A DNA stretch of 52,370 bases, from NCBI GenBank assembly GCA_003220435.1, contig QHSL01000084.1, forward strand, positions 5,842 through 58,211, in the 5' to 3' direction. Source of the stretch: Candidatus Rokuibacteriota bacterium (GTDB lineage: Bacteria; Methylomirabilota; Methylomirabilia; Rokubacteriales; CSP1-6). Shown here piece after piece: positions 1-52,370 of the stretch. Positions within the stretch are counted from its first letter, which is position 1, and every line of letters begins with the position of its first letter. The notes under the pieces were generated by a model that made no database searches, was not told where the DNA came from, and saw nothing but the letters and a program-made list of their open reading frames with translations. A program made the position numbers and the translations under genes.

Positions 1-332
1 GTGAGAAAGTCCTCGCGGGGCGGCGCGAAGATGTCGACGACCTCGGTGTCCTCGGGGAACCACGCCTCGTGCTCGACGCCGCCCGGGATCACGCCGAGGT
101 CGCCCGGGCCGCACGTCCGCTTCTCGTTGCCGAGACGGAACTCCATCTTCCCCGTGACCACCCAGAAGAGCTGCTCGTGCGGGTGCTGATGGGCGGCCGC
201 GTGGACGCCCGCCTTCATCGACCACCACACGATCATCTCTTTGTCGCCGACCAGGATCCGTCGCGTGATTTTGTCCGTGACTTTCTCCTCGGGCAGGTTC
301 CGGAGCGCGTGATAGCCCTTCATGCTTGGCAT
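1..332 (-). CDS. Cupin-domain protein (3' part cut by window edge)
   Basis: Small beta-barrel cupin of unknown substrate. About 110 codons are visible and the C-terminus lies beyond the window edge. The metal-binding cupin motif 1 is clear around residues 45-65 (HAAAHQHPHEQLFWVVTGKME), with histidines and a glutamate in place, and motif 2 follows (PGDLGVIPGGVEHE). The ATG at 332 is chosen because GGAGGAGG lies 7 bases upstream; a second ATG at 323 is possible. It points away from the monooxygenase gene at 488. Cupins of this size act as isomerases, dioxygenases or sensors, and nothing here distinguishes these roles. Confidence 0.8.
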   Translation of the reverse strand, partial: MPSMKGYHALRNLPEEKVTDKITRRILVGDKEMIVWWSMKAGVHAAAHQHPHEQLFWVVTGKMEFRLGNEKRTCGPGDLGVIPGGVEHEAWFPEDTEVVDIFAPPREDFL

Positions 333-436
333 CGGACGACCTCCTCCCGATGGGGTGCTACACGATTGATCGGAGAGCATCCGCCTGTCAAGTGACTCGC
401 GTCGCGGTCGACCCGGCTCGCCGCCGGACCACGTGC

Positions 437-442
437 TAGGCT
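437..442 (+). promoter_or_regulatory. Candidate extended -10 box (TGCTAGGCT)
   Basis: TGC directly precedes TAGGCT, resembling an extended -10. It would give an mRNA leader of about 39 bases carrying the GAGGAGG ribosome site at 477-483, ahead of the monooxygenase ATG at 488. No -35 element is recognisable, so this rests on position and a partial match. Confidence 0.3.
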
Positions 443-487
443 CGGCCTCGCCACGGGGAGGCGATCGGATCGCCTCGAGGAGGCGAT

Positions 488-1477
488 ATGGCCAGGCTCA
501 AGGTCGGCTTCATCCCCATCGAAGGCGGTGTGTATTACAAGGAAGCGCTCGACGAGGTCACCCGAGCCGAAGAGCTCGGCCTCGACTCCGTGTGGATGGA
601 AGAGCACCACTCGGTGACCAACCATTACTGGCCGTCGCCGCTGACGGTGCTCGCCGGCTTTGCGACGCGCACGTCGCGGATGATGCTCGGCACCGACATC
701 GTCGTCGCCGCCTTCCACCATCCGGTGCGCCTCGCGGAGGACGTCGCAATGCTCGACGTCATGTCCCGCGGGCGCATCACCCTCGGCATCGCGATCGGGT
801 ACAAGCCGGACGAGTTCGCGCTCTACGGCGTAGAGCTGGAACGGCGCGGTGCCAGGTTCGAGGAGCAGCTGGCGATCATGAAGGCGCTCTGGACCCAGGA
901 GCGAGTGAGCTTCAAGGGCGCGTACTACACTGTCGACGGCAGGCTCGAGCCCAAGCCCGTGACGAGGCCCCACCCGCCCCTCTGGATCGGGGGCTGGGGC
1001 GACATCACGCTCCGCCGGGCGGCAACCCTGGCCGACAACTGGATCCCCGGGCCGACCGCGGATCTCAAGCGGCTGCTCGCGGCCAAGAAGCGGTTCCTCG
1101 AGAACCGCCGCGCCGCAGGCCGAGCCGAGCCCGTTCCCGAGTGGCCCCTGACCCGCGATCTGATCATCGCCGAGACCGACCGGAAGGCCCGGGAGCTGGC
1201 CGAGGAGCACATCATGATCGCGTACCGGAGGGAGTACGCCGGCGGCTGGCGCCATCCCTTCATCGACGCCTCGATCGCGACCGATCTGGACGGGCTCATG
1301 GAGGACCGCTTCATCATCGGAGGCCCCGACCAGTGCGTCCGACAGATCCGGCGCTTCGTGGCGGAGTACGGAATGACTCATCTGATCTGCCGGACTTTCT
1401 TCCCGGGCATGCCGCACGCCCACATCATGCGCGAACTCGAGCTCATCGCGCGGGAGGTGACACCCGCGTTTCAGTAG
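488..1477 (+). CDS. LLM-class (luciferase-like) flavin-dependent oxidoreductase
   Basis: 329-residue TIM-barrel monooxygenase of the bacterial luciferase/F420 superfamily, expected to use FMNH2 or F420 on an unidentified substrate. Family signatures are the EEHHSVTNHYWPSPL segment near residues 37-51, VVAAFHHPVRLAED near 79-92, the RITLGIAIGYKPDEF segment near 103-117, and PPLWIGGWGD near 160-169. The ATG at 488 has GAGGAGG at 477-483. Length is normal for the family. It stands alone, followed by a separate transcription unit with its own -10-like box at 1500. Substrate cannot be told from sequence. Confidence 0.88.
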   Translation: MARLKVGFIPIEGGVYYKEALDEVTRAEELGLDSVWMEEHHSVTNHYWPSPLTVLAGFATRTSRMMLGTDIVVAAFHHPVRLAEDVAMLDVMSRGRITLGIAIGYKPDEFALYGVELERRGARFEEQLAIMKALWTQERVSFKGAYYTVDGRLEPKPVTRPHPPLWIGGWGDITLRRAATLADNWIPGPTADLKRLLAAKKRFLENRRAAGRAEPVPEWPLTRDLIIAETDRKARELAEEHIMIAYRREYAGGWRHPFIDASIATDLDGLMEDRFIIGGPDQCVRQIRRFVAEYGMTHLICRTFFPGMPHAHIMRELELIAREVTPAFQ

Positions 1478-1499
1478 AGCACGACTCGTAAGTATCTGA

Positions 1500-1505
1500 T
1501 ATAAT
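1500..1505 (+). promoter_or_regulatory. Perfect -10 hexamer TATAAT
   Basis: TATAAT occurs just after the monooxygenase stop codon. Predicted transcription start is near 1512, seven bases before the ATG at 1519 of the frameshifted 5' segment described next. No -35 box is evident. Confidence 0.4.
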
Positions 1506-1518
1506 GGACGCTTGCAGG

Positions 1519-1557
1519 ATGAGTTCTGTGGAAAAGGAGTGGCAGGGCTATTTCTAG
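1519..1557 (+). other. Probable out-of-frame 5' end of the DHOD-like gene
   Basis: ATG at 1519 opens a 12-codon frame reading MSSVEKEWQGYF then TAG at 1555. Dropping one base at the stop (the T at 1555) joins it smoothly to the next frame, which continues SSAYRLDRSYQWNYSHAP and runs into the DHOD-like gene without a stop. The combined N-terminus looks like natural protein and no good start codon exists in the downstream frame before GTG 1622. I infer a single-base indel, either in the organism or in the assembly. Confidence 0.5.
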
Positions 1558-1621
1558 CAGCGCCTATCGTCTCGATCGATCGTATCAGTGGAACTACTCG
1601 CACGCTCCGGCACTGCCGAAG

Positions 1622-2602
1622 GTGCGGCGACTGCCCCACGGGCAGGGCGGACGGCTCCTGGGGCGACCCATCAACTCGCGTTTGGGAGTCGCCTCGGGGC
1701 CCCTGCTGAACTCGAAGTGGGTCGAAGGCTACGCGCGGCTGGGTTTCGACATCCTGACCTATGCCACGGTGCGGTCGGCTTATCGGCCCGCTCACGGCCT
1801 CCCCAACATCCGGCCTGTGGATAACCTCGAGCAGGCTGCGGTCGTTTCCCGTCGGTCAGCCATCAACGGCAACACCACAATCGCCATCTCTCTCGGTGAG
1901 CCGTCGATGGAGCCTGCCGTGTGGCGCAAAGACGTCCGGCGGGCCAGGGAGCGGAAGGGGCCGGGCCAGCTTCTGATCGTCAGCGTGATGGGCTCGTCGG
2001 TCCCTGGCGGCGACATGGAGTCGCTCATCGAGGACTACGCCCGCTGCGCGGGGTGGGCGGCCCAAAGCGGCGCCGACGCGATCGAGGTCCATCTCGCGAC
2101 ACCCAACCCGCTCTCCGAGCAGCTCCAGATGATCTGCGAGAACGTGCCGCTGTCGGCCCACATCCTCTATCGCGTGCGGACGACAGTCGCCGTGCCGGTA
2201 CTGGCGAAGCTCGGCGCGTTCAGGACGCCGCGGCTGCTCCACGAGACGGCGACCAAGCTCGCGCCGTGGGCCAGCGGCTTCGTGCTCGTCCACGGCTTGA
2301 CGCGACGGGTCGTCGACGACAAGGGCGCCGCCGCGTTCGAAGGGCCCGGTCGCGAGCGCGCGGAGATCGTGGGTGCCCAGACGTTCGAGGTCGCATCGCG
2401 CCAGGTCGAGGAGCTACTGGCGTGGCGCAAGGCCGGCGCCTGGGACCGGGCGATCCTCGCCGTCGGCGGCATCTCGACGGTCGAGCGCGCGACCTGGCTC
2501 ATCCACGAGGGTGCCGACGCCGCGCTGGTCGCAACGGCCGCCCTCTTCGACCCCCTGATCGCCACAAGATTCCGCCAAGCCCTCTCCACCGCCGTCGCCT
2601 AA
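1622..2602 (+). CDS. Dihydroorotate dehydrogenase-like FMN-binding TIM-barrel protein
   Basis: 326 residues from GTG 1622, although the open frame extends back to 1523 and probably encodes a genuine longer N-terminus (see 1519-1557). The DHOD-like fold is supported by SRLGVASGPLLNSKWVE near residues 19-35, GADAIEVHLATPNPLSEQ near 144-161, PVLAKLGAF near 194-202 with the flavin-contacting lysine, and the C-terminal phosphate-binding GGISTVERATWLIHEGADAA. The canonical catalytic Cys/Ser loop of true DHODs is not obvious, so it may be a dihydropyrimidine-dehydrogenase-like or orphan oxidoreductase. No pyrimidine genes are nearby. Confidence 0.72.
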   Translation: MRRLPHGQGGRLLGRPINSRLGVASGPLLNSKWVEGYARLGFDILTYATVRSAYRPAHGLPNIRPVDNLEQAAVVSRRSAINGNTTIAISLGEPSMEPAVWRKDVRRARERKGPGQLLIVSVMGSSVPGGDMESLIEDYARCAGWAAQSGADAIEVHLATPNPLSEQLQMICENVPLSAHILYRVRTTVAVPVLAKLGAFRTPRLLHETATKLAPWASGFVLVHGLTRRVVDDKGAAAFEGPGRERAEIVGAQTFEVASRQVEELLAWRKAGAWDRAILAVGGISTVERATWLIHEGADAALVATAALFDPLIATRFRQALSTAVA

Positions 2603-2747
2603 CCGCGGGCCTCGTCCTCTGGGCCAGCAACCCGCTGCTCGTGCACCGCTCAGCGCAGCCTGAACCAGCCGACCAAGTGACACCGCGCTGCGCTTACGCC
2701 GAACTCGGCGCTGCTCGTGGCGCTCAGGCCGAGCGAGTCCGACGCAC
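2603..2747 (+). other. Intergenic spacer, no gene seen
   Basis: Between the DHOD-like stop and the hairpin element at 2748 there is GC-rich sequence with one short hairpin (CGCCGA-ac-TCGGCG near 2699-2712) but no T-run. No coding potential or promoter is recognisable. Confidence 0.5.
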
Positions 2748-2882
2748 GTGGGCCGGGGCGGGGGCGGGCGGTGGGCCCTGCGCAACCTGTGTAGTCAGCC
2801 TCGCTAGAGCCGCCGACCGAGAGACACCCCCTGACGCACTGTGGCTAGCAGGTTGCGCGGGGCCCACCGCGCCCCGGCCCAC
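2748..2882 (+). repeat. Intergenic hairpin element, copy A
   Basis: Two long arms pair: 2748-2789 with 2849-2882. They match over 34 bases with one mismatch and an 8-base bulge in the left arm. The loop edge carries GTGTAGTCAGC at 2789-2799, followed by CTCGC, and the loop closes with GGCTAGCA. Copies B (5783-5911) and C (49985-50129) have the same plan and loop-edge motif but different arm sequences. Arms end in ACC and restart with GGT in all three. It sits between two plus-strand genes. Confidence 0.75.
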
Positions 2883-2921
2883 CCCCCGGCCGACTCAGAA
2901 GCGTGTGCTACGCTACGACGC

Positions 2922-3917
2922 GTGCGCTGGCTGATAGTTCTTCCGTTTGAGCGCCCCGGGCTCATGGGGATGGACTTCGCCGTCGAGCTACGCGAGCTGG
3001 GGCACGAGGTCGGCACGTTCGCCTACCGCCGGGACAACACGCTCTACAAGAACCGGGGCTCCAAGGCGCTCTACCAGCGACTCATCCTCCGTCGCCTCGA
3101 GCGCGCCTGCGTGAGCTTCCAGCCGTCGATCGTACTCGTCGTCAAGGGTGGGCCAATCACGCCCGACGCGATACGGCGTCTGAAGGGTCGGAGCGACGCG
3201 CTCTTCGTGAACTACTTCCCCGACAACCCGCTCTGGATGCTCCCATTCGAGTGCATCGAGCCCTACGACCTCTTCTTCACCAAGGACCGCCACGCGCTGA
3301 TCAGCCTGCAGCAGGTCGGCCTCGCCAACGTCCGCTACATGCCGCTCTACTGCATCCCGGCCGATCACCATCCGGTGACGCCGACCAACGAGGAGCGCGT
3401 GCGCTACGGCGCCGCCGTCTCGCTCGTCGGGAGCCGATACGCCTACCGTGAGCGTCTCGTGCAGGCGCTGGCCGGCTATCCGCTCCGGATCTGGGGCGCC
3501 GGCTGGCGGCACGCCAAAGATCCGGCCATCCGACGGATGGTCGCTGGCGGTCCGGTGTGGGGACACACGAAGCGTCTCGTCTACTCCGCCTCGACGGTGT
3601 CGCTGAACCACCACCACCCGATGAACGACATCGTCGGCACCAACAACCGCACCTTCGAGCTGGCCGCCGCGGGAGGGTGCCAGCTCGCGAGCTACCGCGA
3701 GGATCTCACGAGCCTGTTCAAGCCGGGCGAGGAGATCCTCGTCTATCGGGACCTCGGCGAGCTGCGCCGCCACCTCGATCACTACGTCGCCCGTCCGGAC
3801 GAGGCGCGCGCCATCGGTGAGAACGCCCGCCGCCGCGCGCTCGCGGAGCACACGCTCCGCCACCGGATCGAGGAAATGCTCGAGGCCGTCGAGACCACGT
3901 TCGGGAAGCGGTCGTGA
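2922..3917 (+). CDS. CgeB-type glycosyltransferase
   Basis: 331-residue GT-B-like protein. It starts at GTG 2922 (RWLIVLPFERPG), has an N-terminal Rossmann half with FQPSIVLVVKGGPI near residues 67-80 and NYFPDNPLWML near 98-108, and a C-terminal half containing SLNHHHPMNDIVGTNNRTFE near 227-246 and AAGGCQLASYREDL near 249-262, typical of the CgeB/glycosyl transferases group 1 C-terminal family. Sugar donor and acceptor are unknown. Weak extended -10 TGCTACGCT at 2906-2914 would put the transcript start at about 2921, suggesting a leaderless mRNA. It overlaps thrC by 4 bases (GTGA), so the two are probably co-translated. Confidence 0.78.
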   Translation: MRWLIVLPFERPGLMGMDFAVELRELGHEVGTFAYRRDNTLYKNRGSKALYQRLILRRLERACVSFQPSIVLVVKGGPITPDAIRRLKGRSDALFVNYFPDNPLWMLPFECIEPYDLFFTKDRHALISLQQVGLANVRYMPLYCIPADHHPVTPTNEERVRYGAAVSLVGSRYAYRERLVQALAGYPLRIWGAGWRHAKDPAIRRMVAGGPVWGHTKRLVYSASTVSLNHHHPMNDIVGTNNRTFELAAAGGCQLASYREDLTSLFKPGEEILVYRDLGELRRHLDHYVARPDEARAIGENARRRALAEHTLRHRIEEMLEAVETTFGKRS

Positions 3918-5134
3918 GCGACTCGCTGGCGCAGAGCCTCACCTGCATCGAGTGCGGCGCCGCGCACCCGCTGACCTACCGGCTCGAGTGCGAGCGGTGT
4001 CACGGCCTGCTGGAGCTGCGGTACGACATCGCTCGCCTCGAGAAGGACGGGCCGGCTCTCTTGAGGGGCACGGGGCTCTGGCGCTACGCGCCCGTCCTGC
4101 CCATCGGCGATCCCGCGCATCGGGTGACGCTCGGCGAGGGCGCCACGCCGCTCCTCGACTGCCCCCGGCTCGCGGCCGAGATGGGCGTGCGCCGGCTGCT
4201 GCTGAAGTTCGACGGGCCGAACCCGACCGGCACCGTGAAAGACCGGTCGTCGGCCACCGCCGTGGGCGCGGCGCTCCAGTTCGGCTACCGGGCCACGTCG
4301 GTCGTCAGCTCGGGCAACGCCGGCTCGTCGATCGCCGCCTACTCGGCGCGTGCCGGGCTCCGCTCGCTGATCTTCGCCTACGAGCGGGCGTCGGCGCCGA
4401 AGCTCCTGCACATGGCGGCGACCACGACGGATCTCGTCATCTACAAAGGGGTCTACGACGATCTCATCTCGATCTGGGACCGGCTCGTCGAGGAGCGGTT
4501 GTTCTTCGACTGCGGCGCCTCGCGCAACGCGTACAAGCAGGAAGGCAAGAAGACCCTCGCCTACGAGATCGCCGAGCAGACAGGCTGGACGCCGCCCGAC
4601 GTCGTCGTCGCTCCCGTCGCGGTCGGCGAGACGTTCATCGCGACCGCGCGCGGCTTCCGCGAGATGCGCGAGGCCGGTTGGATCGCGCGTGCGCCGATGA
4701 TGGTGGCGGCCCAGGCGACGCGAGCGAACGCCGTCGCGCGCGCGTTCCGCGACGGCACGGCGATCATCCCGCTCACGATCGGCTACACCGTGGCCGAGGG
4801 GCTCGCCGCCGGCAACCCCGGCAAGAAAGGCGAGTGGGTCCTGCGGCTGCTGCGCGAGGGCAAGGGGCTGGCCGGCGACGCCGAGGACGACGAGATCCTC
4901 GCCACCCAGCGGAAGCTCGCGCGGGTCGAGGGCATCTGGGCCGGACCCACCGGCGTCGCCACGCTGGCCGTGCTCGCGCGCCTCGTCGCGCAGCAGCAGC
5001 TCGATCCGGCACAGACCGTCTGCGCGATCATCAGCGAAACGGGGCTGAAGACGGAAGCGGAGCCGCCCGGCCGGACGGGGATCGCCTTCGACCACGACTC
5101 GCTCAGGCGCCTCGTCACCGAGCGCCTAGCCTAG
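3914..5134 (+). CDS. thrC: Threonine synthase
   Basis: 406-residue PLP enzyme converting O-phosphohomoserine to threonine. An N-terminal zinc-ribbon-like segment holds cysteine pairs in LTCIECGAAH and LECERCHG, as in many bacterial and archaeal threonine synthases. The PLP lysine lies in NPTGTVKDRSS near residue 111, and SSGNAGSSIAA near 134-144 is the substrate-loop motif. The C-terminal VCAIISETGLKTE closes the fold-type II domain. Starts at GTG 3914 inside the stop of the glycosyltransferase gene and is followed directly by the glycosylase gene. Other fold II enzymes are possible but the zinc-ribbon plus motif set favours ThrC. Confidence 0.85.
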   Translation: MSDSLAQSLTCIECGAAHPLTYRLECERCHGLLELRYDIARLEKDGPALLRGTGLWRYAPVLPIGDPAHRVTLGEGATPLLDCPRLAAEMGVRRLLLKFDGPNPTGTVKDRSSATAVGAALQFGYRATSVVSSGNAGSSIAAYSARAGLRSLIFAYERASAPKLLHMAATTTDLVIYKGVYDDLISIWDRLVEERLFFDCGASRNAYKQEGKKTLAYEIAEQTGWTPPDVVVAPVAVGETFIATARGFREMREAGWIARAPMMVAAQATRANAVARAFRDGTAIIPLTIGYTVAEGLAAGNPGKKGEWVLRLLREGKGLAGDAEDDEILATQRKLARVEGIWAGPTGVATLAVLARLVAQQQLDPAQTVCAIISETGLKTEAEPPGRTGIAFDHDSLRRLVTERLA

Positions 5135-5707
5135 GTGCCGCTGCCCCGACGCTTTTACCTGCGGCCAGCCCGCGCCGTCGCGCGTGACCTGCTCGGCTGT
5201 GTCATGGTCGCGCGACGCGGGCGCACGGTGACCGCGGGCCGGATCGTGGAGACCGAGGCGTACCTGGGGCCCGAGGACGCCGCCTCCCACGCCGCGTTCA
5301 GACCGGGCAGCCACTCGCTCTTCTATGGACCGGGTGGCTTCGCCTACGTCTACCTGAACTACGGGATCCACTGCTGCTTCAATGCGATTGCGAACCCGGC
5401 CGGACAGCCGGGGTGCGTTCTCGTCCGCGCGCTCGAGCCCGTCGTCGGCCTCTCGGCCATGGCCAGGCGGCGCCGGGTCAAGCCCGGCGCGCGCCGGCTG
5501 GCCAGCGGCCCCGGCAACCTCACGCGCGCGCTCGGCATCACCTGGCGCGACAACGGCGCCGACCTCACGCGCGGGCGTCTCACGATCGAGCCTCCCGATG
5601 CGCCCCGCGACTTCCGCGTCGTCGCGGGCCCCCGCATCGGCATCACGCGCGCCGCCCACCTCCGCCTACGCTTCTGGATCGCCGGCAACCCCCACGTCTC
5701 CCGCTGA
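5135..5707 (+). CDS. 3-methyladenine DNA glycosylase (AAG/MPG family)
   Basis: 190-residue base-excision enzyme removing alkylated purines. Signature motifs: RDLLGCVMVARRG near residues 16-28, RIVETEAYLGPEDAASHAA near 36-54 with the catalytic glutamate, SLFYGPGGFAYVYLNYGIH near 61-79, CVLVRALEP near 94-102 and LASGPGNLTRALGI near 125-138. Length is typical. GTG start lies immediately after the thrC TAG, so translation is probably coupled. Product-level annotation is firm; the damage spectrum is inferred from the family. Confidence 0.92.
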   Translation: MPLPRRFYLRPARAVARDLLGCVMVARRGRTVTAGRIVETEAYLGPEDAASHAAFRPGSHSLFYGPGGFAYVYLNYGIHCCFNAIANPAGQPGCVLVRALEPVVGLSAMARRRRVKPGARRLASGPGNLTRALGITWRDNGADLTRGRLTIEPPDAPRDFRVVAGPRIGITRAAHLRLRFWIAGNPHVSR

Positions 5708-5782
5708 TCCCCACGCCCGCGTCCGGGCGAGGGGCGTTCGCGAGCCCAGTCTGCCGGAATGTCGCCTGGCGAAGTATCGCCT

Positions 5783-5911
5783 GTGTCGTGGGGGCGGGGA
5801 CGACCCGGCGCGACCCGTGTAGTCAGCGTTGCCGCGCCTGGAGCAGTGAAGCAGGTCACCCGGTATCGCAGCCGTCGTGGTCGCGCCGGGTCGTCCCCGC
5901 CCCCACGACAC
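5783..5911 (+). repeat. Intergenic hairpin element, copy B (perfect 33-bp arms)
   Basis: Arms 5783-5815 and 5879-5911 are perfect reverse complements over 33 bases. The 63-base loop starts with C then GTGTAGTCAGC at 5817-5827 and GTTGC, matching copies A and C. It lies between the converging glycosylase and metallo-hydrolase genes, 20 bases from the stop of the latter, so it could serve as a two-way terminator. No T-run follows either arm. Confidence 0.85.
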
Positions 5912-5931
5912 GGGCGCCGCGCCGCCGAGCG

Positions 5932-6705
5932 CTAGAGCGGATAGGGAACGAGCTCGCGCGCGATCTCGACGTCGCCGGCGAATCGAGCGCGCGCCTCGGC
6001 CGCCAGCGCGTCCACGTCGTCGTGGTACTCGGCGCCGATGTGCGCGAGGATCAGCCGCCGCACGCCTGAGCGCGCCGCGACGTCGCCGGCCTCCGCGGCC
6101 GTCGAGTGCGCGCCCACGTGGCCGCGATCGCGCTCCGAGTAGGTGGCGTCGTGAACGAGCGTGTCGGCGCCGCCGGCCAGCGCAACGACCGCGTCGCAGG
6201 GCCGCGTGTCCGACGAATAGACGACGCTCCGGCCTCGCGCCGCGTCGACCCGCACGGCGAAGTTGGGCATCGTGCCGTGCACGTTCGGCGAGGTCCGCAC
6301 GGCCAGAGGGCCCAGGTCGAAGGCGCGGGCGCCCTCGGCGAGCGCGATCGCGCGTACCGTCAGCGCGAACATCCCCGGACGCTCGAGCGTGTTGAACAGG
6401 CTGAGCAGACTCCGCAGGGGCTCCACGTGCTCCGGCCGACAGTAAATGGTCATCGGCGCCCGGCGTCCGAGCACGGACAGATTGCGGACGAGCGCAGGCA
6501 AACCGTACGCGTGGTCGGGATGAATGTGCGTGATGACGACGACGGCCAGCGCGTCGGGGTCGACGCCGGCGCGCCGGAGCTTCTGGATCGGGCTGCCCCC
6601 GCAATCGATCAGCATCGCCCCTTGCGGGACGACGAACACGATCGACGTCGTATCGCGAACGGCTGACGGGATCGAGCCCGACGTGCCGAGGAACGCGAAG
6701 TGCAT
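5932..6705 (-). CDS. MBL-fold metallo-hydrolase (RNase Z-like)
   Basis: 257-residue metallo-beta-lactamase-fold hydrolase. N-terminal FLGTSGSIPSAVRDTTS matches the RNase Z/ElaC-type entry, THIHPDHAYG near residues 59-68 is the HxHxDH zinc motif, VVYSSDTRPCD near 165-175 supplies the bridging aspartate, and LVHDATY follows. The RNase Z exosite arm is not evident, so tRNA 3' processing is only one possibility; arylsulfatase- or phosphodiesterase-like activity is equally plausible. ATG 6705 overlaps the upstream gene's TGA by one base (TGATG), so the pair is co-translated. Confidence 0.82.
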   Translation of the reverse strand: MHFAFLGTSGSIPSAVRDTTSIVFVVPQGAMLIDCGGSPIQKLRRAGVDPDALAVVVITHIHPDHAYGLPALVRNLSVLGRRAPMTIYCRPEHVEPLRSLLSLFNTLERPGMFALTVRAIALAEGARAFDLGPLAVRTSPNVHGTMPNFAVRVDAARGRSVVYSSDTRPCDAVVALAGGADTLVHDATYSERDRGHVGAHSTAAEAGDVAARSGVRRLILAHIGAEYHDDVDALAAEARARFAGDVEIARELVPYPL

Positions 6706-7463
6706 CAGTGCTCCCGGCGAAGCGCCTCGGGATCGAAGAGCGCGTCGGGGGGATTCGTGTTGGCCTGGATCGAGCGGACCGTGATCAGCACCAGGAGCCT
6801 CCCGTCGATGAACGCCTCCTGGCGGCGAGGAAAAAAATACGCCCCGGTCAGCGGACGATGCTCCGAGAGCGCCAGGTCGACCAGCTTGGGGCCGTTCGGC
6901 AGCCGCTCGCGGGTCACGAGGCGGACGACGCCGTATTCGGCGTCGAGCCAGACGGCGGGCACGTCGCGCTCGCCGGGGCGGGCGCCGATCACCGTGACCG
7001 ATCGCCCTCCCACTTGCGTCACGTGGCTGACGTCGTCCCGCACGCCGCGCGCGTGCCAGTCCGCCAGCAAGTCGGCGGCCCGCCGCTGCAACGGAACGAT
7101 CACGCTCGCGAGCGCCCGCACCGGCTCGACGACGGGGGCGTCGTAGACCTTGCCATCGGCCCGACGCACCCAGGCGCGGTTGCCGACGGTCACCTGGACC
7201 TCGCGCTGGCCCTCGAGGAACTGCTCGAGGCGCTGGCGCTGCGGGAGCTTGAAGAGCATGCGCTGCTCGCCGGCGGAGATCGGGTGCCGCCCGTCCTGAT
7301 GGTAGAGGGTGAGGCTTTGCTGGATCACCAGGTCGCTGATGCGAACGTCGGCGAGCCGGCTCACGAAGGCTTCGACGGCGGCCCGGGCATCCTGCGCCGC
7401 CGCGCTGGGCGCGCCCACACTGATCGCGATCAGCACGAGCCATAGGACGCGGGCGCACGCCAC
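6705..7463 (-). CDS. Secreted protein of unknown function, outer-membrane lipoprotein-sorting-like
   Basis: 252 residues from GTG 7463. The N-terminus is a signal peptide (VLWLVLIAISVG core, AAAQDA cleavage site). The rest alternates beta-strand-like stretches: QSLTLYHQDG, RMLFKLPQRQRLEQ, VTVGNRAWVRRADGKVYD and VWLDAEYGVVRLVTRE. This pattern resembles LolA/LolB or DUF1571-type lipid-binding barrels, but that is inference. A TATAAC box at 7471-7476 puts the transcript start within a base of the GTG, so the mRNA is probably leaderless. Divergent from tolQ. Confidence 0.65.
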   Translation of the reverse strand: MACARVLWLVLIAISVGAPSAAAQDARAAVEAFVSRLADVRISDLVIQQSLTLYHQDGRHPISAGEQRMLFKLPQRQRLEQFLEGQREVQVTVGNRAWVRRADGKVYDAPVVEPVRALASVIVPLQRRAADLLADWHARGVRDDVSHVTQVGGRSVTVIGARPGERDVPAVWLDAEYGVVRLVTRERLPNGPKLVDLALSEHRPLTGAYFFPRRQEAFIDGRLLVLITVRSIQANTNPPDALFDPEALRREH

Positions 7464-7470
7464 GGTTGTG

Positions 7471-7476
7471 GTTATA
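7471..7476 (-). promoter_or_regulatory. -10 box TATAAC for a leaderless transcript
   Basis: On the minus strand TATAAC ends 7 bases before position 7464, and the GTG start is at 7463. This spacing leaves no room for a ribosome-binding site. It overlaps the opposing tolQ -10 box. Confidence 0.4.
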
Positions 7477-7478
7477 AT
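7473..7478 (+). promoter_or_regulatory. -10 box TATAAT of the tol-pal operon
   Basis: TATAAT predicts a transcript start near 7485 and a leader of about 32 bases that contains AAGGAG at 7506-7511, well spaced from GTG 7517. No -35 match. Shares bases with the divergent minus-strand -10 box. Confidence 0.45.
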
Positions 7479-7516
7479 GCTTACGATGCGCGGAACGCAA
7501 ACAATAAGGAGCGCCT

Positions 7517-8242
7517 GTGCCTGCTGACGCACTCAGTTCTGGCATTCTCGCGCTCGTCTGGAACTCGGGTCCGATCGCGAAGTTCGTTCTCATCGTGCTC
7601 ATGATCTTTTCGATCGTGAGCTGGGCGCTCATCGTCGAGAAGACGTGGCAGTTCCGGCGGATCCGGCGTCAGACGTTCGAGTTCCTCCGCGTCTTCCGCG
7701 AAGCGCGGCGTCCGTCGGTGGTGCACAGCGCGGCGCGGAAGCTCCGGCAGAGCCCGCTCGCGCAGCTCTACTTCGCGGCCTACCAGGAAGTCTCGGGAAT
7801 CCCCGAGGTTCTCGACAAGGTGCTCGACGATCTCGACGAGGGATTGAACGCGGACCGGCTCGAGGCGGTGAATCGCGCGCTGCGGCGGGCGGCCGCGCTC
7901 GAGATCGCCCAGCTCGAGCACTATCTGCCGTTCCTGGCGACCACGGCGAGCGCCACGCCGTTCATCGGCCTGTTCGGCACCGTCTGGGGCGTCATGGCGG
8001 CGTTCCACGGCATCGGCGCCCAGGGCTCGGCAAGCCTGGCGGTCGTCGCGCCCGGCATCTCCGAGGCGCTCATCGCGACCGCGGCGGGGCTCGGCGCGGC
8101 GATCCCGGCCGTGATCGGCTACAACTACCTCGTCAACCGGGTGAAGCACTGGGCCGTAGAGATGGAAGGCTTCACGCTGGATCTGCTCAACCTCCTCAGC
8201 CGCCCGGCCAAGGTCGGACGAACCGCCAAAGATGGCGTTTAA
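7517..8242 (+). CDS. tolQ: Tol-Pal system proton channel subunit TolQ
   Basis: 241-residue inner-membrane MotA/TolQ/ExbB protein that, with TolR, uses proton-motive force to energise the outer membrane during division. Three membrane helices are visible: KFVLIVLMIFSIVSWALIV near residues 21-39, ATTASATPFIGLFGTVWGVM near 137-156 with the conserved TP..GLxGTVxG channel motif, and a third at VVAPGISEALIATAAGLGAA near 176-195. AAGGAG lies 5 bases before GTG 7517. First gene of a six-gene Tol-Pal cluster; overlaps tolR by 11 bases. Confidence 0.93.
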   Translation: MPADALSSGILALVWNSGPIAKFVLIVLMIFSIVSWALIVEKTWQFRRIRRQTFEFLRVFREARRPSVVHSAARKLRQSPLAQLYFAAYQEVSGIPEVLDKVLDDLDEGLNADRLEAVNRALRRAAALEIAQLEHYLPFLATTASATPFIGLFGTVWGVMAAFHGIGAQGSASLAVVAPGISEALIATAAGLGAAIPAVIGYNYLVNRVKHWAVEMEGFTLDLLNLLSRPAKVGRTAKDGV

Positions 8243-8660
8243 GATCGACGAATCACCCAGCGCGCGCCGGATCGGCACGAACCTGGCCGAGATCAACATC
8301 ATCCCGCTCGTGGACGTGGTGCTCGTCCTGCTGCTCATCTTCATGCTGACGGCGCCCATGATGTACCGCGGAATCGACGTGAACTTGCCGAAGGCCGCGT
8401 CCAGGCCGACGGCCGTCGAGGAGCGCTTGGTGCTGACCGTCACCAAGGACAACGTGCTCTATCTGAACGACCGCCGCCTGTCGTCGAGCGGTCTCGAGAT
8501 GGAGCTCCGCCGCACGTTCGCCAATCGGACCGACAAGACCCTCTACCTGAAGGCCGACGCCGGGCTCGCATACGGCGCCGTCGTGGAGACGATGGACCGC
8601 GTACGTCGCGCGGGCATCGAGCGGCTCGGGATGGTGACCGAGCCTGCTCGGGAGCGCTGA
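8232..8660 (+). CDS. tolR: Tol-Pal system protein TolR (ExbD family)
   Basis: 142 residues with one N-terminal membrane helix (VDVVLVLLLIFMLTAPMM near 27-44) carrying the conserved aspartate of the proton path in IIPLVDVVLVLL, then a periplasmic domain ending YGAVVETMDRVRRAGIERLG, typical of TolR/ExbD. Starts within tolQ, so the channel subunits are co-translated. Partner of TolQ and of the TolA-like protein encoded next. Confidence 0.92.
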   Translation: MAFKIDESPSARRIGTNLAEINIIPLVDVVLVLLLIFMLTAPMMYRGIDVNLPKAASRPTAVEERLVLTVTKDNVLYLNDRRLSSSGLEMELRRTFANRTDKTLYLKADAGLAYGAVVETMDRVRRAGIERLGMVTEPARER

Positions 8661-8673
8661 GACCCCAACGGCG

Positions 8674-9492
8674 TTGGCCTCAGTGGGTCTGCGTGTGCGG
8701 TACCACATCGGCCCGGCCCTTGAGAAGGGCCGCCTGCCGCTCAAGCCGGCCCTCGTGTCGGCGGCCGCGCACGTCGTTCTCCTGGCGGTCGTGGCGGCCG
8801 CGGCCATCCTCTGGGGCAGCGCGCCGACCAAACCCGTCATCGTGAACCTCGTGCCCGCCGTCGCGGCGGTGGGCTCCGCGCAGGGTCGCGCGTCCCTGCC
8901 TCCGCGCGTCGAAGACGTAAAGCCGCGACCGCCGGAGCTGCCGGCACGCGATGCCTCGCGCGACCTGCCGGCCCGCGATCTTCCGGCGCGCGAGTCGGTG
9001 GGCCTGCCCGAGCGCGGCCTGCCGACACGCGCCGCGGCGCTTCCGCGCCCCGACGACAAGGAGCTCCCGACCGCCGCGAGCGCCGCCCCGGCGAAGGTGT
9101 CGACGCCGGCGCCCGCACGACGCGAAGCGAGCGCGCCGCCACCACCGCCGCTCGGAACGCCCGCCGGATCCACCGCCGGCACCGGTCCGGTCGCCCTGAA
9201 CGTCAGCGATTTCCCGTACGCCTACTACATCCGGCAGGTTCACCAGAAGATCCAGGAGCGATGGAACGGACGCGCGATCCCGGGCCAGCAGCCGGCGGTC
9301 GTGTTTGAGATCGGGCGCGATGGTCGACTCAACCAGGTCGTGATCGACAAGAGCTCGGGCAACGCCTTCTACGACCAGATCGCCCTCAGAGCCATCAACG
9401 ATGCCGGCCCGTTCCCGCCGCTTCCCGTCGACTTCAAGAAGTCGGTGCTGCGGATCGGCTTGCAGTTCGTCTTCGATCCAACAGGGGGATAG
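8674..9492 (+). CDS. tolA: TolA/TonB-like energy transducer
   Basis: 272 residues. One membrane helix near residues 30-50 (AAHVVLLAVVAAAAILWG), a long proline/arginine-rich periplasmic linker with short repeats of LPAR type (DLPARDLPARESVGLPERGLP within), and a C-terminal TonB/TolA domain from about residue 180 (PYAYYIRQVHQKIQERWNG ... INDAGPFPPLP). Position between tolR and tolB argues for the TolA role, although the C-terminal domain is closer to TonB type. Start is uncertain: TTG 8674, or GTG at 8683 or 8695, which shorten the cytoplasmic tail. Confidence 0.82.
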   Translation: MASVGLRVRYHIGPALEKGRLPLKPALVSAAAHVVLLAVVAAAAILWGSAPTKPVIVNLVPAVAAVGSAQGRASLPPRVEDVKPRPPELPARDASRDLPARDLPARESVGLPERGLPTRAAALPRPDDKELPTAASAAPAKVSTPAPARREASAPPPPPLGTPAGSTAGTGPVALNVSDFPYAYYIRQVHQKIQERWNGRAIPGQQPAVVFEIGRDGRLNQVVIDKSSGNAFYDQIALRAINDAGPFPPLPVDFKKSVLRIGLQFVFDPTGG

Positions 9493-9496
9493 CTCG

Positions 9497-10828
9497 GTGA
9501 GACGGACGGTCCTCGCAGCCGTTCTGGTCGGGCTCGTCGTCGTCGCGTCGCTCGGGCCATGGCCGCCGCCGTCGGCGCCGGCGCAGGGCGTCGACGTCTA
9601 CATCAACGTCACCGGCGGCGGCAGCAAGAAGCTCAACATCGCGATCCCAAACTTCACGGTCGTCTCGGGAGCCGATGCGGCGGGTCACGCGAAGCTGCTC
9701 GCGGCGGTCGCCGGCAACGACCTGACGGTGTCGGGATTCTTCAGCGTCGTCGCCGGCGTGGAGCCGGTCCCGGCGAACAACGCGGAGGAGCTCCAGCGGC
9801 GATGGAGCGAGTTCGCGGCGGCCGGCGCTCACGCGGCCGTGCACGGCTTGCTGGCGGTCCGCGGCGAGCGTCTCGAGGCCGAGATGCGCCTCTACGACCT
9901 CACGTCGCCAGGTTACCGGCTGATCGCGTCGAAGAAGTTCGACGCGGCGGCGCCCCAGGCGCGGCGCCTGGCGCACCGGATCGCCGACGAGATCGTGCTC
10001 CAGTTCACCGGCGAGCCCGGGATCGCGGACACGAAGATCGCGTACGTGGGGGGACGGCCTGGAGCGAAGGAGATCATCGTCGCCGACTACGACGGCGCCG
10101 GCGCGGTGCCGGCGACCCGCAACGGCTCGATCAATCTCATGCCGGTGTGGAGCCCGGACGCGCGCTCGATCGCCTTCACCTCGTTCATGAACGGCTATCC
10201 TGACCTGTTCCGCATGTTTCCGTTCGAGCCGCAGCGTCCGGTGCAGACGCTCGCCGCGTTCGCGGGGATCAACTCGTCGCCGGCGTGGAGCCCCGACGGA
10301 CGCTTCCTCGCGCTGACGCTCTCGATGCACGGCAACCCGGAGATCTACGTGCTCACCGTCGCGACCGGCAAGCTGGAACGTCTCACCCGCCACGCGTCGA
10401 TCGATACCGAGCCGGTGTGGTCGCCCACGGGCCGGCAGATCGCCTTCGTCTCCGACCGCGCCGGCCAGCCGCGCATCCACGTGATGGACGCCGACGGTAC
10501 CAACGTGCGCCAGCTCACGTCGTCCGGATTCCACACTCAGCCACGCTGGTCGCCGAAGGGCAACATCATCGTGTACACACAGCGCCAGGGCACGCACGAT
10601 CTCTGGGCCATCGACGTGAGCGGCGCCAACCCCCGCCCGCTCACGGCCGGCCCCGGCGACAACCAGGGGGCCTCGTGGGCGCCCGACGGGCGCCACCTCG
10701 CGTTCCAGTCGAACCGAAGCGGGCGCTGGCAGCTCTACGTCATGCTCCTCGACGGCTCGTCGCTGACGCAGATCCCGTTGGGGGTCAGCGACGCCACAAG
10801 TCCTACCTGGTCACCGCGCCTGCCGTGA
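9497..10828 (+). CDS. tolB: Tol-Pal system beta-propeller protein TolB
   Basis: 443 residues from GTG 9497. Signal peptide VLAAVLVGLVVVASLG with cleavage near APAQG; N-terminal TolB domain (INVTGGGSKKLNIAIPNF, then FFSVV), followed by a six-bladed propeller with repeated WSPDxRxIAF motifs: SPDARSIAFTSFMNGYPDLF, SPDGRFLALTLSMHGNPEIY, SPTGRQIAFVSDRAGQPRIH, SPKGNIIVYTQRQGTHDLW, APDGRHLAFQSNRSGRWQLY. Periplasmic partner of Pal, encoded next. Length matches the family. Confidence 0.95.
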   Translation: MRRTVLAAVLVGLVVVASLGPWPPPSAPAQGVDVYINVTGGGSKKLNIAIPNFTVVSGADAAGHAKLLAAVAGNDLTVSGFFSVVAGVEPVPANNAEELQRRWSEFAAAGAHAAVHGLLAVRGERLEAEMRLYDLTSPGYRLIASKKFDAAAPQARRLAHRIADEIVLQFTGEPGIADTKIAYVGGRPGAKEIIVADYDGAGAVPATRNGSINLMPVWSPDARSIAFTSFMNGYPDLFRMFPFEPQRPVQTLAAFAGINSSPAWSPDGRFLALTLSMHGNPEIYVLTVATGKLERLTRHASIDTEPVWSPTGRQIAFVSDRAGQPRIHVMDADGTNVRQLTSSGFHTQPRWSPKGNIIVYTQRQGTHDLWAIDVSGANPRPLTAGPGDNQGASWAPDGRHLAFQSNRSGRWQLYVMLLDGSSLTQIPLGVSDATSPTWSPRLP

Positions 10829-10834
10829 TACGAT
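10829..10834 (+). promoter_or_regulatory. Candidate extended -10 (TGATACGAT) ahead of pal
   Basis: TGA precedes TACGAT directly after the tolB stop. A start near 10841 would give pal its own leader of about 43 bases with AAGGAGGG at 10873-10880. Weak match and no -35 box. Confidence 0.25.
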
Positions 10835-10883
10835 TGTGGCCTGCAAGCGGGAATTTCCCCGAGGTGAGGCCGAAGGAGGGGTC

Positions 10884-11468
10884 ATGCTGATTCGCGCTGG
10901 GCACCTCATGGTGATGTCGTTGCTGCTCGGGCTGATCGTGACCGGTTGCGCCAAGCGGCCCGCGACGACGTCGGCGGCGTCGGCGCCGGCACCCTCCGCG
11001 CCTCCCGCGACGTCGCCAGCGACGCCGGCGCCCGTGGCACCGGCCCCGAGCGCTCCCGCTCCCGCCCCCAGCACGCCCGCGCCGGCTAGCGCGCCGGCGC
11101 CGCGGCCCGCACCGAAGGAGTTCATGGCGGTGGCGGCCCTCAAGGACGTCTACTTCGACTTCGACAAGTACGACATCAGACCCGCGGACGCCAAGACCCT
11201 CGACGCCAACGCGACGTGGCTGAAGACCAACGCCGACAATCTCGTGTTGATCGAGGGGCATTGCGACGAGCGCGGCACCAACGAATACAACCTGGCGCTC
11301 GGCGAGCGCCGCGCCAAGGCGACGATGAACTACCTCGTCTCTCAGGGTGTCCAGGCGAACCGCATCACCATCATCAGCTACGGCGAGGAGCGCCCGGTTT
11401 GCAACGAAAAGAACGAGTCGTGCTGGAGCAAGAATCGGCGTGGGCACTTCCTCGTCAAGCCTCGCTAG
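10884..11468 (+). CDS. pal: Peptidoglycan-associated lipoprotein Pal
   Basis: 194-residue outer-membrane lipoprotein. Signal peptide ends in lipobox LIVTGC (residues 12-17), then an alanine/proline-rich tether of about 60 residues, then the OmpA C-terminal peptidoglycan-binding domain: VYFDFDKYDIRPAD, IEGHCDERGTNEYNLALGER and ITIISYGEERPVC. The TDERG-like motif binds diaminopimelate. ATG 10884 has AAGGAGGG 3 bases upstream. An extra C-terminal cysteine pair (VCNEKNESCW) is typical of Pal homologues. Confidence 0.95.
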   Translation: MLIRAGHLMVMSLLLGLIVTGCAKRPATTSAASAPAPSAPPATSPATPAPVAPAPSAPAPAPSTPAPASAPAPRPAPKEFMAVAALKDVYFDFDKYDIRPADAKTLDANATWLKTNADNLVLIEGHCDERGTNEYNLALGERRAKATMNYLVSQGVQANRITIISYGEERPVCNEKNESCWSKNRRGHFLVKPR

Positions 11469-11470
11469 GC

Positions 11471-12406
11471 GTGTGTGAGGTCCCGCCGGGGAGGCGGGCC
11501 GCCGTCCTCCTCCTCGGCGCCGTTCTGTCGCTGGGCGGTTGCGCTGAAGTGCACGAGGCCACCGGCATCGCGACGCAGCAGGACGTCTTCCAGATCCGCC
11601 AGGACATGGCGACCACGCAGCAGGCCGCGCAGCGCGCCAAGGCCGAAGTCGATTCGCTGTCGACCCAAATCGAGCGGCGCGTGCGCGAGCAGGCCGGAGA
11701 GAACGAGCGACAGGTCACGGCGCTCACGAAGCAGGTCGAAAGCCTCACCGATACGCTGACGACGCTCTCGGCCCGCATCGAGGAGCTTGGGGCCCGACTG
11801 GACACGGTGGGTCGCCAGCTTCGTACGGTGAATCCCTCGCTCGTGCCCGGCGGCGCTCCGCGGGCTCCGGGCTCCGTGCCGCCGAGTCCTTCGCCATCGA
11901 CCCAGGCGCCCGCGAGCGCTCCGCCGATGATCGCCGCGCCGGGTCCGCCGACGGCTCCGCCGTCACGACCGACGACGGGCTCGCTCCAGCCTCAGGACAT
12001 CTACCAGGCGGCGTACATCGACTTCAGCAAGGGAAGCTACTCGCTCGCGATCGCCGGGTTCCGTGAGTTCCTGCGGCGCTATCCTGATCACGAGCTGGCC
12101 GGCAGCGCTCAGTACTGGATCGGCGAGGCGTATCTCTCGATCGCGCGAGGGTTCACCGACTCCGCCCAGGGCGACAGGGCCTCCGAGTCCCTGGAGCAGG
12201 CCGTGCAGGAGTTCAAGAAGGTGCTCGCGAACTACCCGCGGGCCGACAAGGTGCCGACCGCGCTCTACAAGGAAGCGCTCGCGCTGATCGACCTCAAGCA
12301 GCCCGCGCTCGCCCAGGCTCGCCTGCAGTACCTCGTCGACAATTTCCCGCGAGCGGAAGAGACCTCTCTGGCCCGCGAGCGCCTCTCGTCCCTCAGAGGC
12401 CGCTGA
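11471..12406 (+). CDS. cpoB: Cell-division coordinator CpoB (YbgF) lipoprotein-like
   Basis: 311 residues from GTG 11471, two bases after the pal stop. Signal peptide with lipobox LGGC, so probably a lipoprotein (E. coli CpoB is soluble periplasmic). A coiled coil covers roughly residues 35-110 (RAKAEVDSLSTQIERRVREQ and onward), then a proline-rich linker, then TPR repeats from about 175: IYQAAYIDFSKGSYSLAIAG, FLRRYPDHELAGSAQYWIGE and VLANYPRADKVPTALYKEAL. Last gene of the Tol-Pal cluster, which lacks ybgC here; a ybgC-like gene lies at 22859. Confidence 0.9.
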   Translation: MCEVPPGRRAAVLLLGAVLSLGGCAEVHEATGIATQQDVFQIRQDMATTQQAAQRAKAEVDSLSTQIERRVREQAGENERQVTALTKQVESLTDTLTTLSARIEELGARLDTVGRQLRTVNPSLVPGGAPRAPGSVPPSPSPSTQAPASAPPMIAAPGPPTAPPSRPTTGSLQPQDIYQAAYIDFSKGSYSLAIAGFREFLRRYPDHELAGSAQYWIGEAYLSIARGFTDSAQGDRASESLEQAVQEFKKVLANYPRADKVPTALYKEALALIDLKQPALAQARLQYLVDNFPRAEETSLARERLSSLRGR

Positions 12407-12413
12407 GCAGTCA

Positions 12414-12905
12414 CTAGTCCTCTAAACCGAGGACCCAGACGACCGTCACGTCCTTCTCGTGAGTCGAGTAGACCATGACGGTCCCCCGCGGATCCTCGGT
12501 GTGGGCCGAGCTGACGACGACGGGACCTTCGGGCACGAGCGGCACGAACACTGTCTGCCAGAGCGTGAGCGACACGAGCACGACCGCGGCCAGGGCGCCG
12601 CTGAGCGCCCATCCAGGCCGCCGCCAGCTCTGACGGCGCGCAGCGGACGCCGGCGCTCGCAGACGGGCGTCTTCGACGCCGCGGATGATCGCTGGCCAGA
12701 AGCCGCTCCAGTCCGGATCGGCCACTCTCGAGCTCGGGGCTCGGCTCCGCTGCAGCAGGGCGCGCAGGCGCCGGAGCTGCTCCGCCTCACGTTGACAGGA
12801 GGCACACCCACTCAGGTGTCGCGCGGTCGACCGCGCGGCTCTCCCGTCGAGGGCCCCATCGAGGTAGGCACCAATCCGGCGGCGGACAAAGAGGCAACTC
12901 AACAC
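12414..12905 (-). CDS. Anti-sigma-factor-like zinc-finger membrane protein
   Basis: 163 residues from GTG 12905. N-terminal zf-HC2 domain: C4 ... H30 ... CASC near residues 34-37, the HxxxCxxC zinc motif of anti-sigma factors. One membrane helix near 97-117 (ALSGALAAVVLVSLTLWQTVF) and a short extracytoplasmic tail. Such proteins hold an ECF sigma factor at the membrane, yet no sigma factor is encoded on either side here. Converges with cpoB with a 7-base gap and is divergent from the hydrolase gene. Confidence 0.75.
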   Translation of the reverse strand: MLSCLFVRRRIGAYLDGALDGRAARSTARHLSGCASCQREAEQLRRLRALLQRSRAPSSRVADPDWSGFWPAIIRGVEDARLRAPASAARRQSWRRPGWALSGALAAVVLVSLTLWQTVFVPLVPEGPVVVSSAHTEDPRGTVMVYSTHEKDVTVVWVLGLED

Positions 12906-12949
12906 GATGATTGGACGACCCCGCCCCCCACCCGTATTCTCATGGCGGC

Positions 12950-13594
12950 ATGATATCCGAACAGCCCCTGGTCATCGACGTGAGCAGGGAGCTGACCCTC
13001 GAGGCCCGACTCTCCGCGCCGCCCTCTCCGGGTGGCGGTATCGTCATCTGCCACCCCCATCCGCTGTATGGCGGCGACATGGACAACCCGGTTGTCGTGC
13101 GCGTCCAGGAAGTGTGCGCCGAGCTTGGCATCGCCACCCTCCGCTTCAATTTCCGGGGAGTGGGCGGCTCGACCGGGAGCCACGCGGGGGGCATCGGCGA
13201 GCAGGAAGACGCGGTAGCGGCGCTCGATGCTCTGGCGAAGACGGTGGGCGGCCGGCCGCTCGCGCTCGCGGGCTACTCGTTCGGCGCCCGAATTTCTGCG
13301 CTCGTCGGCTGCCGCGACCCGCGGGTCGCCGGCATGGTCTTGATCGCGCCACCGCTCGCGATGTACGACTTCGGCTGCCTCGAAGGGCGGCGCGTGCCGA
13401 CGCTCATGGTCGCCGGCACGGCGGACAGCTACTGCCCCGTCGACGACTTCCGGAAGCTCGAGGCGCGGTTCCCGTGGGTCGAGACGGTCGCGGTCGAGGG
13501 CGCGGACCATTTCTTCTTCGGCAAGGTCTTTCCACTCGGCCAGGCGGTCGCCGAGTGGACGCGCCGTCATTTTCCGGAACGCGGGGCCGGCTAG
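12950..13594 (+). CDS. Alpha/beta hydrolase (dienelactone-hydrolase-like)
   Basis: 214 residues from ATG 12950. Nucleophile elbow GYSFGA near residue 104-109 (GxSxG), oxyanion region HPHPLYGGDMDN near 36-47 and RFNFRGVGGSTG near 66-77 are typical of the KANL3/Tex30-like alpha/beta hydrolases. Catalytic acid and histidine are in AGTADSYCP and GADHFFFG. Cytoplasmic; substrate unknown. A TATTCT box at 12935-12940 would leave a leader of only a few bases. Its stop overlaps the converging DUF502 gene by 4 bases. Confidence 0.85.
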   Translation: MISEQPLVIDVSRELTLEARLSAPPSPGGGIVICHPHPLYGGDMDNPVVVRVQEVCAELGIATLRFNFRGVGGSTGSHAGGIGEQEDAVAALDALAKTVGGRPLALAGYSFGARISALVGCRDPRVAGMVLIAPPLAMYDFGCLEGRRVPTLMVAGTADSYCPVDDFRKLEARFPWVETVAVEGADHFFFGKVFPLGQAVAEWTRRHFPERGAG

Positions 13595-14196
13595 GCTTTC
13601 GGGAGCTGTCGGGGCGTGGCGTTGCCCGCCGACAGGATGATGCGCACGCCTTCCTCGACGGGGAGGCCCGTCTGGAGCACGTCGTCTCGCGGGACGACCA
13701 CGACGTCACCGAGATAGAGGTTGTTCGTCGGGATGAACACGGTCGCCATCTCGCGCTTGCCGTGCGGCGTGTCGACGAGGACCTGGCTGGTCACGAAGCC
13801 GAAGGCGTACTCGCCCTGGCGCGGGTGCTCGACGAGCACGACGGCGCCGAACGTGCTCCGTCGCTCGGGTGAGAAGGAGTCGATCAGCAGTTTGATGGAG
13901 GGATAGAGCCGCCGGTAGATCGGTATCCTCAGCAAGATCATGTCGCCCCAGGCGAGTACGCGACGGCCGACGACGTTCCGTGCGATCGTGCCCATCAGGA
14001 GGATGATGCCCACCGCGGTCAGGAACCCGAGACCCGGCACGGGGCGTCCGACGATCTTCTCGTACATGGGACCGAAGACGTCGTCGATGCGGCTCCAGAA
14101 AATCCACAGGAGCCAGGCGGTGAGGAACACCGGAACCGTGAAGAAGAACCCTGCGATGAAGCGGGACTTGAGCCAGTTCTTGAGCCCGGTAGCCAT
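13591..14196 (-). CDS. DUF502 family membrane protein
   Basis: 201 residues. Two N-terminal membrane helices: SRFIAGFFFTVPVFLTAWLL near 11-30 and GLGFLTAVGIILLMGTIARN near 55-74. The conserved DUF502 core follows: LLRIPIYRRLYPSIKLLIDS near 88-107, GAVVLVEHPRQGEYAFGFVT near 117-136 and VFIPTNNLYLGDVVVVPR near 153-170. Function is unknown; plant relatives (COV) affect vascular patterning. A TATTCT box at 14207-14212 suggests a leader of about 4 bases. Its ATG shares the CATG palindrome with the divergent SDR gene. Confidence 0.88.
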   Translation of the reverse strand: MATGLKNWLKSRFIAGFFFTVPVFLTAWLLWIFWSRIDDVFGPMYEKIVGRPVPGLGFLTAVGIILLMGTIARNVVGRRVLAWGDMILLRIPIYRRLYPSIKLLIDSFSPERRSTFGAVVLVEHPRQGEYAFGFVTSQVLVDTPHGKREMATVFIPTNNLYLGDVVVVPRDDVLQTGLPVEEGVRIILSAGNATPRQLPKA

Positions 14197-14956
14197 GATT
14201 CATTCGAGAATAGCATCTCGCGCCATCAGCGACGGCAGAGAACGGGCGCGCGCGCTCGTGACCGGCGGCGCGATCCGCGTCGGACACGCGATCGCCTTGG
14301 CGCTGGCGCGTGCCGGGATGGACGTCGCGATTGGTTATCATCGCTCGGGGCGCGCGGCCCGGCGCGCCGTCGCAGAGCTGCGCGCCGCCGGGGCTCGCGC
14401 CGCCGCCGTCCGCGGCGACCTCGCCGACGCCGCGTCGGCGCGCCGGCTGGTGGGCGAGGCCGCGCGGGCCCTGGGCGGTCTCGACGTGCTGGTCAACAGC
14501 GCCGCCCTCTACGAGCGCGCGCCGTTCGCGGCCACGACGCCGGCGCAGTACGACCGCCTGCTGGACCTCAATCTCCGTGGCGCGTTCTTCTGTAGCCAGG
14601 CGGCCGCCCGTGTGATGCGGCGGCGCGGCGGCCACATCGTGAACATCGGCGACGGCGGCGCGGCCAGAGCGCGTCCGGACTTCATCCCCTACGCGCTCTC
14701 GAAAGTCGGGATCGAGTTCCTGACGCGGGGTCTGGCCGCGGCGCTCCGAACGCGCGGCATTGCGGTGAACTGTGTCGCCCCGGGCACGGTTCTCCGCCCC
14801 GCCTCGTTCCCGCGGGCACGCTGGATGAAGCTCACCCGCGGTCGGGAGGAGAGCGTCGCCGACGTCACCGCGGCGGTGGTGTTCTTCGCCACGTGCCCCC
14901 GCTACATCACGGGCCAGACCCTGGCGGTCGACGGTGGCGAGAGCGCGATCAGATGA
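14195..14956 (+). CDS. Short-chain dehydrogenase/reductase (SDR)
   Basis: 253 residues from ATG 14195. Cofactor motif TGGAIRVG near residues 23-30 (TGxxxxxG), LVNSAA near 99-104 (NNAG equivalent), and YALSK near 167-171 (YxxxK catalytic pair). C-terminal YITGQTLAVDGG is the usual SDR ending. TGGAIRVG is reminiscent of pteridine-reductase and FolM-like SDRs, which is only a suggestion. The start is uncertain because it overlaps the opposing DUF502 start codon and lacks a ribosome site; GTG 14260 would be too short. Confidence 0.82.
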   Translation: MIHSRIASRAISDGRERARALVTGGAIRVGHAIALALARAGMDVAIGYHRSGRAARRAVAELRAAGARAAAVRGDLADAASARRLVGEAARALGGLDVLVNSAALYERAPFAATTPAQYDRLLDLNLRGAFFCSQAAARVMRRRGGHIVNIGDGGAARARPDFIPYALSKVGIEFLTRGLAAALRTRGIAVNCVAPGTVLRPASFPRARWMKLTRGREESVADVTAAVVFFATCPRYITGQTLAVDGGESAIR

Positions 14957-14970
14957 GGAGGCTCGACGGC

Positions 14971-15309
14971 ATGGCACACGCATCGTCAGAGAATCTGCGA
15001 GGCATCGCCGACGTGCTGGCCACGATCCGTGGCTTTGCCGGCGTCCAGGAGACGCGGCCGGGCATTTTTTACATCCGCTGCCGGCCCTTCCTGCATTTCC
15101 ACGTCCGCGGGGACGCCCGCTGGGCGGACGCAAAGATCGGGACGAAGTGGGGACTGGAGATCCCGCTGCCGTTCGACGCCGGCGCGCGAGCGAAATTCGC
15201 GTTCGTGCGCGAGGTCCGCGCCCGCTACGAGGCGTGCGCGACTACGGGGCCGAGATCCGCCCGCCGCCCATCACGCGCAGGAAGTCGCCGAGGGACGCGT
15301 AGCGCATGA
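14971..15309 (+). CDS. Small protein of unknown function
   Basis: 112 residues from ATG 14971, with GAGGAGG 9 bases upstream, directly after the SDR gene. Not recognised. Core NLRGIADVLATIRGFAGVQ then GIFYIRCRPFLHFHVRGD and KIGTKWGLEIPLPFDA looks like a compact alpha/beta domain. The last ~22 codons, rich in Arg and Ser, overlap the 3' end of the opposing metallo-hydrolase gene by 68 bases, so the natural C-terminus may have been lost or extended by drift. Confidence 0.6.
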   Translation: MAHASSENLRGIADVLATIRGFAGVQETRPGIFYIRCRPFLHFHVRGDARWADAKIGTKWGLEIPLPFDAGARAKFAFVREVRARYEACATTGPRSARRPSRAGSRRGTRSA

Positions 15310-15949
15310 AGGGATTCGCGCGCTTCTCGTCGCCGATCGTCGACGACGGGCCGCCGTAGTTGTGGCCGGGGAGCAGGATCGTCGATTCGGGCAGCGCGGC
15401 CAGCCGCTGCGTGAGCGAGTAGTACATCTCGGTGGGGTCGCTGCCGGGAAGATCGGTCCGGCCGCACGAGCCGATGAACAGCGTGTCGCCCGACACGAGC
15501 CGGCCGTCGATCAGGAAGCACTGCGAGCCAGGCGTGTGTCCGGGCGTGTGCATGAACGTCAGCGTCAGGCGCCCGATCTTCAGGCTGTCGTGGTTGTCGA
15601 CCTTGACGAGGTCGGAGCCGAAGCCCTTGAGGAACTCGCGCTCGGCCTTGTGCACGTACACCTTGGCCCTCACGCGCTCGAGCAGGTCCTCGACCCCGGG
15701 GATCCGACCCGGCATGCCCCACGACTCCAGACTGCCGCCCACGTGGTCCTGGTGGGTGTGCGTGACGAGCGCGCCGGTGATCGTCATGCCCCGCGCCTGG
15801 GCGGTGTCGATGATCGTTTCGATCTCCCACGCCGGGTCGACGACGACGCACTCGCGCGCAACCGGGTCGCCGACGAGATAGACGAAGTTCTGCATCGGCC
15901 CCAGCTCCATCTGTTCGAGGTAGATTCCCTCGTCAGGCACGCTTCCCAT
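15242..15949 (-). CDS. MBL-fold hydrolase, glyoxalase II/persulfide dioxygenase-like
   Basis: 235 residues. THTHQDHVGG near residues 62-71 is the HxHxDH metal motif; HTPGHTPGSQCFLIDG near 135-150 and SGDTLFIGSCGRTDLPGSD near 154-172 match the glyoxalase II/ETHE1 group; GHNYGG near 200-205 gives the last histidine. Likely a thiolester or persulfide-processing hydrolase; substrate cannot be fixed. N-terminal QMELGPMQNFVYLVGD is also typical. Alone, convergent with the small gene and divergent from the lipoprotein gene. Confidence 0.85.
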   Translation of the reverse strand: MGSVPDEGIYLEQMELGPMQNFVYLVGDPVARECVVVDPAWEIETIIDTAQARGMTITGALVTHTHQDHVGGSLESWGMPGRIPGVEDLLERVRAKVYVHKAEREFLKGFGSDLVKVDNHDSLKIGRLTLTFMHTPGHTPGSQCFLIDGRLVSGDTLFIGSCGRTDLPGSDPTEMYYSLTQRLAALPESTILLPGHNYGGPSSTIGDEKRANPFMRYASLGDFLRVMGGGRISAP

Positions 15950-15974
15950 CCTACTCCACCCCCATCGACCACGC

Positions 15975-15980
15975 TAGAAT
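15975..15980 (+). promoter_or_regulatory. -10 box TAGAAT, near-leaderless transcript
   Basis: TAGAAT (5 of 6 to consensus) predicts a start near 15987, two bases before ATG 15989. No ribosome site fits in between. No -35 match. Confidence 0.4.
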
Positions 15981-15988
15981 GACGAGGC

Positions 15989-16798
15989 ATGCGCGCGCCA
16001 TTCGTTCGCCCGGCGCTGCTCGCGGCGCTCACGCTGGCCGCGACGTCGTGCGGGTTTCCCGTCGAGGGACGGTTCGCCGGCCCCTCCGTGGCCGAGCGCG
16101 CGGACCCGTCGCGGACCATCGTGCTGATCTACAACCACGGCTTCTCGCGGGAGCGGGCCGGCACCTACGAAGCGCTGGTCCCCCCGATCCTCCAGCTCGC
16201 CGTCGACCGAAATTCCGACGTCGCGCTGTTCTCGCAGGTGCGCAACACCTCCCGCCTCGGGCGCACGCAGCACGGGGACTACATCGAATCGGCCGTCGAA
16301 CAGTTCCGGCGGCGCCACGGGGTGCCGCTCGAGAACATCATCCTGGTGGGTCAAAGCTGCGGCGGATGGGGATCGCTGCAAGCGGCGGCATTCACCTACC
16401 CGGGCGTGGGCGCGGTCGTCGCCTTCGCGCCGACCTGCCATGGCCAGCTGCCACACCCGACCGAGGTCGCGGTGGCCCGGGCCGCCGAGATCGCCCAGCT
16501 CGCCGAGCGGGCGCGCTTTCCGGGAGTCATCTTCCTCTACGAGAACGATTCGTACTACCGGCTCGCCGACTGGGAGGGCTTCGAGGCCCGCGCGGCGCCG
16601 CGGGCGCCCGACCTCAAGATCGAGCGCCTCGGCCGCGCCCGAGTGCTCGAGGTCTGCTCGCGGTGCTCCCGCGACAGTCACGGCGCGATGTGGGACGGGC
16701 GCTTCGGCGAGGCGTTCTACGCGTCCCATCTCCAGCCCTTGATCGAAGGGGTGCGCGCGCGGATCCGGGCGCGCGCCGCCGCGGCCGGGGTAGAATGA
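15989..16798 (+). CDS. Lipoprotein with alpha/beta-hydrolase fold
   Basis: 269 residues. Signal peptide ends in a lipobox-like TSC (LAATSCG), giving a lipidated Cys near residue 20. The mature part has IVLIYNHGFSRERAG (strand and oxyanion histidine), a nucleophile elbow VGQSCGGWGS near residues 118-127 (GxSxG), FAPTCHGQ, and a C-terminal cluster EVCSRCSRDSHG with a CxxC pair and the likely catalytic histidine. The extra cysteines suggest disulfides in the periplasm. Substrate unknown; a dienelactone-hydrolase or esterase role is inference. Confidence 0.75.
   Translation: MRAPFVRPALLAALTLAATSCGFPVEGRFAGPSVAERADPSRTIVLIYNHGFSRERAGTYEALVPPILQLAVDRNSDVALFSQVRNTSRLGRTQHGDYIESAVEQFRRRHGVPLENIILVGQSCGGWGSLQAAAFTYPGVGAVVAFAPTCHGQLPHPTEVAVARAAEIAQLAERARFPGVIFLYENDSYYRLADWEGFEARAAPRAPDLKIERLGRARVLEVCSRCSRDSHGAMWDGRFGEAFYASHLQPLIEGVRARIRARAAAAGVE
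16791..16796 (+). promoter_or_regulatory. Candidate -10 box TAGAAT for the diiron gene
   Basis: TAGAAT overlaps the end of the lipoprotein gene. It would give a leader of about 33 bases with GAGGTG at 16825-16830 before ATG 16836. No -35 match. Confidence 0.35.
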
Positions 16799-16835
16799 GG
16801 CCCCTTGTTCGACCAGTGTGCATCGAGGTGATCGC

Positions 16836-17801
16836 ATGACGACAGCGCAGACGGCGGCCGCCCGCCGGGTGACCTACCAGCTCGAGACCTTGTGGGACTA
16901 CGACTACGCGCCGACCCACGAGGAGCTCGAGACGCTGTACGAGACCGCCAAGAAGAACCAGTGGAACGCGTCCACCGCCATCGACTGGAGCCGGCCCGTG
17001 GGGACCGAGGGTCCGGTGCTCAACGTGCAGATGGCGTTCCTCGGCACTGACTTCTTCCCGAAGCTCACCACCGAGCAGCAGAAGGAGGCGGAGATCCGCC
17101 TCTCCGCCTGGCGCCTCTCGCAGTTCCTCCACGGCGAGCAGGGCGCGCTCGTGGTGTGCGGGCAGCTCGTGAACTCGATTCCCGAGCTGGACGCGAAGCT
17201 CTACGCCTCGACCCAGGTGGTGGACGAGGGACGCCACGTCGAGGTCTTCGAGCGCTACGTCAAGAAGCTCCACAAGATCTATCCGGTCGATCCCCTGTTG
17301 AAATCGCTGCTCGACGAGATCCTCGCCACCAACCTGTGGGAGCTCAAGCTCCTCGGCATGCAAATGATCGTCGAGGGGCTCGCCATCGCCGCGTTCAACG
17401 TCATGCGCAAGCAGACGGGCGATCAGACGCTCTCGCAGCTGCTCGACTACATCCTCCAGGACGAGGGACGGCACGTGAACTTCGGCTACTTCGCGCTGCG
17501 GCGCTCCATTCCCCACATGGAGGCGTCGAAGCGCGAGTTCCTCGAGGACTTCACCTTCAGGGCCTGCGATCACATGTATGCGCGCGACGAGCGGACGGGG
17601 TTCCAGTCGGTGAAGAACGTCTGGAACGAGATGGGGCTCGACGGCGAGGCGTTCTGGCTGGACAGCGTCGCCCACTCCCAGACGACGAAGGCATTCAACA
17701 GCTTCCTGTTCCAGGACAACCTGATGCCCCGCCTGCAGCGGCTGGGGCTCATCTCCGAGCGGATCTCGCCGCGCTACCGGGAGATCGGCCTGCTGATCTG
17801 A
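16836..17801 (+). CDS. Diiron ferritin-like oxygenase (R2/AurF-like)
   Basis: 321-residue, mostly helical protein. Two ExxH-type metal motifs occur as DEGRH: VVDEGRHVEVFERY near residues 130-143 and ILQDEGRHVNFGYFALR near 207-223, each preceded by a helix supplying further glutamates (FLHGEQGALVV near 95-105; IVEGLAIAAF near 178-187). This is the layout of ribonucleotide-reductase R2-like and p-aminobenzoate N-oxygenase-like diiron proteins. Cytoplasmic; substrate unknown. ATG 16836 with GAGGTG 5 bases upstream. Its stop abuts the converging DUF4340 gene. Confidence 0.82.
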   Translation: MTTAQTAAARRVTYQLETLWDYDYAPTHEELETLYETAKKNQWNASTAIDWSRPVGTEGPVLNVQMAFLGTDFFPKLTTEQQKEAEIRLSAWRLSQFLHGEQGALVVCGQLVNSIPELDAKLYASTQVVDEGRHVEVFERYVKKLHKIYPVDPLLKSLLDEILATNLWELKLLGMQMIVEGLAIAAFNVMRKQTGDQTLSQLLDYILQDEGRHVNFGYFALRRSIPHMEASKREFLEDFTFRACDHMYARDERTGFQSVKNVWNEMGLDGEAFWLDSVAHSQTTKAFNSFLFQDNLMPRLQRLGLISERISPRYREIGLLI

Positions 17802-19571
17802 TCAGCCCTTGAAGTCGTCGGGCACCTTCGGCAGGTCGCCGAGCACCTTGCCGTCCACGGCGTAGATCGCCGGCCCGGCCTTCAGCTTCACCCACGCGAC
17901 GTCGCCCTCGCGCTTGCCACTGATGAGGATCGCACCGAGCTCCGCGCCGTCGGCCTTCAGCAGCGTCACCTCCAGGGCCGGCGCGTCCAGACCGTATTTC
18001 GCGGGCTCCTCGCCGCCCGGCGCGGCGACCGTCTTCCACTTCAGCGCGCGCAGCGCGTAGAGCAGATTGTCGACCGTCGCCGCCTTCGCCGAACCCTTGG
18101 CACCCTCCACCAGCTTCCAGTCGAGCTCGCCGCTGCGCTCGACCACGAGCGTCTGGGCGCCGGCGCGCAGCCGCACGCGCTTGATGTCCTTCGGGTCGAG
18201 CCCGGGCAGGAGCGTTCGGTCGCGCAGGTCGTCGAGCGACCGGGCGAGGTCCTCGAGCGCCTTGCCGTCGACGAGCACCACCGGGCCCTGGCCTGCGAGC
18301 GCCGCATACGCGGTCGGGGCGCCGCCGCGTTTCTCGGGCGAGGGCGCCAGCAGCAGCGTCCGCGGCGCCGGCGCGCCTTGCTCGGTGACGCTCACCTTCA
18401 CGGTGGGCTTCGCGAGGTAGCGGGCGATGCCGGAGGCGTCCTCGGTGAGGAAGGCCTGGGCCTTCAGCTCGCGCAGCTTGAACAGGACGGCACCGGCCTC
18501 GACCTGGTCGGCCGGCAGCGCCTCGGGCGCGACGATCTTCCAGCGCTCGTTCTCCCGCGCCATCGTCACGGCGCCCTTCGGCCCGGTGAGCTCGACCTTC
18601 GTGACCTTGTCGCGATCGACGTCGATCACGACCTTGCTGCGGAGCACCGCGGCGTTCTTGGGCACCGCCGTCCACGCCTCCTCGGGGATCAGCATCACGC
18701 CCTTCTCGCCGTCCCGCATCGCGTAGACACCCTTCTTGGTCGCATCCACGCTGCCGAACAGGAGCGCCTTCGTCGCGCGGTCCTTGTCACGGCCGGTGTG
18801 GATGGCGACCCGCACGGGCCGGTCGAGGCCGAACGACTTGAGCGAGCTCGGCGCCTCCGAGACGAACTCCTTGACCCGGGCCGAGCGGAGCTTCTCGAGA
18901 AAGTCGCGCACGGTGTCGTTGTCGGCCGGCAGCGCGCGCGGCCGGGTGAGCTTCCACCGCCCGTCGGTCTGCTCGAGATTCAGCGTGTCGTCCTTCGCGA
19001 CGACCTCGACCGCGGTGACGTCCTTCTGGTCGAACGCCAGCACGGTCTTGTCCCGGAACTCGGCGAGCGGACGGGTCGCGTCGCGCAGGATGGACTCGCC
19101 CACCACGAATACCGCGGGCTTGCCGGCCTCACGCGCGTACACCCACACGCCGGTCGGGCTCTTGGCGCCCAGCGTGAGCCCGATCTGCTTGCCGTCCTTC
19201 AACCGCAGCGTGACCTCGGCGGCCGCTTTGTCGAGGCCGAAATCGCCGGGCGCCTTGGGGTTGGCCTCGATCTCGCGGTCCATGCGGGCGGTGACGACCG
19301 AGTTCACGGTCTCGTCGATGGGCGTGCGGTCACCGCGCGCCTTCACCGGCTCGAGGAGCTGCCAACCGTCGCCCTCTCGCTTGGCCTTCACGGTCGAGTC
19401 CGGACGCTTGATCTCGACGTCGGTGACGTCCGCCGCCTCGGCGGTGAAGACGCGCCCCTTCCGGCCTTCCGTCTTCTCGCGCTCGGGGCCCAAGCGAACT
19501 TCGTAGACGTAGTAGAAGACGCCGAGCGCGATCAGGACGACGGCCAGGACCGCGGTCGTCTGCCAACGCAT
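17802..19571 (-). CDS. DUF4340 domain protein of a Gld-type ABC system
   Basis: 589 residues, ATG 19571. One N-terminal membrane helix (TTAVLAVVLIALGVFYYVYEV, residues 5-25) then a large extracytoplasmic part built from repeated DUF4340 modules: VTDVEIKRPDSTVKAKREGD, VTAVEVVAKDDTLNLEQTDG, VTKVELTGPKGAVTMARENE and IKRVRLRAGAQTLVVERSGE, each of beta strands ending in W(K/Q)L-type motifs. Last gene of a four-gene operon after the GldG-like gene (10-base gap). DUF4340 proteins regularly accompany GldAFG-type ABC transporters; role unknown. Confidence 0.88.
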   Translation of the reverse strand: MRWQTTAVLAVVLIALGVFYYVYEVRLGPEREKTEGRKGRVFTAEAADVTDVEIKRPDSTVKAKREGDGWQLLEPVKARGDRTPIDETVNSVVTARMDREIEANPKAPGDFGLDKAAAEVTLRLKDGKQIGLTLGAKSPTGVWVYAREAGKPAVFVVGESILRDATRPLAEFRDKTVLAFDQKDVTAVEVVAKDDTLNLEQTDGRWKLTRPRALPADNDTVRDFLEKLRSARVKEFVSEAPSSLKSFGLDRPVRVAIHTGRDKDRATKALLFGSVDATKKGVYAMRDGEKGVMLIPEEAWTAVPKNAAVLRSKVVIDVDRDKVTKVELTGPKGAVTMARENERWKIVAPEALPADQVEAGAVLFKLRELKAQAFLTEDASGIARYLAKPTVKVSVTEQGAPAPRTLLLAPSPEKRGGAPTAYAALAGQGPVVLVDGKALEDLARSLDDLRDRTLLPGLDPKDIKRVRLRAGAQTLVVERSGELDWKLVEGAKGSAKAATVDNLLYALRALKWKTVAAPGGEEPAKYGLDAPALEVTLLKADGAELGAILISGKREGDVAWVKLKAGPAIYAVDGKVLGDLPKVPDDFKG

Positions 19572-19581
19572 TGCGGAAGGG

Positions 19582-21114
19582 CTAGTTCGCCGCGCGGCGG
19601 CGGATGACGGCGACGATCCCGCCGACCAGCACGAGTCCGGGCAGGACCACCACCGGCAAGAGGAACACGGCCTGGGCCTGGTTCCCGCTCATGAAGACGG
19701 GAGTCTGCTTCGTGTCCTTGGGGCGGATCGAGATCTGGTCTTCCTCCTCGGCGAGCCAGCTCACGGTGTTGAGGAAGAAGTCGCGGTTGCCCTGGATGTT
19801 CAGGAACTGGTTGGCGGCGAGGTTGGACGTGCCGTAGACGACGATGCGCGCCTTCTCGAGCGTCGCGACCGCCGCGACGGCGAGCGGGCCCTTCGGGTCT
19901 TGCGGATCGGGCTGCGCCACCCCGCGGTTGAGGTCCGCGCGGTTGGTCTCGCCCCAGCTCCCCGGGCTCGTGCGCGCGAGCATCTGGACGTTGACGCCCT
20001 TGGGTGGGGTCTTGAGCGCGGTGATCGAGCGGGTGAGCGGGAATAGGGTCATGATCCCGCCCATGTCGCGCGTGATCGGGTGCGACTCGTACTGCTGTAC
20101 GATGGGGACCTCGGGTCCGATGCCGAAGACCTGCCCGATCGGGTTCTGCTCTATCACCAGGTCGTCGTCGAGCTGGAGCCCGTATTTGAGGAGATGCTTC
20201 TTGAGCCCCTCGTTCTGGAACGGGTTCACCATCGCGAACACTTTGCCGCCGCGGCCCACGTAGGCGTCGAGGGCCGCGAGCTCCGGCGCTAACAAATCAG
20301 TCCGCGGGCCCGGGAGGATCACGACCGTCGCGTCATCCGGGATCTTGCCCTCGCGCGCGAGCACGAGCGGCTTGACCTCGTAGTTGGCCTTCTCCATCGC
20401 CGATTTCGCCTCGGTGAACCCCGGCCGCTCGCTGCTGGCCAGATCGGACTCGCCGTGGCCCTGGATGACGTAGACGGTGCGCTTGCCCTCGCGCGTGACC
20501 TTGACGAGACCGTTGGTCAGCTTCTCTTCTTCGGCGTCGAGCACCTTCTCGGACTTCGCCTTGGTCTCCAGCACGATCGTCCCGTACGACTCGATGCCGT
20601 AGCGGCGGGCCAGGCCGGGCTCGCGATCGGGGTCGACGCTGCGCCACGTGAGCTTGCCGTTCGAGTAGCGCGCGTACTGCTTCAAGAGATCTTCGGCCAC
20701 GCGCTTGCCGGGCTGGTCGCTCCGGAAGAAGGCGACTGCGCTCACCTCGGTCTTGAGGCCGCCGAGCAGCTGGATGGTCTGGGGCGAGAGGCTGAAGCGC
20801 TTGTTCTCGGTGAGGTCCCAGCGCGTGCTGTGGCGGAACGACAGCGCCTGCACGACGACGGTGGCGCCGAGCACGAGCAGGAGCGCGACGGCCGTGTTCA
20901 CCCCGTAGCGTACCGTACGGCGCCCGACGAACCCGCGGAAGTCCTCGATCCGCGCGACCAGGGAGGCCAGGACCAGCAGTACACCCGCGATCACGAGCGT
21001 CCACCGGAACCGGTACCACTCCGGGCGCACGAAAGGCAGGATGGCCGCCGCCGCCAGGACGCCGAGCCCGACGTAGCCGCCCCAGTCGGCGAGCCGCCTG
21101 ATCATCCGTTCCAC
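19582..21114 (-). CDS. GldG-like ABC-transport auxiliary protein
   Basis: 510 residues. Three N-terminal membrane helices (VGLGVLAAAAILPFV, WTLVIAGVLLVLASLVARI, NTAVALLLVLGATVVVQALS), a periplasmic domain with the GldG/DUF4350 motifs RWDLTENKRFSLSPQTIQLL, VYVIQGHGESDL and VVILPGPRTDLLAPELAALD, and a final helix (FLLPVVVLPGLVLVGGIVAV). Overlaps the permease gene by 13 bases. In Bacteroidota GldA-GldF-GldG supports gliding and secretion; outside that phylum the cargo is unknown. Confidence 0.88.
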   Translation of the reverse strand: MERMIRRLADWGGYVGLGVLAAAAILPFVRPEWYRFRWTLVIAGVLLVLASLVARIEDFRGFVGRRTVRYGVNTAVALLLVLGATVVVQALSFRHSTRWDLTENKRFSLSPQTIQLLGGLKTEVSAVAFFRSDQPGKRVAEDLLKQYARYSNGKLTWRSVDPDREPGLARRYGIESYGTIVLETKAKSEKVLDAEEEKLTNGLVKVTREGKRTVYVIQGHGESDLASSERPGFTEAKSAMEKANYEVKPLVLAREGKIPDDATVVILPGPRTDLLAPELAALDAYVGRGGKVFAMVNPFQNEGLKKHLLKYGLQLDDDLVIEQNPIGQVFGIGPEVPIVQQYESHPITRDMGGIMTLFPLTRSITALKTPPKGVNVQMLARTSPGSWGETNRADLNRGVAQPDPQDPKGPLAVAAVATLEKARIVVYGTSNLAANQFLNIQGNRDFFLNTVSWLAEEEDQISIRPKDTKQTPVFMSGNQAQAVFLLPVVVLPGLVLVGGIVAVIRRRAAN

Positions 21115-21869
21115 CGGCGGGCCTCGAGCGAGCGGAGCGTCAGGAAGAGCGCGAGCACGATGAAGTTGGCGTAGTAGATGATGTCCTTGGTGTCGAGGAC
21201 GCCCTTCGCGAAGCTATCGTTGTGCTCGAGGAGCGAGAGGTGCTGGAGCACCCGTCCGGCGGTGCCCCCGGCATAGTCCGCGCTCCAGCCGAGCACCCAG
21301 AGGAGCAGGAGCACGCCGAACGTGGTGATCGCGGCGACGATCTGGTTCTCGGTCAGCGACGACGCACACACGCCGACGGCGATGAACGTCCCGCCCATGA
21401 GCAGGAGCCCGAGATACCCGGTGAGCACCGGCCCCCACTCCAGCCGGGCGAAATAGACGACGATCCCCGGGTACAGCATGGTGAGCGCGATCATGATCGC
21501 GTAGAGCGCGAACGCCGCCAGGTACTTGCCGGCCAGCACCGCGCCGTCGCGCACCGGGTACGTCAGCAGCAGCTCGATCGTCCCAGAGCGCCGTTCCTCG
21601 GCGAAGAGCCGCATCGTCACCAGCGGCATCAGCAACAATAAAATCACGCTGATGTTCGAGAAGAGCGGGCGCATGACGCTGTCGGTGACGTTCAGGTCGC
21701 GCCCCATCGCCGGGTTCATCGCCGACTGCATCGAGGCCAGCGTGTAGAAGGCGAAGATCGAATAGAAGAAGTACCCCCCGATCAGCAGGAACATCGTGAA
21801 CACCACCCACGCCACCGGCGACGTGAAGTAGAGGCGCATCTCCTTCTTGAAGATCGGCCACACTCTCAC
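21102..21869 (-). CDS. ABC-2 type permease, GldF-like
   Basis: 255 residues from GTG 21869, overlapping the ATPase stop by GTGA. Six membrane helices, e.g. WVVFTMFLLIGGYFFYSIFA, VILLLLMPLVTMRLFAEER and FALYAIMIALTMLYPGIVVY. The motif TMRLFAEERRSGTIELLLT near 88-106 is the ABC-2 permease hallmark in GldF/NosY-type proteins. Partner of the adjacent ATPase; probably exports or assembles an envelope component together with the GldG-like and DUF4340 proteins. Confidence 0.9.
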   Translation of the reverse strand: MRVWPIFKKEMRLYFTSPVAWVVFTMFLLIGGYFFYSIFAFYTLASMQSAMNPAMGRDLNVTDSVMRPLFSNISVILLLLMPLVTMRLFAEERRSGTIELLLTYPVRDGAVLAGKYLAAFALYAIMIALTMLYPGIVVYFARLEWGPVLTGYLGLLLMGGTFIAVGVCASSLTENQIVAAITTFGVLLLLWVLGWSADYAGGTAGRVLQHLSLLEHNDSFAKGVLDTKDIIYYANFIVLALFLTLRSLEARRWNG

Positions 21870-22822
21870 GACCGCGGCGCCTCCTCCGCTTCCTCGCCCG
21901 CGACGATCCGGATGAAGACTTCCTCGAGCGTCATCCCCACCCGCTTGAGCTCCAGCAGCTCCCACCGCTGCTGCGCCGCCATCTGGAAGATCTCGGACCG
22001 CACGTCGCGGTCGCGCGCCGCCTCCACGACGAACCGGCTGGCGCCGTTGGCGGCGGCCAGGTCCTGGACCGACAGGACACCGGCGATGGCGCGGATCCGC
22101 TCGCGGACGGCGGGCGGCGGTCCGACGATCTCCACCTCGACCCGCGCCGTCGGGAAGAACTGCTCGACCAGCGTGTCGATGGGCCCCTGGGCGACGATGG
22201 AGCCCTTGTTGATGATGATCACGCCGCTGCACACCATCGAGACTTCCGGCAGGATGTGGGTCGACAGGATCACCGTGTGCTGGCCGGCCAACGACTTGAT
22301 CAGCGAGCGGATCTCGGTGATCTGCTTCGGGTCGAGCCCGATGGTGGGCTCGTCGAGGATCAGCACCTCCGGGTCGCTCACGATCGCCTGGGCCAGCCCC
22401 ACCCGCTGCCGGTAGCCCTTCGAGAGCTTGCCGATGAGCCGGTTCTGCACGTCGGCGACCCTGCAGCGGTCCATCACGTCGGCGACGCGTCGCTTCCGGT
22501 CGCTCCGCGGCACGCCCTTCACCTCGGCGACGAAGTCGAGGTACGGCGCCACGCGCATGTCGGTGTAGAGCGGTACGTTCTCCGGCAGGTAGCCGATCCG
22601 CCGGCGCACCTCCATGGACTCGCTCAGCACGTCGTGCCCGGCGACCCGGGCCCGGCCGCTCGAGGCCGGCATGAAGCACGCGAGAATGCGCATGGCGGTC
22701 GACTTGCCGGCGCCGTTGGGGCCGAGGAAGCCCACGATCTGGCCCGGGGCGACGTTGAACGACACGTCGCGAATGGCGGCGACGGGTCCGTAGTGCTTGG
22801 TGAGGCGTTCGACTTCGATCAT
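21866..22822 (-). CDS. ABC transporter ATP-binding protein, GldA-like
   Basis: 318 residues. Walker A GPNGAGKST near 35-43, signature LSKGYRQRVGLAQA near 132-145, Walker B VLILDEPTIGLDP near 152-164 and the switch histidine in TVILSTHILPE near 183-193. A C-terminal extension of about 100 residues (FFPTARVEVEIVG onward; LEEVFIRIVAGE near the end) is typical of the ABC-2 exporter ATPases. First gene of the four-gene Gld-type operon. ATG 22822, with a TATAAT box 17 to 22 bases upstream. Confidence 0.92.
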   Translation of the reverse strand: MIEVERLTKHYGPVAAIRDVSFNVAPGQIVGFLGPNGAGKSTAMRILACFMPASSGRARVAGHDVLSESMEVRRRIGYLPENVPLYTDMRVAPYLDFVAEVKGVPRSDRKRRVADVMDRCRVADVQNRLIGKLSKGYRQRVGLAQAIVSDPEVLILDEPTIGLDPKQITEIRSLIKSLAGQHTVILSTHILPEVSMVCSGVIIINKGSIVAQGPIDTLVEQFFPTARVEVEIVGPPPAVRERIRAIAGVLSVQDLAAANGASRFVVEAARDRDVRSEIFQMAAQQRWELLELKRVGMTLEEVFIRIVAGEEAEEAPRS

Positions 22823-22838
22823 ACCGAGGCGGTCACGA

Positions 22839-22844
22839 ATTATA
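22839..22844 (-). promoter_or_regulatory. -10 box TATAAT of the Gld-type operon
   Basis: Perfect TATAAT on the minus strand, predicting a start near 22832 and a 10-base leader before ATG 22822, too short for a normal ribosome site. It lies in the 36-base gap after the thioesterase gene, so the Gld-type operon may be transcribed separately. Confidence 0.4.
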
Positions 22845-22858
22845 CATGGGTCGGCCCC

Positions 22859-23263
22859 TCATTTCGACGGAACGACCGGCATCCGCTCCTGGAGCCAGGG
22901 GGGCACCGTGACCATGGCGCTCGTGGCGGGATCCACGCACGCGTGCAGGGTCGACCCGGTGGCCACCGGCTCGCCCGCCTCGTTCCGGATCTCGTAACCG
23001 AACCGGAAGCTCGCTCGCTTGCACTCGCTCACCCAGCAGCGCACCTCCAGCAGGTCATCGAGTCGCGCTGGCTTGCGGAAGCGTACCAGCGCCTCGACGA
23101 CCGGAAGATGGATTCGCTGGTCGACGTCGGATATCGCGAGCCCCTGCTGGCGGAGGAACTCGACGCGACCCACCTCGAAGTACGTGAGGTAATTTCCGTA
23201 GTAGACGACCTTCATGCAATCCGTGTCCTTGTAGCGGACGCGCAGGATCGTGGACGCGATCAT
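22859..23263 (-). CDS. ybgC: YbgC-type acyl-CoA thioesterase (4HBT)
   Basis: 134-residue single-hotdog thioesterase. RVRYKDTDCMKVVYYGNYLT near residues 9-28 carries the catalytic aspartate of the YbgC/4HBT family (YxDTDxxxVVYYxxY), followed by YFEVGRVEFLR. RFGYEIRN and GSTLHACVD complete the strand pattern. YbgC usually heads tol-pal operons; here it sits 10 kb away, starting directly after the AAA+ ATPase stop with no gap, which implies translational coupling. Acyl-chain preference is unknown. Confidence 0.88.
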   Translation of the reverse strand: MIASTILRVRYKDTDCMKVVYYGNYLTYFEVGRVEFLRQQGLAISDVDQRIHLPVVEALVRFRKPARLDDLLEVRCWVSECKRASFRFGYEIRNEAGEPVATGSTLHACVDPATSAMVTVPPWLQERMPVVPSK

Positions 23264-24217
23264 CTACAGATACTGGCCGTAGCGGATCTTCTCGACGACC
23301 CCCCGCACGCCCTTGTATGCGTCGATCGCGTCGAGCAGGTCGACCGTGGACACCGGCGAGGTGTCCTTGTGCTCGGCGGCGCGACGCACCTTGGTCTCGA
23401 GAGCGCGTCGGACGATCACGGAGATGTCGGCGCCGCTCATCCCGCCCATGACCGGAAGGATCTTGTCGTAGTCGATCTTCTCGAAGAGCGAGCGCCCGGC
23501 CTTTCGCTCGGTCCGGGCGCGGACGAGCTCCAGGATCTCCCTCTGGTCGTCGGGCTGGGGCAGCGCGACCTCGATCAGCCGGTCCAGCCGCCCCGGCGCG
23601 ACGAGCGCGGGGTCGAGCGCGTCGGTGCGCGTGGTCGACGCCACCACCAGAATGCGCGCGGCCGTCTGCATCGCGTCGAGCTTCTCGCACAGCGCCGCCA
23701 CCAGCCGGGCACTCGCCTCGCGGGCCTGGGGCGGCGGCAGCAGGTGCTCCAGCGAGAGCGCCTCGGCCTCGTCGAGGTACAGCACGGCCGGTCCCTCGGC
23801 CATCGCGACGCGGAGGATTTCCTGGAGCAGGTCGCCCGTGTTGGCGCCGAACTTCGAGGTCAGGTTCATCAGCTTGAGGTGGTAGAAGATCGCCTCGGAC
23901 GTGGTGGCGAGCGCCTGCGCGAGCTTCGTCTTGCCGGTGCCCGGCGGGCCGTACAGGAGCACGCCCTTCGGCGGCTCGATGCCCCACTGCTCGTACAGGG
24001 CCGGGTTGGACAGCGCGAGGGAGTAGCCCTGGAGCCCGGTCTTCGCGTCTCGCAGCCCGCCGACGTCGTCGAAGGTGACGGTGGTCCGGATCTTCGTCTC
24101 GACCCGGCCGGTGAGGTCGCCGAACTTCTCCCCGAGCTTGGCGAAGACGTCCTCGAGGCGCCGCTCGCGCGCCCACTCCTGATCGGTCCGCTCGGGCGTC
24201 GTCGCCATGTCGGTCAA
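23264..24217 (-). CDS. AAA+ ATPase with C-terminal GQYL (proteasomal-ATPase-like tail)
   Basis: 317 residues. One classical AAA module: Walker A GPPGTGKT near 90-97, pore-loop region SKFGANTGD, Walker B AVLYLDEAEAL near 143-153, sensor 1 VVASTTRTD, arginine-finger segment DPALVAPGRLDRLIEV near 201-216 and sensor 2 GGMSGADISV near 259-268. Closest by motif to Cdc48/PAN/Mpa AAA proteins, but without the N-terminal OB domains or long coiled coil. The protein ends RYGQYL; GQYL is the known proteasome-docking tail of actinobacterial Mpa/ARC and PafE/Bpa. Start TTG 24217 (overlapping the BFN stop) or ATG 24208. Target unknown; no proteasome genes are in this window. Confidence 0.85.
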   Translation of the reverse strand: MTDMATTPERTDQEWARERRLEDVFAKLGEKFGDLTGRVETKIRTTVTFDDVGGLRDAKTGLQGYSLALSNPALYEQWGIEPPKGVLLYGPPGTGKTKLAQALATTSEAIFYHLKLMNLTSKFGANTGDLLQEILRVAMAEGPAVLYLDEAEALSLEHLLPPPQAREASARLVAALCEKLDAMQTAARILVVASTTRTDALDPALVAPGRLDRLIEVALPQPDDQREILELVRARTERKAGRSLFEKIDYDKILPVMGGMSGADISVIVRRALETKVRRAAEHKDTSPVSTVDLLDAIDAYKGVRGVVEKIRYGQYL

Positions 24218-24753
24218 ATCGACGGCCGCCGCGGCGGTGCGGCGCCGCCGGCCTTGTCGAAGACGCGCTCCTCGACCAGCACCGGCGCCTTCGCGCGGAT
24301 CGCGAGCGCGATCGCGTCGGAAGGTCGCGCGTCGAGCTGGAAGTCGGGGCCGCCGGTATTGAGGTAGACGGTCGCGTAGAAGATGTCGTCGCGGAGGTCG
24401 GTGATCACCGCACGCGTGAGCGTCACCTTGAGCCGGCCGAAGAGCGTCAGGAACAGGTCGTGGGTGAGCGGCCGCGGCGGCGTCACGCCCTGCAGCGGGA
24501 CGGCGATCCCGGTCGCCTCGGCGAGGCCGATGGCGAGGATCACCGAGCGCCGGTCGCGCTTGCCCTGAAGCACCACGGTCGGCTGCTGCGTGTTCTGGTC
24601 GATCATGACGGCGACCACGTCCACCTCTTGCGCGCCCGTCGGCTTCGGCGGCGCGACGTCGGGCCGGTCGGGGGCCAGGTCCGCCCGGCCGGGGACGCCG
24701 AGCATCCCGAGCATCAGTAGCGCCACCACACCGAGACGGACGTTCGTTTTCAT
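24214..24753 (-). CDS. Secreted bifunctional-nuclease (BFN/DUF151) domain protein
   Basis: 179 residues, ATG 24753 with AGGAG 6 bases upstream. Signal peptide (LGVVALLMLGMLGV, cleavage near GRADL), then the BFN/DUF151 domain: VVAVMIDQNTQQPTVVLQGK near 47-66, SVILAIGLAEATGIAVPLQG near 71-90, LTHDLFLTLFGRLKVTLTRA near 97-116 and PSDAIALAIRAKAPVLV near 147-163. BFN proteins usually are cytoplasmic with reported nuclease activity; a signal peptide would move this one out of the cytoplasm. Overlaps the AAA+ gene by 4 bases if TTG is used, so they form one unit with the thioesterase. Confidence 0.85.
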   Translation of the reverse strand: MKTNVRLGVVALLMLGMLGVPGRADLAPDRPDVAPPKPTGAQEVDVVAVMIDQNTQQPTVVLQGKRDRRSVILAIGLAEATGIAVPLQGVTPPRPLTHDLFLTLFGRLKVTLTRAVITDLRDDIFYATVYLNTGGPDFQLDARPSDAIALAIRAKAPVLVEERVFDKAGGAAPPRRPSI

Positions 24754-24797
24754 GCCGGCTCCTGTCTCAAAACGTGAAGTCAGTATAGCGCCGCCGG

Positions 24798-25979
24798 TCA
24801 GGGGGCGCGACGATCGGTCAGCGACATGCTGAGCGCGGTGCCGAGCAGGAAGAGCGACGCCAGCATGGTCCACATGAACGCGTAGCCGATGGCGTGCGTG
24901 ACGTAACCGAACGTGAACGACCCCGCCGTCTGGCCGACCAGGAAGACCGCGCTGAACATGGCAACGATCACGGCGCGTCTCGTCTCCGGCGCGTGGTCCG
25001 TCACCAGTGCCGCCAGTCCCGGATAGAGCAGGCCGTGCGCCCCGCCTGACATCAGCCCGGCCACGAACAGCACCGGAACCACCGGCGTGAGGCTGGTGCG
25101 GGTGACGAGGAAGCCCAGGAGCGCGAGCAGCGCGGTCGCTCCGGTGTACACGAACATCGACGGCACGATCACCGCACGCCGTCCGTGCGTGTCGATCAGC
25201 CGGCCGCCGAACACGCGCACGCCGATCGCGGCGACGGCGAACGCGGTGTAGAAGAGCGAGAGGGTCTCCACGCCGAGGCTGTCGGCGAAGGTCGGCAGGA
25301 ACACGAAGATCGTGCCGGCGCCGAGACCGAAGAAGAGGGTCACCGCCATGTGCCGGTGGCGGAGCTCGTCGAGCCCGCCCCGCTCCCAGAAGGATCCGGC
25401 CAGGGGCGGCGGCCCGCCGGGGCGCCCGCCCGGCAGCCGCCACACGAGCGCGGCCGCCACGATCGCCAGCGCGGCGGCCAGCCCGAAGAGCGGGCGAAAG
25501 CCGAGCTTGCGGACGATCGCCTCGCCGATGAGCGGCGCGACGGCGGTCGCGACAAGCCCGGCGACTCCGTAGATCCCGAGCGCCCAACCCCGCCGCTCGG
25601 GCGGCGTCAGGTCGAGAACGTACGAGTAGTTCGCCACGAAAAACGCCGAGAAGCCGATTCCCTGGAGCCCGCGCACGACGGCGAGCATCGGGATCGACGG
25701 CGCGGCGGTCGCCAGGAGCGCCGCCGCCACGACGAGGCCGGCGCCCACGAGCATGAAGGGCCGCCGGCCGAATGCGTCGACCCACGGGCCCACCAGCGGC
25801 TGGCACAAGATGCCCACCGCATTGTAGAGCCCCATGACGAGGCCGATCTCGATTTCAGTGCCGCCGGCGTTCTCGACGTAGAGCGGCAGGAGGATGAAGC
25901 AGTTCAGGCTCAGGAAGAAGAAGAAGTTGGTGATGGTCGCCTGAACGAAAGGCTTGTCGGCTAGAATGAGCGTCGACAC
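24798..25979 (-). CDS. Major facilitator superfamily transporter
   Basis: 393 residues from GTG 25979; about 12 membrane helices. Motif A is GPWVDAFGRRPFML near 62-75 (GxxxDxxGRRP) and its repeat in the second half is GGRLIDTHGRRAVI. The Gly/Pro-rich cytoplasmic loop GGRPGGPPP lies mid-protein. Substrate unknown; relatives act as sugar or drug exporters. A perfect TATAAT at 25986-25991 puts +1 on the GTG itself, so the mRNA should be leaderless. Divergent from the hotdog gene with 15 bases between starts. Confidence 0.88.
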   Translation of the reverse strand: MSTLILADKPFVQATITNFFFFLSLNCFILLPLYVENAGGTEIEIGLVMGLYNAVGILCQPLVGPWVDAFGRRPFMLVGAGLVVAAALLATAAPSIPMLAVVRGLQGIGFSAFFVANYSYVLDLTPPERRGWALGIYGVAGLVATAVAPLIGEAIVRKLGFRPLFGLAAALAIVAAALVWRLPGGRPGGPPPLAGSFWERGGLDELRHRHMAVTLFFGLGAGTIFVFLPTFADSLGVETLSLFYTAFAVAAIGVRVFGGRLIDTHGRRAVIVPSMFVYTGATALLALLGFLVTRTSLTPVVPVLFVAGLMSGGAHGLLYPGLAALVTDHAPETRRAVIVAMFSAVFLVGQTAGSFTFGYVTHAIGYAFMWTMLASLFLLGTALSMSLTDRRAP

Positions 25980-25985
25980 TCGGAA

Positions 25986-25991
25986 ATTATA
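25986..25991 (-). promoter_or_regulatory. -10 box TATAAT, leaderless MFS transcript
   Basis: Perfect hexamer on the minus strand. Its downstream edge is 7 bases from the first base of GTG 25979, exactly where transcription should start. No -35 match and no ribosome site. Confidence 0.5.
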
Positions 25992-25994
25992 CGC

Positions 25995-26828
25995 ATGACC
26001 ACGGTCGACGCCACGCTTCGCCGCGCCGTCGAGGCCAGCGGCCCCGACCTGATCCTGACGCTCGATCCCCTGTTCCAGGGGCTCCCCGATACCGCCCATG
26101 GCGGCTCGGTGCTCGCCGTGTTCGACGCCCTCGCTGGCGCGGTCGGCGCGCGCGAGGTGTCCGGTGTCTACCGCCGGCGCGTTCCTCTCGGCACGCCGCT
26201 CACGATCGCCCGCGCCCGCGCCGACTCGACCGAGACGTTCGTCCTGGCGGACGGCACCGGCGTCCTCGTCGACGGCCGCGTCACGCCGGCTTCGGAGGCG
26301 CCGCCCCCTCCGCCCGCGCCCGGGGGCGACGGCGCTCAACCGCTGCCGATCTCGCGCGCGTGCTTCGCGTGCGGGACCGACAACCCGCTCGGCCTCCGCG
26401 CCGAGCTCGTGTTCGACGAGGACGCGGTGCGGACGACGTGGCAGCCCCGCGACGCCTTTCGGCGAGCCGACGGATCGCTGGCTCCGGTGGCGCTGACCGC
26501 GCTGCTCGACGAGGCCGCCTTCTGGCTCGGCGCGCTCAAGACCGGCGAGTCGGGAATGACGACCGAGCTCCGGGTGACCCTCCACGGGCCCGCGCCGTTC
26601 GGACCGCCCGTCATGGTGCAGGGCGCCCGCGCGGCGGTGCACGCGCGCGCCGGGGACCAGCGCTACTGGGAGACCGACGTCGAGGCGCGCGTCGAGGGGA
26701 CCATCGTCGCGACGGCCAGGATCACGTTCGTCGCGGTGCGGGGCGCCGCGCGCCGCCTCGTCACCGGCATGCTCGCCATCAACGACCAGGCCCGCGTTCA
26801 GCGCGTGTTCCCCGGCTACACGCGCTGA
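25995..26828 (+). CDS. Double-hotdog (thioesterase-superfamily) protein
   Basis: 277 residues with two hotdog halves. Residues ~20-95 form one (GGSVLAVFDALAGAVGA, VYRRRVPLGTPLTIARARAD), a Pro-rich linker follows (EAPPPPPAPGG), and residues ~118-270 form the second, opened by CFACGTDNPLGLRAEL, the PaaI-like signature, and LTALLDEAAFWLG with acidic active-site-like residues. Likely a thioesterase or acyl-carrier dehydratase-like enzyme; catalytic residues are not certain. Weak -10 TAGAAT at 25962-25967. Confidence 0.75.
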   Translation: MTTVDATLRRAVEASGPDLILTLDPLFQGLPDTAHGGSVLAVFDALAGAVGAREVSGVYRRRVPLGTPLTIARARADSTETFVLADGTGVLVDGRVTPASEAPPPPPAPGGDGAQPLPISRACFACGTDNPLGLRAELVFDEDAVRTTWQPRDAFRRADGSLAPVALTALLDEAAFWLGALKTGESGMTTELRVTLHGPAPFGPPVMVQGARAAVHARAGDQRYWETDVEARVEGTIVATARITFVAVRGAARRLVTGMLAINDQARVQRVFPGYTR

Positions 26829-27000
26829 CACACCGACGGCCGGCCCCCGCCGTCATCCACAGGAGACTATCGGGCCGCATTCGGCGTATGTTTGGCACTG
26901 GCGGCGGGCCCGCCGGCGATGGCCTGCTCGTGGCCGTGACCCCCTGCTGTAACAAGGGGAGGCGTGCAGCTCACTGAGGCGGGAAAGAAGGAGACGCGCG
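26829..27000 (+). other. Leader region with small hairpins before the ACT gene
   Basis: 172 bases. Right after the hotdog stop is GACGGC-cggccccc-GCCGTC, a possible terminator stem without a T-run; then palindrome GGCGGGCCCGCC; then CCCCT-gctgtaaca-AGGGG near 26941-26958. GAAGGAGA precedes ATG 27001. No known riboswitch recognised. Confidence 0.35.
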
Positions 27001-27390
27001 ATGGCCAAGACCACTCAGCTCGTCCTGTCACTTAAGTCCAAGCCCGGCGTCCTGGCCGGCATCAGCCGCGCCCTGGCCGACGCCCGCGTCAACATCCTGT
27101 CGCTGTCGGCCGCCGAGGCCGCAGGCCGCGGGAAGATCCGGATGACCGTCAGCAACCCGGTCGCGGCCAAGCGGGCGCTGCGCAAGTCGCGCGTGCGCTT
27201 TGTCGAGGAGGTCGCGTTCGCCAAGCGCCTGCGCAACAAACCCGGGTCGCTCGCGCGGCTCGTGGAGAAGCTGGCGCGCGGACGCGTCAACATCAGGTCC
27301 GCTTACGCTACTACCGCTGGCCGCGGGGGGGCCACGGTCGTCATTACCGTCGGCAACGCTGCTAAGGCTCGCAAGCTTATCGGTTCATAG
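27001..27390 (+). CDS. Tandem ACT-domain protein
   Basis: 129 residues made almost entirely of two ACT domains. First: LVLSLKSKPGVLAGISRALADA with VNILSLSAAEA near 7-40. Second: RLRNKPGSLARLVEKLARG with VNIRSAYATTAGRGGATVVI near 77-119. ACT domains bind amino acids as dimers; a protein with no catalytic domain is likely a small regulatory or amino-acid-sensing partner. ATG 27001 with GAAGGAGA 5 bases upstream. Followed 9 bases after the stop by inverted repeat D. Confidence 0.85.
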   Translation: MAKTTQLVLSLKSKPGVLAGISRALADARVNILSLSAAEAAGRGKIRMTVSNPVAAKRALRKSRVRFVEEVAFAKRLRNKPGSLARLVEKLARGRVNIRSAYATTAGRGGATVVITVGNAAKARKLIGS

Positions 27391-27399
27391 GCTCGGCGT

Positions 27400-27556
27400 C
27401 GGGGGAGGGCGGCGGGTCGCGGCGGGGGTCGCGCGACCACGCGGCACGCGTCCGCGGTCCCTTCGCGGCTGGGCTCCATCTGGGTGCGGCCCGTCCGGCG
27501 CCGCTTGGAGGAAACGGGTCGCTGCGATCCCCGCCGCCACCCGCCGCCCTCCTCCG
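27400..27556 (+). repeat. Inverted repeat D after the ACT gene
   Basis: Arms 27400-27432 and 27524-27556 pair over 33 bases with one true mismatch and two G.T (wobble if transcribed as plus-strand RNA) positions. Loop is 91 bases and lacks the GTGTAGTCAGC motif of copies A-C, though arm length and position (between converging genes) are alike. On the minus strand the loop begins AGCGACCCGTTTCCTCC. No T-run. Confidence 0.7.
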
Positions 27557-27747
27557 TCTCCGCTCTCTTCGGCGTAAGCACCAGCTTTTCAGGATTGGTA
27601 CGGCTACTGGGGCATGGCTCTCTCGCGCGGAGGCTAGCTGCGCGCGGAGCGTGCGGCGGTCGCGAGCTTCGAGCGTAGCGCGCGGCTTCCAGTGGGGCGC
27701 GGTCTGACGGCGCGCGTACCGTTCTGGCGTTGGCGCGAGTGCGTGAG
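27557..27747 (+). other. Intergenic spacer, no gene seen
   Basis: About 190 bases of GC-rich sequence between repeat D and the epoxide hydrolase stop. Rich in CGCGCG-type short palindromes; no convincing ORF, promoter or terminator. Confidence 0.45.
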
Positions 27748-28893
27748 TCAACGGAGGGGGCGGAAGAAGGCGCGGATGTCGGCGGCGAGGGCTTCGGGTT
27801 CTTCGAGGGCGGCGAAGTGGCCGCCGGAGGGCATTGGGGTCCAGCGCTGGATATTGTAAGCGCGCTCGGCCCACGCGCGCGGCGGTAGAAGGATCTCGCG
27901 CGGGAATGCGGCGTAGGCCGTCGGCACCGTCACGCGCTTGCCGTCGGGGATGGGCCACGGCTGGTGGAGGCGCGCGTAGTAAGGCCAGAACGATGAGTTG
28001 ATCGCGCCGGTCACCCAGTAGAGCGTCACGTTCGTCAGCAGCGTGTCTTTCGAGAAGCGCCGCTCGACGTCGCCGTCGCAGTCGCTCCACGTCCTGAACT
28101 TCTCCACGATCCACGCCGCGAGTCCGACGGGTGAATCGGTGAGACCGTAGGCCAGGGTCTGCGGCTTCGTCCCCTGGATTCCTTGATAGCCTGTCTCCTC
28201 GCGCAGCCAGTGCTGGAGCTGCTTGATGTACGCGCGCTCCTCCTCGTTCGGCGCGTCGGGCAGCGCGGGGTCGCGGCGGACCGCCAGCAGATTCACGTGA
28301 ATGCCGGCCAGCCGATCGGGATACCGGAGTCCCAGCACCGAGGTGATGAATGCGCCCCAGTCCCCGCCCTGGGCGGCGTAGCGGCGAAAGCCGAGCACAT
28401 CGCCCATGAGCCGCGCGAAGACGTCGGCGATCTCCTCGACGCCGAAGCGCGGCTGGTTCGGGCGGAACGAGAACCCGTAGCCCGGCAGCGAGGGCGCCAC
28501 GACCGTGAACGCGTCGGCCGGATCGCCGCCGAAGCGCGCCGGATCGGTGAGCATCGGGATGAGGCGCTCGAACTCCACGATCGACCCGGGCCAGCCGTGC
28601 GAGAGCAGCAGCGGCATCGGCGCCGACCCCACGCCGGGCTCGTGGACGAAGTGGAGATCGATCCCGCCCAGGTCCACGGTGAACTGGCGCAGCCGGTTCA
28701 GGCCCGCCTCGTGCAGACGCCAGTCGTACTTCAGGCGCCAGTAGTCGACCAGCTCCTTCATGTAGGCGAGGCTCGTGCCGAACTTCCAGCCCGCCTCCGG
28801 CGGCTCGTCGGGCCAGCGCACGCGGTCGAGCCTGGCGCGCAGATCGGCGAGCACCGCGTCGTCCACGTGGATGCTGAACGGGTGCGGGGTCAC
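27748..28893 (-). CDS. Epoxide hydrolase (EHN-domain alpha/beta hydrolase)
   Basis: 381 residues from GTG 28893, overlapping the ArsC-like stop (GTGA). N-terminal EHN segment (PFSIHVDDAVLADLRARLDR then RWPDEPP) packs on an alpha/beta-hydrolase core: HGWPGSIVEFERLIP with the oxyanion HGWPGS near 97, nucleophile in AAQGGDWGAFI near 171-181 (GGDWG), cap-domain tyrosines, and catalytic histidine in PSGGHFAALEEPE near 355-367. Related to juvenile-hormone/microsomal-type epoxide hydrolases. Hydrolyses epoxides to diols; substrate unknown. Last gene of the long minus-strand run. Confidence 0.92.
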   Translation of the reverse strand: MTPHPFSIHVDDAVLADLRARLDRVRWPDEPPEAGWKFGTSLAYMKELVDYWRLKYDWRLHEAGLNRLRQFTVDLGGIDLHFVHEPGVGSAPMPLLLSHGWPGSIVEFERLIPMLTDPARFGGDPADAFTVVAPSLPGYGFSFRPNQPRFGVEEIADVFARLMGDVLGFRRYAAQGGDWGAFITSVLGLRYPDRLAGIHVNLLAVRRDPALPDAPNEEERAYIKQLQHWLREETGYQGIQGTKPQTLAYGLTDSPVGLAAWIVEKFRTWSDCDGDVERRFSKDTLLTNVTLYWVTGAINSSFWPYYARLHQPWPIPDGKRVTVPTAYAAFPREILLPPRAWAERAYNIQRWTPMPSGGHFAALEEPEALAADIRAFFRPLR

Positions 28894-29291
28894 GACGGCT
28901 TCCCACCGCTTCTTGGCGCAGCTGCTTGCTTCTCCGCGTCGATCCATGTCTGCCAGGCGTCCGGCGCGTGGCCGATCGCGACGCGGCCGCCACAGCGGAC
29001 GAGCGGCGTTCGGAGCAGGCGCGGCTCGGTCAGGGCCTTCTCCAGCAGACGCTGGGGCGAGTCGCCCGCCACGCGCAGGCCCAGCGCCTTGAAGCGCGGC
29101 CCCTCGCGGTCGATCAGCGCCGCGGCGCCGAGCTTCTCCTCGAAGCGCCGCAGCTCGCCGCGCGCCGCCGGACGCTCCTCCATGTCGACGAAGTGCACCG
29201 TGACGCCGCGCTCCTTGAAGAAGCGCTGCGCCTTGCGCGTCTCCTGGCAGTCGGTGAAGCCGAAGATCTGGGCTTGAAGGGTGATGGTCAC
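28890..29291 (-). CDS. ArsC/Spx-family thioredoxin-fold protein
   Basis: 133 residues from GTG 29291 (overlaps the PHP stop as GTGA). GFTDCQETRKAQRFFKERGV near 10-29 holds the single active-site cysteine and the RKA helix of ArsC/YffB proteins; PLVRCGGRVAIGHAPDAW near 98-115 corresponds to the C-terminal P-L/I-x-R region. Could be an arsenate-reductase-like or Spx/YffB-like oxidoreductase; there are no ars genes nearby. Confidence 0.8.
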   Translation of the reverse strand: MTITLQAQIFGFTDCQETRKAQRFFKERGVTVHFVDMEERPAARGELRRFEEKLGAAALIDREGPRFKALGLRVAGDSPQRLLEKALTEPRLLRTPLVRCGGRVAIGHAPDAWQTWIDAEKQAAAPRSGGKPS

Positions 29292-30130
29292 GACTGGCCT
29301 GACATGGATTCGAGGCGGCTCCGCAGCTCTTGCCAGGCGCTCTCCGGTACCGACTGGAAGCCGGGGTGATGGGCGCGGCTGAGCTGCGGCCCGTGGAAGT
29401 CGGAGCCGCCGGTGGCGACGAGACCGAGGCGTGCGCACATCTCGCGATATGCCGTCGTCTGCGCTCCCGAGTGCTCGGGATAGTACGTCTCGATGCCGAG
29501 CAGGCCGGCCTCGACCAGCTCGGGGATCATCTCGTCGCGATTCGCGAGCCCTGGGTGGGCCAGCACCGGCACGCCCCGCGCGCGCCGGATGACCCGCACG
29601 GCCTCGACCGGCGTGAGCCGCTTGCGCGGGACGTTCGCCGGGCCGCTCGCCGAGAGATAGCGGTCGAACGCCTCCCGGACCGTCTTCACGTAGCCGCGAT
29701 TCACCATTGCCTGGGCCACGTGCGGGCGGCCGGCCGAGCCCTCCTTCACGAGCGCGAAGACCTCGGCGGGATCGATCGGCATCCCGAGCTCGGCGAGCCG
29801 TTCGCAGATTCGGTGGACACGGCGCCGACGCTCTTCGCGCTGCTCGCCGAGGAACGCCTGGAACCATGGGGCGTCCCAGTCGAGGCAGTAGCCGAGGACG
29901 TGGATCTCGGCGCCGGGCACGTCGCAGTTGATCTCCAGCCCGGGGACGATCTCGAGCGGCGGGAGCGTGCGCGCCTCGTCGATCGCCTCGGGAAGCCCGG
30001 AGGTGGAGTCGTGGTCGGTGACGGCGAGGACGCGCACGCCGTGCTTCGCGGCCAGCCGCACGAGCTCGCGGGGCGTCAGCGCGCCGTCGGACGCAGTCGT
30101 GTGCGAGTGGAGGTCGACCGCGCCGCCCAC
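29288..30130 (-). CDS. PHP-domain phosphoesterase (RNase AM/YciV-like)
   Basis: 280 residues, GTG 30130. PHP metal motifs: DLHSHTTASDG near 6-16, VTDHDSTSG near 37-45, GLEINCD near 65-71, LAHPGL near 194-199 and GGSDFHGP near 241-248. The family includes E. coli YciV (RNase AM), which trims rRNA 5' ends and degrades 3',5'-bisphosphonucleotides. Product is likely a trinuclear-metal phosphoesterase of that kind. Starts one base after the pepA stop on the opposite side of the chain (gene order pepA then PHP). Confidence 0.85.
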   Translation of the reverse strand: MGGAVDLHSHTTASDGALTPRELVRLAAKHGVRVLAVTDHDSTSGLPEAIDEARTLPPLEIVPGLEINCDVPGAEIHVLGYCLDWDAPWFQAFLGEQREERRRRVHRICERLAELGMPIDPAEVFALVKEGSAGRPHVAQAMVNRGYVKTVREAFDRYLSASGPANVPRKRLTPVEAVRVIRRARGVPVLAHPGLANRDEMIPELVEAGLLGIETYYPEHSGAQTTAYREMCARLGLVATGGSDFHGPQLSRAHHPGFQSVPESAWQELRSRLESMSGQS

Positions 30131-30131
30131 G

Positions 30132-31616
30132 TTACTCCGCGAGATACGTCAGGAGCGTCCGGACGGCGTAGCCCGTCGCGCCCTTCGGCGCCAGCGGCAG
30201 GTCCTTCTCGGTGAAGGCCGGCCCGGCGATGTCCAGGTGCGCCCACGGCGTCTTGCCCGCGAATTCCTTCAAGAAGAGCCCCGCGGTGATCGCGCCGCCG
30301 CCGCGCGGGCCGACGTTGTTGAGATCGGCCACCTCACTCTTGAGGTTCTCGCGATACTCGTCGATCAGCGGGAGCTGCCAGAGCCGCTCGCCCGCGGCGT
30401 CGGCGGCCTTCATGAGCCGGTTCGCCAGCGGCTGGTTGTTCGCCAGCAGCCCCGAGCAGAGCTGACCGAGCGCAATGACGCAGGCGCCGGTCAGCGTCGC
30501 CATGTCGATGATCTCGTCGGGCTGCACGTGGGTGTTCGCGTAGCAGAGCCCGTCGGCCAGCGTCAGCCGCCCCTCGGCGTCGGTGTTCCCGATCTCGATC
30601 GTCGTGCCGTTCATCGCTCGCAGCACGTCACCCGGACGAATGGCGGAGCCCGAGGGCATGTTCTCGGTCGCGGCGATCAGGCCGTGGACCTCGATGGCCG
30701 GCTTCAGCGTGGGCAGCGCGCGCATGATGCCGAGCACCGCCGCGGCGCCGGCCATGTCGTACTTCATTCTCAGCATTCCGTCGGGGGGCTTGAGGTCGAG
30801 GCCGCCGGAATCGAACGTGATGCCTTTGCCGATGAGCACGACCTTCTTGCGCTTGCGGCCGGCAGCGGCCCGGCCGGCCGGGCTGTAGGTCACGTGGATG
30901 AACTTCGGCGGCTGCTCGCTGCCCGCCGCCACGCCGAGGAACGCGCCCATACCCATCTCCTGGCACTCCGCGCGCTCATACACCTTGACGCTCAGCCGCG
31001 ATCCGTTGGCGAGCTCGGTCGCGGCGCGCGCGAGGTCGGTCGGATGGAGATCGTTGGCCGGCGCGTTGATGAGGTCGCGCGCGAACGACGTCGCCAGTGC
31101 GAAGGCTTCGCCCCGGCGCGCGCCGTCGGCCGCCTCGCGCGCACGGCGCGCGTCGGGCTCGACGATGCGGAGCTCGGTGACGGTCTTGTCCGCCTTCTCG
31201 CGCTTGTAGCGGTCGAAATAGTACGTGCCGAGGATCGCGCCTTCCACCACGGCCTGCGCGCGCTGCCGCGCCGTCAGCCGGTCGCCGAGCACCTCGGCGG
31301 CCACCGTGCGCGCTCCGAGGTCCCGCGCCCGCCGCACGCCCGCGGCGGCGGCCCGGCGCAGCACTTCGGCGGTGGTCTCGGCGCGCGGGCCGAGCCCGGC
31401 GACGACGATGCGCCGCCCGTCGGTGTGGACGTGGGTCACCTGCCCCGATTTGCCTCCGAACTTCTCGGCGTCGAGCACGCGCTTGAGCTGGCCCTGCGCC
31501 GCGCGATCGAGGCGCGCCAGACGCTCCGGCAGCCGCGTCTCCCCCGTGTACAGACCGACGACGAGCGCCTCGGCGGCGACGTCTTCCAGACGCTTGGTGC
31601 TGATATCGACCTTCAC
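30132..31616 (-). CDS. pepA: Leucyl aminopeptidase (M17)
   Basis: 494 residues from GTG 31616, overlapping the NUDIX stop as GTGA. N-terminal macro-like domain, then the M17 catalytic domain: VVLIGKGITFDSGGLDLKP with the metal lysine and aspartate near 256-274, MKYDMAGAAAVLGIM near 283-297, and the hallmark NTDAEGRLTLADGL near 349-362. Two-metal hexameric exopeptidase removing N-terminal residues, including Cys-Gly from glutathione breakdown. Normal length. Fits the surrounding amino-acid catabolism genes. Confidence 0.95.
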   Translation of the reverse strand: MKVDISTKRLEDVAAEALVVGLYTGETRLPERLARLDRAAQGQLKRVLDAEKFGGKSGQVTHVHTDGRRIVVAGLGPRAETTAEVLRRAAAAGVRRARDLGARTVAAEVLGDRLTARQRAQAVVEGAILGTYYFDRYKREKADKTVTELRIVEPDARRAREAADGARRGEAFALATSFARDLINAPANDLHPTDLARAATELANGSRLSVKVYERAECQEMGMGAFLGVAAGSEQPPKFIHVTYSPAGRAAAGRKRKKVVLIGKGITFDSGGLDLKPPDGMLRMKYDMAGAAAVLGIMRALPTLKPAIEVHGLIAATENMPSGSAIRPGDVLRAMNGTTIEIGNTDAEGRLTLADGLCYANTHVQPDEIIDMATLTGACVIALGQLCSGLLANNQPLANRLMKAADAAGERLWQLPLIDEYRENLKSEVADLNNVGPRGGGAITAGLFLKEFAGKTPWAHLDIAGPAFTEKDLPLAPKGATGYAVRTLLTYLAE

Positions 31617-32071
31617 TCGCTGTCTCCTCCTCGCAACGCTTCGGTCCGTCGCAGCGCCTCGCCCCTCCGGATCATGTCCAGCAGCCCCTGGGTCGTGTCG
31701 AGCTCGGCCACGCGCTCGATGTCGAACCACTGCGCGTCGCCGGCGTCGCTGCCCGCCACGACGTCCAGGGACTCCGGATACGCCAGGTAGTCCACCAGCA
31801 CGTAATGATAGCGGACGCGCCCGGCGGCGTCGTGCACGACCCGGTCGATGACGCCGGCCACGTCGACGACGCGGATGCCGATGCCGCACTCCTCGACGAT
31901 CTCGCGGGCGATCGCCTCGCGCGTGCTCTCGCCCAGCTCGACCAGGCCGCCGGGCAGGCTCCATTTTCCGAACGAGGGCGACTGGCCGCGCCGGACGAGC
32001 AGGACTTTGTCCTCGTGCAGGATGACGGCCCCGACGCCAACTCTGGGATAGTCCGGATATTCGCGGCTCAC
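31613..32071 (-). CDS. NUDIX hydrolase
   Basis: 152 residues, GTG 32071. Perfect Nudix box GLVELGESTREAIAREIVEE followed by CG near residues 42-63 (GX5EX7REUXEEXGU). N-terminal VGVGAVILHEDKVLLVRRG and C-terminal YVLVDYLAYPESLDV with DAQWFDIERVAELDT fit ADP-ribose/dNTP-type Nudix enzymes. Substrate not determinable. Sits between lplA and pepA, GTGA overlap on both sides. Confidence 0.9.
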   Translation of the reverse strand: MSREYPDYPRVGVGAVILHEDKVLLVRRGQSPSFGKWSLPGGLVELGESTREAIAREIVEECGIGIRVVDVAGVIDRVVHDAAGRVRYHYVLVDYLAYPESLDVVAGSDAGDAQWFDIERVAELDTTQGLLDMIRRGEALRRTEALRGGDSE

Positions 32072-32889
32072 GCGGGGCCGGCGAGCCAGGCGTCGGTGGC
32101 GTACTTCTCGCGCACGAGCCCCTCAACGAGAGCCGTCTCGTCGGCGGTGAGGCCGTCGGGCCTCAGCGTGAGCCCGTGCTCGGTCTCGAAGGCGGCCGCG
32201 AGGGCGGTCGCGACGTCGTCGAACTTGGGACGGTGACCGAGCGCGGCTTCGAGCGTCGTCATCGTCGCGAGCGGGTCCGCAGTGGTGGGGAACAGCGCGC
32301 GCAGCCGCGGCTCGTCGACGCCCAGCATCACCGAGCCGTGCTGGAGGAACGTGGTGCCGCGTCGGCGCTGGGCACTGCCCACGAGCTTGCGCCCGGCGAC
32401 CTCGATCTCGTAGCTCCCGGTGCGTGCGAAGCAGAAGGCCGGCGTCGGCTCCTCATTGCCGGCCACGGCGATCATCTCCGCCGGCGCGCCCAGGGACCGC
32501 AGGCCCGCGAGCAGCGCCCGCCCGATCCAGCGATAGGTCTCGAGCAGCCCCGCGACGCCGCCGAGGTCGTCGGCCGAGGCCACGACGCTGTACGTGAGCT
32601 CGCGCTCCGGACCGTCGTGGTAGATGGCGCTGCCGCCGGTGGGGCGCCTGACGATCCCGACGCCGAGACGACCGCAGGCGCTCATGTCGACGTCGTCGCC
32701 GAGCAGCTGGCCGAAGCCGAGCGACACGGTCGGCGGATCCCACGCGAAGAACCTGAGCGTCGGCGGCGACGTGTCGGCCCGGCGCCCGAGCGAGAGCGCC
32801 TCGTCGATCGCCATGTTGGTGGCGCCGTCGGCGGGCTCAGTCACGAGCAAGCGCCAGGTCGGGGCTCGCGGGCTGTCGGTCACGCCCAT
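32068..32889 (-). CDS. lplA: Lipoate-protein ligase A family protein
   Basis: 273 residues. BPL/LplA fold: LRFFAWDPPTVSLGFGQLL near 45-63, VRRPTGGSAIYHDGPERELT near 80-99 (RR.TGGGAVxH motif), lysine in EVAGRKLVGSAQRRR near 162-176 and LQHGSVMLGVD. Attaches lipoate or octanoate to lipoyl domains. The only lipoyl protein encoded nearby is GcvH at 36211, so it probably serves the glycine cleavage system. LplA versus octanoyl-transferase LipM type cannot be separated here. Confidence 0.85.
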   Translation of the reverse strand: MGVTDSPRAPTWRLLVTEPADGATNMAIDEALSLGRRADTSPPTLRFFAWDPPTVSLGFGQLLGDDVDMSACGRLGVGIVRRPTGGSAIYHDGPERELTYSVVASADDLGGVAGLLETYRWIGRALLAGLRSLGAPAEMIAVAGNEEPTPAFCFARTGSYEIEVAGRKLVGSAQRRRGTTFLQHGSVMLGVDEPRLRALFPTTADPLATMTTLEAALGHRPKFDDVATALAAAFETEHGLTLRPDGLTADETALVEGLVREKYATDAWLAGPA

Positions 32890-32938
32890 AGCATCGCACG
32901 GGACCGCGGCGCCCGCTCTCCCCTCTCGGCGACGGCGT

Positions 32939-33396
32939 CTACCTGTCGAGCTGCCACACCATCGCGAAGCTGATCGGCAGTCCGTTGTACGCTTCCCACT
33001 TGGGCTTCTTCCGCAGCCACGCCTCGTCGACCAGGCCTTCCTCCATCTCGCGCAGCGACCAGCCGGAGGCGTGCGCGGCCTTCACGTGGTCGCTGAAGAG
33101 ATGGACGTAGCTGCGAATCGTCACCGACTCGCCCGACGCCCGATCGAAGTGCGTGGGCACCCCGGCCATCAGGAACTGCGGATGAAAACCCACGAGCAAA
33201 AAGATGCCGCCGCGTCTGGTGACACGGGCCACGTCGCGGTATAGCGGTCGCACGTCGCGGAGCTGCTCGTCCGCCAACGACTGGATCGAGAGATCGGAGG
33301 TCCCCACCGGCAGCCCGGTGCCACGACGTCCGCCAGGTGCAGCGCGCGATAGATGCCCTTCCGCCGGGCGTCCTCGAGCATCGCCGGCGCTACGGC
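32939..33396 (-). pseudogene. Truncated and frameshifted SAM methyltransferase remnant
   Basis: Minus-strand remnant of a class I methyltransferase. The readable 5' part ([16 protein letters not shown] near 33396-33349, then RALHLADV) corresponds to the strand after the SAM-binding loop; the GxGxG region itself is absent. After LADVV the frame shifts by one base, and the rest (GLPVGTSDLSIQSLADEQ, RDVARVTRRGGIFLLVGFHP, AYNGLPISFAMVW) continues in another frame to 32939. It starts inside the last codons of gcvPB, suggesting a deletion that fused the two. A second possibility is an assembly error. Confidence 0.7.
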
Positions 33397-34862
33397 CGGC
33401 GGCTCCAGCGCAGATCGGGCTCGCGCGCGGCCTTCGTCTGATCGAGGCGGCGCACCGGCGTGGTCAGGGGCGCGTCGTGGATCACGGCGGCGTTCGCCTC
33501 CGTCTCGCGCGCGATCTGGATCATCGCGTCGCAGAACTGGTCGAGTGTCTCCTTCGCCTCCGTCTCGGTCGGCTCGATCATCAGCGCTTCCTCGACGATC
33601 AGCGGGAAGTAGGTCGACGGCGCGTAGAACCCGAGGTCCAGGAGGCGCTTCGCGATATCGGTAGCCGTCACGCCCAGCTTCTTCTGACGACGAGCCGACA
33701 CCACACACTCGTGCATACACGGGCCGGGGACGGCGACGTCGTAATCCTTCTCCAGGCGCTTCATGATGTAGTTCGCGTTGAGGATGGCGTTGTCGGAGAC
33801 CGCGCGGAGGCCATCGGGGCCCATCGTCCTGATGTAGGTGTAGGCGCGCACGAGCATGCCGAAGTTGCCCCAGAAGGCCTGGAGCTTGCCGATCGACTTC
33901 GGGCGCTTCCAGTCGAGCGCGTACGCGTCGCCGTCCTTCGTGACGACCGGCACCGGAAGAAATGGCTCCAGGTGCGCCTTGACGCCGACCGGCCCGGCGC
34001 CGGGGCCACCGCCGCCATGCGGGGTCGTGAAGGTCTTGTGCAGGTTGAAGTGGCAGACGTCGAAGCCGAGGTCGCCGGGGCGCGTGATCCCGAGGATCGC
34101 GTTGAGGTTGGCGCCGTCCATGTAGACCTGCACGCCCTTGGCGTGGCAGAGCTCGGTGATCTCGACGATACGCGGCTCGAACATCCCGAGCGTGTTCGGT
34201 ACCGTGATCATGAACGCCGCCACGTCGGTGTCGAGCGTGCGGGCGAGCGCGTTCACGTCCACCTCGCCGTTCGGGAGCGACTTCACCTCGACGACCTCGT
34301 AGCCGGCGATCGCGGTGGACGCGGGGTTCGTGCCGTGGGCGGAGTCGGGGATCAGGACCTTCGTGCGCTTCTCGCCGCGCGACAGGTGATAAGCGCGGAT
34401 CATGAGCACGCCAGTGAATTCGCCCTGGGCGCCCGCGGCGGGCTGGAGCGAGACCGCGTCCATCCCGGCGATCTCGGCGAGGTCCCACGCGAGCGCGTGC
34501 ATGAGCTCCAGCGCGCCCTGGGCGAGCGTTTCCGCCGCCAGGGGATGCAGGCGCGCGAAGCCCGGCAGACGAGCCATGTCCTCGTTGATCCTCGGGTTGT
34601 ACTTCATCGTGCACGAGCCGAGCGGATAGAAGTGCGTGTCGACGCCGTAGTTCATGCGCGAGAGCCGCGAGTAGTGGCGCACGACGTCGAACTCGGAGAC
34701 CTCCGGCAAGGCCGGCGCGTCCTTACGAAGGTGCTTCTCGGGAAGAAGCTTGCGGGCATCGGCCTCGGGCACGTCGGCATCGGCCAGCGACCAGGCCACG
34801 CGCCCGGGCGAGGAGAGCTCGAAGATCAGCTTGTCGTAGGCGGCCGCGGCGGTGTGGGCCAT
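33390..34862 (-). CDS. gcvPB: Glycine dehydrogenase (decarboxylating) subunit 2
   Basis: 490 residues; the PLP-carrying half of the two-subunit P-protein. PLP lysine in [19 protein letters not shown] near residues 264-282; earlier motifs [17 protein letters not shown] near 81-97, [15 protein letters not shown] and [13 protein letters not shown]. With GcvPA it decarboxylates glycine and passes the aminomethyl group to lipoyl-GcvH. ATG 34862 overlaps the gcvPA stop (TGATG). The last few codons appear to come from the adjoining methyltransferase remnant. Confidence 0.96.
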
Positions 34863-36211
34863 CAGGCCACCGCCTTCTCGAGCGCCTCGGCGAAGGCGTC
34901 GATCTCGGCCTTCGTGCGTTTCTCGGTCACCGCGACCAGCAGGCAATCGGCCAGCGCGTGTTCGAAGGTCTTGAGCGGCACGCCGGCCAGGAAGCCCTGC
35001 TTCGCGAGCCGCGTCACCATCCGTTCCGGCGGCTTCGGCAGCTTCAGCGCGAACTCCTTGAAGAACGGCGCCGCGAAGCGGAGCGAGACACCCGGGATCT
35101 TCGTGAGCCGCTCGGCCGCGTAGTGGGCCTTCGCGGTCGACAGCTCTCCCGCTCGCACGAGCCCGCGTCGACCCAGTGTCGCCAGGTACACGGTCGCCAT
35201 CAGCGCGCAGAGCGCCACGTTCGTGCAGATGTTCGAGGTCGCCTTGGCGCGGCGAATGTGCTGCTCCCGCGTCTGGAGCGTGAGCACGAAGCCGCGCGCC
35301 CCGTCACTGTCCACGGTGGCGCCGACCAGACGTCCCGGCATCCGGCGCACGAGCTCCTTCTTCGCGGCGAACACGCCGAGGTTGGGACCGCCGAAGCTCA
35401 TCGGCACGCCGAGCCCCTGCCCCTCGCCGATCACGATATCGGCGCCGAGCTTCCCCGGCCCTTCAAGCACCCCAAGATTTACTGGATCGGCAACCACTAC
35501 CAGCAACGCTCCGGCGCCATGGGCAAGCTCGGCGGCGGCCGCGACGTCCTCGAGGCACCCGTAGAAGTTCGGGGTCTGGACGACGAGCGCCGCGGTCTTG
35601 GCGCCGACGACCTTCTTGGCCGCCGCGAGGTCGGTGACACCGTCCGGCGCGGCGACGTCGCGCAGACGAATCGCCGGCCCCTCGCAATAGGTCGCGGTCA
35701 CGCGCTTGTAGAGCGGATTCACGCTGCGCGACAGCACGATCTCGTTCCGGTCGGTGACCGCGTGCGCCATCAGCGCCGCTTCGCCGAGCGACGAGGCGCC
35801 GTCGTAGATCGACGCGTTCGCCACGTCCATGCCGGTCAGCTCGGCGATCATCGTCTGGTACTCGTAGATGGTCCGCAGCGTCCCCTGGCTCGCCTCGGGC
35901 TGGTACGGCGTGTACGCCGTCAAGAACTCGCCCCGCGAGATCAGATGGTTGATGGGGCTCGGCGTGTAGTGGTCGTACGAGCCAGCGCCCATGAAGCAGA
36001 CGTGGCTGTCGGCGTCGGCGTTCTTTCCGGCGAGGGCCTTCAAGTGGCGGATGAGGTCCGTCTCGGCCATCGCCGCCGCGACACCCAGCGGCCGCGGCAG
36101 GCGCGCCTTGGCCGGGATCTTGACCAACAGATCCTCGATCGAGCCGGCGCCGATCAGACCGAGCATCTGCTTCTGCTCGTGGGGCGTGTTCGCGATGTAG
36201 CGGGACGCCAT
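34862..36211 (-). CDS. gcvPA: Glycine dehydrogenase (decarboxylating) subunit 1
   Basis: 449 residues, ATG 36211. Non-PLP-lysine half of P-protein: [17 protein letters not shown] near 5-21, [20 protein letters not shown] near 75-94, [20 protein letters not shown] near 102-121, [15 protein letters not shown] and the C-terminal [20 protein letters not shown]. Forms the alpha2beta2 P-protein with GcvPB. One-base overlaps (TGATG) tie it to gcvH upstream and gcvPB downstream. Confidence 0.96.
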
Positions 36212-36603
36212 CAGTGGGCCGCCTGCGCGAGGAATTCTTCGTACTGCTGGGGGGTCAGGAGCTGGTCCCACTCGCCCCCGTTCGAGGGCTTCACCACGAT
36301 CATCCAGCCCCGGCCGTACGTGTCCTGGTTGACGGTCTCGGGCTTCTGCGACAGCTCCCCGTTGATCTCGACCACCTCGCCGGAGACCGGCGCGAAGAGA
36401 TCGGAGACCGCCTTCACCGACTCCACCACGCCGAAATTCTTGCTGGCCGTCACCTTCGCGCCGACCTTCGGCAGCTCGACGAACACCACGTCGCCCAGCT
36501 GCTCCTGGGCGTAGGCGGTGATCCCCACGCGCACACGGTCGCCCTCCTGCTTGGCCCACTCGTGTTCGCGTGTGTACTTGAGGTCCTTGGGAACGTTGGC
36601 CAT
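36211..36603 (-). CDS. gcvH: Glycine cleavage system H protein
   Basis: 130 residues. Lipoyl domain with the lipoylated lysine in FGVVESVKAVSDLFAPVSG near residues 58-76, preceded by VRVGITAYAQEQLGDVVFVE; C-terminal GWMIVVKPSN. Carries the aminomethyl group between P- and T-proteins. Starts 2 bases after the gcvT stop; the lipoate ligase gene lies 3.3 kb downstream in the same run. Confidence 0.97.
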   Translation of the reverse strand: MANVPKDLKYTREHEWAKQEGDRVRVGITAYAQEQLGDVVFVELPKVGAKVTASKNFGVVESVKAVSDLFAPVSGEVVEINGELSQKPETVNQDTYGRGWMIVVKPSNGGEWDQLLTPQQYEEFLAQAAH

Positions 36604-36605
36604 GG

Positions 36606-37712
36606 CTATGCCTTCTTCACTCGTGAGGGGTGGAAGGGCGTCCTGACCACGCGCGCGGCCTTCGCCTGCCCGCGGATCTCGACGGCCAGCTCCGTGCCGA
36701 CGGAGGCCAGCGCGGTTTCCACGTACGCCATCGCGATGTACTTGTCGACCGAGGGTCCGTAGGAGCCCGACGTGACGATGCCCACCGCGCGGCCGTCCTT
36801 CTGCACTGGGTAGCCGTGGCGGGCGATCGCCTTGTCGACCATCTCGATCCCGACCAGACGCCGGCGTACGCCCTCGGCGCGGATCTTCTCGAGGGCGTCG
36901 CGGCCGACGAAGTCGCCCTTGGCGGGCTTGACGACCCATCCGAGGCCGGCCTCGAGCGCGTTGGTGGTGTCGTCGATGTCGTTGCCGTAGAGCACGTACT
37001 TCATCTCGAGTCGTAGCGTGTCGCGGGCGCCGAGGCCGATCGGCGCCACCCCGTCGGCGCGGCCGGTGTCGAGCAGCGCCGCCCAGAGACGCGGGGTGTC
37101 GGCGGCAGCCGTGTAGAGCTCGAACCCGTCCTCGCCGGTATAGCCGGTGCGCGAGATCAGCGCGGCGACGCCCGCCACCGCGCCGCGCGCGAAGCGGTAG
37201 TAGCCGATCTTCGTCACGTCGCGATCAGCCAGCCGGCCCACCAGCGCCTCGGCCTTCGGCCCCTGCACCGCGATCAGCCCCGTCTCGTCGGAGACGTTGC
37301 GCCAGCGCGCCGACGTTGCGTGGTCGGTGACCCACGCGTAGTCCTTGTCGAGGTTGGAGGCGTTCACGGTGACCATGTAGCGATCGGGGGCGAGCCGGTA
37401 CACGGTCAGATCGTCGACGATCGTGCCGTTCGGGTAGCAGAAGACCGAGTACTGGACCTGGCCGATCTTCAGCGCCGCGACGTCGTTGGTGGTGACGGAC
37501 TGCAGCGCGGCGAGGGCGGCGGCGCCCTCGCACTCGAACTCGCCCATGTGGCTCACGTCGAAGAGGCCGACGGCGCCGCGCACGGTCCGGTGCTCCTCGA
37601 GGATGCCGCGGTACTGCACCGGCATGTCCCAGCCGCCGAAGGGCACCATGCGCGCGCCCGCGGCGACGTGCGCGGCGTGGAGCGGCGTGCGCTTGAGCGG
37701 CGCGTCGCTCAC
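36606..37712 (-). CDS. gcvT: Aminomethyltransferase (glycine cleavage T protein)
   Basis: 368 residues from GTG 37712, overlapping the pxpA stop as GTGA. Folate-binding motifs: MVPFGGWDMPVQYRGILEEH near 22-41, GLFDVSHMGEFECEG near 49-63, LISRTGYTGEDGFELYT near 186-202 and a C-terminal barrel with GYPVQKDGRAVGIVTSGSYG. Transfers the methylene group from GcvH to tetrahydrofolate, releasing ammonia. No glycine riboswitch precedes it, because the upstream gene overlaps. Confidence 0.96.
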   Translation of the reverse strand: MSDAPLKRTPLHAAHVAAGARMVPFGGWDMPVQYRGILEEHRTVRGAVGLFDVSHMGEFECEGAAALAALQSVTTNDVAALKIGQVQYSVFCYPNGTIVDDLTVYRLAPDRYMVTVNASNLDKDYAWVTDHATSARWRNVSDETGLIAVQGPKAEALVGRLADRDVTKIGYYRFARGAVAGVAALISRTGYTGEDGFELYTAAADTPRLWAALLDTGRADGVAPIGLGARDTLRLEMKYVLYGNDIDDTTNALEAGLGWVVKPAKGDFVGRDALEKIRAEGVRRRLVGIEMVDKAIARHGYPVQKDGRAVGIVTSGSYGPSVDKYIAMAYVETALASVGTELAVEIRGQAKAARVVRTPFHPSRVKKA

Positions 37713-38488
37713 GCCTTCGGCAGCCAGTCGCGGAGTGGCTTCACCTGGCAGCCCGCGCGCTCGAGCCCCTCGCGAACGGCCTTGACGATTCGCTGAGCGC
37801 CCGGCGTGTCGCCGTGACAGCAGATAGTCTGCACCGAGATGTCGACCTCGACGCCGTCGATCGTCCGCACCTTGCCCTCCATGGCCATCTTCACGGCCTG
37901 GGCGGCGGCACGCTCGGGATCGATGATGAGCGAGTTCGGGAGCTTGCGCGAGACCAACGTGAGATCGACGTTGTAGGCGCGGTCGGCGAACCCTTCCGAT
38001 GCCACGCGCACGCCCATCTTGCGGGCGAGCCGATCGTAGCTCCCCGATGCGAGCGCCATCAGGATGAGATCGCGGCCGGACTCCCTCGCCGCCTCACCCA
38101 CGGCGGTGGCGAGCGGCTCGTCCTTCTCGATCATGCTGTACAGGATGCCGTGCGGCTTGGTGTGCTGCAGGTCGCTGCCGGCGGCGCGCAGGTACTCGCG
38201 CAGCGCGCCGGTCTGGTAGCAGAGGTAGTCCTTCAGCTCCTGGGGGGTGACATCCATCACCCGGCGCCCGAAGCCCATCAGGTCCGGCAGCGAGGGGTGC
38301 GAGCCGACCGCCACGTTGTAGCGGAGCGCCAGCGCCACCGTCTTGCGCATCACGTGGGGGTCGCCGCCGTGGAAGCCGCAGGCGACGTTGGCCGAGGTGA
38401 TGTTGGGCATGATCTCTTCGTCGGCGCCGAGCGTCCAGCGGCCGTAGCTCTCTCCCATGTCGCAGTTGAGGTCGATGATCTTGGCCAT
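37709..38488 (-). CDS. pxpA: 5-oxoprolinase subunit PxpA (LamB/YcsF family)
   Basis: 259 residues, ATG 38488. IDLNCDMGESYGRW near 4-17, IMPNITSANVACGFHGGDPH near 27-46 with the metal-binding histidine, VAVGSHPSLPD near 60-70, LQHTKPHGILYS and QTICCHGDTPGA near the C-terminus are LamB/YcsF signatures. With PxpB and PxpC it hydrolyses 5-oxo-L-proline to glutamate using ATP. Separated from pxpC by the aminotransferase gene, an unusual insertion. Confidence 0.93.
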   Translation of the reverse strand: MAKIIDLNCDMGESYGRWTLGADEEIMPNITSANVACGFHGGDPHVMRKTVALALRYNVAVGSHPSLPDLMGFGRRVMDVTPQELKDYLCYQTGALREYLRAAGSDLQHTKPHGILYSMIEKDEPLATAVGEAARESGRDLILMALASGSYDRLARKMGVRVASEGFADRAYNVDLTLVSRKLPNSLIIDPERAAAQAVKMAMEGKVRTIDGVEVDISVQTICCHGDTPGAQRIVKAVREGLERAGCQVKPLRDWLPKA

Positions 38489-38498
38489 GGCGAACTCC

Positions 38499-39824
38499 TT
38501 ACGTTCGGGCGTTCACGCGCGCGAGCGCATTCACGAAGCGGTCCACGTCCTCGTCGGTCATCGCGAGCGAGCAGGCGCCGAGCCCGCGCTGCGTGGTGAG
38601 GATCCCCTCGTTCAGGAGCCCCAGGAACACGCGCATCGGGGCGTCGGCCTCCTTCGGCTTCGCCGAGCGATAGTCGCTCAGCGGCTCGGACGTCCAGTGT
38701 AACCAGAAGAGCGATCCCAGCCCGGTCACCTGGCCCTTGCGCCGGGTCCCGGCCAGCAGGCGCGTCACGCCGCCGCGCAGGCGCTCGCCGAGTGCGTCGA
38801 GTCGCGCGTACGCCTCGGGGGTCAGGGCGTTCAGCGTGGCCAGACCCGCCGCCATCGTCACCGGGTTCGCGTTGAAGGTGCCGCCGTGGCTGATGCGGGC
38901 ACCGCTCTTGCGCGGGTCGTAGAAGTCCATGATGTCGCGCCGGCCGCCGAACGCCCCGACCGGCAGGCCGCCGCCGATGATCTTGCCGAACGTCGTGAGA
39001 TCGGGCCGGATCCCGAAGCGCTCCTGAGCGCCGCCCCACGCGGTCCGGAACGAGATCACCTCGTCGAAGATCAGCACAATATTACGTCGCTCGGTGATCT
39101 CGCGCAGGCGCGCCAGGAACCCGTCGACCGGCGGTATCAGGCCGGCATTACACATCATCGGATCCACGATCAGGCATGCCAGTTGCGCGGCTTCTTCTTC
39201 CAGGATCTCCGCGCACGCGTCCGCGTCGTTCCACGGCAGCACGACGACGTGCTTGAGCACCGCCGGCGGCAGCCCGGACGACCAGGGGACCGCCTTGGGC
39301 CGCCGGCGGCTGCCGGCGCCCTTGCCGTCGCCGCTGACGCTCACCATGACCCAGTCGTGCGTGCCGTGGTACGCGCCCTCGAACTTCGCGATCTTGGCGC
39401 GACCGGTGAACGCGCGCGCCAGCCGCACTGCGTTCATGGTGGCCTCGGTGCCCGAGTTCGTGAAGCGGATCGACGGTACCGACGGCACCCGGCGCGTCAG
39501 CGCCTCGGCCAAGCGCACCTCGTATTCGGTCGGCCCCGGGAACGACAGCCCGTTCTCCGCCGCCTGCTGCACGGCCTTCACGACGTCCTGGGGCGCGTGG
39601 CCGAGGATCAGGCTCGTGTAGTTGCCGTTGAAGTCGAGGCGATCGACGCCGTCGGCGTCCCAGACGTGCGCGCCCTGGCCGCGCAGGATCGCGAACGGAT
39701 ACGGGTCGAAGAACGTCGTGGTCCGACTGTTGCCGCCCGGCATGACCGCCAGCGCCTCTTCGTGCAGCACGCGCGAGCGGCTCGTCTTCGAGGTGTACTC
39801 GCTCAGCTCCTTGTCGATGCTCAT
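38499..39824 (-). CDS. Class III aminotransferase, GSA-aminotransferase-like
   Basis: 441 residues, ATG 39824 (ATGA overlap with pxpC). PLP fold I, class III: RFTNSGTEATMNAVRLARAF near 120-139 binds the cofactor phosphate, FEGAYHGTHDWVMVSVSGDG near 149-168, LIFDEVISFR near 235-244 with the pyridine-nitrogen aspartate, and the catalytic lysine in LTTFGKIIGGGLPVGAFGG near 259-277. Similar to glutamate-1-semialdehyde 2,1-aminomutase, but no other heme genes are here, so a catabolic transaminase or aminomutase acting with the 5-oxoproline pathway is more likely. Confidence 0.88.
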   Translation of the reverse strand: MSIDKELSEYTSKTSRSRVLHEEALAVMPGGNSRTTTFFDPYPFAILRGQGAHVWDADGVDRLDFNGNYTSLILGHAPQDVVKAVQQAAENGLSFPGPTEYEVRLAEALTRRVPSVPSIRFTNSGTEATMNAVRLARAFTGRAKIAKFEGAYHGTHDWVMVSVSGDGKGAGSRRRPKAVPWSSGLPPAVLKHVVVLPWNDADACAEILEEEAAQLACLIVDPMMCNAGLIPPVDGFLARLREITERRNIVLIFDEVISFRTAWGGAQERFGIRPDLTTFGKIIGGGLPVGAFGGRRDIMDFYDPRKSGARISHGGTFNANPVTMAAGLATLNALTPEAYARLDALGERLRGGVTRLLAGTRRKGQVTGLGSLFWLHWTSEPLSDYRSAKPKEADAPMRVFLGLLNEGILTTQRGLGACSLAMTDEDVDRFVNALARVNART

Positions 39825-40768
39825 GCGCTCTCCTCTCTCACCGCGATCTCCAGTAGCGCGTCGGACTCTCGCAGCAGCCGGTGCGCCTCGGCCACCGTGA
39901 CGGCGCGGAAGCGCAGCGTCTGTCCGGGCCGCCGCTGGCCGACGCGCCCGACGTCGAAGGAACACACGGTCGCCACTTTCGCGTAGCCCCCGGTCGACTG
40001 CCGGTCGGCCAGGAGCACGATCGGCTGGCCGTCGCCCGGCACCTGGATCGAGCCGGGCGCGATCCCGTCGGAGATGATGTCGTGGCCGCGCGCGTGCTCG
40101 ATCCGGGTCCCGCGCAGCCGCGTGCCCATCCGGTCCGACTGCGGCTGCACCTCGTAAGTATCGCCGAGCAGCGTTCGGATCCCCGCATCCGTGAAGCGGT
40201 CGTCTTGGGGACCCAGTACCACGCGGGCCGTCAGCTCGGCGCCGTAAGCTGGCCTCGCCTCCGGCGCCACGCGCCGCGGCCGCGCGGGTACGGGCGGCGC
40301 TGCGGAGACGACCACGCGGAGCACGTCGCCGCTCCGCAGGGCACGCCCCTCGAGTCCGCCCAGGCGGCCGCGCAGGTACGTCGAGCGGGACCCGAGCACC
40401 GGCGGCGTGTCGAGCCCGCCCGCGAACGCGACGTACGACCGCACGCCGGAGCGCGCTGGACCGAGCTTGACGACGTCGCCCGCGGCGAGCGCGATCGTGG
40501 TCCATCCGGGCGCCTCCCGGCCGTTCACGGTCACGGGCATGTCGGCGCCGGTCACCGCGATCGCGGCGGGCTGGTCGACCTCGAAGCGCGGCCCGACCAG
40601 CGTGCACTCGAGCGCGGCGGCGCTGTCGGGGTTGCCGACGAGCCGGTTCGCCAGCACGAAGGCGAAGCGGTCCACCGGTCCCGACGGCGGGATGCCGTAG
40701 CGGAGCTGGCCCGCGCGGCCGAGGTCCTGCACGGTGGTCTGCGGCCCGGCGTCGATGATGGTGATCAT
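39821..40768 (-). CDS. pxpC: 5-oxoprolinase subunit PxpC (carboxyltransferase family)
   Basis: 315 residues, ATG 40768. Signature TTVQDLGRAGQLRYGIPPSG near 9-28, VDRFAFVLANRLVGNPDSAA, ALECTLVGPRFEV and the C-terminal GDGQPIVLLADRQSTGGYAK near 250-269 belong to the biotin-dependent carboxyltransferase/allophanate hydrolase subunit 2 family (KipA/PxpC). Works with PxpB, encoded 7 bases upstream, and PxpA. In this family annotation as urea amidolyase is a common alternative, but the pxpA neighbour settles it. Confidence 0.92.
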   Translation of the reverse strand: MITIIDAGPQTTVQDLGRAGQLRYGIPPSGPVDRFAFVLANRLVGNPDSAAALECTLVGPRFEVDQPAAIAVTGADMPVTVNGREAPGWTTIALAAGDVVKLGPARSGVRSYVAFAGGLDTPPVLGSRSTYLRGRLGGLEGRALRSGDVLRVVVSAAPPVPARPRRVAPEARPAYGAELTARVVLGPQDDRFTDAGIRTLLGDTYEVQPQSDRMGTRLRGTRIEHARGHDIISDGIAPGSIQVPGDGQPIVLLADRQSTGGYAKVATVCSFDVGRVGQRRPGQTLRFRAVTVAEAHRLLRESDALLEIAVREESA

Positions 40769-40775
40769 CACGCGA

Positions 40776-41468
40776 TCACCACGGTCCGGCCGCGACCGCC
40801 GCGGCAATGGCGTCGAACTCGGCGCGGGCGATCGGACGGAATCGTACGCGGTCGCCCGGGCGCAGCAGCGTCGGCTCGGCCGCGTCGGCGTCGTAGAGTC
40901 GCAGCGGGGTGCGCCCGAGGATCCAGAAGCCTCCGGGGCTCTCGACCGAGTAGATGCAGCACTGGATCCCGCCGATTCCGACGCTGCCCGGCGGCGTCTT
41001 CGTACGCGGCGTGTCCAGGCGCGGGATGTTGATCCGCTCGGGCATGCCGGTCATGTAGGGCAGCCCCGGCGTGAAGCCGATGAAGTACACGAGATACTCG
41101 GCGCTGGCGTGCAGTCGCACCAGCTCGTCGACCGGCAGCGCGAGGCGGCCGGCCGCCGCCTCGAGGTCGAAGCCGAGCTCCGCGTCGTAGCAGCAGGGCA
41201 GCTCCACCGTGCGCGCCGGCGGCAGCACCCCGGTCGTCGCCTGCGGGACCAGCTCCGCGATCGACGCGCACAGGGGCTCGTAGGCGATGGCTCGAGGATC
41301 GTAGTAGACGAGGAGGGAGGAAAAGGTGGGCACCGTCTCGACGACGCCGGTGAGCCCCTTCTGCTGGATGAGGAACTCGAGCGCGCGGACTCGCGTGTTG
41401 ACGTCCACGCTGATCTCCTGGCCGAGCTCGACGGAGACTGCGAGATCGCCCGCCGGCAGGAACCGCAA
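40776..41468 (-). CDS. pxpB: 5-oxoprolinase subunit PxpB (KipI family)
   Basis: 230 residues from TTG 41468. FLPAGDLAVSVELGQEISVD near 3-22, LVYYDPRAI, YLVYFIGFTPGLPYMTGMPE near 124-143 (family hallmark GFxPGFxYL), RTKTPPGSVGIGGIQCCIYS and SPGGFWILGRTPLRLYD near 176-192. Kinase-inhibitor KipI homologue that forms the PxpBC subcomplex. The TTG start follows the DUF1445 stop by 4 bases; a start inside the neighbour is possible. Confidence 0.92.
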   Translation of the reverse strand: MRFLPAGDLAVSVELGQEISVDVNTRVRALEFLIQQKGLTGVVETVPTFSSLLVYYDPRAIAYEPLCASIAELVPQATTGVLPPARTVELPCCYDAELGFDLEAAAGRLALPVDELVRLHASAEYLVYFIGFTPGLPYMTGMPERINIPRLDTPRTKTPPGSVGIGGIQCCIYSVESPGGFWILGRTPLRLYDADAAEPTLLRPGDRVRFRPIARAEFDAIAAAVAAGPW

Positions 41469-41472
41469 CGCG

Positions 41473-42261
41473 CTAGATCGCTGACAGCGCGGAGTTCGGC
41501 ACGTCCGTGATGAACATGTGCCCCGGGCTGTGCGTGATCATGAACGACGGCTTCGAGGCAAGCGCGACGGCCTGGGGCGTGACGCCGCAGGCCCAGAAGA
41601 CCGGCACGTCGCCGGCGCCGAACTGCTGCGCGTCGCCCCAGTCCGGCCGCGCCACGTCCGTGATGCCGATCGCGGCGGGATCGCCGATGTGCACCGGCGC
41701 TCCGTGCGCGCCGGGGAAGCGCGCGCTCGCGGTCACCGCTCGCGCGAGGTGGCCGGCCGCGATCGGGCGCATCGAGACGACCATCGGCCCGTGGAAGACG
41801 CCGGCGGGCCGGCACGGCATGGACGTGCGCCACATCGCCACGTTCTTGCCCTGCTCGACGTGCCAGAGCCGGATGCCGGCGTCCAGCAGCGCCCACTCGA
41901 ACGTGAACGAGCAGCCGAGCAGGAACGCGACCAGATCGTCGCGCCAGTAGGGCGTGGCGTCGGTCACCTCGTCGGCGAGCACGCCGTCCTTGTAGATCCG
42001 ATAGCGCGGGATGTCCGTCCGCAGATCCGCGCCCGGCGCCGCGCCGACCGGCTCCGGCGAGCCGACCTCGGTCACCTCGATGAGCGGGCACGGCTTCGGG
42101 TTGCGCTGGCAGAACAGCAGGAAGTCGTAGGCGAGGTCGCGCGGGAGCACTGCCAGATTAGCTTGGACGTAGTTCTGGCCGAGGCCCGCGGTGATGCCGC
42201 TCAGCTTTCCCGCCCGGATGTCCTGCCGGATCTCCCGCGGATGGCGAGTGTCGATCGGCAT
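41473..42261 (-). CDS. DUF1445 / D-glutamate cyclase-like protein
   Basis: 262 residues, ATG 42261. Family markers: GITAGLGQNYVQANLAVLPR near 22-41, DFLLFCQRNPKPCPLIEVTE near 46-65, YWRDDLVAFLLGCSFTFEWA near 105-124, NVAMWRTSMPC near 140-150, FHGPMVVSMRPI and the C-terminal ITHSPGHMFITDVPN. A mammalian member (DGLUCY) cyclises D-glutamate to 5-oxo-D-proline, which suits its place beside pxpB. Bacterial members are usually called putative hydro-lyases, so the activity here is inferred from context. Confidence 0.85.
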   Translation of the reverse strand: MPIDTRHPREIRQDIRAGKLSGITAGLGQNYVQANLAVLPRDLAYDFLLFCQRNPKPCPLIEVTEVGSPEPVGAAPGADLRTDIPRYRIYKDGVLADEVTDATPYWRDDLVAFLLGCSFTFEWALLDAGIRLWHVEQGKNVAMWRTSMPCRPAGVFHGPMVVSMRPIAAGHLARAVTASARFPGAHGAPVHIGDPAAIGITDVARPDWGDAQQFGAGDVPVFWACGVTPQAVALASKPSFMITHSPGHMFITDVPNSALSAI

Positions 42262-42270
42262 GAGACGATT

Positions 42271-43257
42271 CTACCTCCGGCCGAGACGCGGCCACACGTC
42301 CGGATTCACCAGCACGTCCGGCCGCTCGCCCCGGAGCACGCGCAGCATCTCGCCCGAGACCTGCATGGCCGCCTGACGGGTCGCCTCGCGCGTCACGCCG
42401 GCCACGTGCGACGAGCACACGACGCTCGGGAGGTTGAGGATCGGGTTGTCGCGCGACGTCGGCTCGTCCTCCCAGACGTCGAGGCCGGCGGCGGCCAGCT
42501 TGCCCCGCGTCAGCGCCTCGAAGAGCGCCCGCTCGTCCTGCACGGGGCCGCGCGAGGTGTTGATGAAGATCGCGCCGGGCTTCATGAGCCCGATGCTTTT
42601 CCCGTTGATCATGTGCTTCGTCTCGGGCGTGAGCGGCGTGTGACAGGTGAGCACGTCGACCTGTGGCAGAAGCGCTTCGAGGCTCGCGACCGGCTCGACG
42701 CCTCGGCGCCACAGCTCGTCTTCCGGCACGTACTTGTCGTAGCCGAGCACGCGCATGCCGATCGCGCCGGCGAACTTCGCGACGCGCCGGCCGACGTTGC
42801 CGACGCCGACGATGCCGAGGGTCTTGCCGGCGAGCTCGGTGTTTCCGGCGCGGGGTGCGCCCCAGTCGCCGCCGCGCGTCGCCTTGTCGACCGCCAGCGT
42901 GCGCTTCACGCAGTTCAACATCAGCATCAGCGCGTGCTCGGCCACCGCCTGCGAGTTCGATCCGGGCGCGTGGACCACCGCGACGCCGAGCCGGGTCGCC
43001 GCGGGGATGTCGACGGTGTCGAGCCCGACGCCGTGGCGGCCGACCACCTTCAGCTGCTTGCAAGCGGCCATCAGACTCTCGGTGCAGTCGGGCCGGATGC
43101 GAAACAGGATCGCCTGGGCCTCGGCGGCGACCCTCACGAGGCCCGCCTCGGTCTCGTCCTCGCACACGACCACCCGCGCTTCCTTGTCGAGAAGGGCCTT
43201 GCCGTCGGGGTGGATCGGACCGGCGAGCACGACCAGCGGGCGCGGATCAGTGGCCAT
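42271..43257 (-). CDS. D-2-hydroxyacid dehydrogenase, phosphoglycerate-dehydrogenase-like
   Basis: 328 residues, ATG 43257. NAD-binding GIVGVGNVGRRVAKFAG near 150-166; catalytic Arg in INTSRGPVQDE near 232-242, Glu in LDVWEDEPT near 260-268 and His in CSSHVAGVTREA near 280-291. Lacks the C-terminal ACT domain of full SerA. Could make or use a hydroxypyruvate/phosphohydroxypyruvate-type acid tied to serine-glycine flow in this cluster; substrate unproven. 9-base gap to the DUF1445 gene. Confidence 0.88.
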   Translation of the reverse strand: MATDPRPLVVLAGPIHPDGKALLDKEARVVVCEDETEAGLVRVAAEAQAILFRIRPDCTESLMAACKQLKVVGRHGVGLDTVDIPAATRLGVAVVHAPGSNSQAVAEHALMLMLNCVKRTLAVDKATRGGDWGAPRAGNTELAGKTLGIVGVGNVGRRVAKFAGAIGMRVLGYDKYVPEDELWRRGVEPVASLEALLPQVDVLTCHTPLTPETKHMINGKSIGLMKPGAIFINTSRGPVQDERALFEALTRGKLAAAGLDVWEDEPTSRDNPILNLPSVVCSSHVAGVTREATRQAAMQVSGEMLRVLRGERPDVLVNPDVWPRLGRR

Positions 43258-43296
43258 CGAGCGGATCTCCTTTCGCGGGCGGGCCCTCGAATTCTA

Positions 43297-44058
43297 CTAC
43301 TTCCACGCGACCAGGACGAGCCGCCGGGCGTCGAGCGAGAAGGGCGTGCCGTCGAGACCGCCGAAGAGCTCGACCTTCCGCCAGCGCTCGGGACGCAGCA
43401 TGGCCAGCAGCTCGTGGGCGGAGTAGAGCCGGATCTCGCTGTCGCCGATCAGCTCTTGCGCGCCCTCTTCCGACTTCGCCGACGCGCGCTTGAGGCGCCA
43501 CCAGCGGGCGCGCCAGCGGCTCGTGGTCGGATCGAACTCGTTCTCCACCCGGATCGTCGAGCTGCCCCGGCGCATGCGCTCCTCCGGCGGCAGCGACCGC
43601 ACGCACTGGTCGCGATTACGCGTGTCCACCACGAAGGTGCCGCCGGGCTTGAGCGCGCGCCAGAAGCGGTCGAGCACCAGCCGGTCCTCGTCTTCGGAGA
43701 AGTAGCCGATGGAGCTGAACAGGTTCACGGCCAGGTCGAACTCGCCGGAGAACTCCATGTCGCGGATGTCCTGGCAGGCCAGCGTCAGCGAGACGCTGGC
43801 GTCGGCGGCCGCCTTGCGGGCCCGGCCCAGCTCGGTCTCGCTGAAGTCGACGCCGGTGGTCGGACACCCGCGGCGCGCGAACTCGACCGAGTGGCGGCCG
43901 AAGCCGCACGGCGCGTCGAGCACGCTGGCCCCGGACTCCAGCCCGGTGGCGCTGGCGATCCATTGCACGTCGCTCGCCGCGTCCGTCGACTCGACCGACT
44001 GCGAGATCTGCGGCCACGCTTCGCGGAAGAAGCGTTCGCTCTGGAACACGAGGGGCAT
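43297..44058 (-). CDS. Class I SAM-dependent methyltransferase
   Basis: 253 residues from ATG 44058. SAM motif VLDAPCGFGRHSVEFARRG near 47-65, acidic loop GVDFSE, motif II in FDLAVNLFSSIGYF and LKPGGTFVVDTRN near 140-152. C-terminal domain with VELFGGLDGTPFS resembles small-molecule methyltransferases. A perfect TATAAT overlaps the ATG (44057-44062), so transcription would begin near 44050; the in-frame GTG at 44049 may be the true, leaderless start. Substrate unknown. Confidence 0.85.
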   Translation of the reverse strand: MPLVFQSERFFREAWPQISQSVESTDAASDVQWIASATGLESGASVLDAPCGFGRHSVEFARRGCPTTGVDFSETELGRARKAAADASVSLTLACQDIRDMEFSGEFDLAVNLFSSIGYFSEDEDRLVLDRFWRALKPGGTFVVDTRNRDQCVRSLPPEERMRRGSSTIRVENEFDPTTSRWRARWWRLKRASAKSEEGAQELIGDSEIRLYSAHELLAMLRPERWRKVELFGGLDGTPFSLDARRLVLVAWK

Positions 44059-44062
44059 TATA
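44057..44062 (-). promoter_or_regulatory. -10 box TATAAT overlapping the annotated ATG
   Basis: Perfect hexamer on the minus strand that includes the first two bases of ATG 44058. Start of transcription would fall near 44050, next to GTG 44049. It heads the long minus-strand run down to 27.7 kb. Confidence 0.45.
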
Positions 44063-44070
44063 GTCCGTTC

Positions 44071-44184
44071 GTGCGCATCCTCGTGACCTGCGCAACCTCC
44101 CTCGCCACCGGCATCCGCCAGACGCTCGACGAATTCGCGCGCCTGCAGAAGGACGGGCGGCTCGACAGCCGAGAGCTGACGTGA
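44071..44184 (+). CDS. Possible 37-codon small ORF coupled to the GNAT gene
   Basis: GTG 44071 opens a 37-codon frame (MRILVTCATSLATGIRQTLD, then EFARLQKDGRLDSRELT) whose TGA overlaps the GNAT GTG as GTGA, the same junction used all over this window. The first residues recall the start of an epimerase/SDR, the rest is not recognised. It may be a real leader peptide, or a remnant of a lost gene. Confidence 0.3.
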   Translation: MRILVTCATSLATGIRQTLDEFARLQKDGRLDSRELT

Positions 44185-44795
44185 CGGCCTATCGTGTGCG
44201 CCTCGCAGCGCCGGCGGACGCCGAGGCGATCTGCCGCATCTACAATCAGGGGATCGAGGACCGCATCGCGACGCTCGAGACCGAGCTACGCACGACCGAC
44301 GAGCGCCGCCAGTGGCTGGCAAGCCGCAGCCCAAGACATCCAGTCATCGTCGCCGAGACCAGCGAATCTGTTGGAGCGGGGACCGCGAGCCCGGCGCCGA
44401 CCGAGGGTGGCCTGAGAGAGGCGCGACCCGGCTCCGTGTCAGCGGACAACCGTTCCGTGTCAGCGGACAACCGTTCCAACCGTTCCGATCCTATCGCCTG
44501 GGCAAGCCTCAACGTCTTCAACGCGCGCGCGGCCTACCGCTACGTCGCCGACATCTCCGTCTACGTCGAGCGGGCCTGGCGCGGCAAGGGCGCGGGACGA
44601 GTGCTGCTGGAGAAGCTGGACGATCTTGGCCGCCAGCACGGCTTCCACAAGCTGGTGCTCTCGGCGTTCCCGTTCAACACGAGCGGCATGGCGCTCTACG
44701 AGCGGCTCGGCTACCGCACGGTCGGGCTCTACCGCGAGCAGGGTCGGCTCGACGGCAAGTGGGTCGACACGATCATCATGGAGAAGCTCCTGTAG
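44181..44795 (+). CDS. GNAT acetyltransferase, phosphinothricin-acetyltransferase-like
   Basis: 204 residues from GTG 44181. RLAAPADAEAICRIYNQGIE near 7-26, VADISVYVERAWRGKGAGRV near 123-142 with the acetyl-CoA loop RGKGAG, LVLSAFPFNTSGMALYERLG near 158-177 and VDTIIMEKLL at the end. Typical of PAT/YncA-type N-acetyltransferases. An insert of roughly 30-45 residues near 62-105 breaks the usual VAE-to-WASL link and contains two tandem 21-base units (44433-44453, 44454-44474) reading SVSADNR twice plus a partial third. Confidence 0.85.
   Translation: MTAYRVRLAAPADAEAICRIYNQGIEDRIATLETELRTTDERRQWLASRSPRHPVIVAETSESVGAGTASPAPTEGGLREARPGSVSADNRSVSADNRSNRSDPIAWASLNVFNARAAYRYVADISVYVERAWRGKGAGRVLLEKLDDLGRQHGFHKLVLSAFPFNTSGMALYERLGYRTVGLYREQGRLDGKWVDTIIMEKLL
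44433..44483 (+). repeat. In-frame tandem 21-bp repeat inside the GNAT gene
   Basis: Unit TCCGTGTCAGCGGACAACCG plus T occurs twice in direct succession, followed by a shortened copy (TCCAACCGT). Each full unit adds seven residues, keeping the frame. It lies inside a low-complexity Ser/Ala/Arg-rich insert in a surface loop. Confidence 0.8.
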
Positions 44796-44827
44796 GCCAC
44801 CGGTGGCCCGCGAGAGCGGCTCCTCGG

Positions 44828-46081
44828 TTACCGGACGCGGATCGTGACGACCACCGACATCCCCGCGCGGAGGGTGTGGGGGTTGCCGACTCCGCTGGCG
44901 TCCAGGTGGATGCGCACCGGGACCCGTTGCACGACCTTGACCCAGTTGCCGGTGGCGTTCTCGGGGGGCAGGAGCGAGAAGCGAGAGCCGGTGCCGGCGC
45001 TCATTGACTCGAGCGTGCCGCTGTAGGTCTTGTCCGGATAGCCGTCGACCGCGACGCGTGCCTTCAGCCCTGTCTTGAGGCGGGCCAACTGCGTCTCCTT
45101 GAAGTTCGCGACCACCCACACGTCCTGTAGCGGCACGAGCGCCAGCAGGGGCTGGCCCATCTGGACCACCTGACCGATCTCGACGCTGCGCTTGGACACG
45201 ACGCCGTCGAGCGGGGCCCGTACCTCGGTGTGCCCGAGCTGGAGCTCGGCGACCGACAGGTCCGCCTGTGCCTCGCGAAGCCGGCCCTCAGCGCGGCCCA
45301 CCTCGGCGTCCTTGATCGCGACCTGATGGATCTGGCTGTCGGCGAGCGCCAGCGTGGCGCGCGCCTCGGCGACACGCTGCCGCGCCTGGTCCACCGCGTG
45401 AAGCCGGGCGCCGAGCTCGGCCTCCGCCTGCTGGATCTCACGCTCGGTCTGCGCCATTCTCCGCTGCAGCGCCTCGACGGTCGCACCAGCGGTCTCGTAG
45501 GCCGATTCGGCCTGGTCGAAGTCGCGCCGCGCTACCAGGTCGCTCTTCAGGAGACTGCGGGCGCGCTCGAGCTCACGGGCGGCCTGGCGATGCGTGCTCT
45601 GGGCGCCGGCGACGTCGGCGCGCATGGCGGCGGTGGCGGCCAGGCGCGCTTCGAGCCTCGCGCGCGACTCGTCGACCGCCGACTCCGCGGACTTCACGCC
45701 GACGATCGACGCCTGGAGCGCAGCGCGCGCCTGGTCGATCTGCGCGCGCGTGCCCTCGCGCGCCAGCGGTAGCTCGGAGCGGGCGGCGCGGAGGTTCGCC
45801 TCGGCGGTGGCGACCGCGGCGCGCGCCTGCTCGCGCTTGGCCTGGAAGTCCCGCGGGTCGACGCGCAGCAGCAGGTCGCCCTGCTTGACCGGTTGGTTGT
45901 CCTGGACCTTCAGCTCGACGACGTGGCCGGCCACCTTGGCACTGACCGGGGAGATCGTGCCTTCTACATACGCATCGTCAGTCGATACGTAGGTGACCGC
46001 GTTGTACCAAGCGTAACCACCGTAAGTAAGCGTCGCCAGGCCGACCAGGCAGCCGAGGGCGAGCAGCAGCTTGCGCTTCAT
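44828..46081 (-). CDS. HlyD/EmrA-type membrane fusion protein
   Basis: 417 residues, ATG 46081. One N-terminal helix (LLLALGCLVGLATLTYGGYA near 5-24), STDDAYVEGTISPVSAKVAG near 32-51 and the first lipoyl half QPVKQGDLLLRVDPRDFQAK; a very long coiled-coil hairpin from about 75 to 255; second lipoyl half TEVRAPLDGVVSKRSVEIGQ; beta-barrel ending LRAGMSVVVTIRVR. This is the periplasmic adaptor of EmrAB-type drug efflux, but no EmrB transporter or TolC is encoded beside it. TAAAAT at 46093-46098 suggests a 5-base leader. Confidence 0.9.
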   Translation of the reverse strand: MKRKLLLALGCLVGLATLTYGGYAWYNAVTYVSTDDAYVEGTISPVSAKVAGHVVELKVQDNQPVKQGDLLLRVDPRDFQAKREQARAAVATAEANLRAARSELPLAREGTRAQIDQARAALQASIVGVKSAESAVDESRARLEARLAATAAMRADVAGAQSTHRQAARELERARSLLKSDLVARRDFDQAESAYETAGATVEALQRRMAQTEREIQQAEAELGARLHAVDQARQRVAEARATLALADSQIHQVAIKDAEVGRAEGRLREAQADLSVAELQLGHTEVRAPLDGVVSKRSVEIGQVVQMGQPLLALVPLQDVWVVANFKETQLARLKTGLKARVAVDGYPDKTYSGTLESMSAGTGSRFSLLPPENATGNWVKVVQRVPVRIHLDASGVGNPHTLRAGMSVVVTIRVR

Positions 46082-46147
46082 TGGGCCGGTACATTTTACT
46101 CTGGAATGGTTCGTGCGGGACAGACGGCTTTTCCCTTTAGAGTGTGC

Positions 46148-46153
46148 TATATG
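46148..46153 (+). promoter_or_regulatory. Extended -10 (TGC-TATATG) for bamD
   Basis: TGC at 46145-46147 precedes TATATG. Predicted start near 46160 excludes the ATG at 46151 as the real start codon and favours ATG 46169 with a 9-base leader. No -35 match. Confidence 0.4.
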
Positions 46154-46168
46154 TATTGGCCAATTTCG

Positions 46169-46930
46169 ATGCCAGAGTACCTTCCAACTCGCGCGCGCGT
46201 CCTCGTGACGGGCCTGCTGCTCCTCGCGGGCGGCTGCGCTTTGCTGAGGCCTGCGCCGACGCCGATCCTGCCGCCGGAGGAGCTCTATCAGCTCGGCGAG
46301 GGCGAGCTGAACAACAAGCGGTACGACGAGGCGCGGCTGCACTTCCGAAAGATCGTCGAGCGACATCCGAACTCGTCGCACGCGCCGCGGGCCCGCTTCC
46401 TCATCGGTGAGGCGTACTATCGCGAGGGCGAGTTCGATAAGGCGGCGCGTGAGTTCGAAGCCTTCCTGTCCTTCTTCCCTCGCCACCAGATCGCCGACCT
46501 CGCCCAGTTCCGGCTCGCGATGAGCTATTACGATCAGCTCAAGCCGGTCGAGCAGGACCAGGGACTGACCCAGAAGGCACTCGAGCAGTTCAGGAAGCTC
46601 GTCAAGGAGTATCCGCAGAGCCGCTACTTCCCCGACGCGCTCTCGAAGATCGACGTCTGCCGGGGGCGGCTCGCCCAGAAAGAGCTGTGGGTGGCGTCGT
46701 ACTACTTCAATCAGGGCAACCCGAGCGCGGCGCGCCAGCGCCTCGAGCTCGTGCTCAAGGACTATCCGCGGACCCTCGTGATCCCGGAAACGCTCTTCCT
46801 GCTCGCCGAGGTGAACTTCTACGAGGGCAAGAAGGACGAGGCGGTCGAGCTGCTCCGGCGCCTGTCGGTCGAGTACGGGTTCACCGAGTGGGGCCGTCGG
46901 GCGGTCGTTCGTCTCCGAGCCCAGAGGTAA
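46169..46930 (+). CDS. bamD: Outer-membrane assembly lipoprotein BamD
   Basis: 253 residues from ATG 46169 (ATG 46151 is in frame but sits inside the -10 box). Signal peptide RVLVTGLLLLAGGC ends in lipobox LAGGC. TPR repeats follow: LYQLGEGELNNKRYDEARLH, IVERHPNSSHAPRARFLIGE, YREGEFDKAAREFEAFLSFF, LVKEYPQSRYFPDALSKIDV and ASYYFNQGNPSAARQRLELV. Part of the BAM complex inserting beta-barrel proteins; length matches YfiO/BamD. Five bases before the aldolase gene. Confidence 0.92.
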   Translation: MPEYLPTRARVLVTGLLLLAGGCALLRPAPTPILPPEELYQLGEGELNNKRYDEARLHFRKIVERHPNSSHAPRARFLIGEAYYREGEFDKAAREFEAFLSFFPRHQIADLAQFRLAMSYYDQLKPVEQDQGLTQKALEQFRKLVKEYPQSRYFPDALSKIDVCRGRLAQKELWVASYYFNQGNPSAARQRLELVLKDYPRTLVIPETLFLLAEVNFYEGKKDEAVELLRRLSVEYGFTEWGRRAVVRLRAQR

Positions 46931-46934
46931 TCAC

Positions 46935-47993
46935 GTGCACGACATCGTCGACCTCCGGTCGGATACCTTGACGCTCCCGACGCCCGAGATGCGCGAGGCC
47001 ATGGCCCGCGCCGAGGTCGGCGACGACGTTTGGGAAGAAGATCCGACGGTCAAGCGGCTGGAGGCGATGGCGGCCGAGCGGCTGGGCAAGGAGGCTGGCC
47101 TCTTCGTCGCTTCCGGCACGATGGGCAACGTCGTCTCGGTGGTAAGCCACACCCGGGCCGGTCAGGAAGTCGTGCTCGATCTCGACTCGCACATCTTCAA
47201 CTACGAAGTTGCCGGCGCCGCGGTCATCGGCAGCGTCCAGATGCGGCCCGTCAAGACCGCGCGGGGGTTCCTGAGCCCCGAGCAGGTCCGTGAAGCGATC
47301 CGGCCCGCGAACATTCACCTCCCGCCGACGGGTCTGGTCTGTGTCGAGAACACCCACAACCGTCACGGCGGCACCTGCTGCACCCCGGACGAGATCAGCG
47401 CCATCGCCGCGGTCGCCCACAGCGCGTCGGTGCCGGTCCACCTGGACGGCGCCCGGCTCTTCAACGCGGCCATGGCCCTCAAGCGCGAGGCCCGGGAGTT
47501 CGCCCGCGACGTCGACTCGGTCACGTTCTGCGTCTCGAAGGGGCTGGCGGCACCGGTCGGCTCGGTGATCTGCGGCTCCGCCGCTTTCATCGCGCGCGCC
47601 CGGGGCGTGCGCAAGATGCTCGGCGGGGGGATGCGGCAGGCGGGCGTCATCGCCGCCGCCGGCATCGTCTCGCTCGAGCGCATGGTGAACCGACTCGCCG
47701 AGGACCACGCGAACGCCCGGATGCTGGCCGAGGGCATCGCCCGGCTCCCCGGGCTGCGGATCGACCTGGCGAGTGTCCAGACGAATATCGTGATCTTCGG
47801 CGTCGAGCGCGCCGGTGGCGCGGCCGTGTCCACGGCCGCTACGACCGATCTGGTCAAGGGGTGCGCCGCGCGCAAGGTGAAGATCCACGCAATTGGGCCC
47901 ACATCGATCCGATGCGTCACCCACAAGGACGTGGACGCGGAGGACATCGTGCGTACGCTCGATGCGTTCGCGGAAATCACCCGCAAGTGGTAG
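46935..47993 (+). CDS. ltaE: Low-specificity L-threonine aldolase
   Basis: 352 residues. [20 protein letters not shown] near 6-25 is the family entry motif; [25 protein letters not shown] near 60-69; [14 protein letters not shown] near 167-180 binds the pyridine ring; catalytic lysine in [13 protein letters not shown] near 197-209. Cleaves L-threonine or L-allo-threonine to glycine and acetaldehyde. It yields glycine, the substrate of the gcv genes in this window, though it is on the other strand and 9 kb away. Confidence 0.93.
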
Positions 47994-48007
47994 CGCCAGG
48001 GGGCGTC

Positions 48008-48985
48008 ATGGCCGAACGACTGCTCGACGTCAAGGGCTTGAAAACGTACTTCTACACCGACGAGGGCGTCGTCCGCGCCGTCGACGGGATCAACTTCCAC
48101 ATCAACAAGGGCGAGACCCTCGGGATCGTCGGCGAGTCGGGCTCCGGCAAGAGCGTCACCGCGCTGTCGGTGATGCGCCTCATCCCGCAGCCGCCGGGGC
48201 GCATCGTCGAGGGCACGATCCACTACCGGGACAAGAACCTGCTCGAGTTGCCCCCGGCGCAGATGCGCAAGATCCGCGGCAAAGAGATCTCGATGATCTT
48301 CCAAGAGCCGATGACCTCGCTCAATCCAGTCTTCACGGTCGGCGAGCAGATCGCCGAGGCCATCCGGCTCCACGAGGGGTTGGGGCGCCGCGACGCGATG
48401 GCCAAGACGGTCGACATGCTCAAGCTCGTGCACATCCCGAACGCCGAGCGCCGCGTGAAGGAGTATCCCCACCAGCTCTCGGGCGGTATGCGGCAGCGCA
48501 TCATGATCGCGATGGCGCTCTCCTGCAACCCCAACCTCCTGATTGCCGACGAGCCGACGACCGCGCTCGACGTCACCATTCAGGCGCAGATCCTCGAGCT
48601 CCTGAACGAGCTGAAGGCCAAGCTGGGAATGGCGATCTTGCTGATCACCCACGATATGGGCGTCATCGCCGAGACCGCCCAGCGCGTGATTGTCATGTAC
48701 GGGGCGCAGGTGGTCGAGGAGGCGCCGGTCGGCGAGCTTTTCAAGGAGCCGCTCCACCCGTACACGCAGGGCCTGCTGCGCTCCATCCCGCGCATCGATC
48801 TCGCCGCCACCCAGAAGCAGAAGTTGGAAGCGATCCCCGGGACCGTCCCGACGCTGCGGGGCGACATCAAGCCAGGCTGCCGCTTTGCGCCGCGCTGTGC
48901 CCTCGCGAAACCCATGCACTTTGACAACACGCCCCCGCTCAAGGAAGTCCGGCCAGGCCACAAAGTGGCCTGCTTCCTTTACTGA
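48008..48985 (+). CDS. dppD: Dipeptide/oligopeptide ABC transporter ATPase (DppD/OppD)
   Basis: 325 residues, ATG 48008. Walker [11 protein letters not shown] near 40-49, [15 protein letters not shown] near 157-171, Walker [21 protein letters not shown] near 177-196, THDMGVIAE, and the oligopeptide C-terminal domain with cysteines in [12 protein letters not shown] near 295-306. Pairs with DppF encoded 8 bases downstream. No permease (DppB/C) or binding protein is in this window on either side, so these ATPases are orphaned from their membrane partners. Confidence 0.93.
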
Positions 48986-48993
48986 GGTTCGCC

Positions 48994-49980
48994 ATGCCAG
49001 ACGCGCTCCTCAAGGTCCGGAACCTCAAGAAGTACTTCCCAATCCGGGGCGGCCTCTTCTCGCGGGAGATCGCGCGGGTCCACGCCGTCGACGACGTATC
49101 CTTCGACATCATGCCCGGCGAGACGCTGGGGCTCGTCGGCGAGTCCGGCTGTGGAAAGTCGACAACGGGCCGGACGATCCTCCGGCTGATCGAGGCGACG
49201 TCCGGCGAGGTCACGTTCCAGGGACGCAACGTGACGGCGCTCGACAAGCGGTCGCTGCGCCAGCTCCGGAAGGAAATGCAGATCATCTTCCAGGACCCGT
49301 ACGCGTCGCTGAATCCGCGGATGACGGTCGGCTCGATCATCGGCGAGGCGCTGGTGATCCACAAGCTCGCGCCGACGCGGAAGCAGCGCGAGGAGCGCGT
49401 CGTGCAGCTGCTGGAGACCGTGGGGCTCCTGCCCGACCACCTGCGGCGTTACCCGCACGAGTTCTCGGGCGGCCAGCGGCAGCGCATCGGGATCGCGCGG
49501 GCACTCGCGGTGAGCCCGAAGCTCATCGTGGCCGACGAGCCGGTCTCCGCCCTCGACGTCTCGATCCAGGCGCAGATCGTGAATCTATTAGAAGATCTCC
49601 AGGCGAAGTTCGGGCTCACCTATCTCTTCATTGCCCACGACCTCTCGGTCGTCGAGCACATCTCCACGCGCGTGGCCGTGATGTACCTGGGTAAGATCGT
49701 GGAGATCGCGCCGGCCAAGGAGCTCTACACCAACCCGCGGCACCCCTACACCGAAGCGCTCCTGTCGGCGGTGCCGATCCCCGACCCGACGATGAAGCGC
49801 AAGCGGATCCTGCTCGAGGGCGATGTGCCGAGCCCGATCAACCCGCCCTCCGGCTGCCGCTTCCACACGCGCTGCGCGCTCCGGGTGCCGTCGTGCTCGA
49901 CCAATGAGCAGACGCTCAAGGAGGTTTCGCCGGGGCACTGGGTCGCTTGCCAGGTGCGCACTGGCGTCGCTATCCGCTAG
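48994..49980 (+). CDS. dppF: Dipeptide/oligopeptide ABC transporter ATPase (DppF/OppF)
   Basis: 328 residues, ATG 48994. Walker [21 protein letters not shown] near 46-65, [17 protein letters not shown] near 160-176, Walker [21 protein letters not shown] near 179-198, THEN-type switch [20 protein letters not shown] near 213-232, and C-terminal [13 protein letters not shown] near 287-299. Hairpin element C begins 5 bases after its stop. Ends a three-gene plus-strand run from bamD or ltaE. Confidence 0.93.
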
Positions 49981-49984
49981 AGAC

Positions 49985-50129
49985 GGGGCGGGGCGAGACG
50001 GCTGGGGGGGCCCCTGTGGGACCACGCTAGCTACCTGGTGCGAGCGGTCGAAGCCCCTACTTCCTGGCTCTCGCAACGCTGACTACACGGGTCCCATAGG
50101 GGCCCACCCCAGCCGCCTCGCCCCGCCCC
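49985..50129 (-). repeat. Intergenic hairpin element, copy C (inverted orientation)
   Basis: Arms 49985-50023 and 50090-50129 pair over about 39 bases with two substitutions, one A/G and one G/A type, and a one-base slip. Read on the minus strand, the loop begins with C then GTGTAGTCAGC (50078-50088 complement) and GTTGC, and ends GTAGCTAGCGT before GGT, matching copies A and B. It starts 5 bases after the dppF stop in a convergent intergenic region. Confidence 0.85.
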
Positions 50130-50556
50130 GGTTCCCCTGGTCGCGCTGCCAGGCGCACGTAGCGGCGACCCGGCGTCCCGTTTTGGCTGCGTTCCTGAGT
50201 GTCTTGGTTGCCTTGTCCGGCACACTTGAGAGCGACGCGATGTCTCTGGCGTCGTGAGAGCGATGCGTACTGGGTGGTGGTGTCGCGCCCCGAGACGATG
50301 CCATGATCGTGAGGGGGGTCCGTGAGAGCAAAGAAGCCGAGCTAGTGACTGGGTGACTCAAACACGGTGCCGTGTCTTCGGAGCGCGACGCCGTAGACAC
50401 GAGCGGCGCCCGGCGCGCCCAAGTTCGTGCCGGAAGTGGAGTCTGCAAGGCCAAGACTGAGGCCGCGCGTGACGGGACCTCGCTGCGGACCGACGTGCTC
50501 CTTGCGCGGGCACCAGGGTTCTGGCGCTTCGCCCCTGGCGTGGATGCCACATGCGG
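50130..50556 (+). other. Long intergenic stretch, no gene recognised
   Basis: About 430 bases between hairpin C and the response-regulator stop. Contains short hairpins such as CACGG-tg-CCGTG near 50365-50376. A 155-codon minus-strand open frame covers much of it but its Ser/Arg/Thr-rich sequence, overlap with hairpin C and lack of known motifs argue against a gene. No promoter or RNA recognised. Confidence 0.45.
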
Positions 50557-52116
50557 TTACGACGCGAGAAATTCTCGGGCGTGAATGCCGTAGCGCTTCA
50601 TCTTGAGATGCAAAGTCTTGTAATCCGTCCGGAGGATCCGCGCCGCCTCAGTCTTGTTCCCGCGTGCGGCTCGAAGCGCCTGCCGGCTCATCTGCCGCTC
50701 AGCCTCGGCGGCGGCCCTGTCCGCGCGCTGCTTCATCGACGCTCTCGCTGGCAGGGGATTTCCTTCGACGGAGGATTCGGCGGTGCCCTCTACGGGAAGG
50801 GGCAGGAGGTGCATCGGGCCGATCTCATCCGAGCTCAGGAGCACGGCGCGCCGGATGACGTTCCGGAGTTCCCGGACGTTACCCGGCCAGGAATGCCGGA
50901 GGAGAAGCTGGACTGCCTCCGCAGAGATTCCGCGGACAGGCCGCCGAAGCTCCATGCTCGCTTCCGCCAGGAACCGCTTGGCTAGGTCGAGAATGTCGTC
51001 CCGTCGCTCTCGGAGTGGGGGCACGGTGATGACGAATTCGGTCAGACGGTAATAGAGATCCTGTCGGAACCGGCTCGCCCGCATCTCCCGCTCGAGCGGC
51101 ACGTTGGACGTCGCGATGATCCGGACGTCGACCGGGACCGCGCGTCTCCCTCCGAGAACCTGGACCTGTCGCTCCTGCAACACTCGGAGGAGCTTGGACT
51201 GGGTCGTCATGGGCAAGTTGACGATCTCGTCAAGGAACAGGCTTCCGCCCTCGGCAAGCTCGAAGTGCCCTTCCTTCCGCCGGTCGGCGCCGGTGAACGC
51301 GCCCTTCTCGTAGCCGAACAGCTCCGATTCGATTAGCGTGTCGGGAATGGCGCCGCAGTCCAGAGCGATGAAGGGCTTCTCGCGGCGGGTGCTGAGCTGG
51401 TGGATGGCCCGCGCGACGAGCTCTTTTCCGGTACCGGTCTCCCCCTGGATCAGGATCGTGAAAGTGGATTCAGCCACTTGCTCGATTTGCTGGATCACCT
51501 GCTGGATCTCTGGGCTGAGACCGATGAGCCACACGAGCGCGCCGTGCTCGCGTAGCTGGCGCCTGAGCTCCTCCACGTCGGCGCCGAGCTGCTGATACTC
51601 GAGGGCTCGCCGGACGGCGAGCCCAATTGCTTCGGGGCGCACCGGTTTCGTGAGGTAGTCGGACGCCCCGAGCCGCATGGTCTCGACGGCCGAAGGGATG
51701 TCGCCGTACCCGGTGAGCACGATCACCGGGAGCCGCGGGGCGAGCTCCCGGAGCCTCCGCAGAGTCTCCATCCCGTCGAGCTCTGGCATCCGAATGTCCA
51801 GGATCGCGCTCGAAAAGGTCCTCGACGCCACGTGGTCCAAGGCTGTCAGGCCGCTCGCCGCTGTGACGACCTTGAATCCCTCGATTTGCAGGGCGTCGGT
51901 CAGGAGCGCCCGGACAGACGGCTCGTCATCGACGACCAGAACCGTGGGCGTTGCCCGGCCTCTCGAGCCCGGCGCCGACGGCGCGGTCGCCGCGTCTGCG
52001 CTGCTCTCTGCGGATTCGGGTATCCCTGGAGATTCGTTGGGGCCGCTGCGAGGGAACGAAAGTGATCCCGACCCTGACGTGTTCGTCTCGACAACTCCCT
52101 TCCTTCGGTAGTCCGG
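50557..52116 (-). CDS. Sigma-54-dependent response regulator (NtrC family), start uncertain
   Basis: NtrC-type regulator. Receiver domain: [20 protein letters not shown] (acidic pocket), phospho-aspartate in [13 protein letters not shown], and lysine in [13 protein letters not shown]+ domain: Walker [20 protein letters not shown] in [20 protein letters not shown], Walker [14 protein letters not shown]. Fis-type HTH at the C-terminus ([20 protein letters not shown]). Stop at 50557. The frame is open back to the TAG at 52117-52119, but no ATG, GTG or TTG occurs upstream of the acidic pocket in that frame; candidates are CTG 51939, or a non-canonical start just after the riboswitch. Well spaced Shine-Dalgarno AAGGA precedes TTG 52094 in another frame, so an indel is possible. 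Confidence 0.85.
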
Positions 52117-52190
52117 CTATCAGGCGTGCCGCCTGACCCGTGGCTTTGCGTCCCCGCCTCGCGGCGGGTTTGCCCTTATCGGGAGGAGCT
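52095..52190 (-). promoter_or_regulatory. Cyclic-di-GMP class I (GEMM) riboswitch
   Basis: On the minus strand: AAGGGCAAACC (complement of 52167-52177), stem CGCC-GCGA-GGCG with a GNRA tetraloop, GGGACGCAAAGCC (complement of 52142-52154), stem AGGC-ggca-GCCT-like, then ATAGCCGGACTACCG. Order, conserved strings, GNRA loop and spacing match the GEMM-I aptamer. Just downstream is AAGGAAGGGAG; upstream CTCCC (near 52181-52185) can pair with GGGAG at 52095-52099, so ligand binding could expose or hide the ribosome site of the following regulator gene. Confidence 0.9.
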
Positions 52191-52206
52191 CTTCGAGGTC
52201 ACCCTC

Positions 52207-52235
52207 AGTTTACGCAGGCAGGCGCAGCTCTACAA
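52207..52235 (-). promoter_or_regulatory. Candidate sigma-70 promoter for the riboswitch-regulator unit
   Basis: Minus strand: TTGTAG (complement of 52230-52235), 17-base spacer, TAAACT (complement of 52207-52212). Transcription would start near 52200, about 10 bases before the riboswitch. Each hexamer matches consensus at 4 of 6 or better and the spacing is ideal. Further upstream (to 52370) I see no gene on either strand. Confidence 0.5.
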
Positions 52236-52370
52236 GGTCCGTACGCCGGTCAGTGCGCCAAACTACTCGGCTGGCCACGTTGCTATCGACCTTCGCCGCT
52301 TGGCCGGAACTCGGTCCGGTGGGGTCACGATCCCGTCTTAGGCCGTGGCCCGACTGATTCGCGGACGACG
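52236..52370 (+). other. Window-edge non-coding stretch, no feature seen
   Basis: About 135 bases upstream (minus-strand sense) of the promoter at 52207-52235. No convincing ORF, RNA or repeat is visible. A short plus-strand open frame across 52126-52341 runs through the riboswitch complement and is treated as spurious. Confidence 0.45.

Follow-up and report, generated by a model that had tools for sequence, protein, structure and literature searches.

Long intergenic hairpins with arms that change in sequence and still pair, located mostly in fixed polarity 0–30 nt behind the stop codons of ordinary genes, were found as a multi-copy family in Rokubacteria, and this perfect pairing amid sequence change suggests a new kind of gene-end signal. 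The reading that we prefer, with a probability of about 0.5, is a lineage-specific cis-acting mRNA 3'-end element. Most likely it is a gene-end element that acts like a stop-codon-proximal REP or a terminator and is a member of neither family.

The window, which means the whole analysed stretch of 52,370 nucleotides, contains three hairpins of a first class (A, B, and C) and one hairpin of a second class, scored with the covariance models R2 and R3, respectively.

2748..2882 (-): class I hairpin A (R2, 72.4 bits)
2789..2799 (+): conserved loop-edge motif of A
5778..5916 (-): class I hairpin B (R2, 76.6 bits); mRNA sense is the - strand, on which the TAG stop of the metallo-beta-lactamase gene precedes it
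5817..5827 (+): conserved loop-edge motif of B, GTGTAGTCAGC on the strand read by the first-pass annotation and GCTGACTACAC in mRNA sense
5932..6705 (-): metallo-beta-lactamase gene (Lactamase_B_2) with the TAG stop adjoining B
27001..27390 (+): gene with ACT domains, its TAG stop adjoining the class II hairpin
27391..27562 (+): class II hairpin (R3, 117 bits; arm about 39, loop 91 nt), its stem starting 3 nt past that TAG; marked by GACCACGCGGCACGCG...GGCTGGGCTCCATC...GGAAACGGGTC, class I motif absent
48994..49980 (+): oligopeptide ABC ATPase gene (ABC_tran + oligo_HPY) with the TAG stop adjoining C
49984..50130 (+): class I hairpin C (R2, 68.6 bits); mRNA sense is the + strand, and it starts 3 nt past that TAG
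50078..50088 (-): conserved loop-edge motif of C
52103..52183 (-): c-di-GMP-I-GGC riboswitch (68.5 bits, E 3.5e-14)

The three class I hairpins had been described in the first-pass annotation, and they were recovered at the claimed places with the arm ends ACC...GGT, loops of 59–66 nt, and arms that differ in sequence and still pair. For C, gapless detection gave a loop of 73–85 nt owing to mismatches in the stem. In isolation, the folding energies of A, B, and C were -91, -100, and -112 kcal/mol (z-scores -4.8, -10.5, and -9.8), and none of 200 shuffles folded as well. Other points of that description also had to be revised. Hairpin A is exceptional in placement, as it is flanked by two tandem + strand genes with no adjoining stop codon in the usual polarity of the family. 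In addition, the strand taken as sense is actually the antisense of the neighbouring gene, and the strand presumably transcribed is its reverse complement. Polarity, stop-codon spacing, orthologous retention, and the second class are new relative to the first description.

Copy number and range of the class I family

The genome-wide motif search that had been proposed revealed the exact 11-mer GTGTAGTCAGC eight times in the 5.4 Mb genome, compared with no occurrence of the reversed-pattern control, and each of the eight sites lay at the loop edge of a long stem, the arms differing in sequence from site to site. Within the window, the 11-mer with two mismatches occurred at chance level, so that the signal is the exact motif together with the stem. 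A further 400 kb of this genome, chosen from stretches that contain no known class I copy, had few long stems, and those with an arm of at least 30 were all intergenic and next to stop codons. Model R2 detected 19 class I copies in this genome and 7–32 per genome among the nine genomes of the genus, while the long hairpins of the family as a whole number about 20 to 50 per genome. Two class I copies in the same orientation, 193 bp apart on one contig (L086 and L266, G005:C47), look like a local duplication, the first lacking a matching 3' arm.

R2 also matched several further genera within the same Rokubacteria family (Methylomirabilota), and none of the 38 phylum members examined from outside that family yielded a class I copy; class I is confined to one family of Rokubacteria. 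In a separate contig collection, the stem-bearing hosts were titled Candidatus Rokuibacteriota, and the sole stem outside Rokubacteria came from a single scaffold that was labelled Actinobacteria and bore a similar code for its soil sample. An occurrence in other phyla was rejected, as the pattern matches there were a 16-mer near chance level with no stem, and a phage-borne element was likewise rejected, as the pattern matches in viral contigs fitted the covariance models unconvincingly.

At the Rfam gathering threshold, no family was assigned to the hairpins of the window, and a relaxed search of seven loci against Rfam 15 returned only eukaryotic and viral hairpin models. One of these matches, EBv-sisRNA-2 on locus L002, scored 42.5 bits against a cut-off of 41.8 and was judged a nonspecific stem match. 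A literature search for noncoding RNA in Rokubacteria found no publication. As far as the searched libraries and literature show, the element family is undescribed, and it constitutes a large, well-delimited family absent from Rfam that combines unusually strong paired evolution with a strict stop-codon-proximal place.

Paired evolution of the stems

Covariation was analysed in an alignment of 59 class I copies, almost all of which came from the nine genomes of this genus. The common stem contained 97.6% standard pairs, and double-sided change occurred in 17 of its 19 pairs. Doubly changed cells numbered 262 compared with 66 in shuffles, none of 500 shuffles being as high, and the covariation signal was lost once the partner was slid by one column. 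This covariance analysis bears out the earlier proposal of a multi-copy family with real covariation that extends to relatives; further copies exist, and they are not identical sequences lacking compensatory changes, since orthologous copies differ by paired changes at one site. Stems at one gene in different species differed mainly by paired substitutions, as exemplified by the usp orthologs with six two-sided and no one-sided changes. Throughout, the stems were near-perfect over 30–55 bp, the loop length was almost constant, and the loop-edge motif was kept. Between class I copies, the arms were not conserved in sequence, and the loops of different loci were recognisably related at their edges; the nearest loop was that of the ortholog in 31 of 56 cases. 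A guide-like variable loop was considered and rejected, because the interior of the loop drifts at about the same rate as the flanking sequence.

The first-pass view of these changes as selection for the fold as RNA goes beyond what they prove, because template-switch correction of palindromes can also yield paired changes, and the mismatch types described below speak against selection on the mRNA strand. Template switching is reported to create, maintain, and repair perfect stems (PMC8794818), which lends weight to a palindrome working at the DNA level, either as a site at gene ends for a protein specific to structure or sequence or as a transcription or replication boundary, with arms held complementary by template switching and no role for an RNA fold. 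The scarcity of G.U pairs (65 among 2777 pairs in the stem interior, counted on the strand of the first-pass annotation), the prevalence of paired changes between most orthologs, and the outermost pairs of the 40–50 bp stems, which stay paired even where stop-codon bases belong to the stem, all agree with such a palindrome, but it is difficult to account for the fixed polarity and tight stop spacing unless transcription or translation is involved, and the loop edge is conserved and asymmetric; a purely DNA-level function appears unlikely. For the preferred mRNA 3'-end element, pairing would probably be kept partly by selection and partly by template-switch correction of the palindrome in DNA, and the latter would explain the fast sequence turnover with intact pairing. 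Because the orthologous stems have changed much of their sequence with pairing near perfect, the family offers a natural case for telling RNA selection from DNA template switching as the cause of compensatory change.

Position at gene ends and comparison with known elements

The positions of 77 distinct class I copies were analysed relative to genes predicted with a codon log-odds caller for which these sequences served as training data. For 63 of the 77 copies, the gene to the right of the hairpin lies on the strand opposite to the motif, and a median of 7–8 nt separates the hairpin base from the stop codon of that gene. The hairpin was closer to this stop than to the other neighbour in 54 of 59 cases (p = 2e-11), and a divergent gene context was found for 2 of the 77. 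Read in mRNA sense, the order is the gene, its stop, about 10 nt, a G-rich arm, a loop ending in ..AACSCTGACTACA, and a C-rich arm; some intergenic regions contain two head-to-head hairpins.

The host genes are varied and ordinary, including hrcA, ftsZ-like, zapA, nikR, pilB-like, G6PD, MBL, and rubrerythrin genes. The element behind a usp-domain gene was present in all nine genomes of the genus (g1), one copy being broken, and also in genera g4 and g14, while that at hrcA was present in seven of the nine and in g22, lying between hrcA and a TATAAT just ahead of grpE. The broken usp copy (L309 / L270, G004:C671), which has lost most of its 5' arm and kept the loop-edge motif, is a decaying copy. 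The TATAAT of the hrcA-grpE intergenic regions (L272–L301), about 10–20 nt upstream of the grpE ATG and conserved through much of the family, suggests that grpE has a putative promoter of its own, from which the transcript would be nearly leaderless. A 6S RNA gene (L008 2512-2695, +) lies about 1 kb away from the zapA hairpin.

Taken together, the polarity, the stop spacing, and the long association with the same genes indicate a role at the message end, and "transcript-end structure" fits best among the readings offered by the first-pass annotation. Several observations count against a 3'-end role. The usual place is not occupied by 14 of the 77 copies, among them A in the window, whose likely ortholog (L058) is also exceptional in position; the hairpin-bearing genes are a small subset of all genes; and hrcA lacks the element in this very genome and in G003.

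As with intrinsic (Rho-independent) terminators, a G+C-rich hairpin stands right after the gene, between transcription units. The Rokubacterial hairpins differ in lacking a U-tract (T makes up 20% of the 12 nt after the stem, and TTTT occurs in 1 of 77 class I copies), in their loop of 60–90 nt with a conserved motif, and in their far longer stems. Considering that the U-tract is absent and the loop edge is conserved, a factor is favoured over a plain intrinsic terminator, and a protein reading the loop edge would probably be involved. Upon transcription of the gene, the 3' untranslated end is expected to fold into the long hairpin, its base falling inside or beside the footprint of the terminating ribosome, which so stable a structure this close to the stop must meet; in E. 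coli, ribosomes stall at hairpins that lie within 15 nt of a stop codon (Liang 2015, cited in PMC12306157). The hairpin may then define or protect the 3' end of the message and set it apart from the next transcription unit. The histone mRNA 3' stem-loop offers an analogy, and an analogy only: eukaryotic, short, and sequence-conserved, it marks where a group of mRNAs ends, and a protein reads it.

The REP/PU elements of E. coli, above all those within 15 nt of a stop codon, are likewise palindromes just behind stop codons and are able to stall the terminating ribosome (PMC12306157, citing Liang 2015); the stop-codon-proximal, rarely divergent placement of REP/REPIN-RAYT elements recurs in the hairpins. 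REPs themselves are short; their stem sequence is conserved, they carry a GTAG/CGTC tag, and RAYT transposases spread them. The stems here extend over 30–55 bp without conserved sequence, and the motif sits at the edge of a loop of about 60 nt; no conserved palindrome with a GTAG/CGTC tag at the stem foot was found, since the arms covary and GTAG lies at the loop edge. The Y1 transposase (PF01797) was detected in none of the nine g1 genomes and in none of the genera g4, g5, g14, and g22, and its absence from all multi-copy class I genera rules out REP/RAYT membership. ERIC and NEMIS-type MITEs are intergenic palindromes of 100–200 bp that fold into long hairpins in transcripts, with conserved sequence and TA target duplications. 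The Rokubacterial hairpins resemble them as long intergenic palindromes and share neither the conserved sequence nor the target duplications, the edge direct repeats being 3.9% compared with 5.0% in shuffled sequence; a MITE was ruled out based on the missing duplications and the differing arms.

These results also weigh on the REP/MITE-like mobile element once proposed for the hairpins, that is, a non-autonomous element preferring gene ends. The dispersed multi-copy distribution, the loops related at their edges between loci, and the variable presence at hrcA are what mobility would leave behind, but in addition to the absent transposase, the absent target-site duplication, and the unconserved arms, orthologous loci keep the hairpin across genera with the ortholog often carrying the nearest loop, and viral contigs hold no convincing match, which makes this origin quite improbable.

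Strand asymmetry, TAG stops, and further loop classes

Two patterns remain unexplained by the preferred 3'-end element, the wobble asymmetry on the "wrong" strand and the TAG stops of this genome. In the mRNA strand, stem mismatches are A.C rather than G.U at 65:22 in class I and 36:13 in class II. On the strand read by the first-pass annotation, G.U thus exceeds A.C at 65:22 (p = 4e-6, a value that is too small because the copies are related by descent), with class II in the same direction. Selection on an mRNA stem would give the opposite direction, which counts against the 3'-end reading. The asymmetry is pronounced in tandem contexts and gone in convergent ones (15:12 and 9:9); mutation with a strand bias, or a template strand that is itself functional, could account for it. 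Of the genes examined in this genome, all 15 that precede a hairpin in the right orientation (14 of class I, one of class II) stop at TAG, compared with 14 of 44 other terminal genes. The congener G007 does not follow this pattern, and class II overall has little or no TAG bias (10 TAG of 20). Pyrrolysine/UAG recoding was rejected as the cause, PylB not being found over the cut-off.

A folded functional strand antisense to the neighbouring gene, acting as an antisense ncRNA or a single-strand DNA hairpin, would accord with the G.U excess on that strand and has a precedent in integron attC sites, which vary in sequence and recombine as the folded bottom strand (PMC2727003). The hairpins are similar to attC in their place behind a stop, variable stem, large variable terminal loop, and gene-fixed polarity. 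Moreover, this genome encodes an integron-type integrase (L463, G000:C83:3681-4625; TIGR02249, 466 bits, cut-off 265), as do 24 of the 57 genomes of the family over the cut-off. Against such a strand stand the loss of the bias in convergent contexts and the 8–20 nt, with no promoter motif, that several tandem copies leave for an antisense promoter. The attC boxes R' (GTTRRRY) and R'' (RYYYAAC) occurred at the base of 0 and 1 of 77 copies (0.38 and 0.27 in shuffled sequence), and the hairpin-bearing genes are vertically kept housekeeping genes rather than cassettes. The integrase contigs carry no such hairpins, nor did a strict box search find canonical attC on them, and the integrase distribution does not track the hairpins, which occur in genomes without IntI, while IntI occurs in genomes without class I. 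With no R boxes and an integrase neither linked nor co-distributed, attC membership was rejected, and a functional antisense strand is considered very unlikely.

Class II, as detected by model R3, has at least 30 copies in this genome and up to at least 35 per genome. Of 29 copies, 20 lie behind a stop in fixed polarity on the core strand, and the window hairpin has GACCACGCGGCACGCG..GGCTGGGCTCCATC..GGGAACGGGTC in common with five others. R3 weakly recognises B and C, on the strand opposite to that of the first-pass annotation, probably because the frame GACC-ACG ... ACG-GGTC is common to both classes. In genera g6, g13, g16, and g18, the stem at the usp gene measures 32–47 bp and carries yet another loop of 74–77 nt. 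A tentative alternative that we hold to be unlikely is a lineage-wide gene-end system of unfamiliar kind, in which a trans-acting factor would read the stop-fixed hairpin at chosen genes, the loops (class I, class II, and the 74–77 nt type) would be interchangeable modules, and it may even be the template strand that functions, as antisense RNA or single-strand DNA, a role of that strand being hinted at by the wobble asymmetry. The family makes the control of gene ends testable across an entire group of uncultured soil bacteria, the Rokubacteria.

Shorter hairpins with small loops were also observed at the same places, three at the hrcA 3' end in g4 (L283, L285, and L289) and one at usp in g11 (L322). 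Their loops have GACACTC in common (e.g., TCTGCTCGGAACGACACTCGCTC) and, judged by this shared motif, perhaps represent a third loop class.
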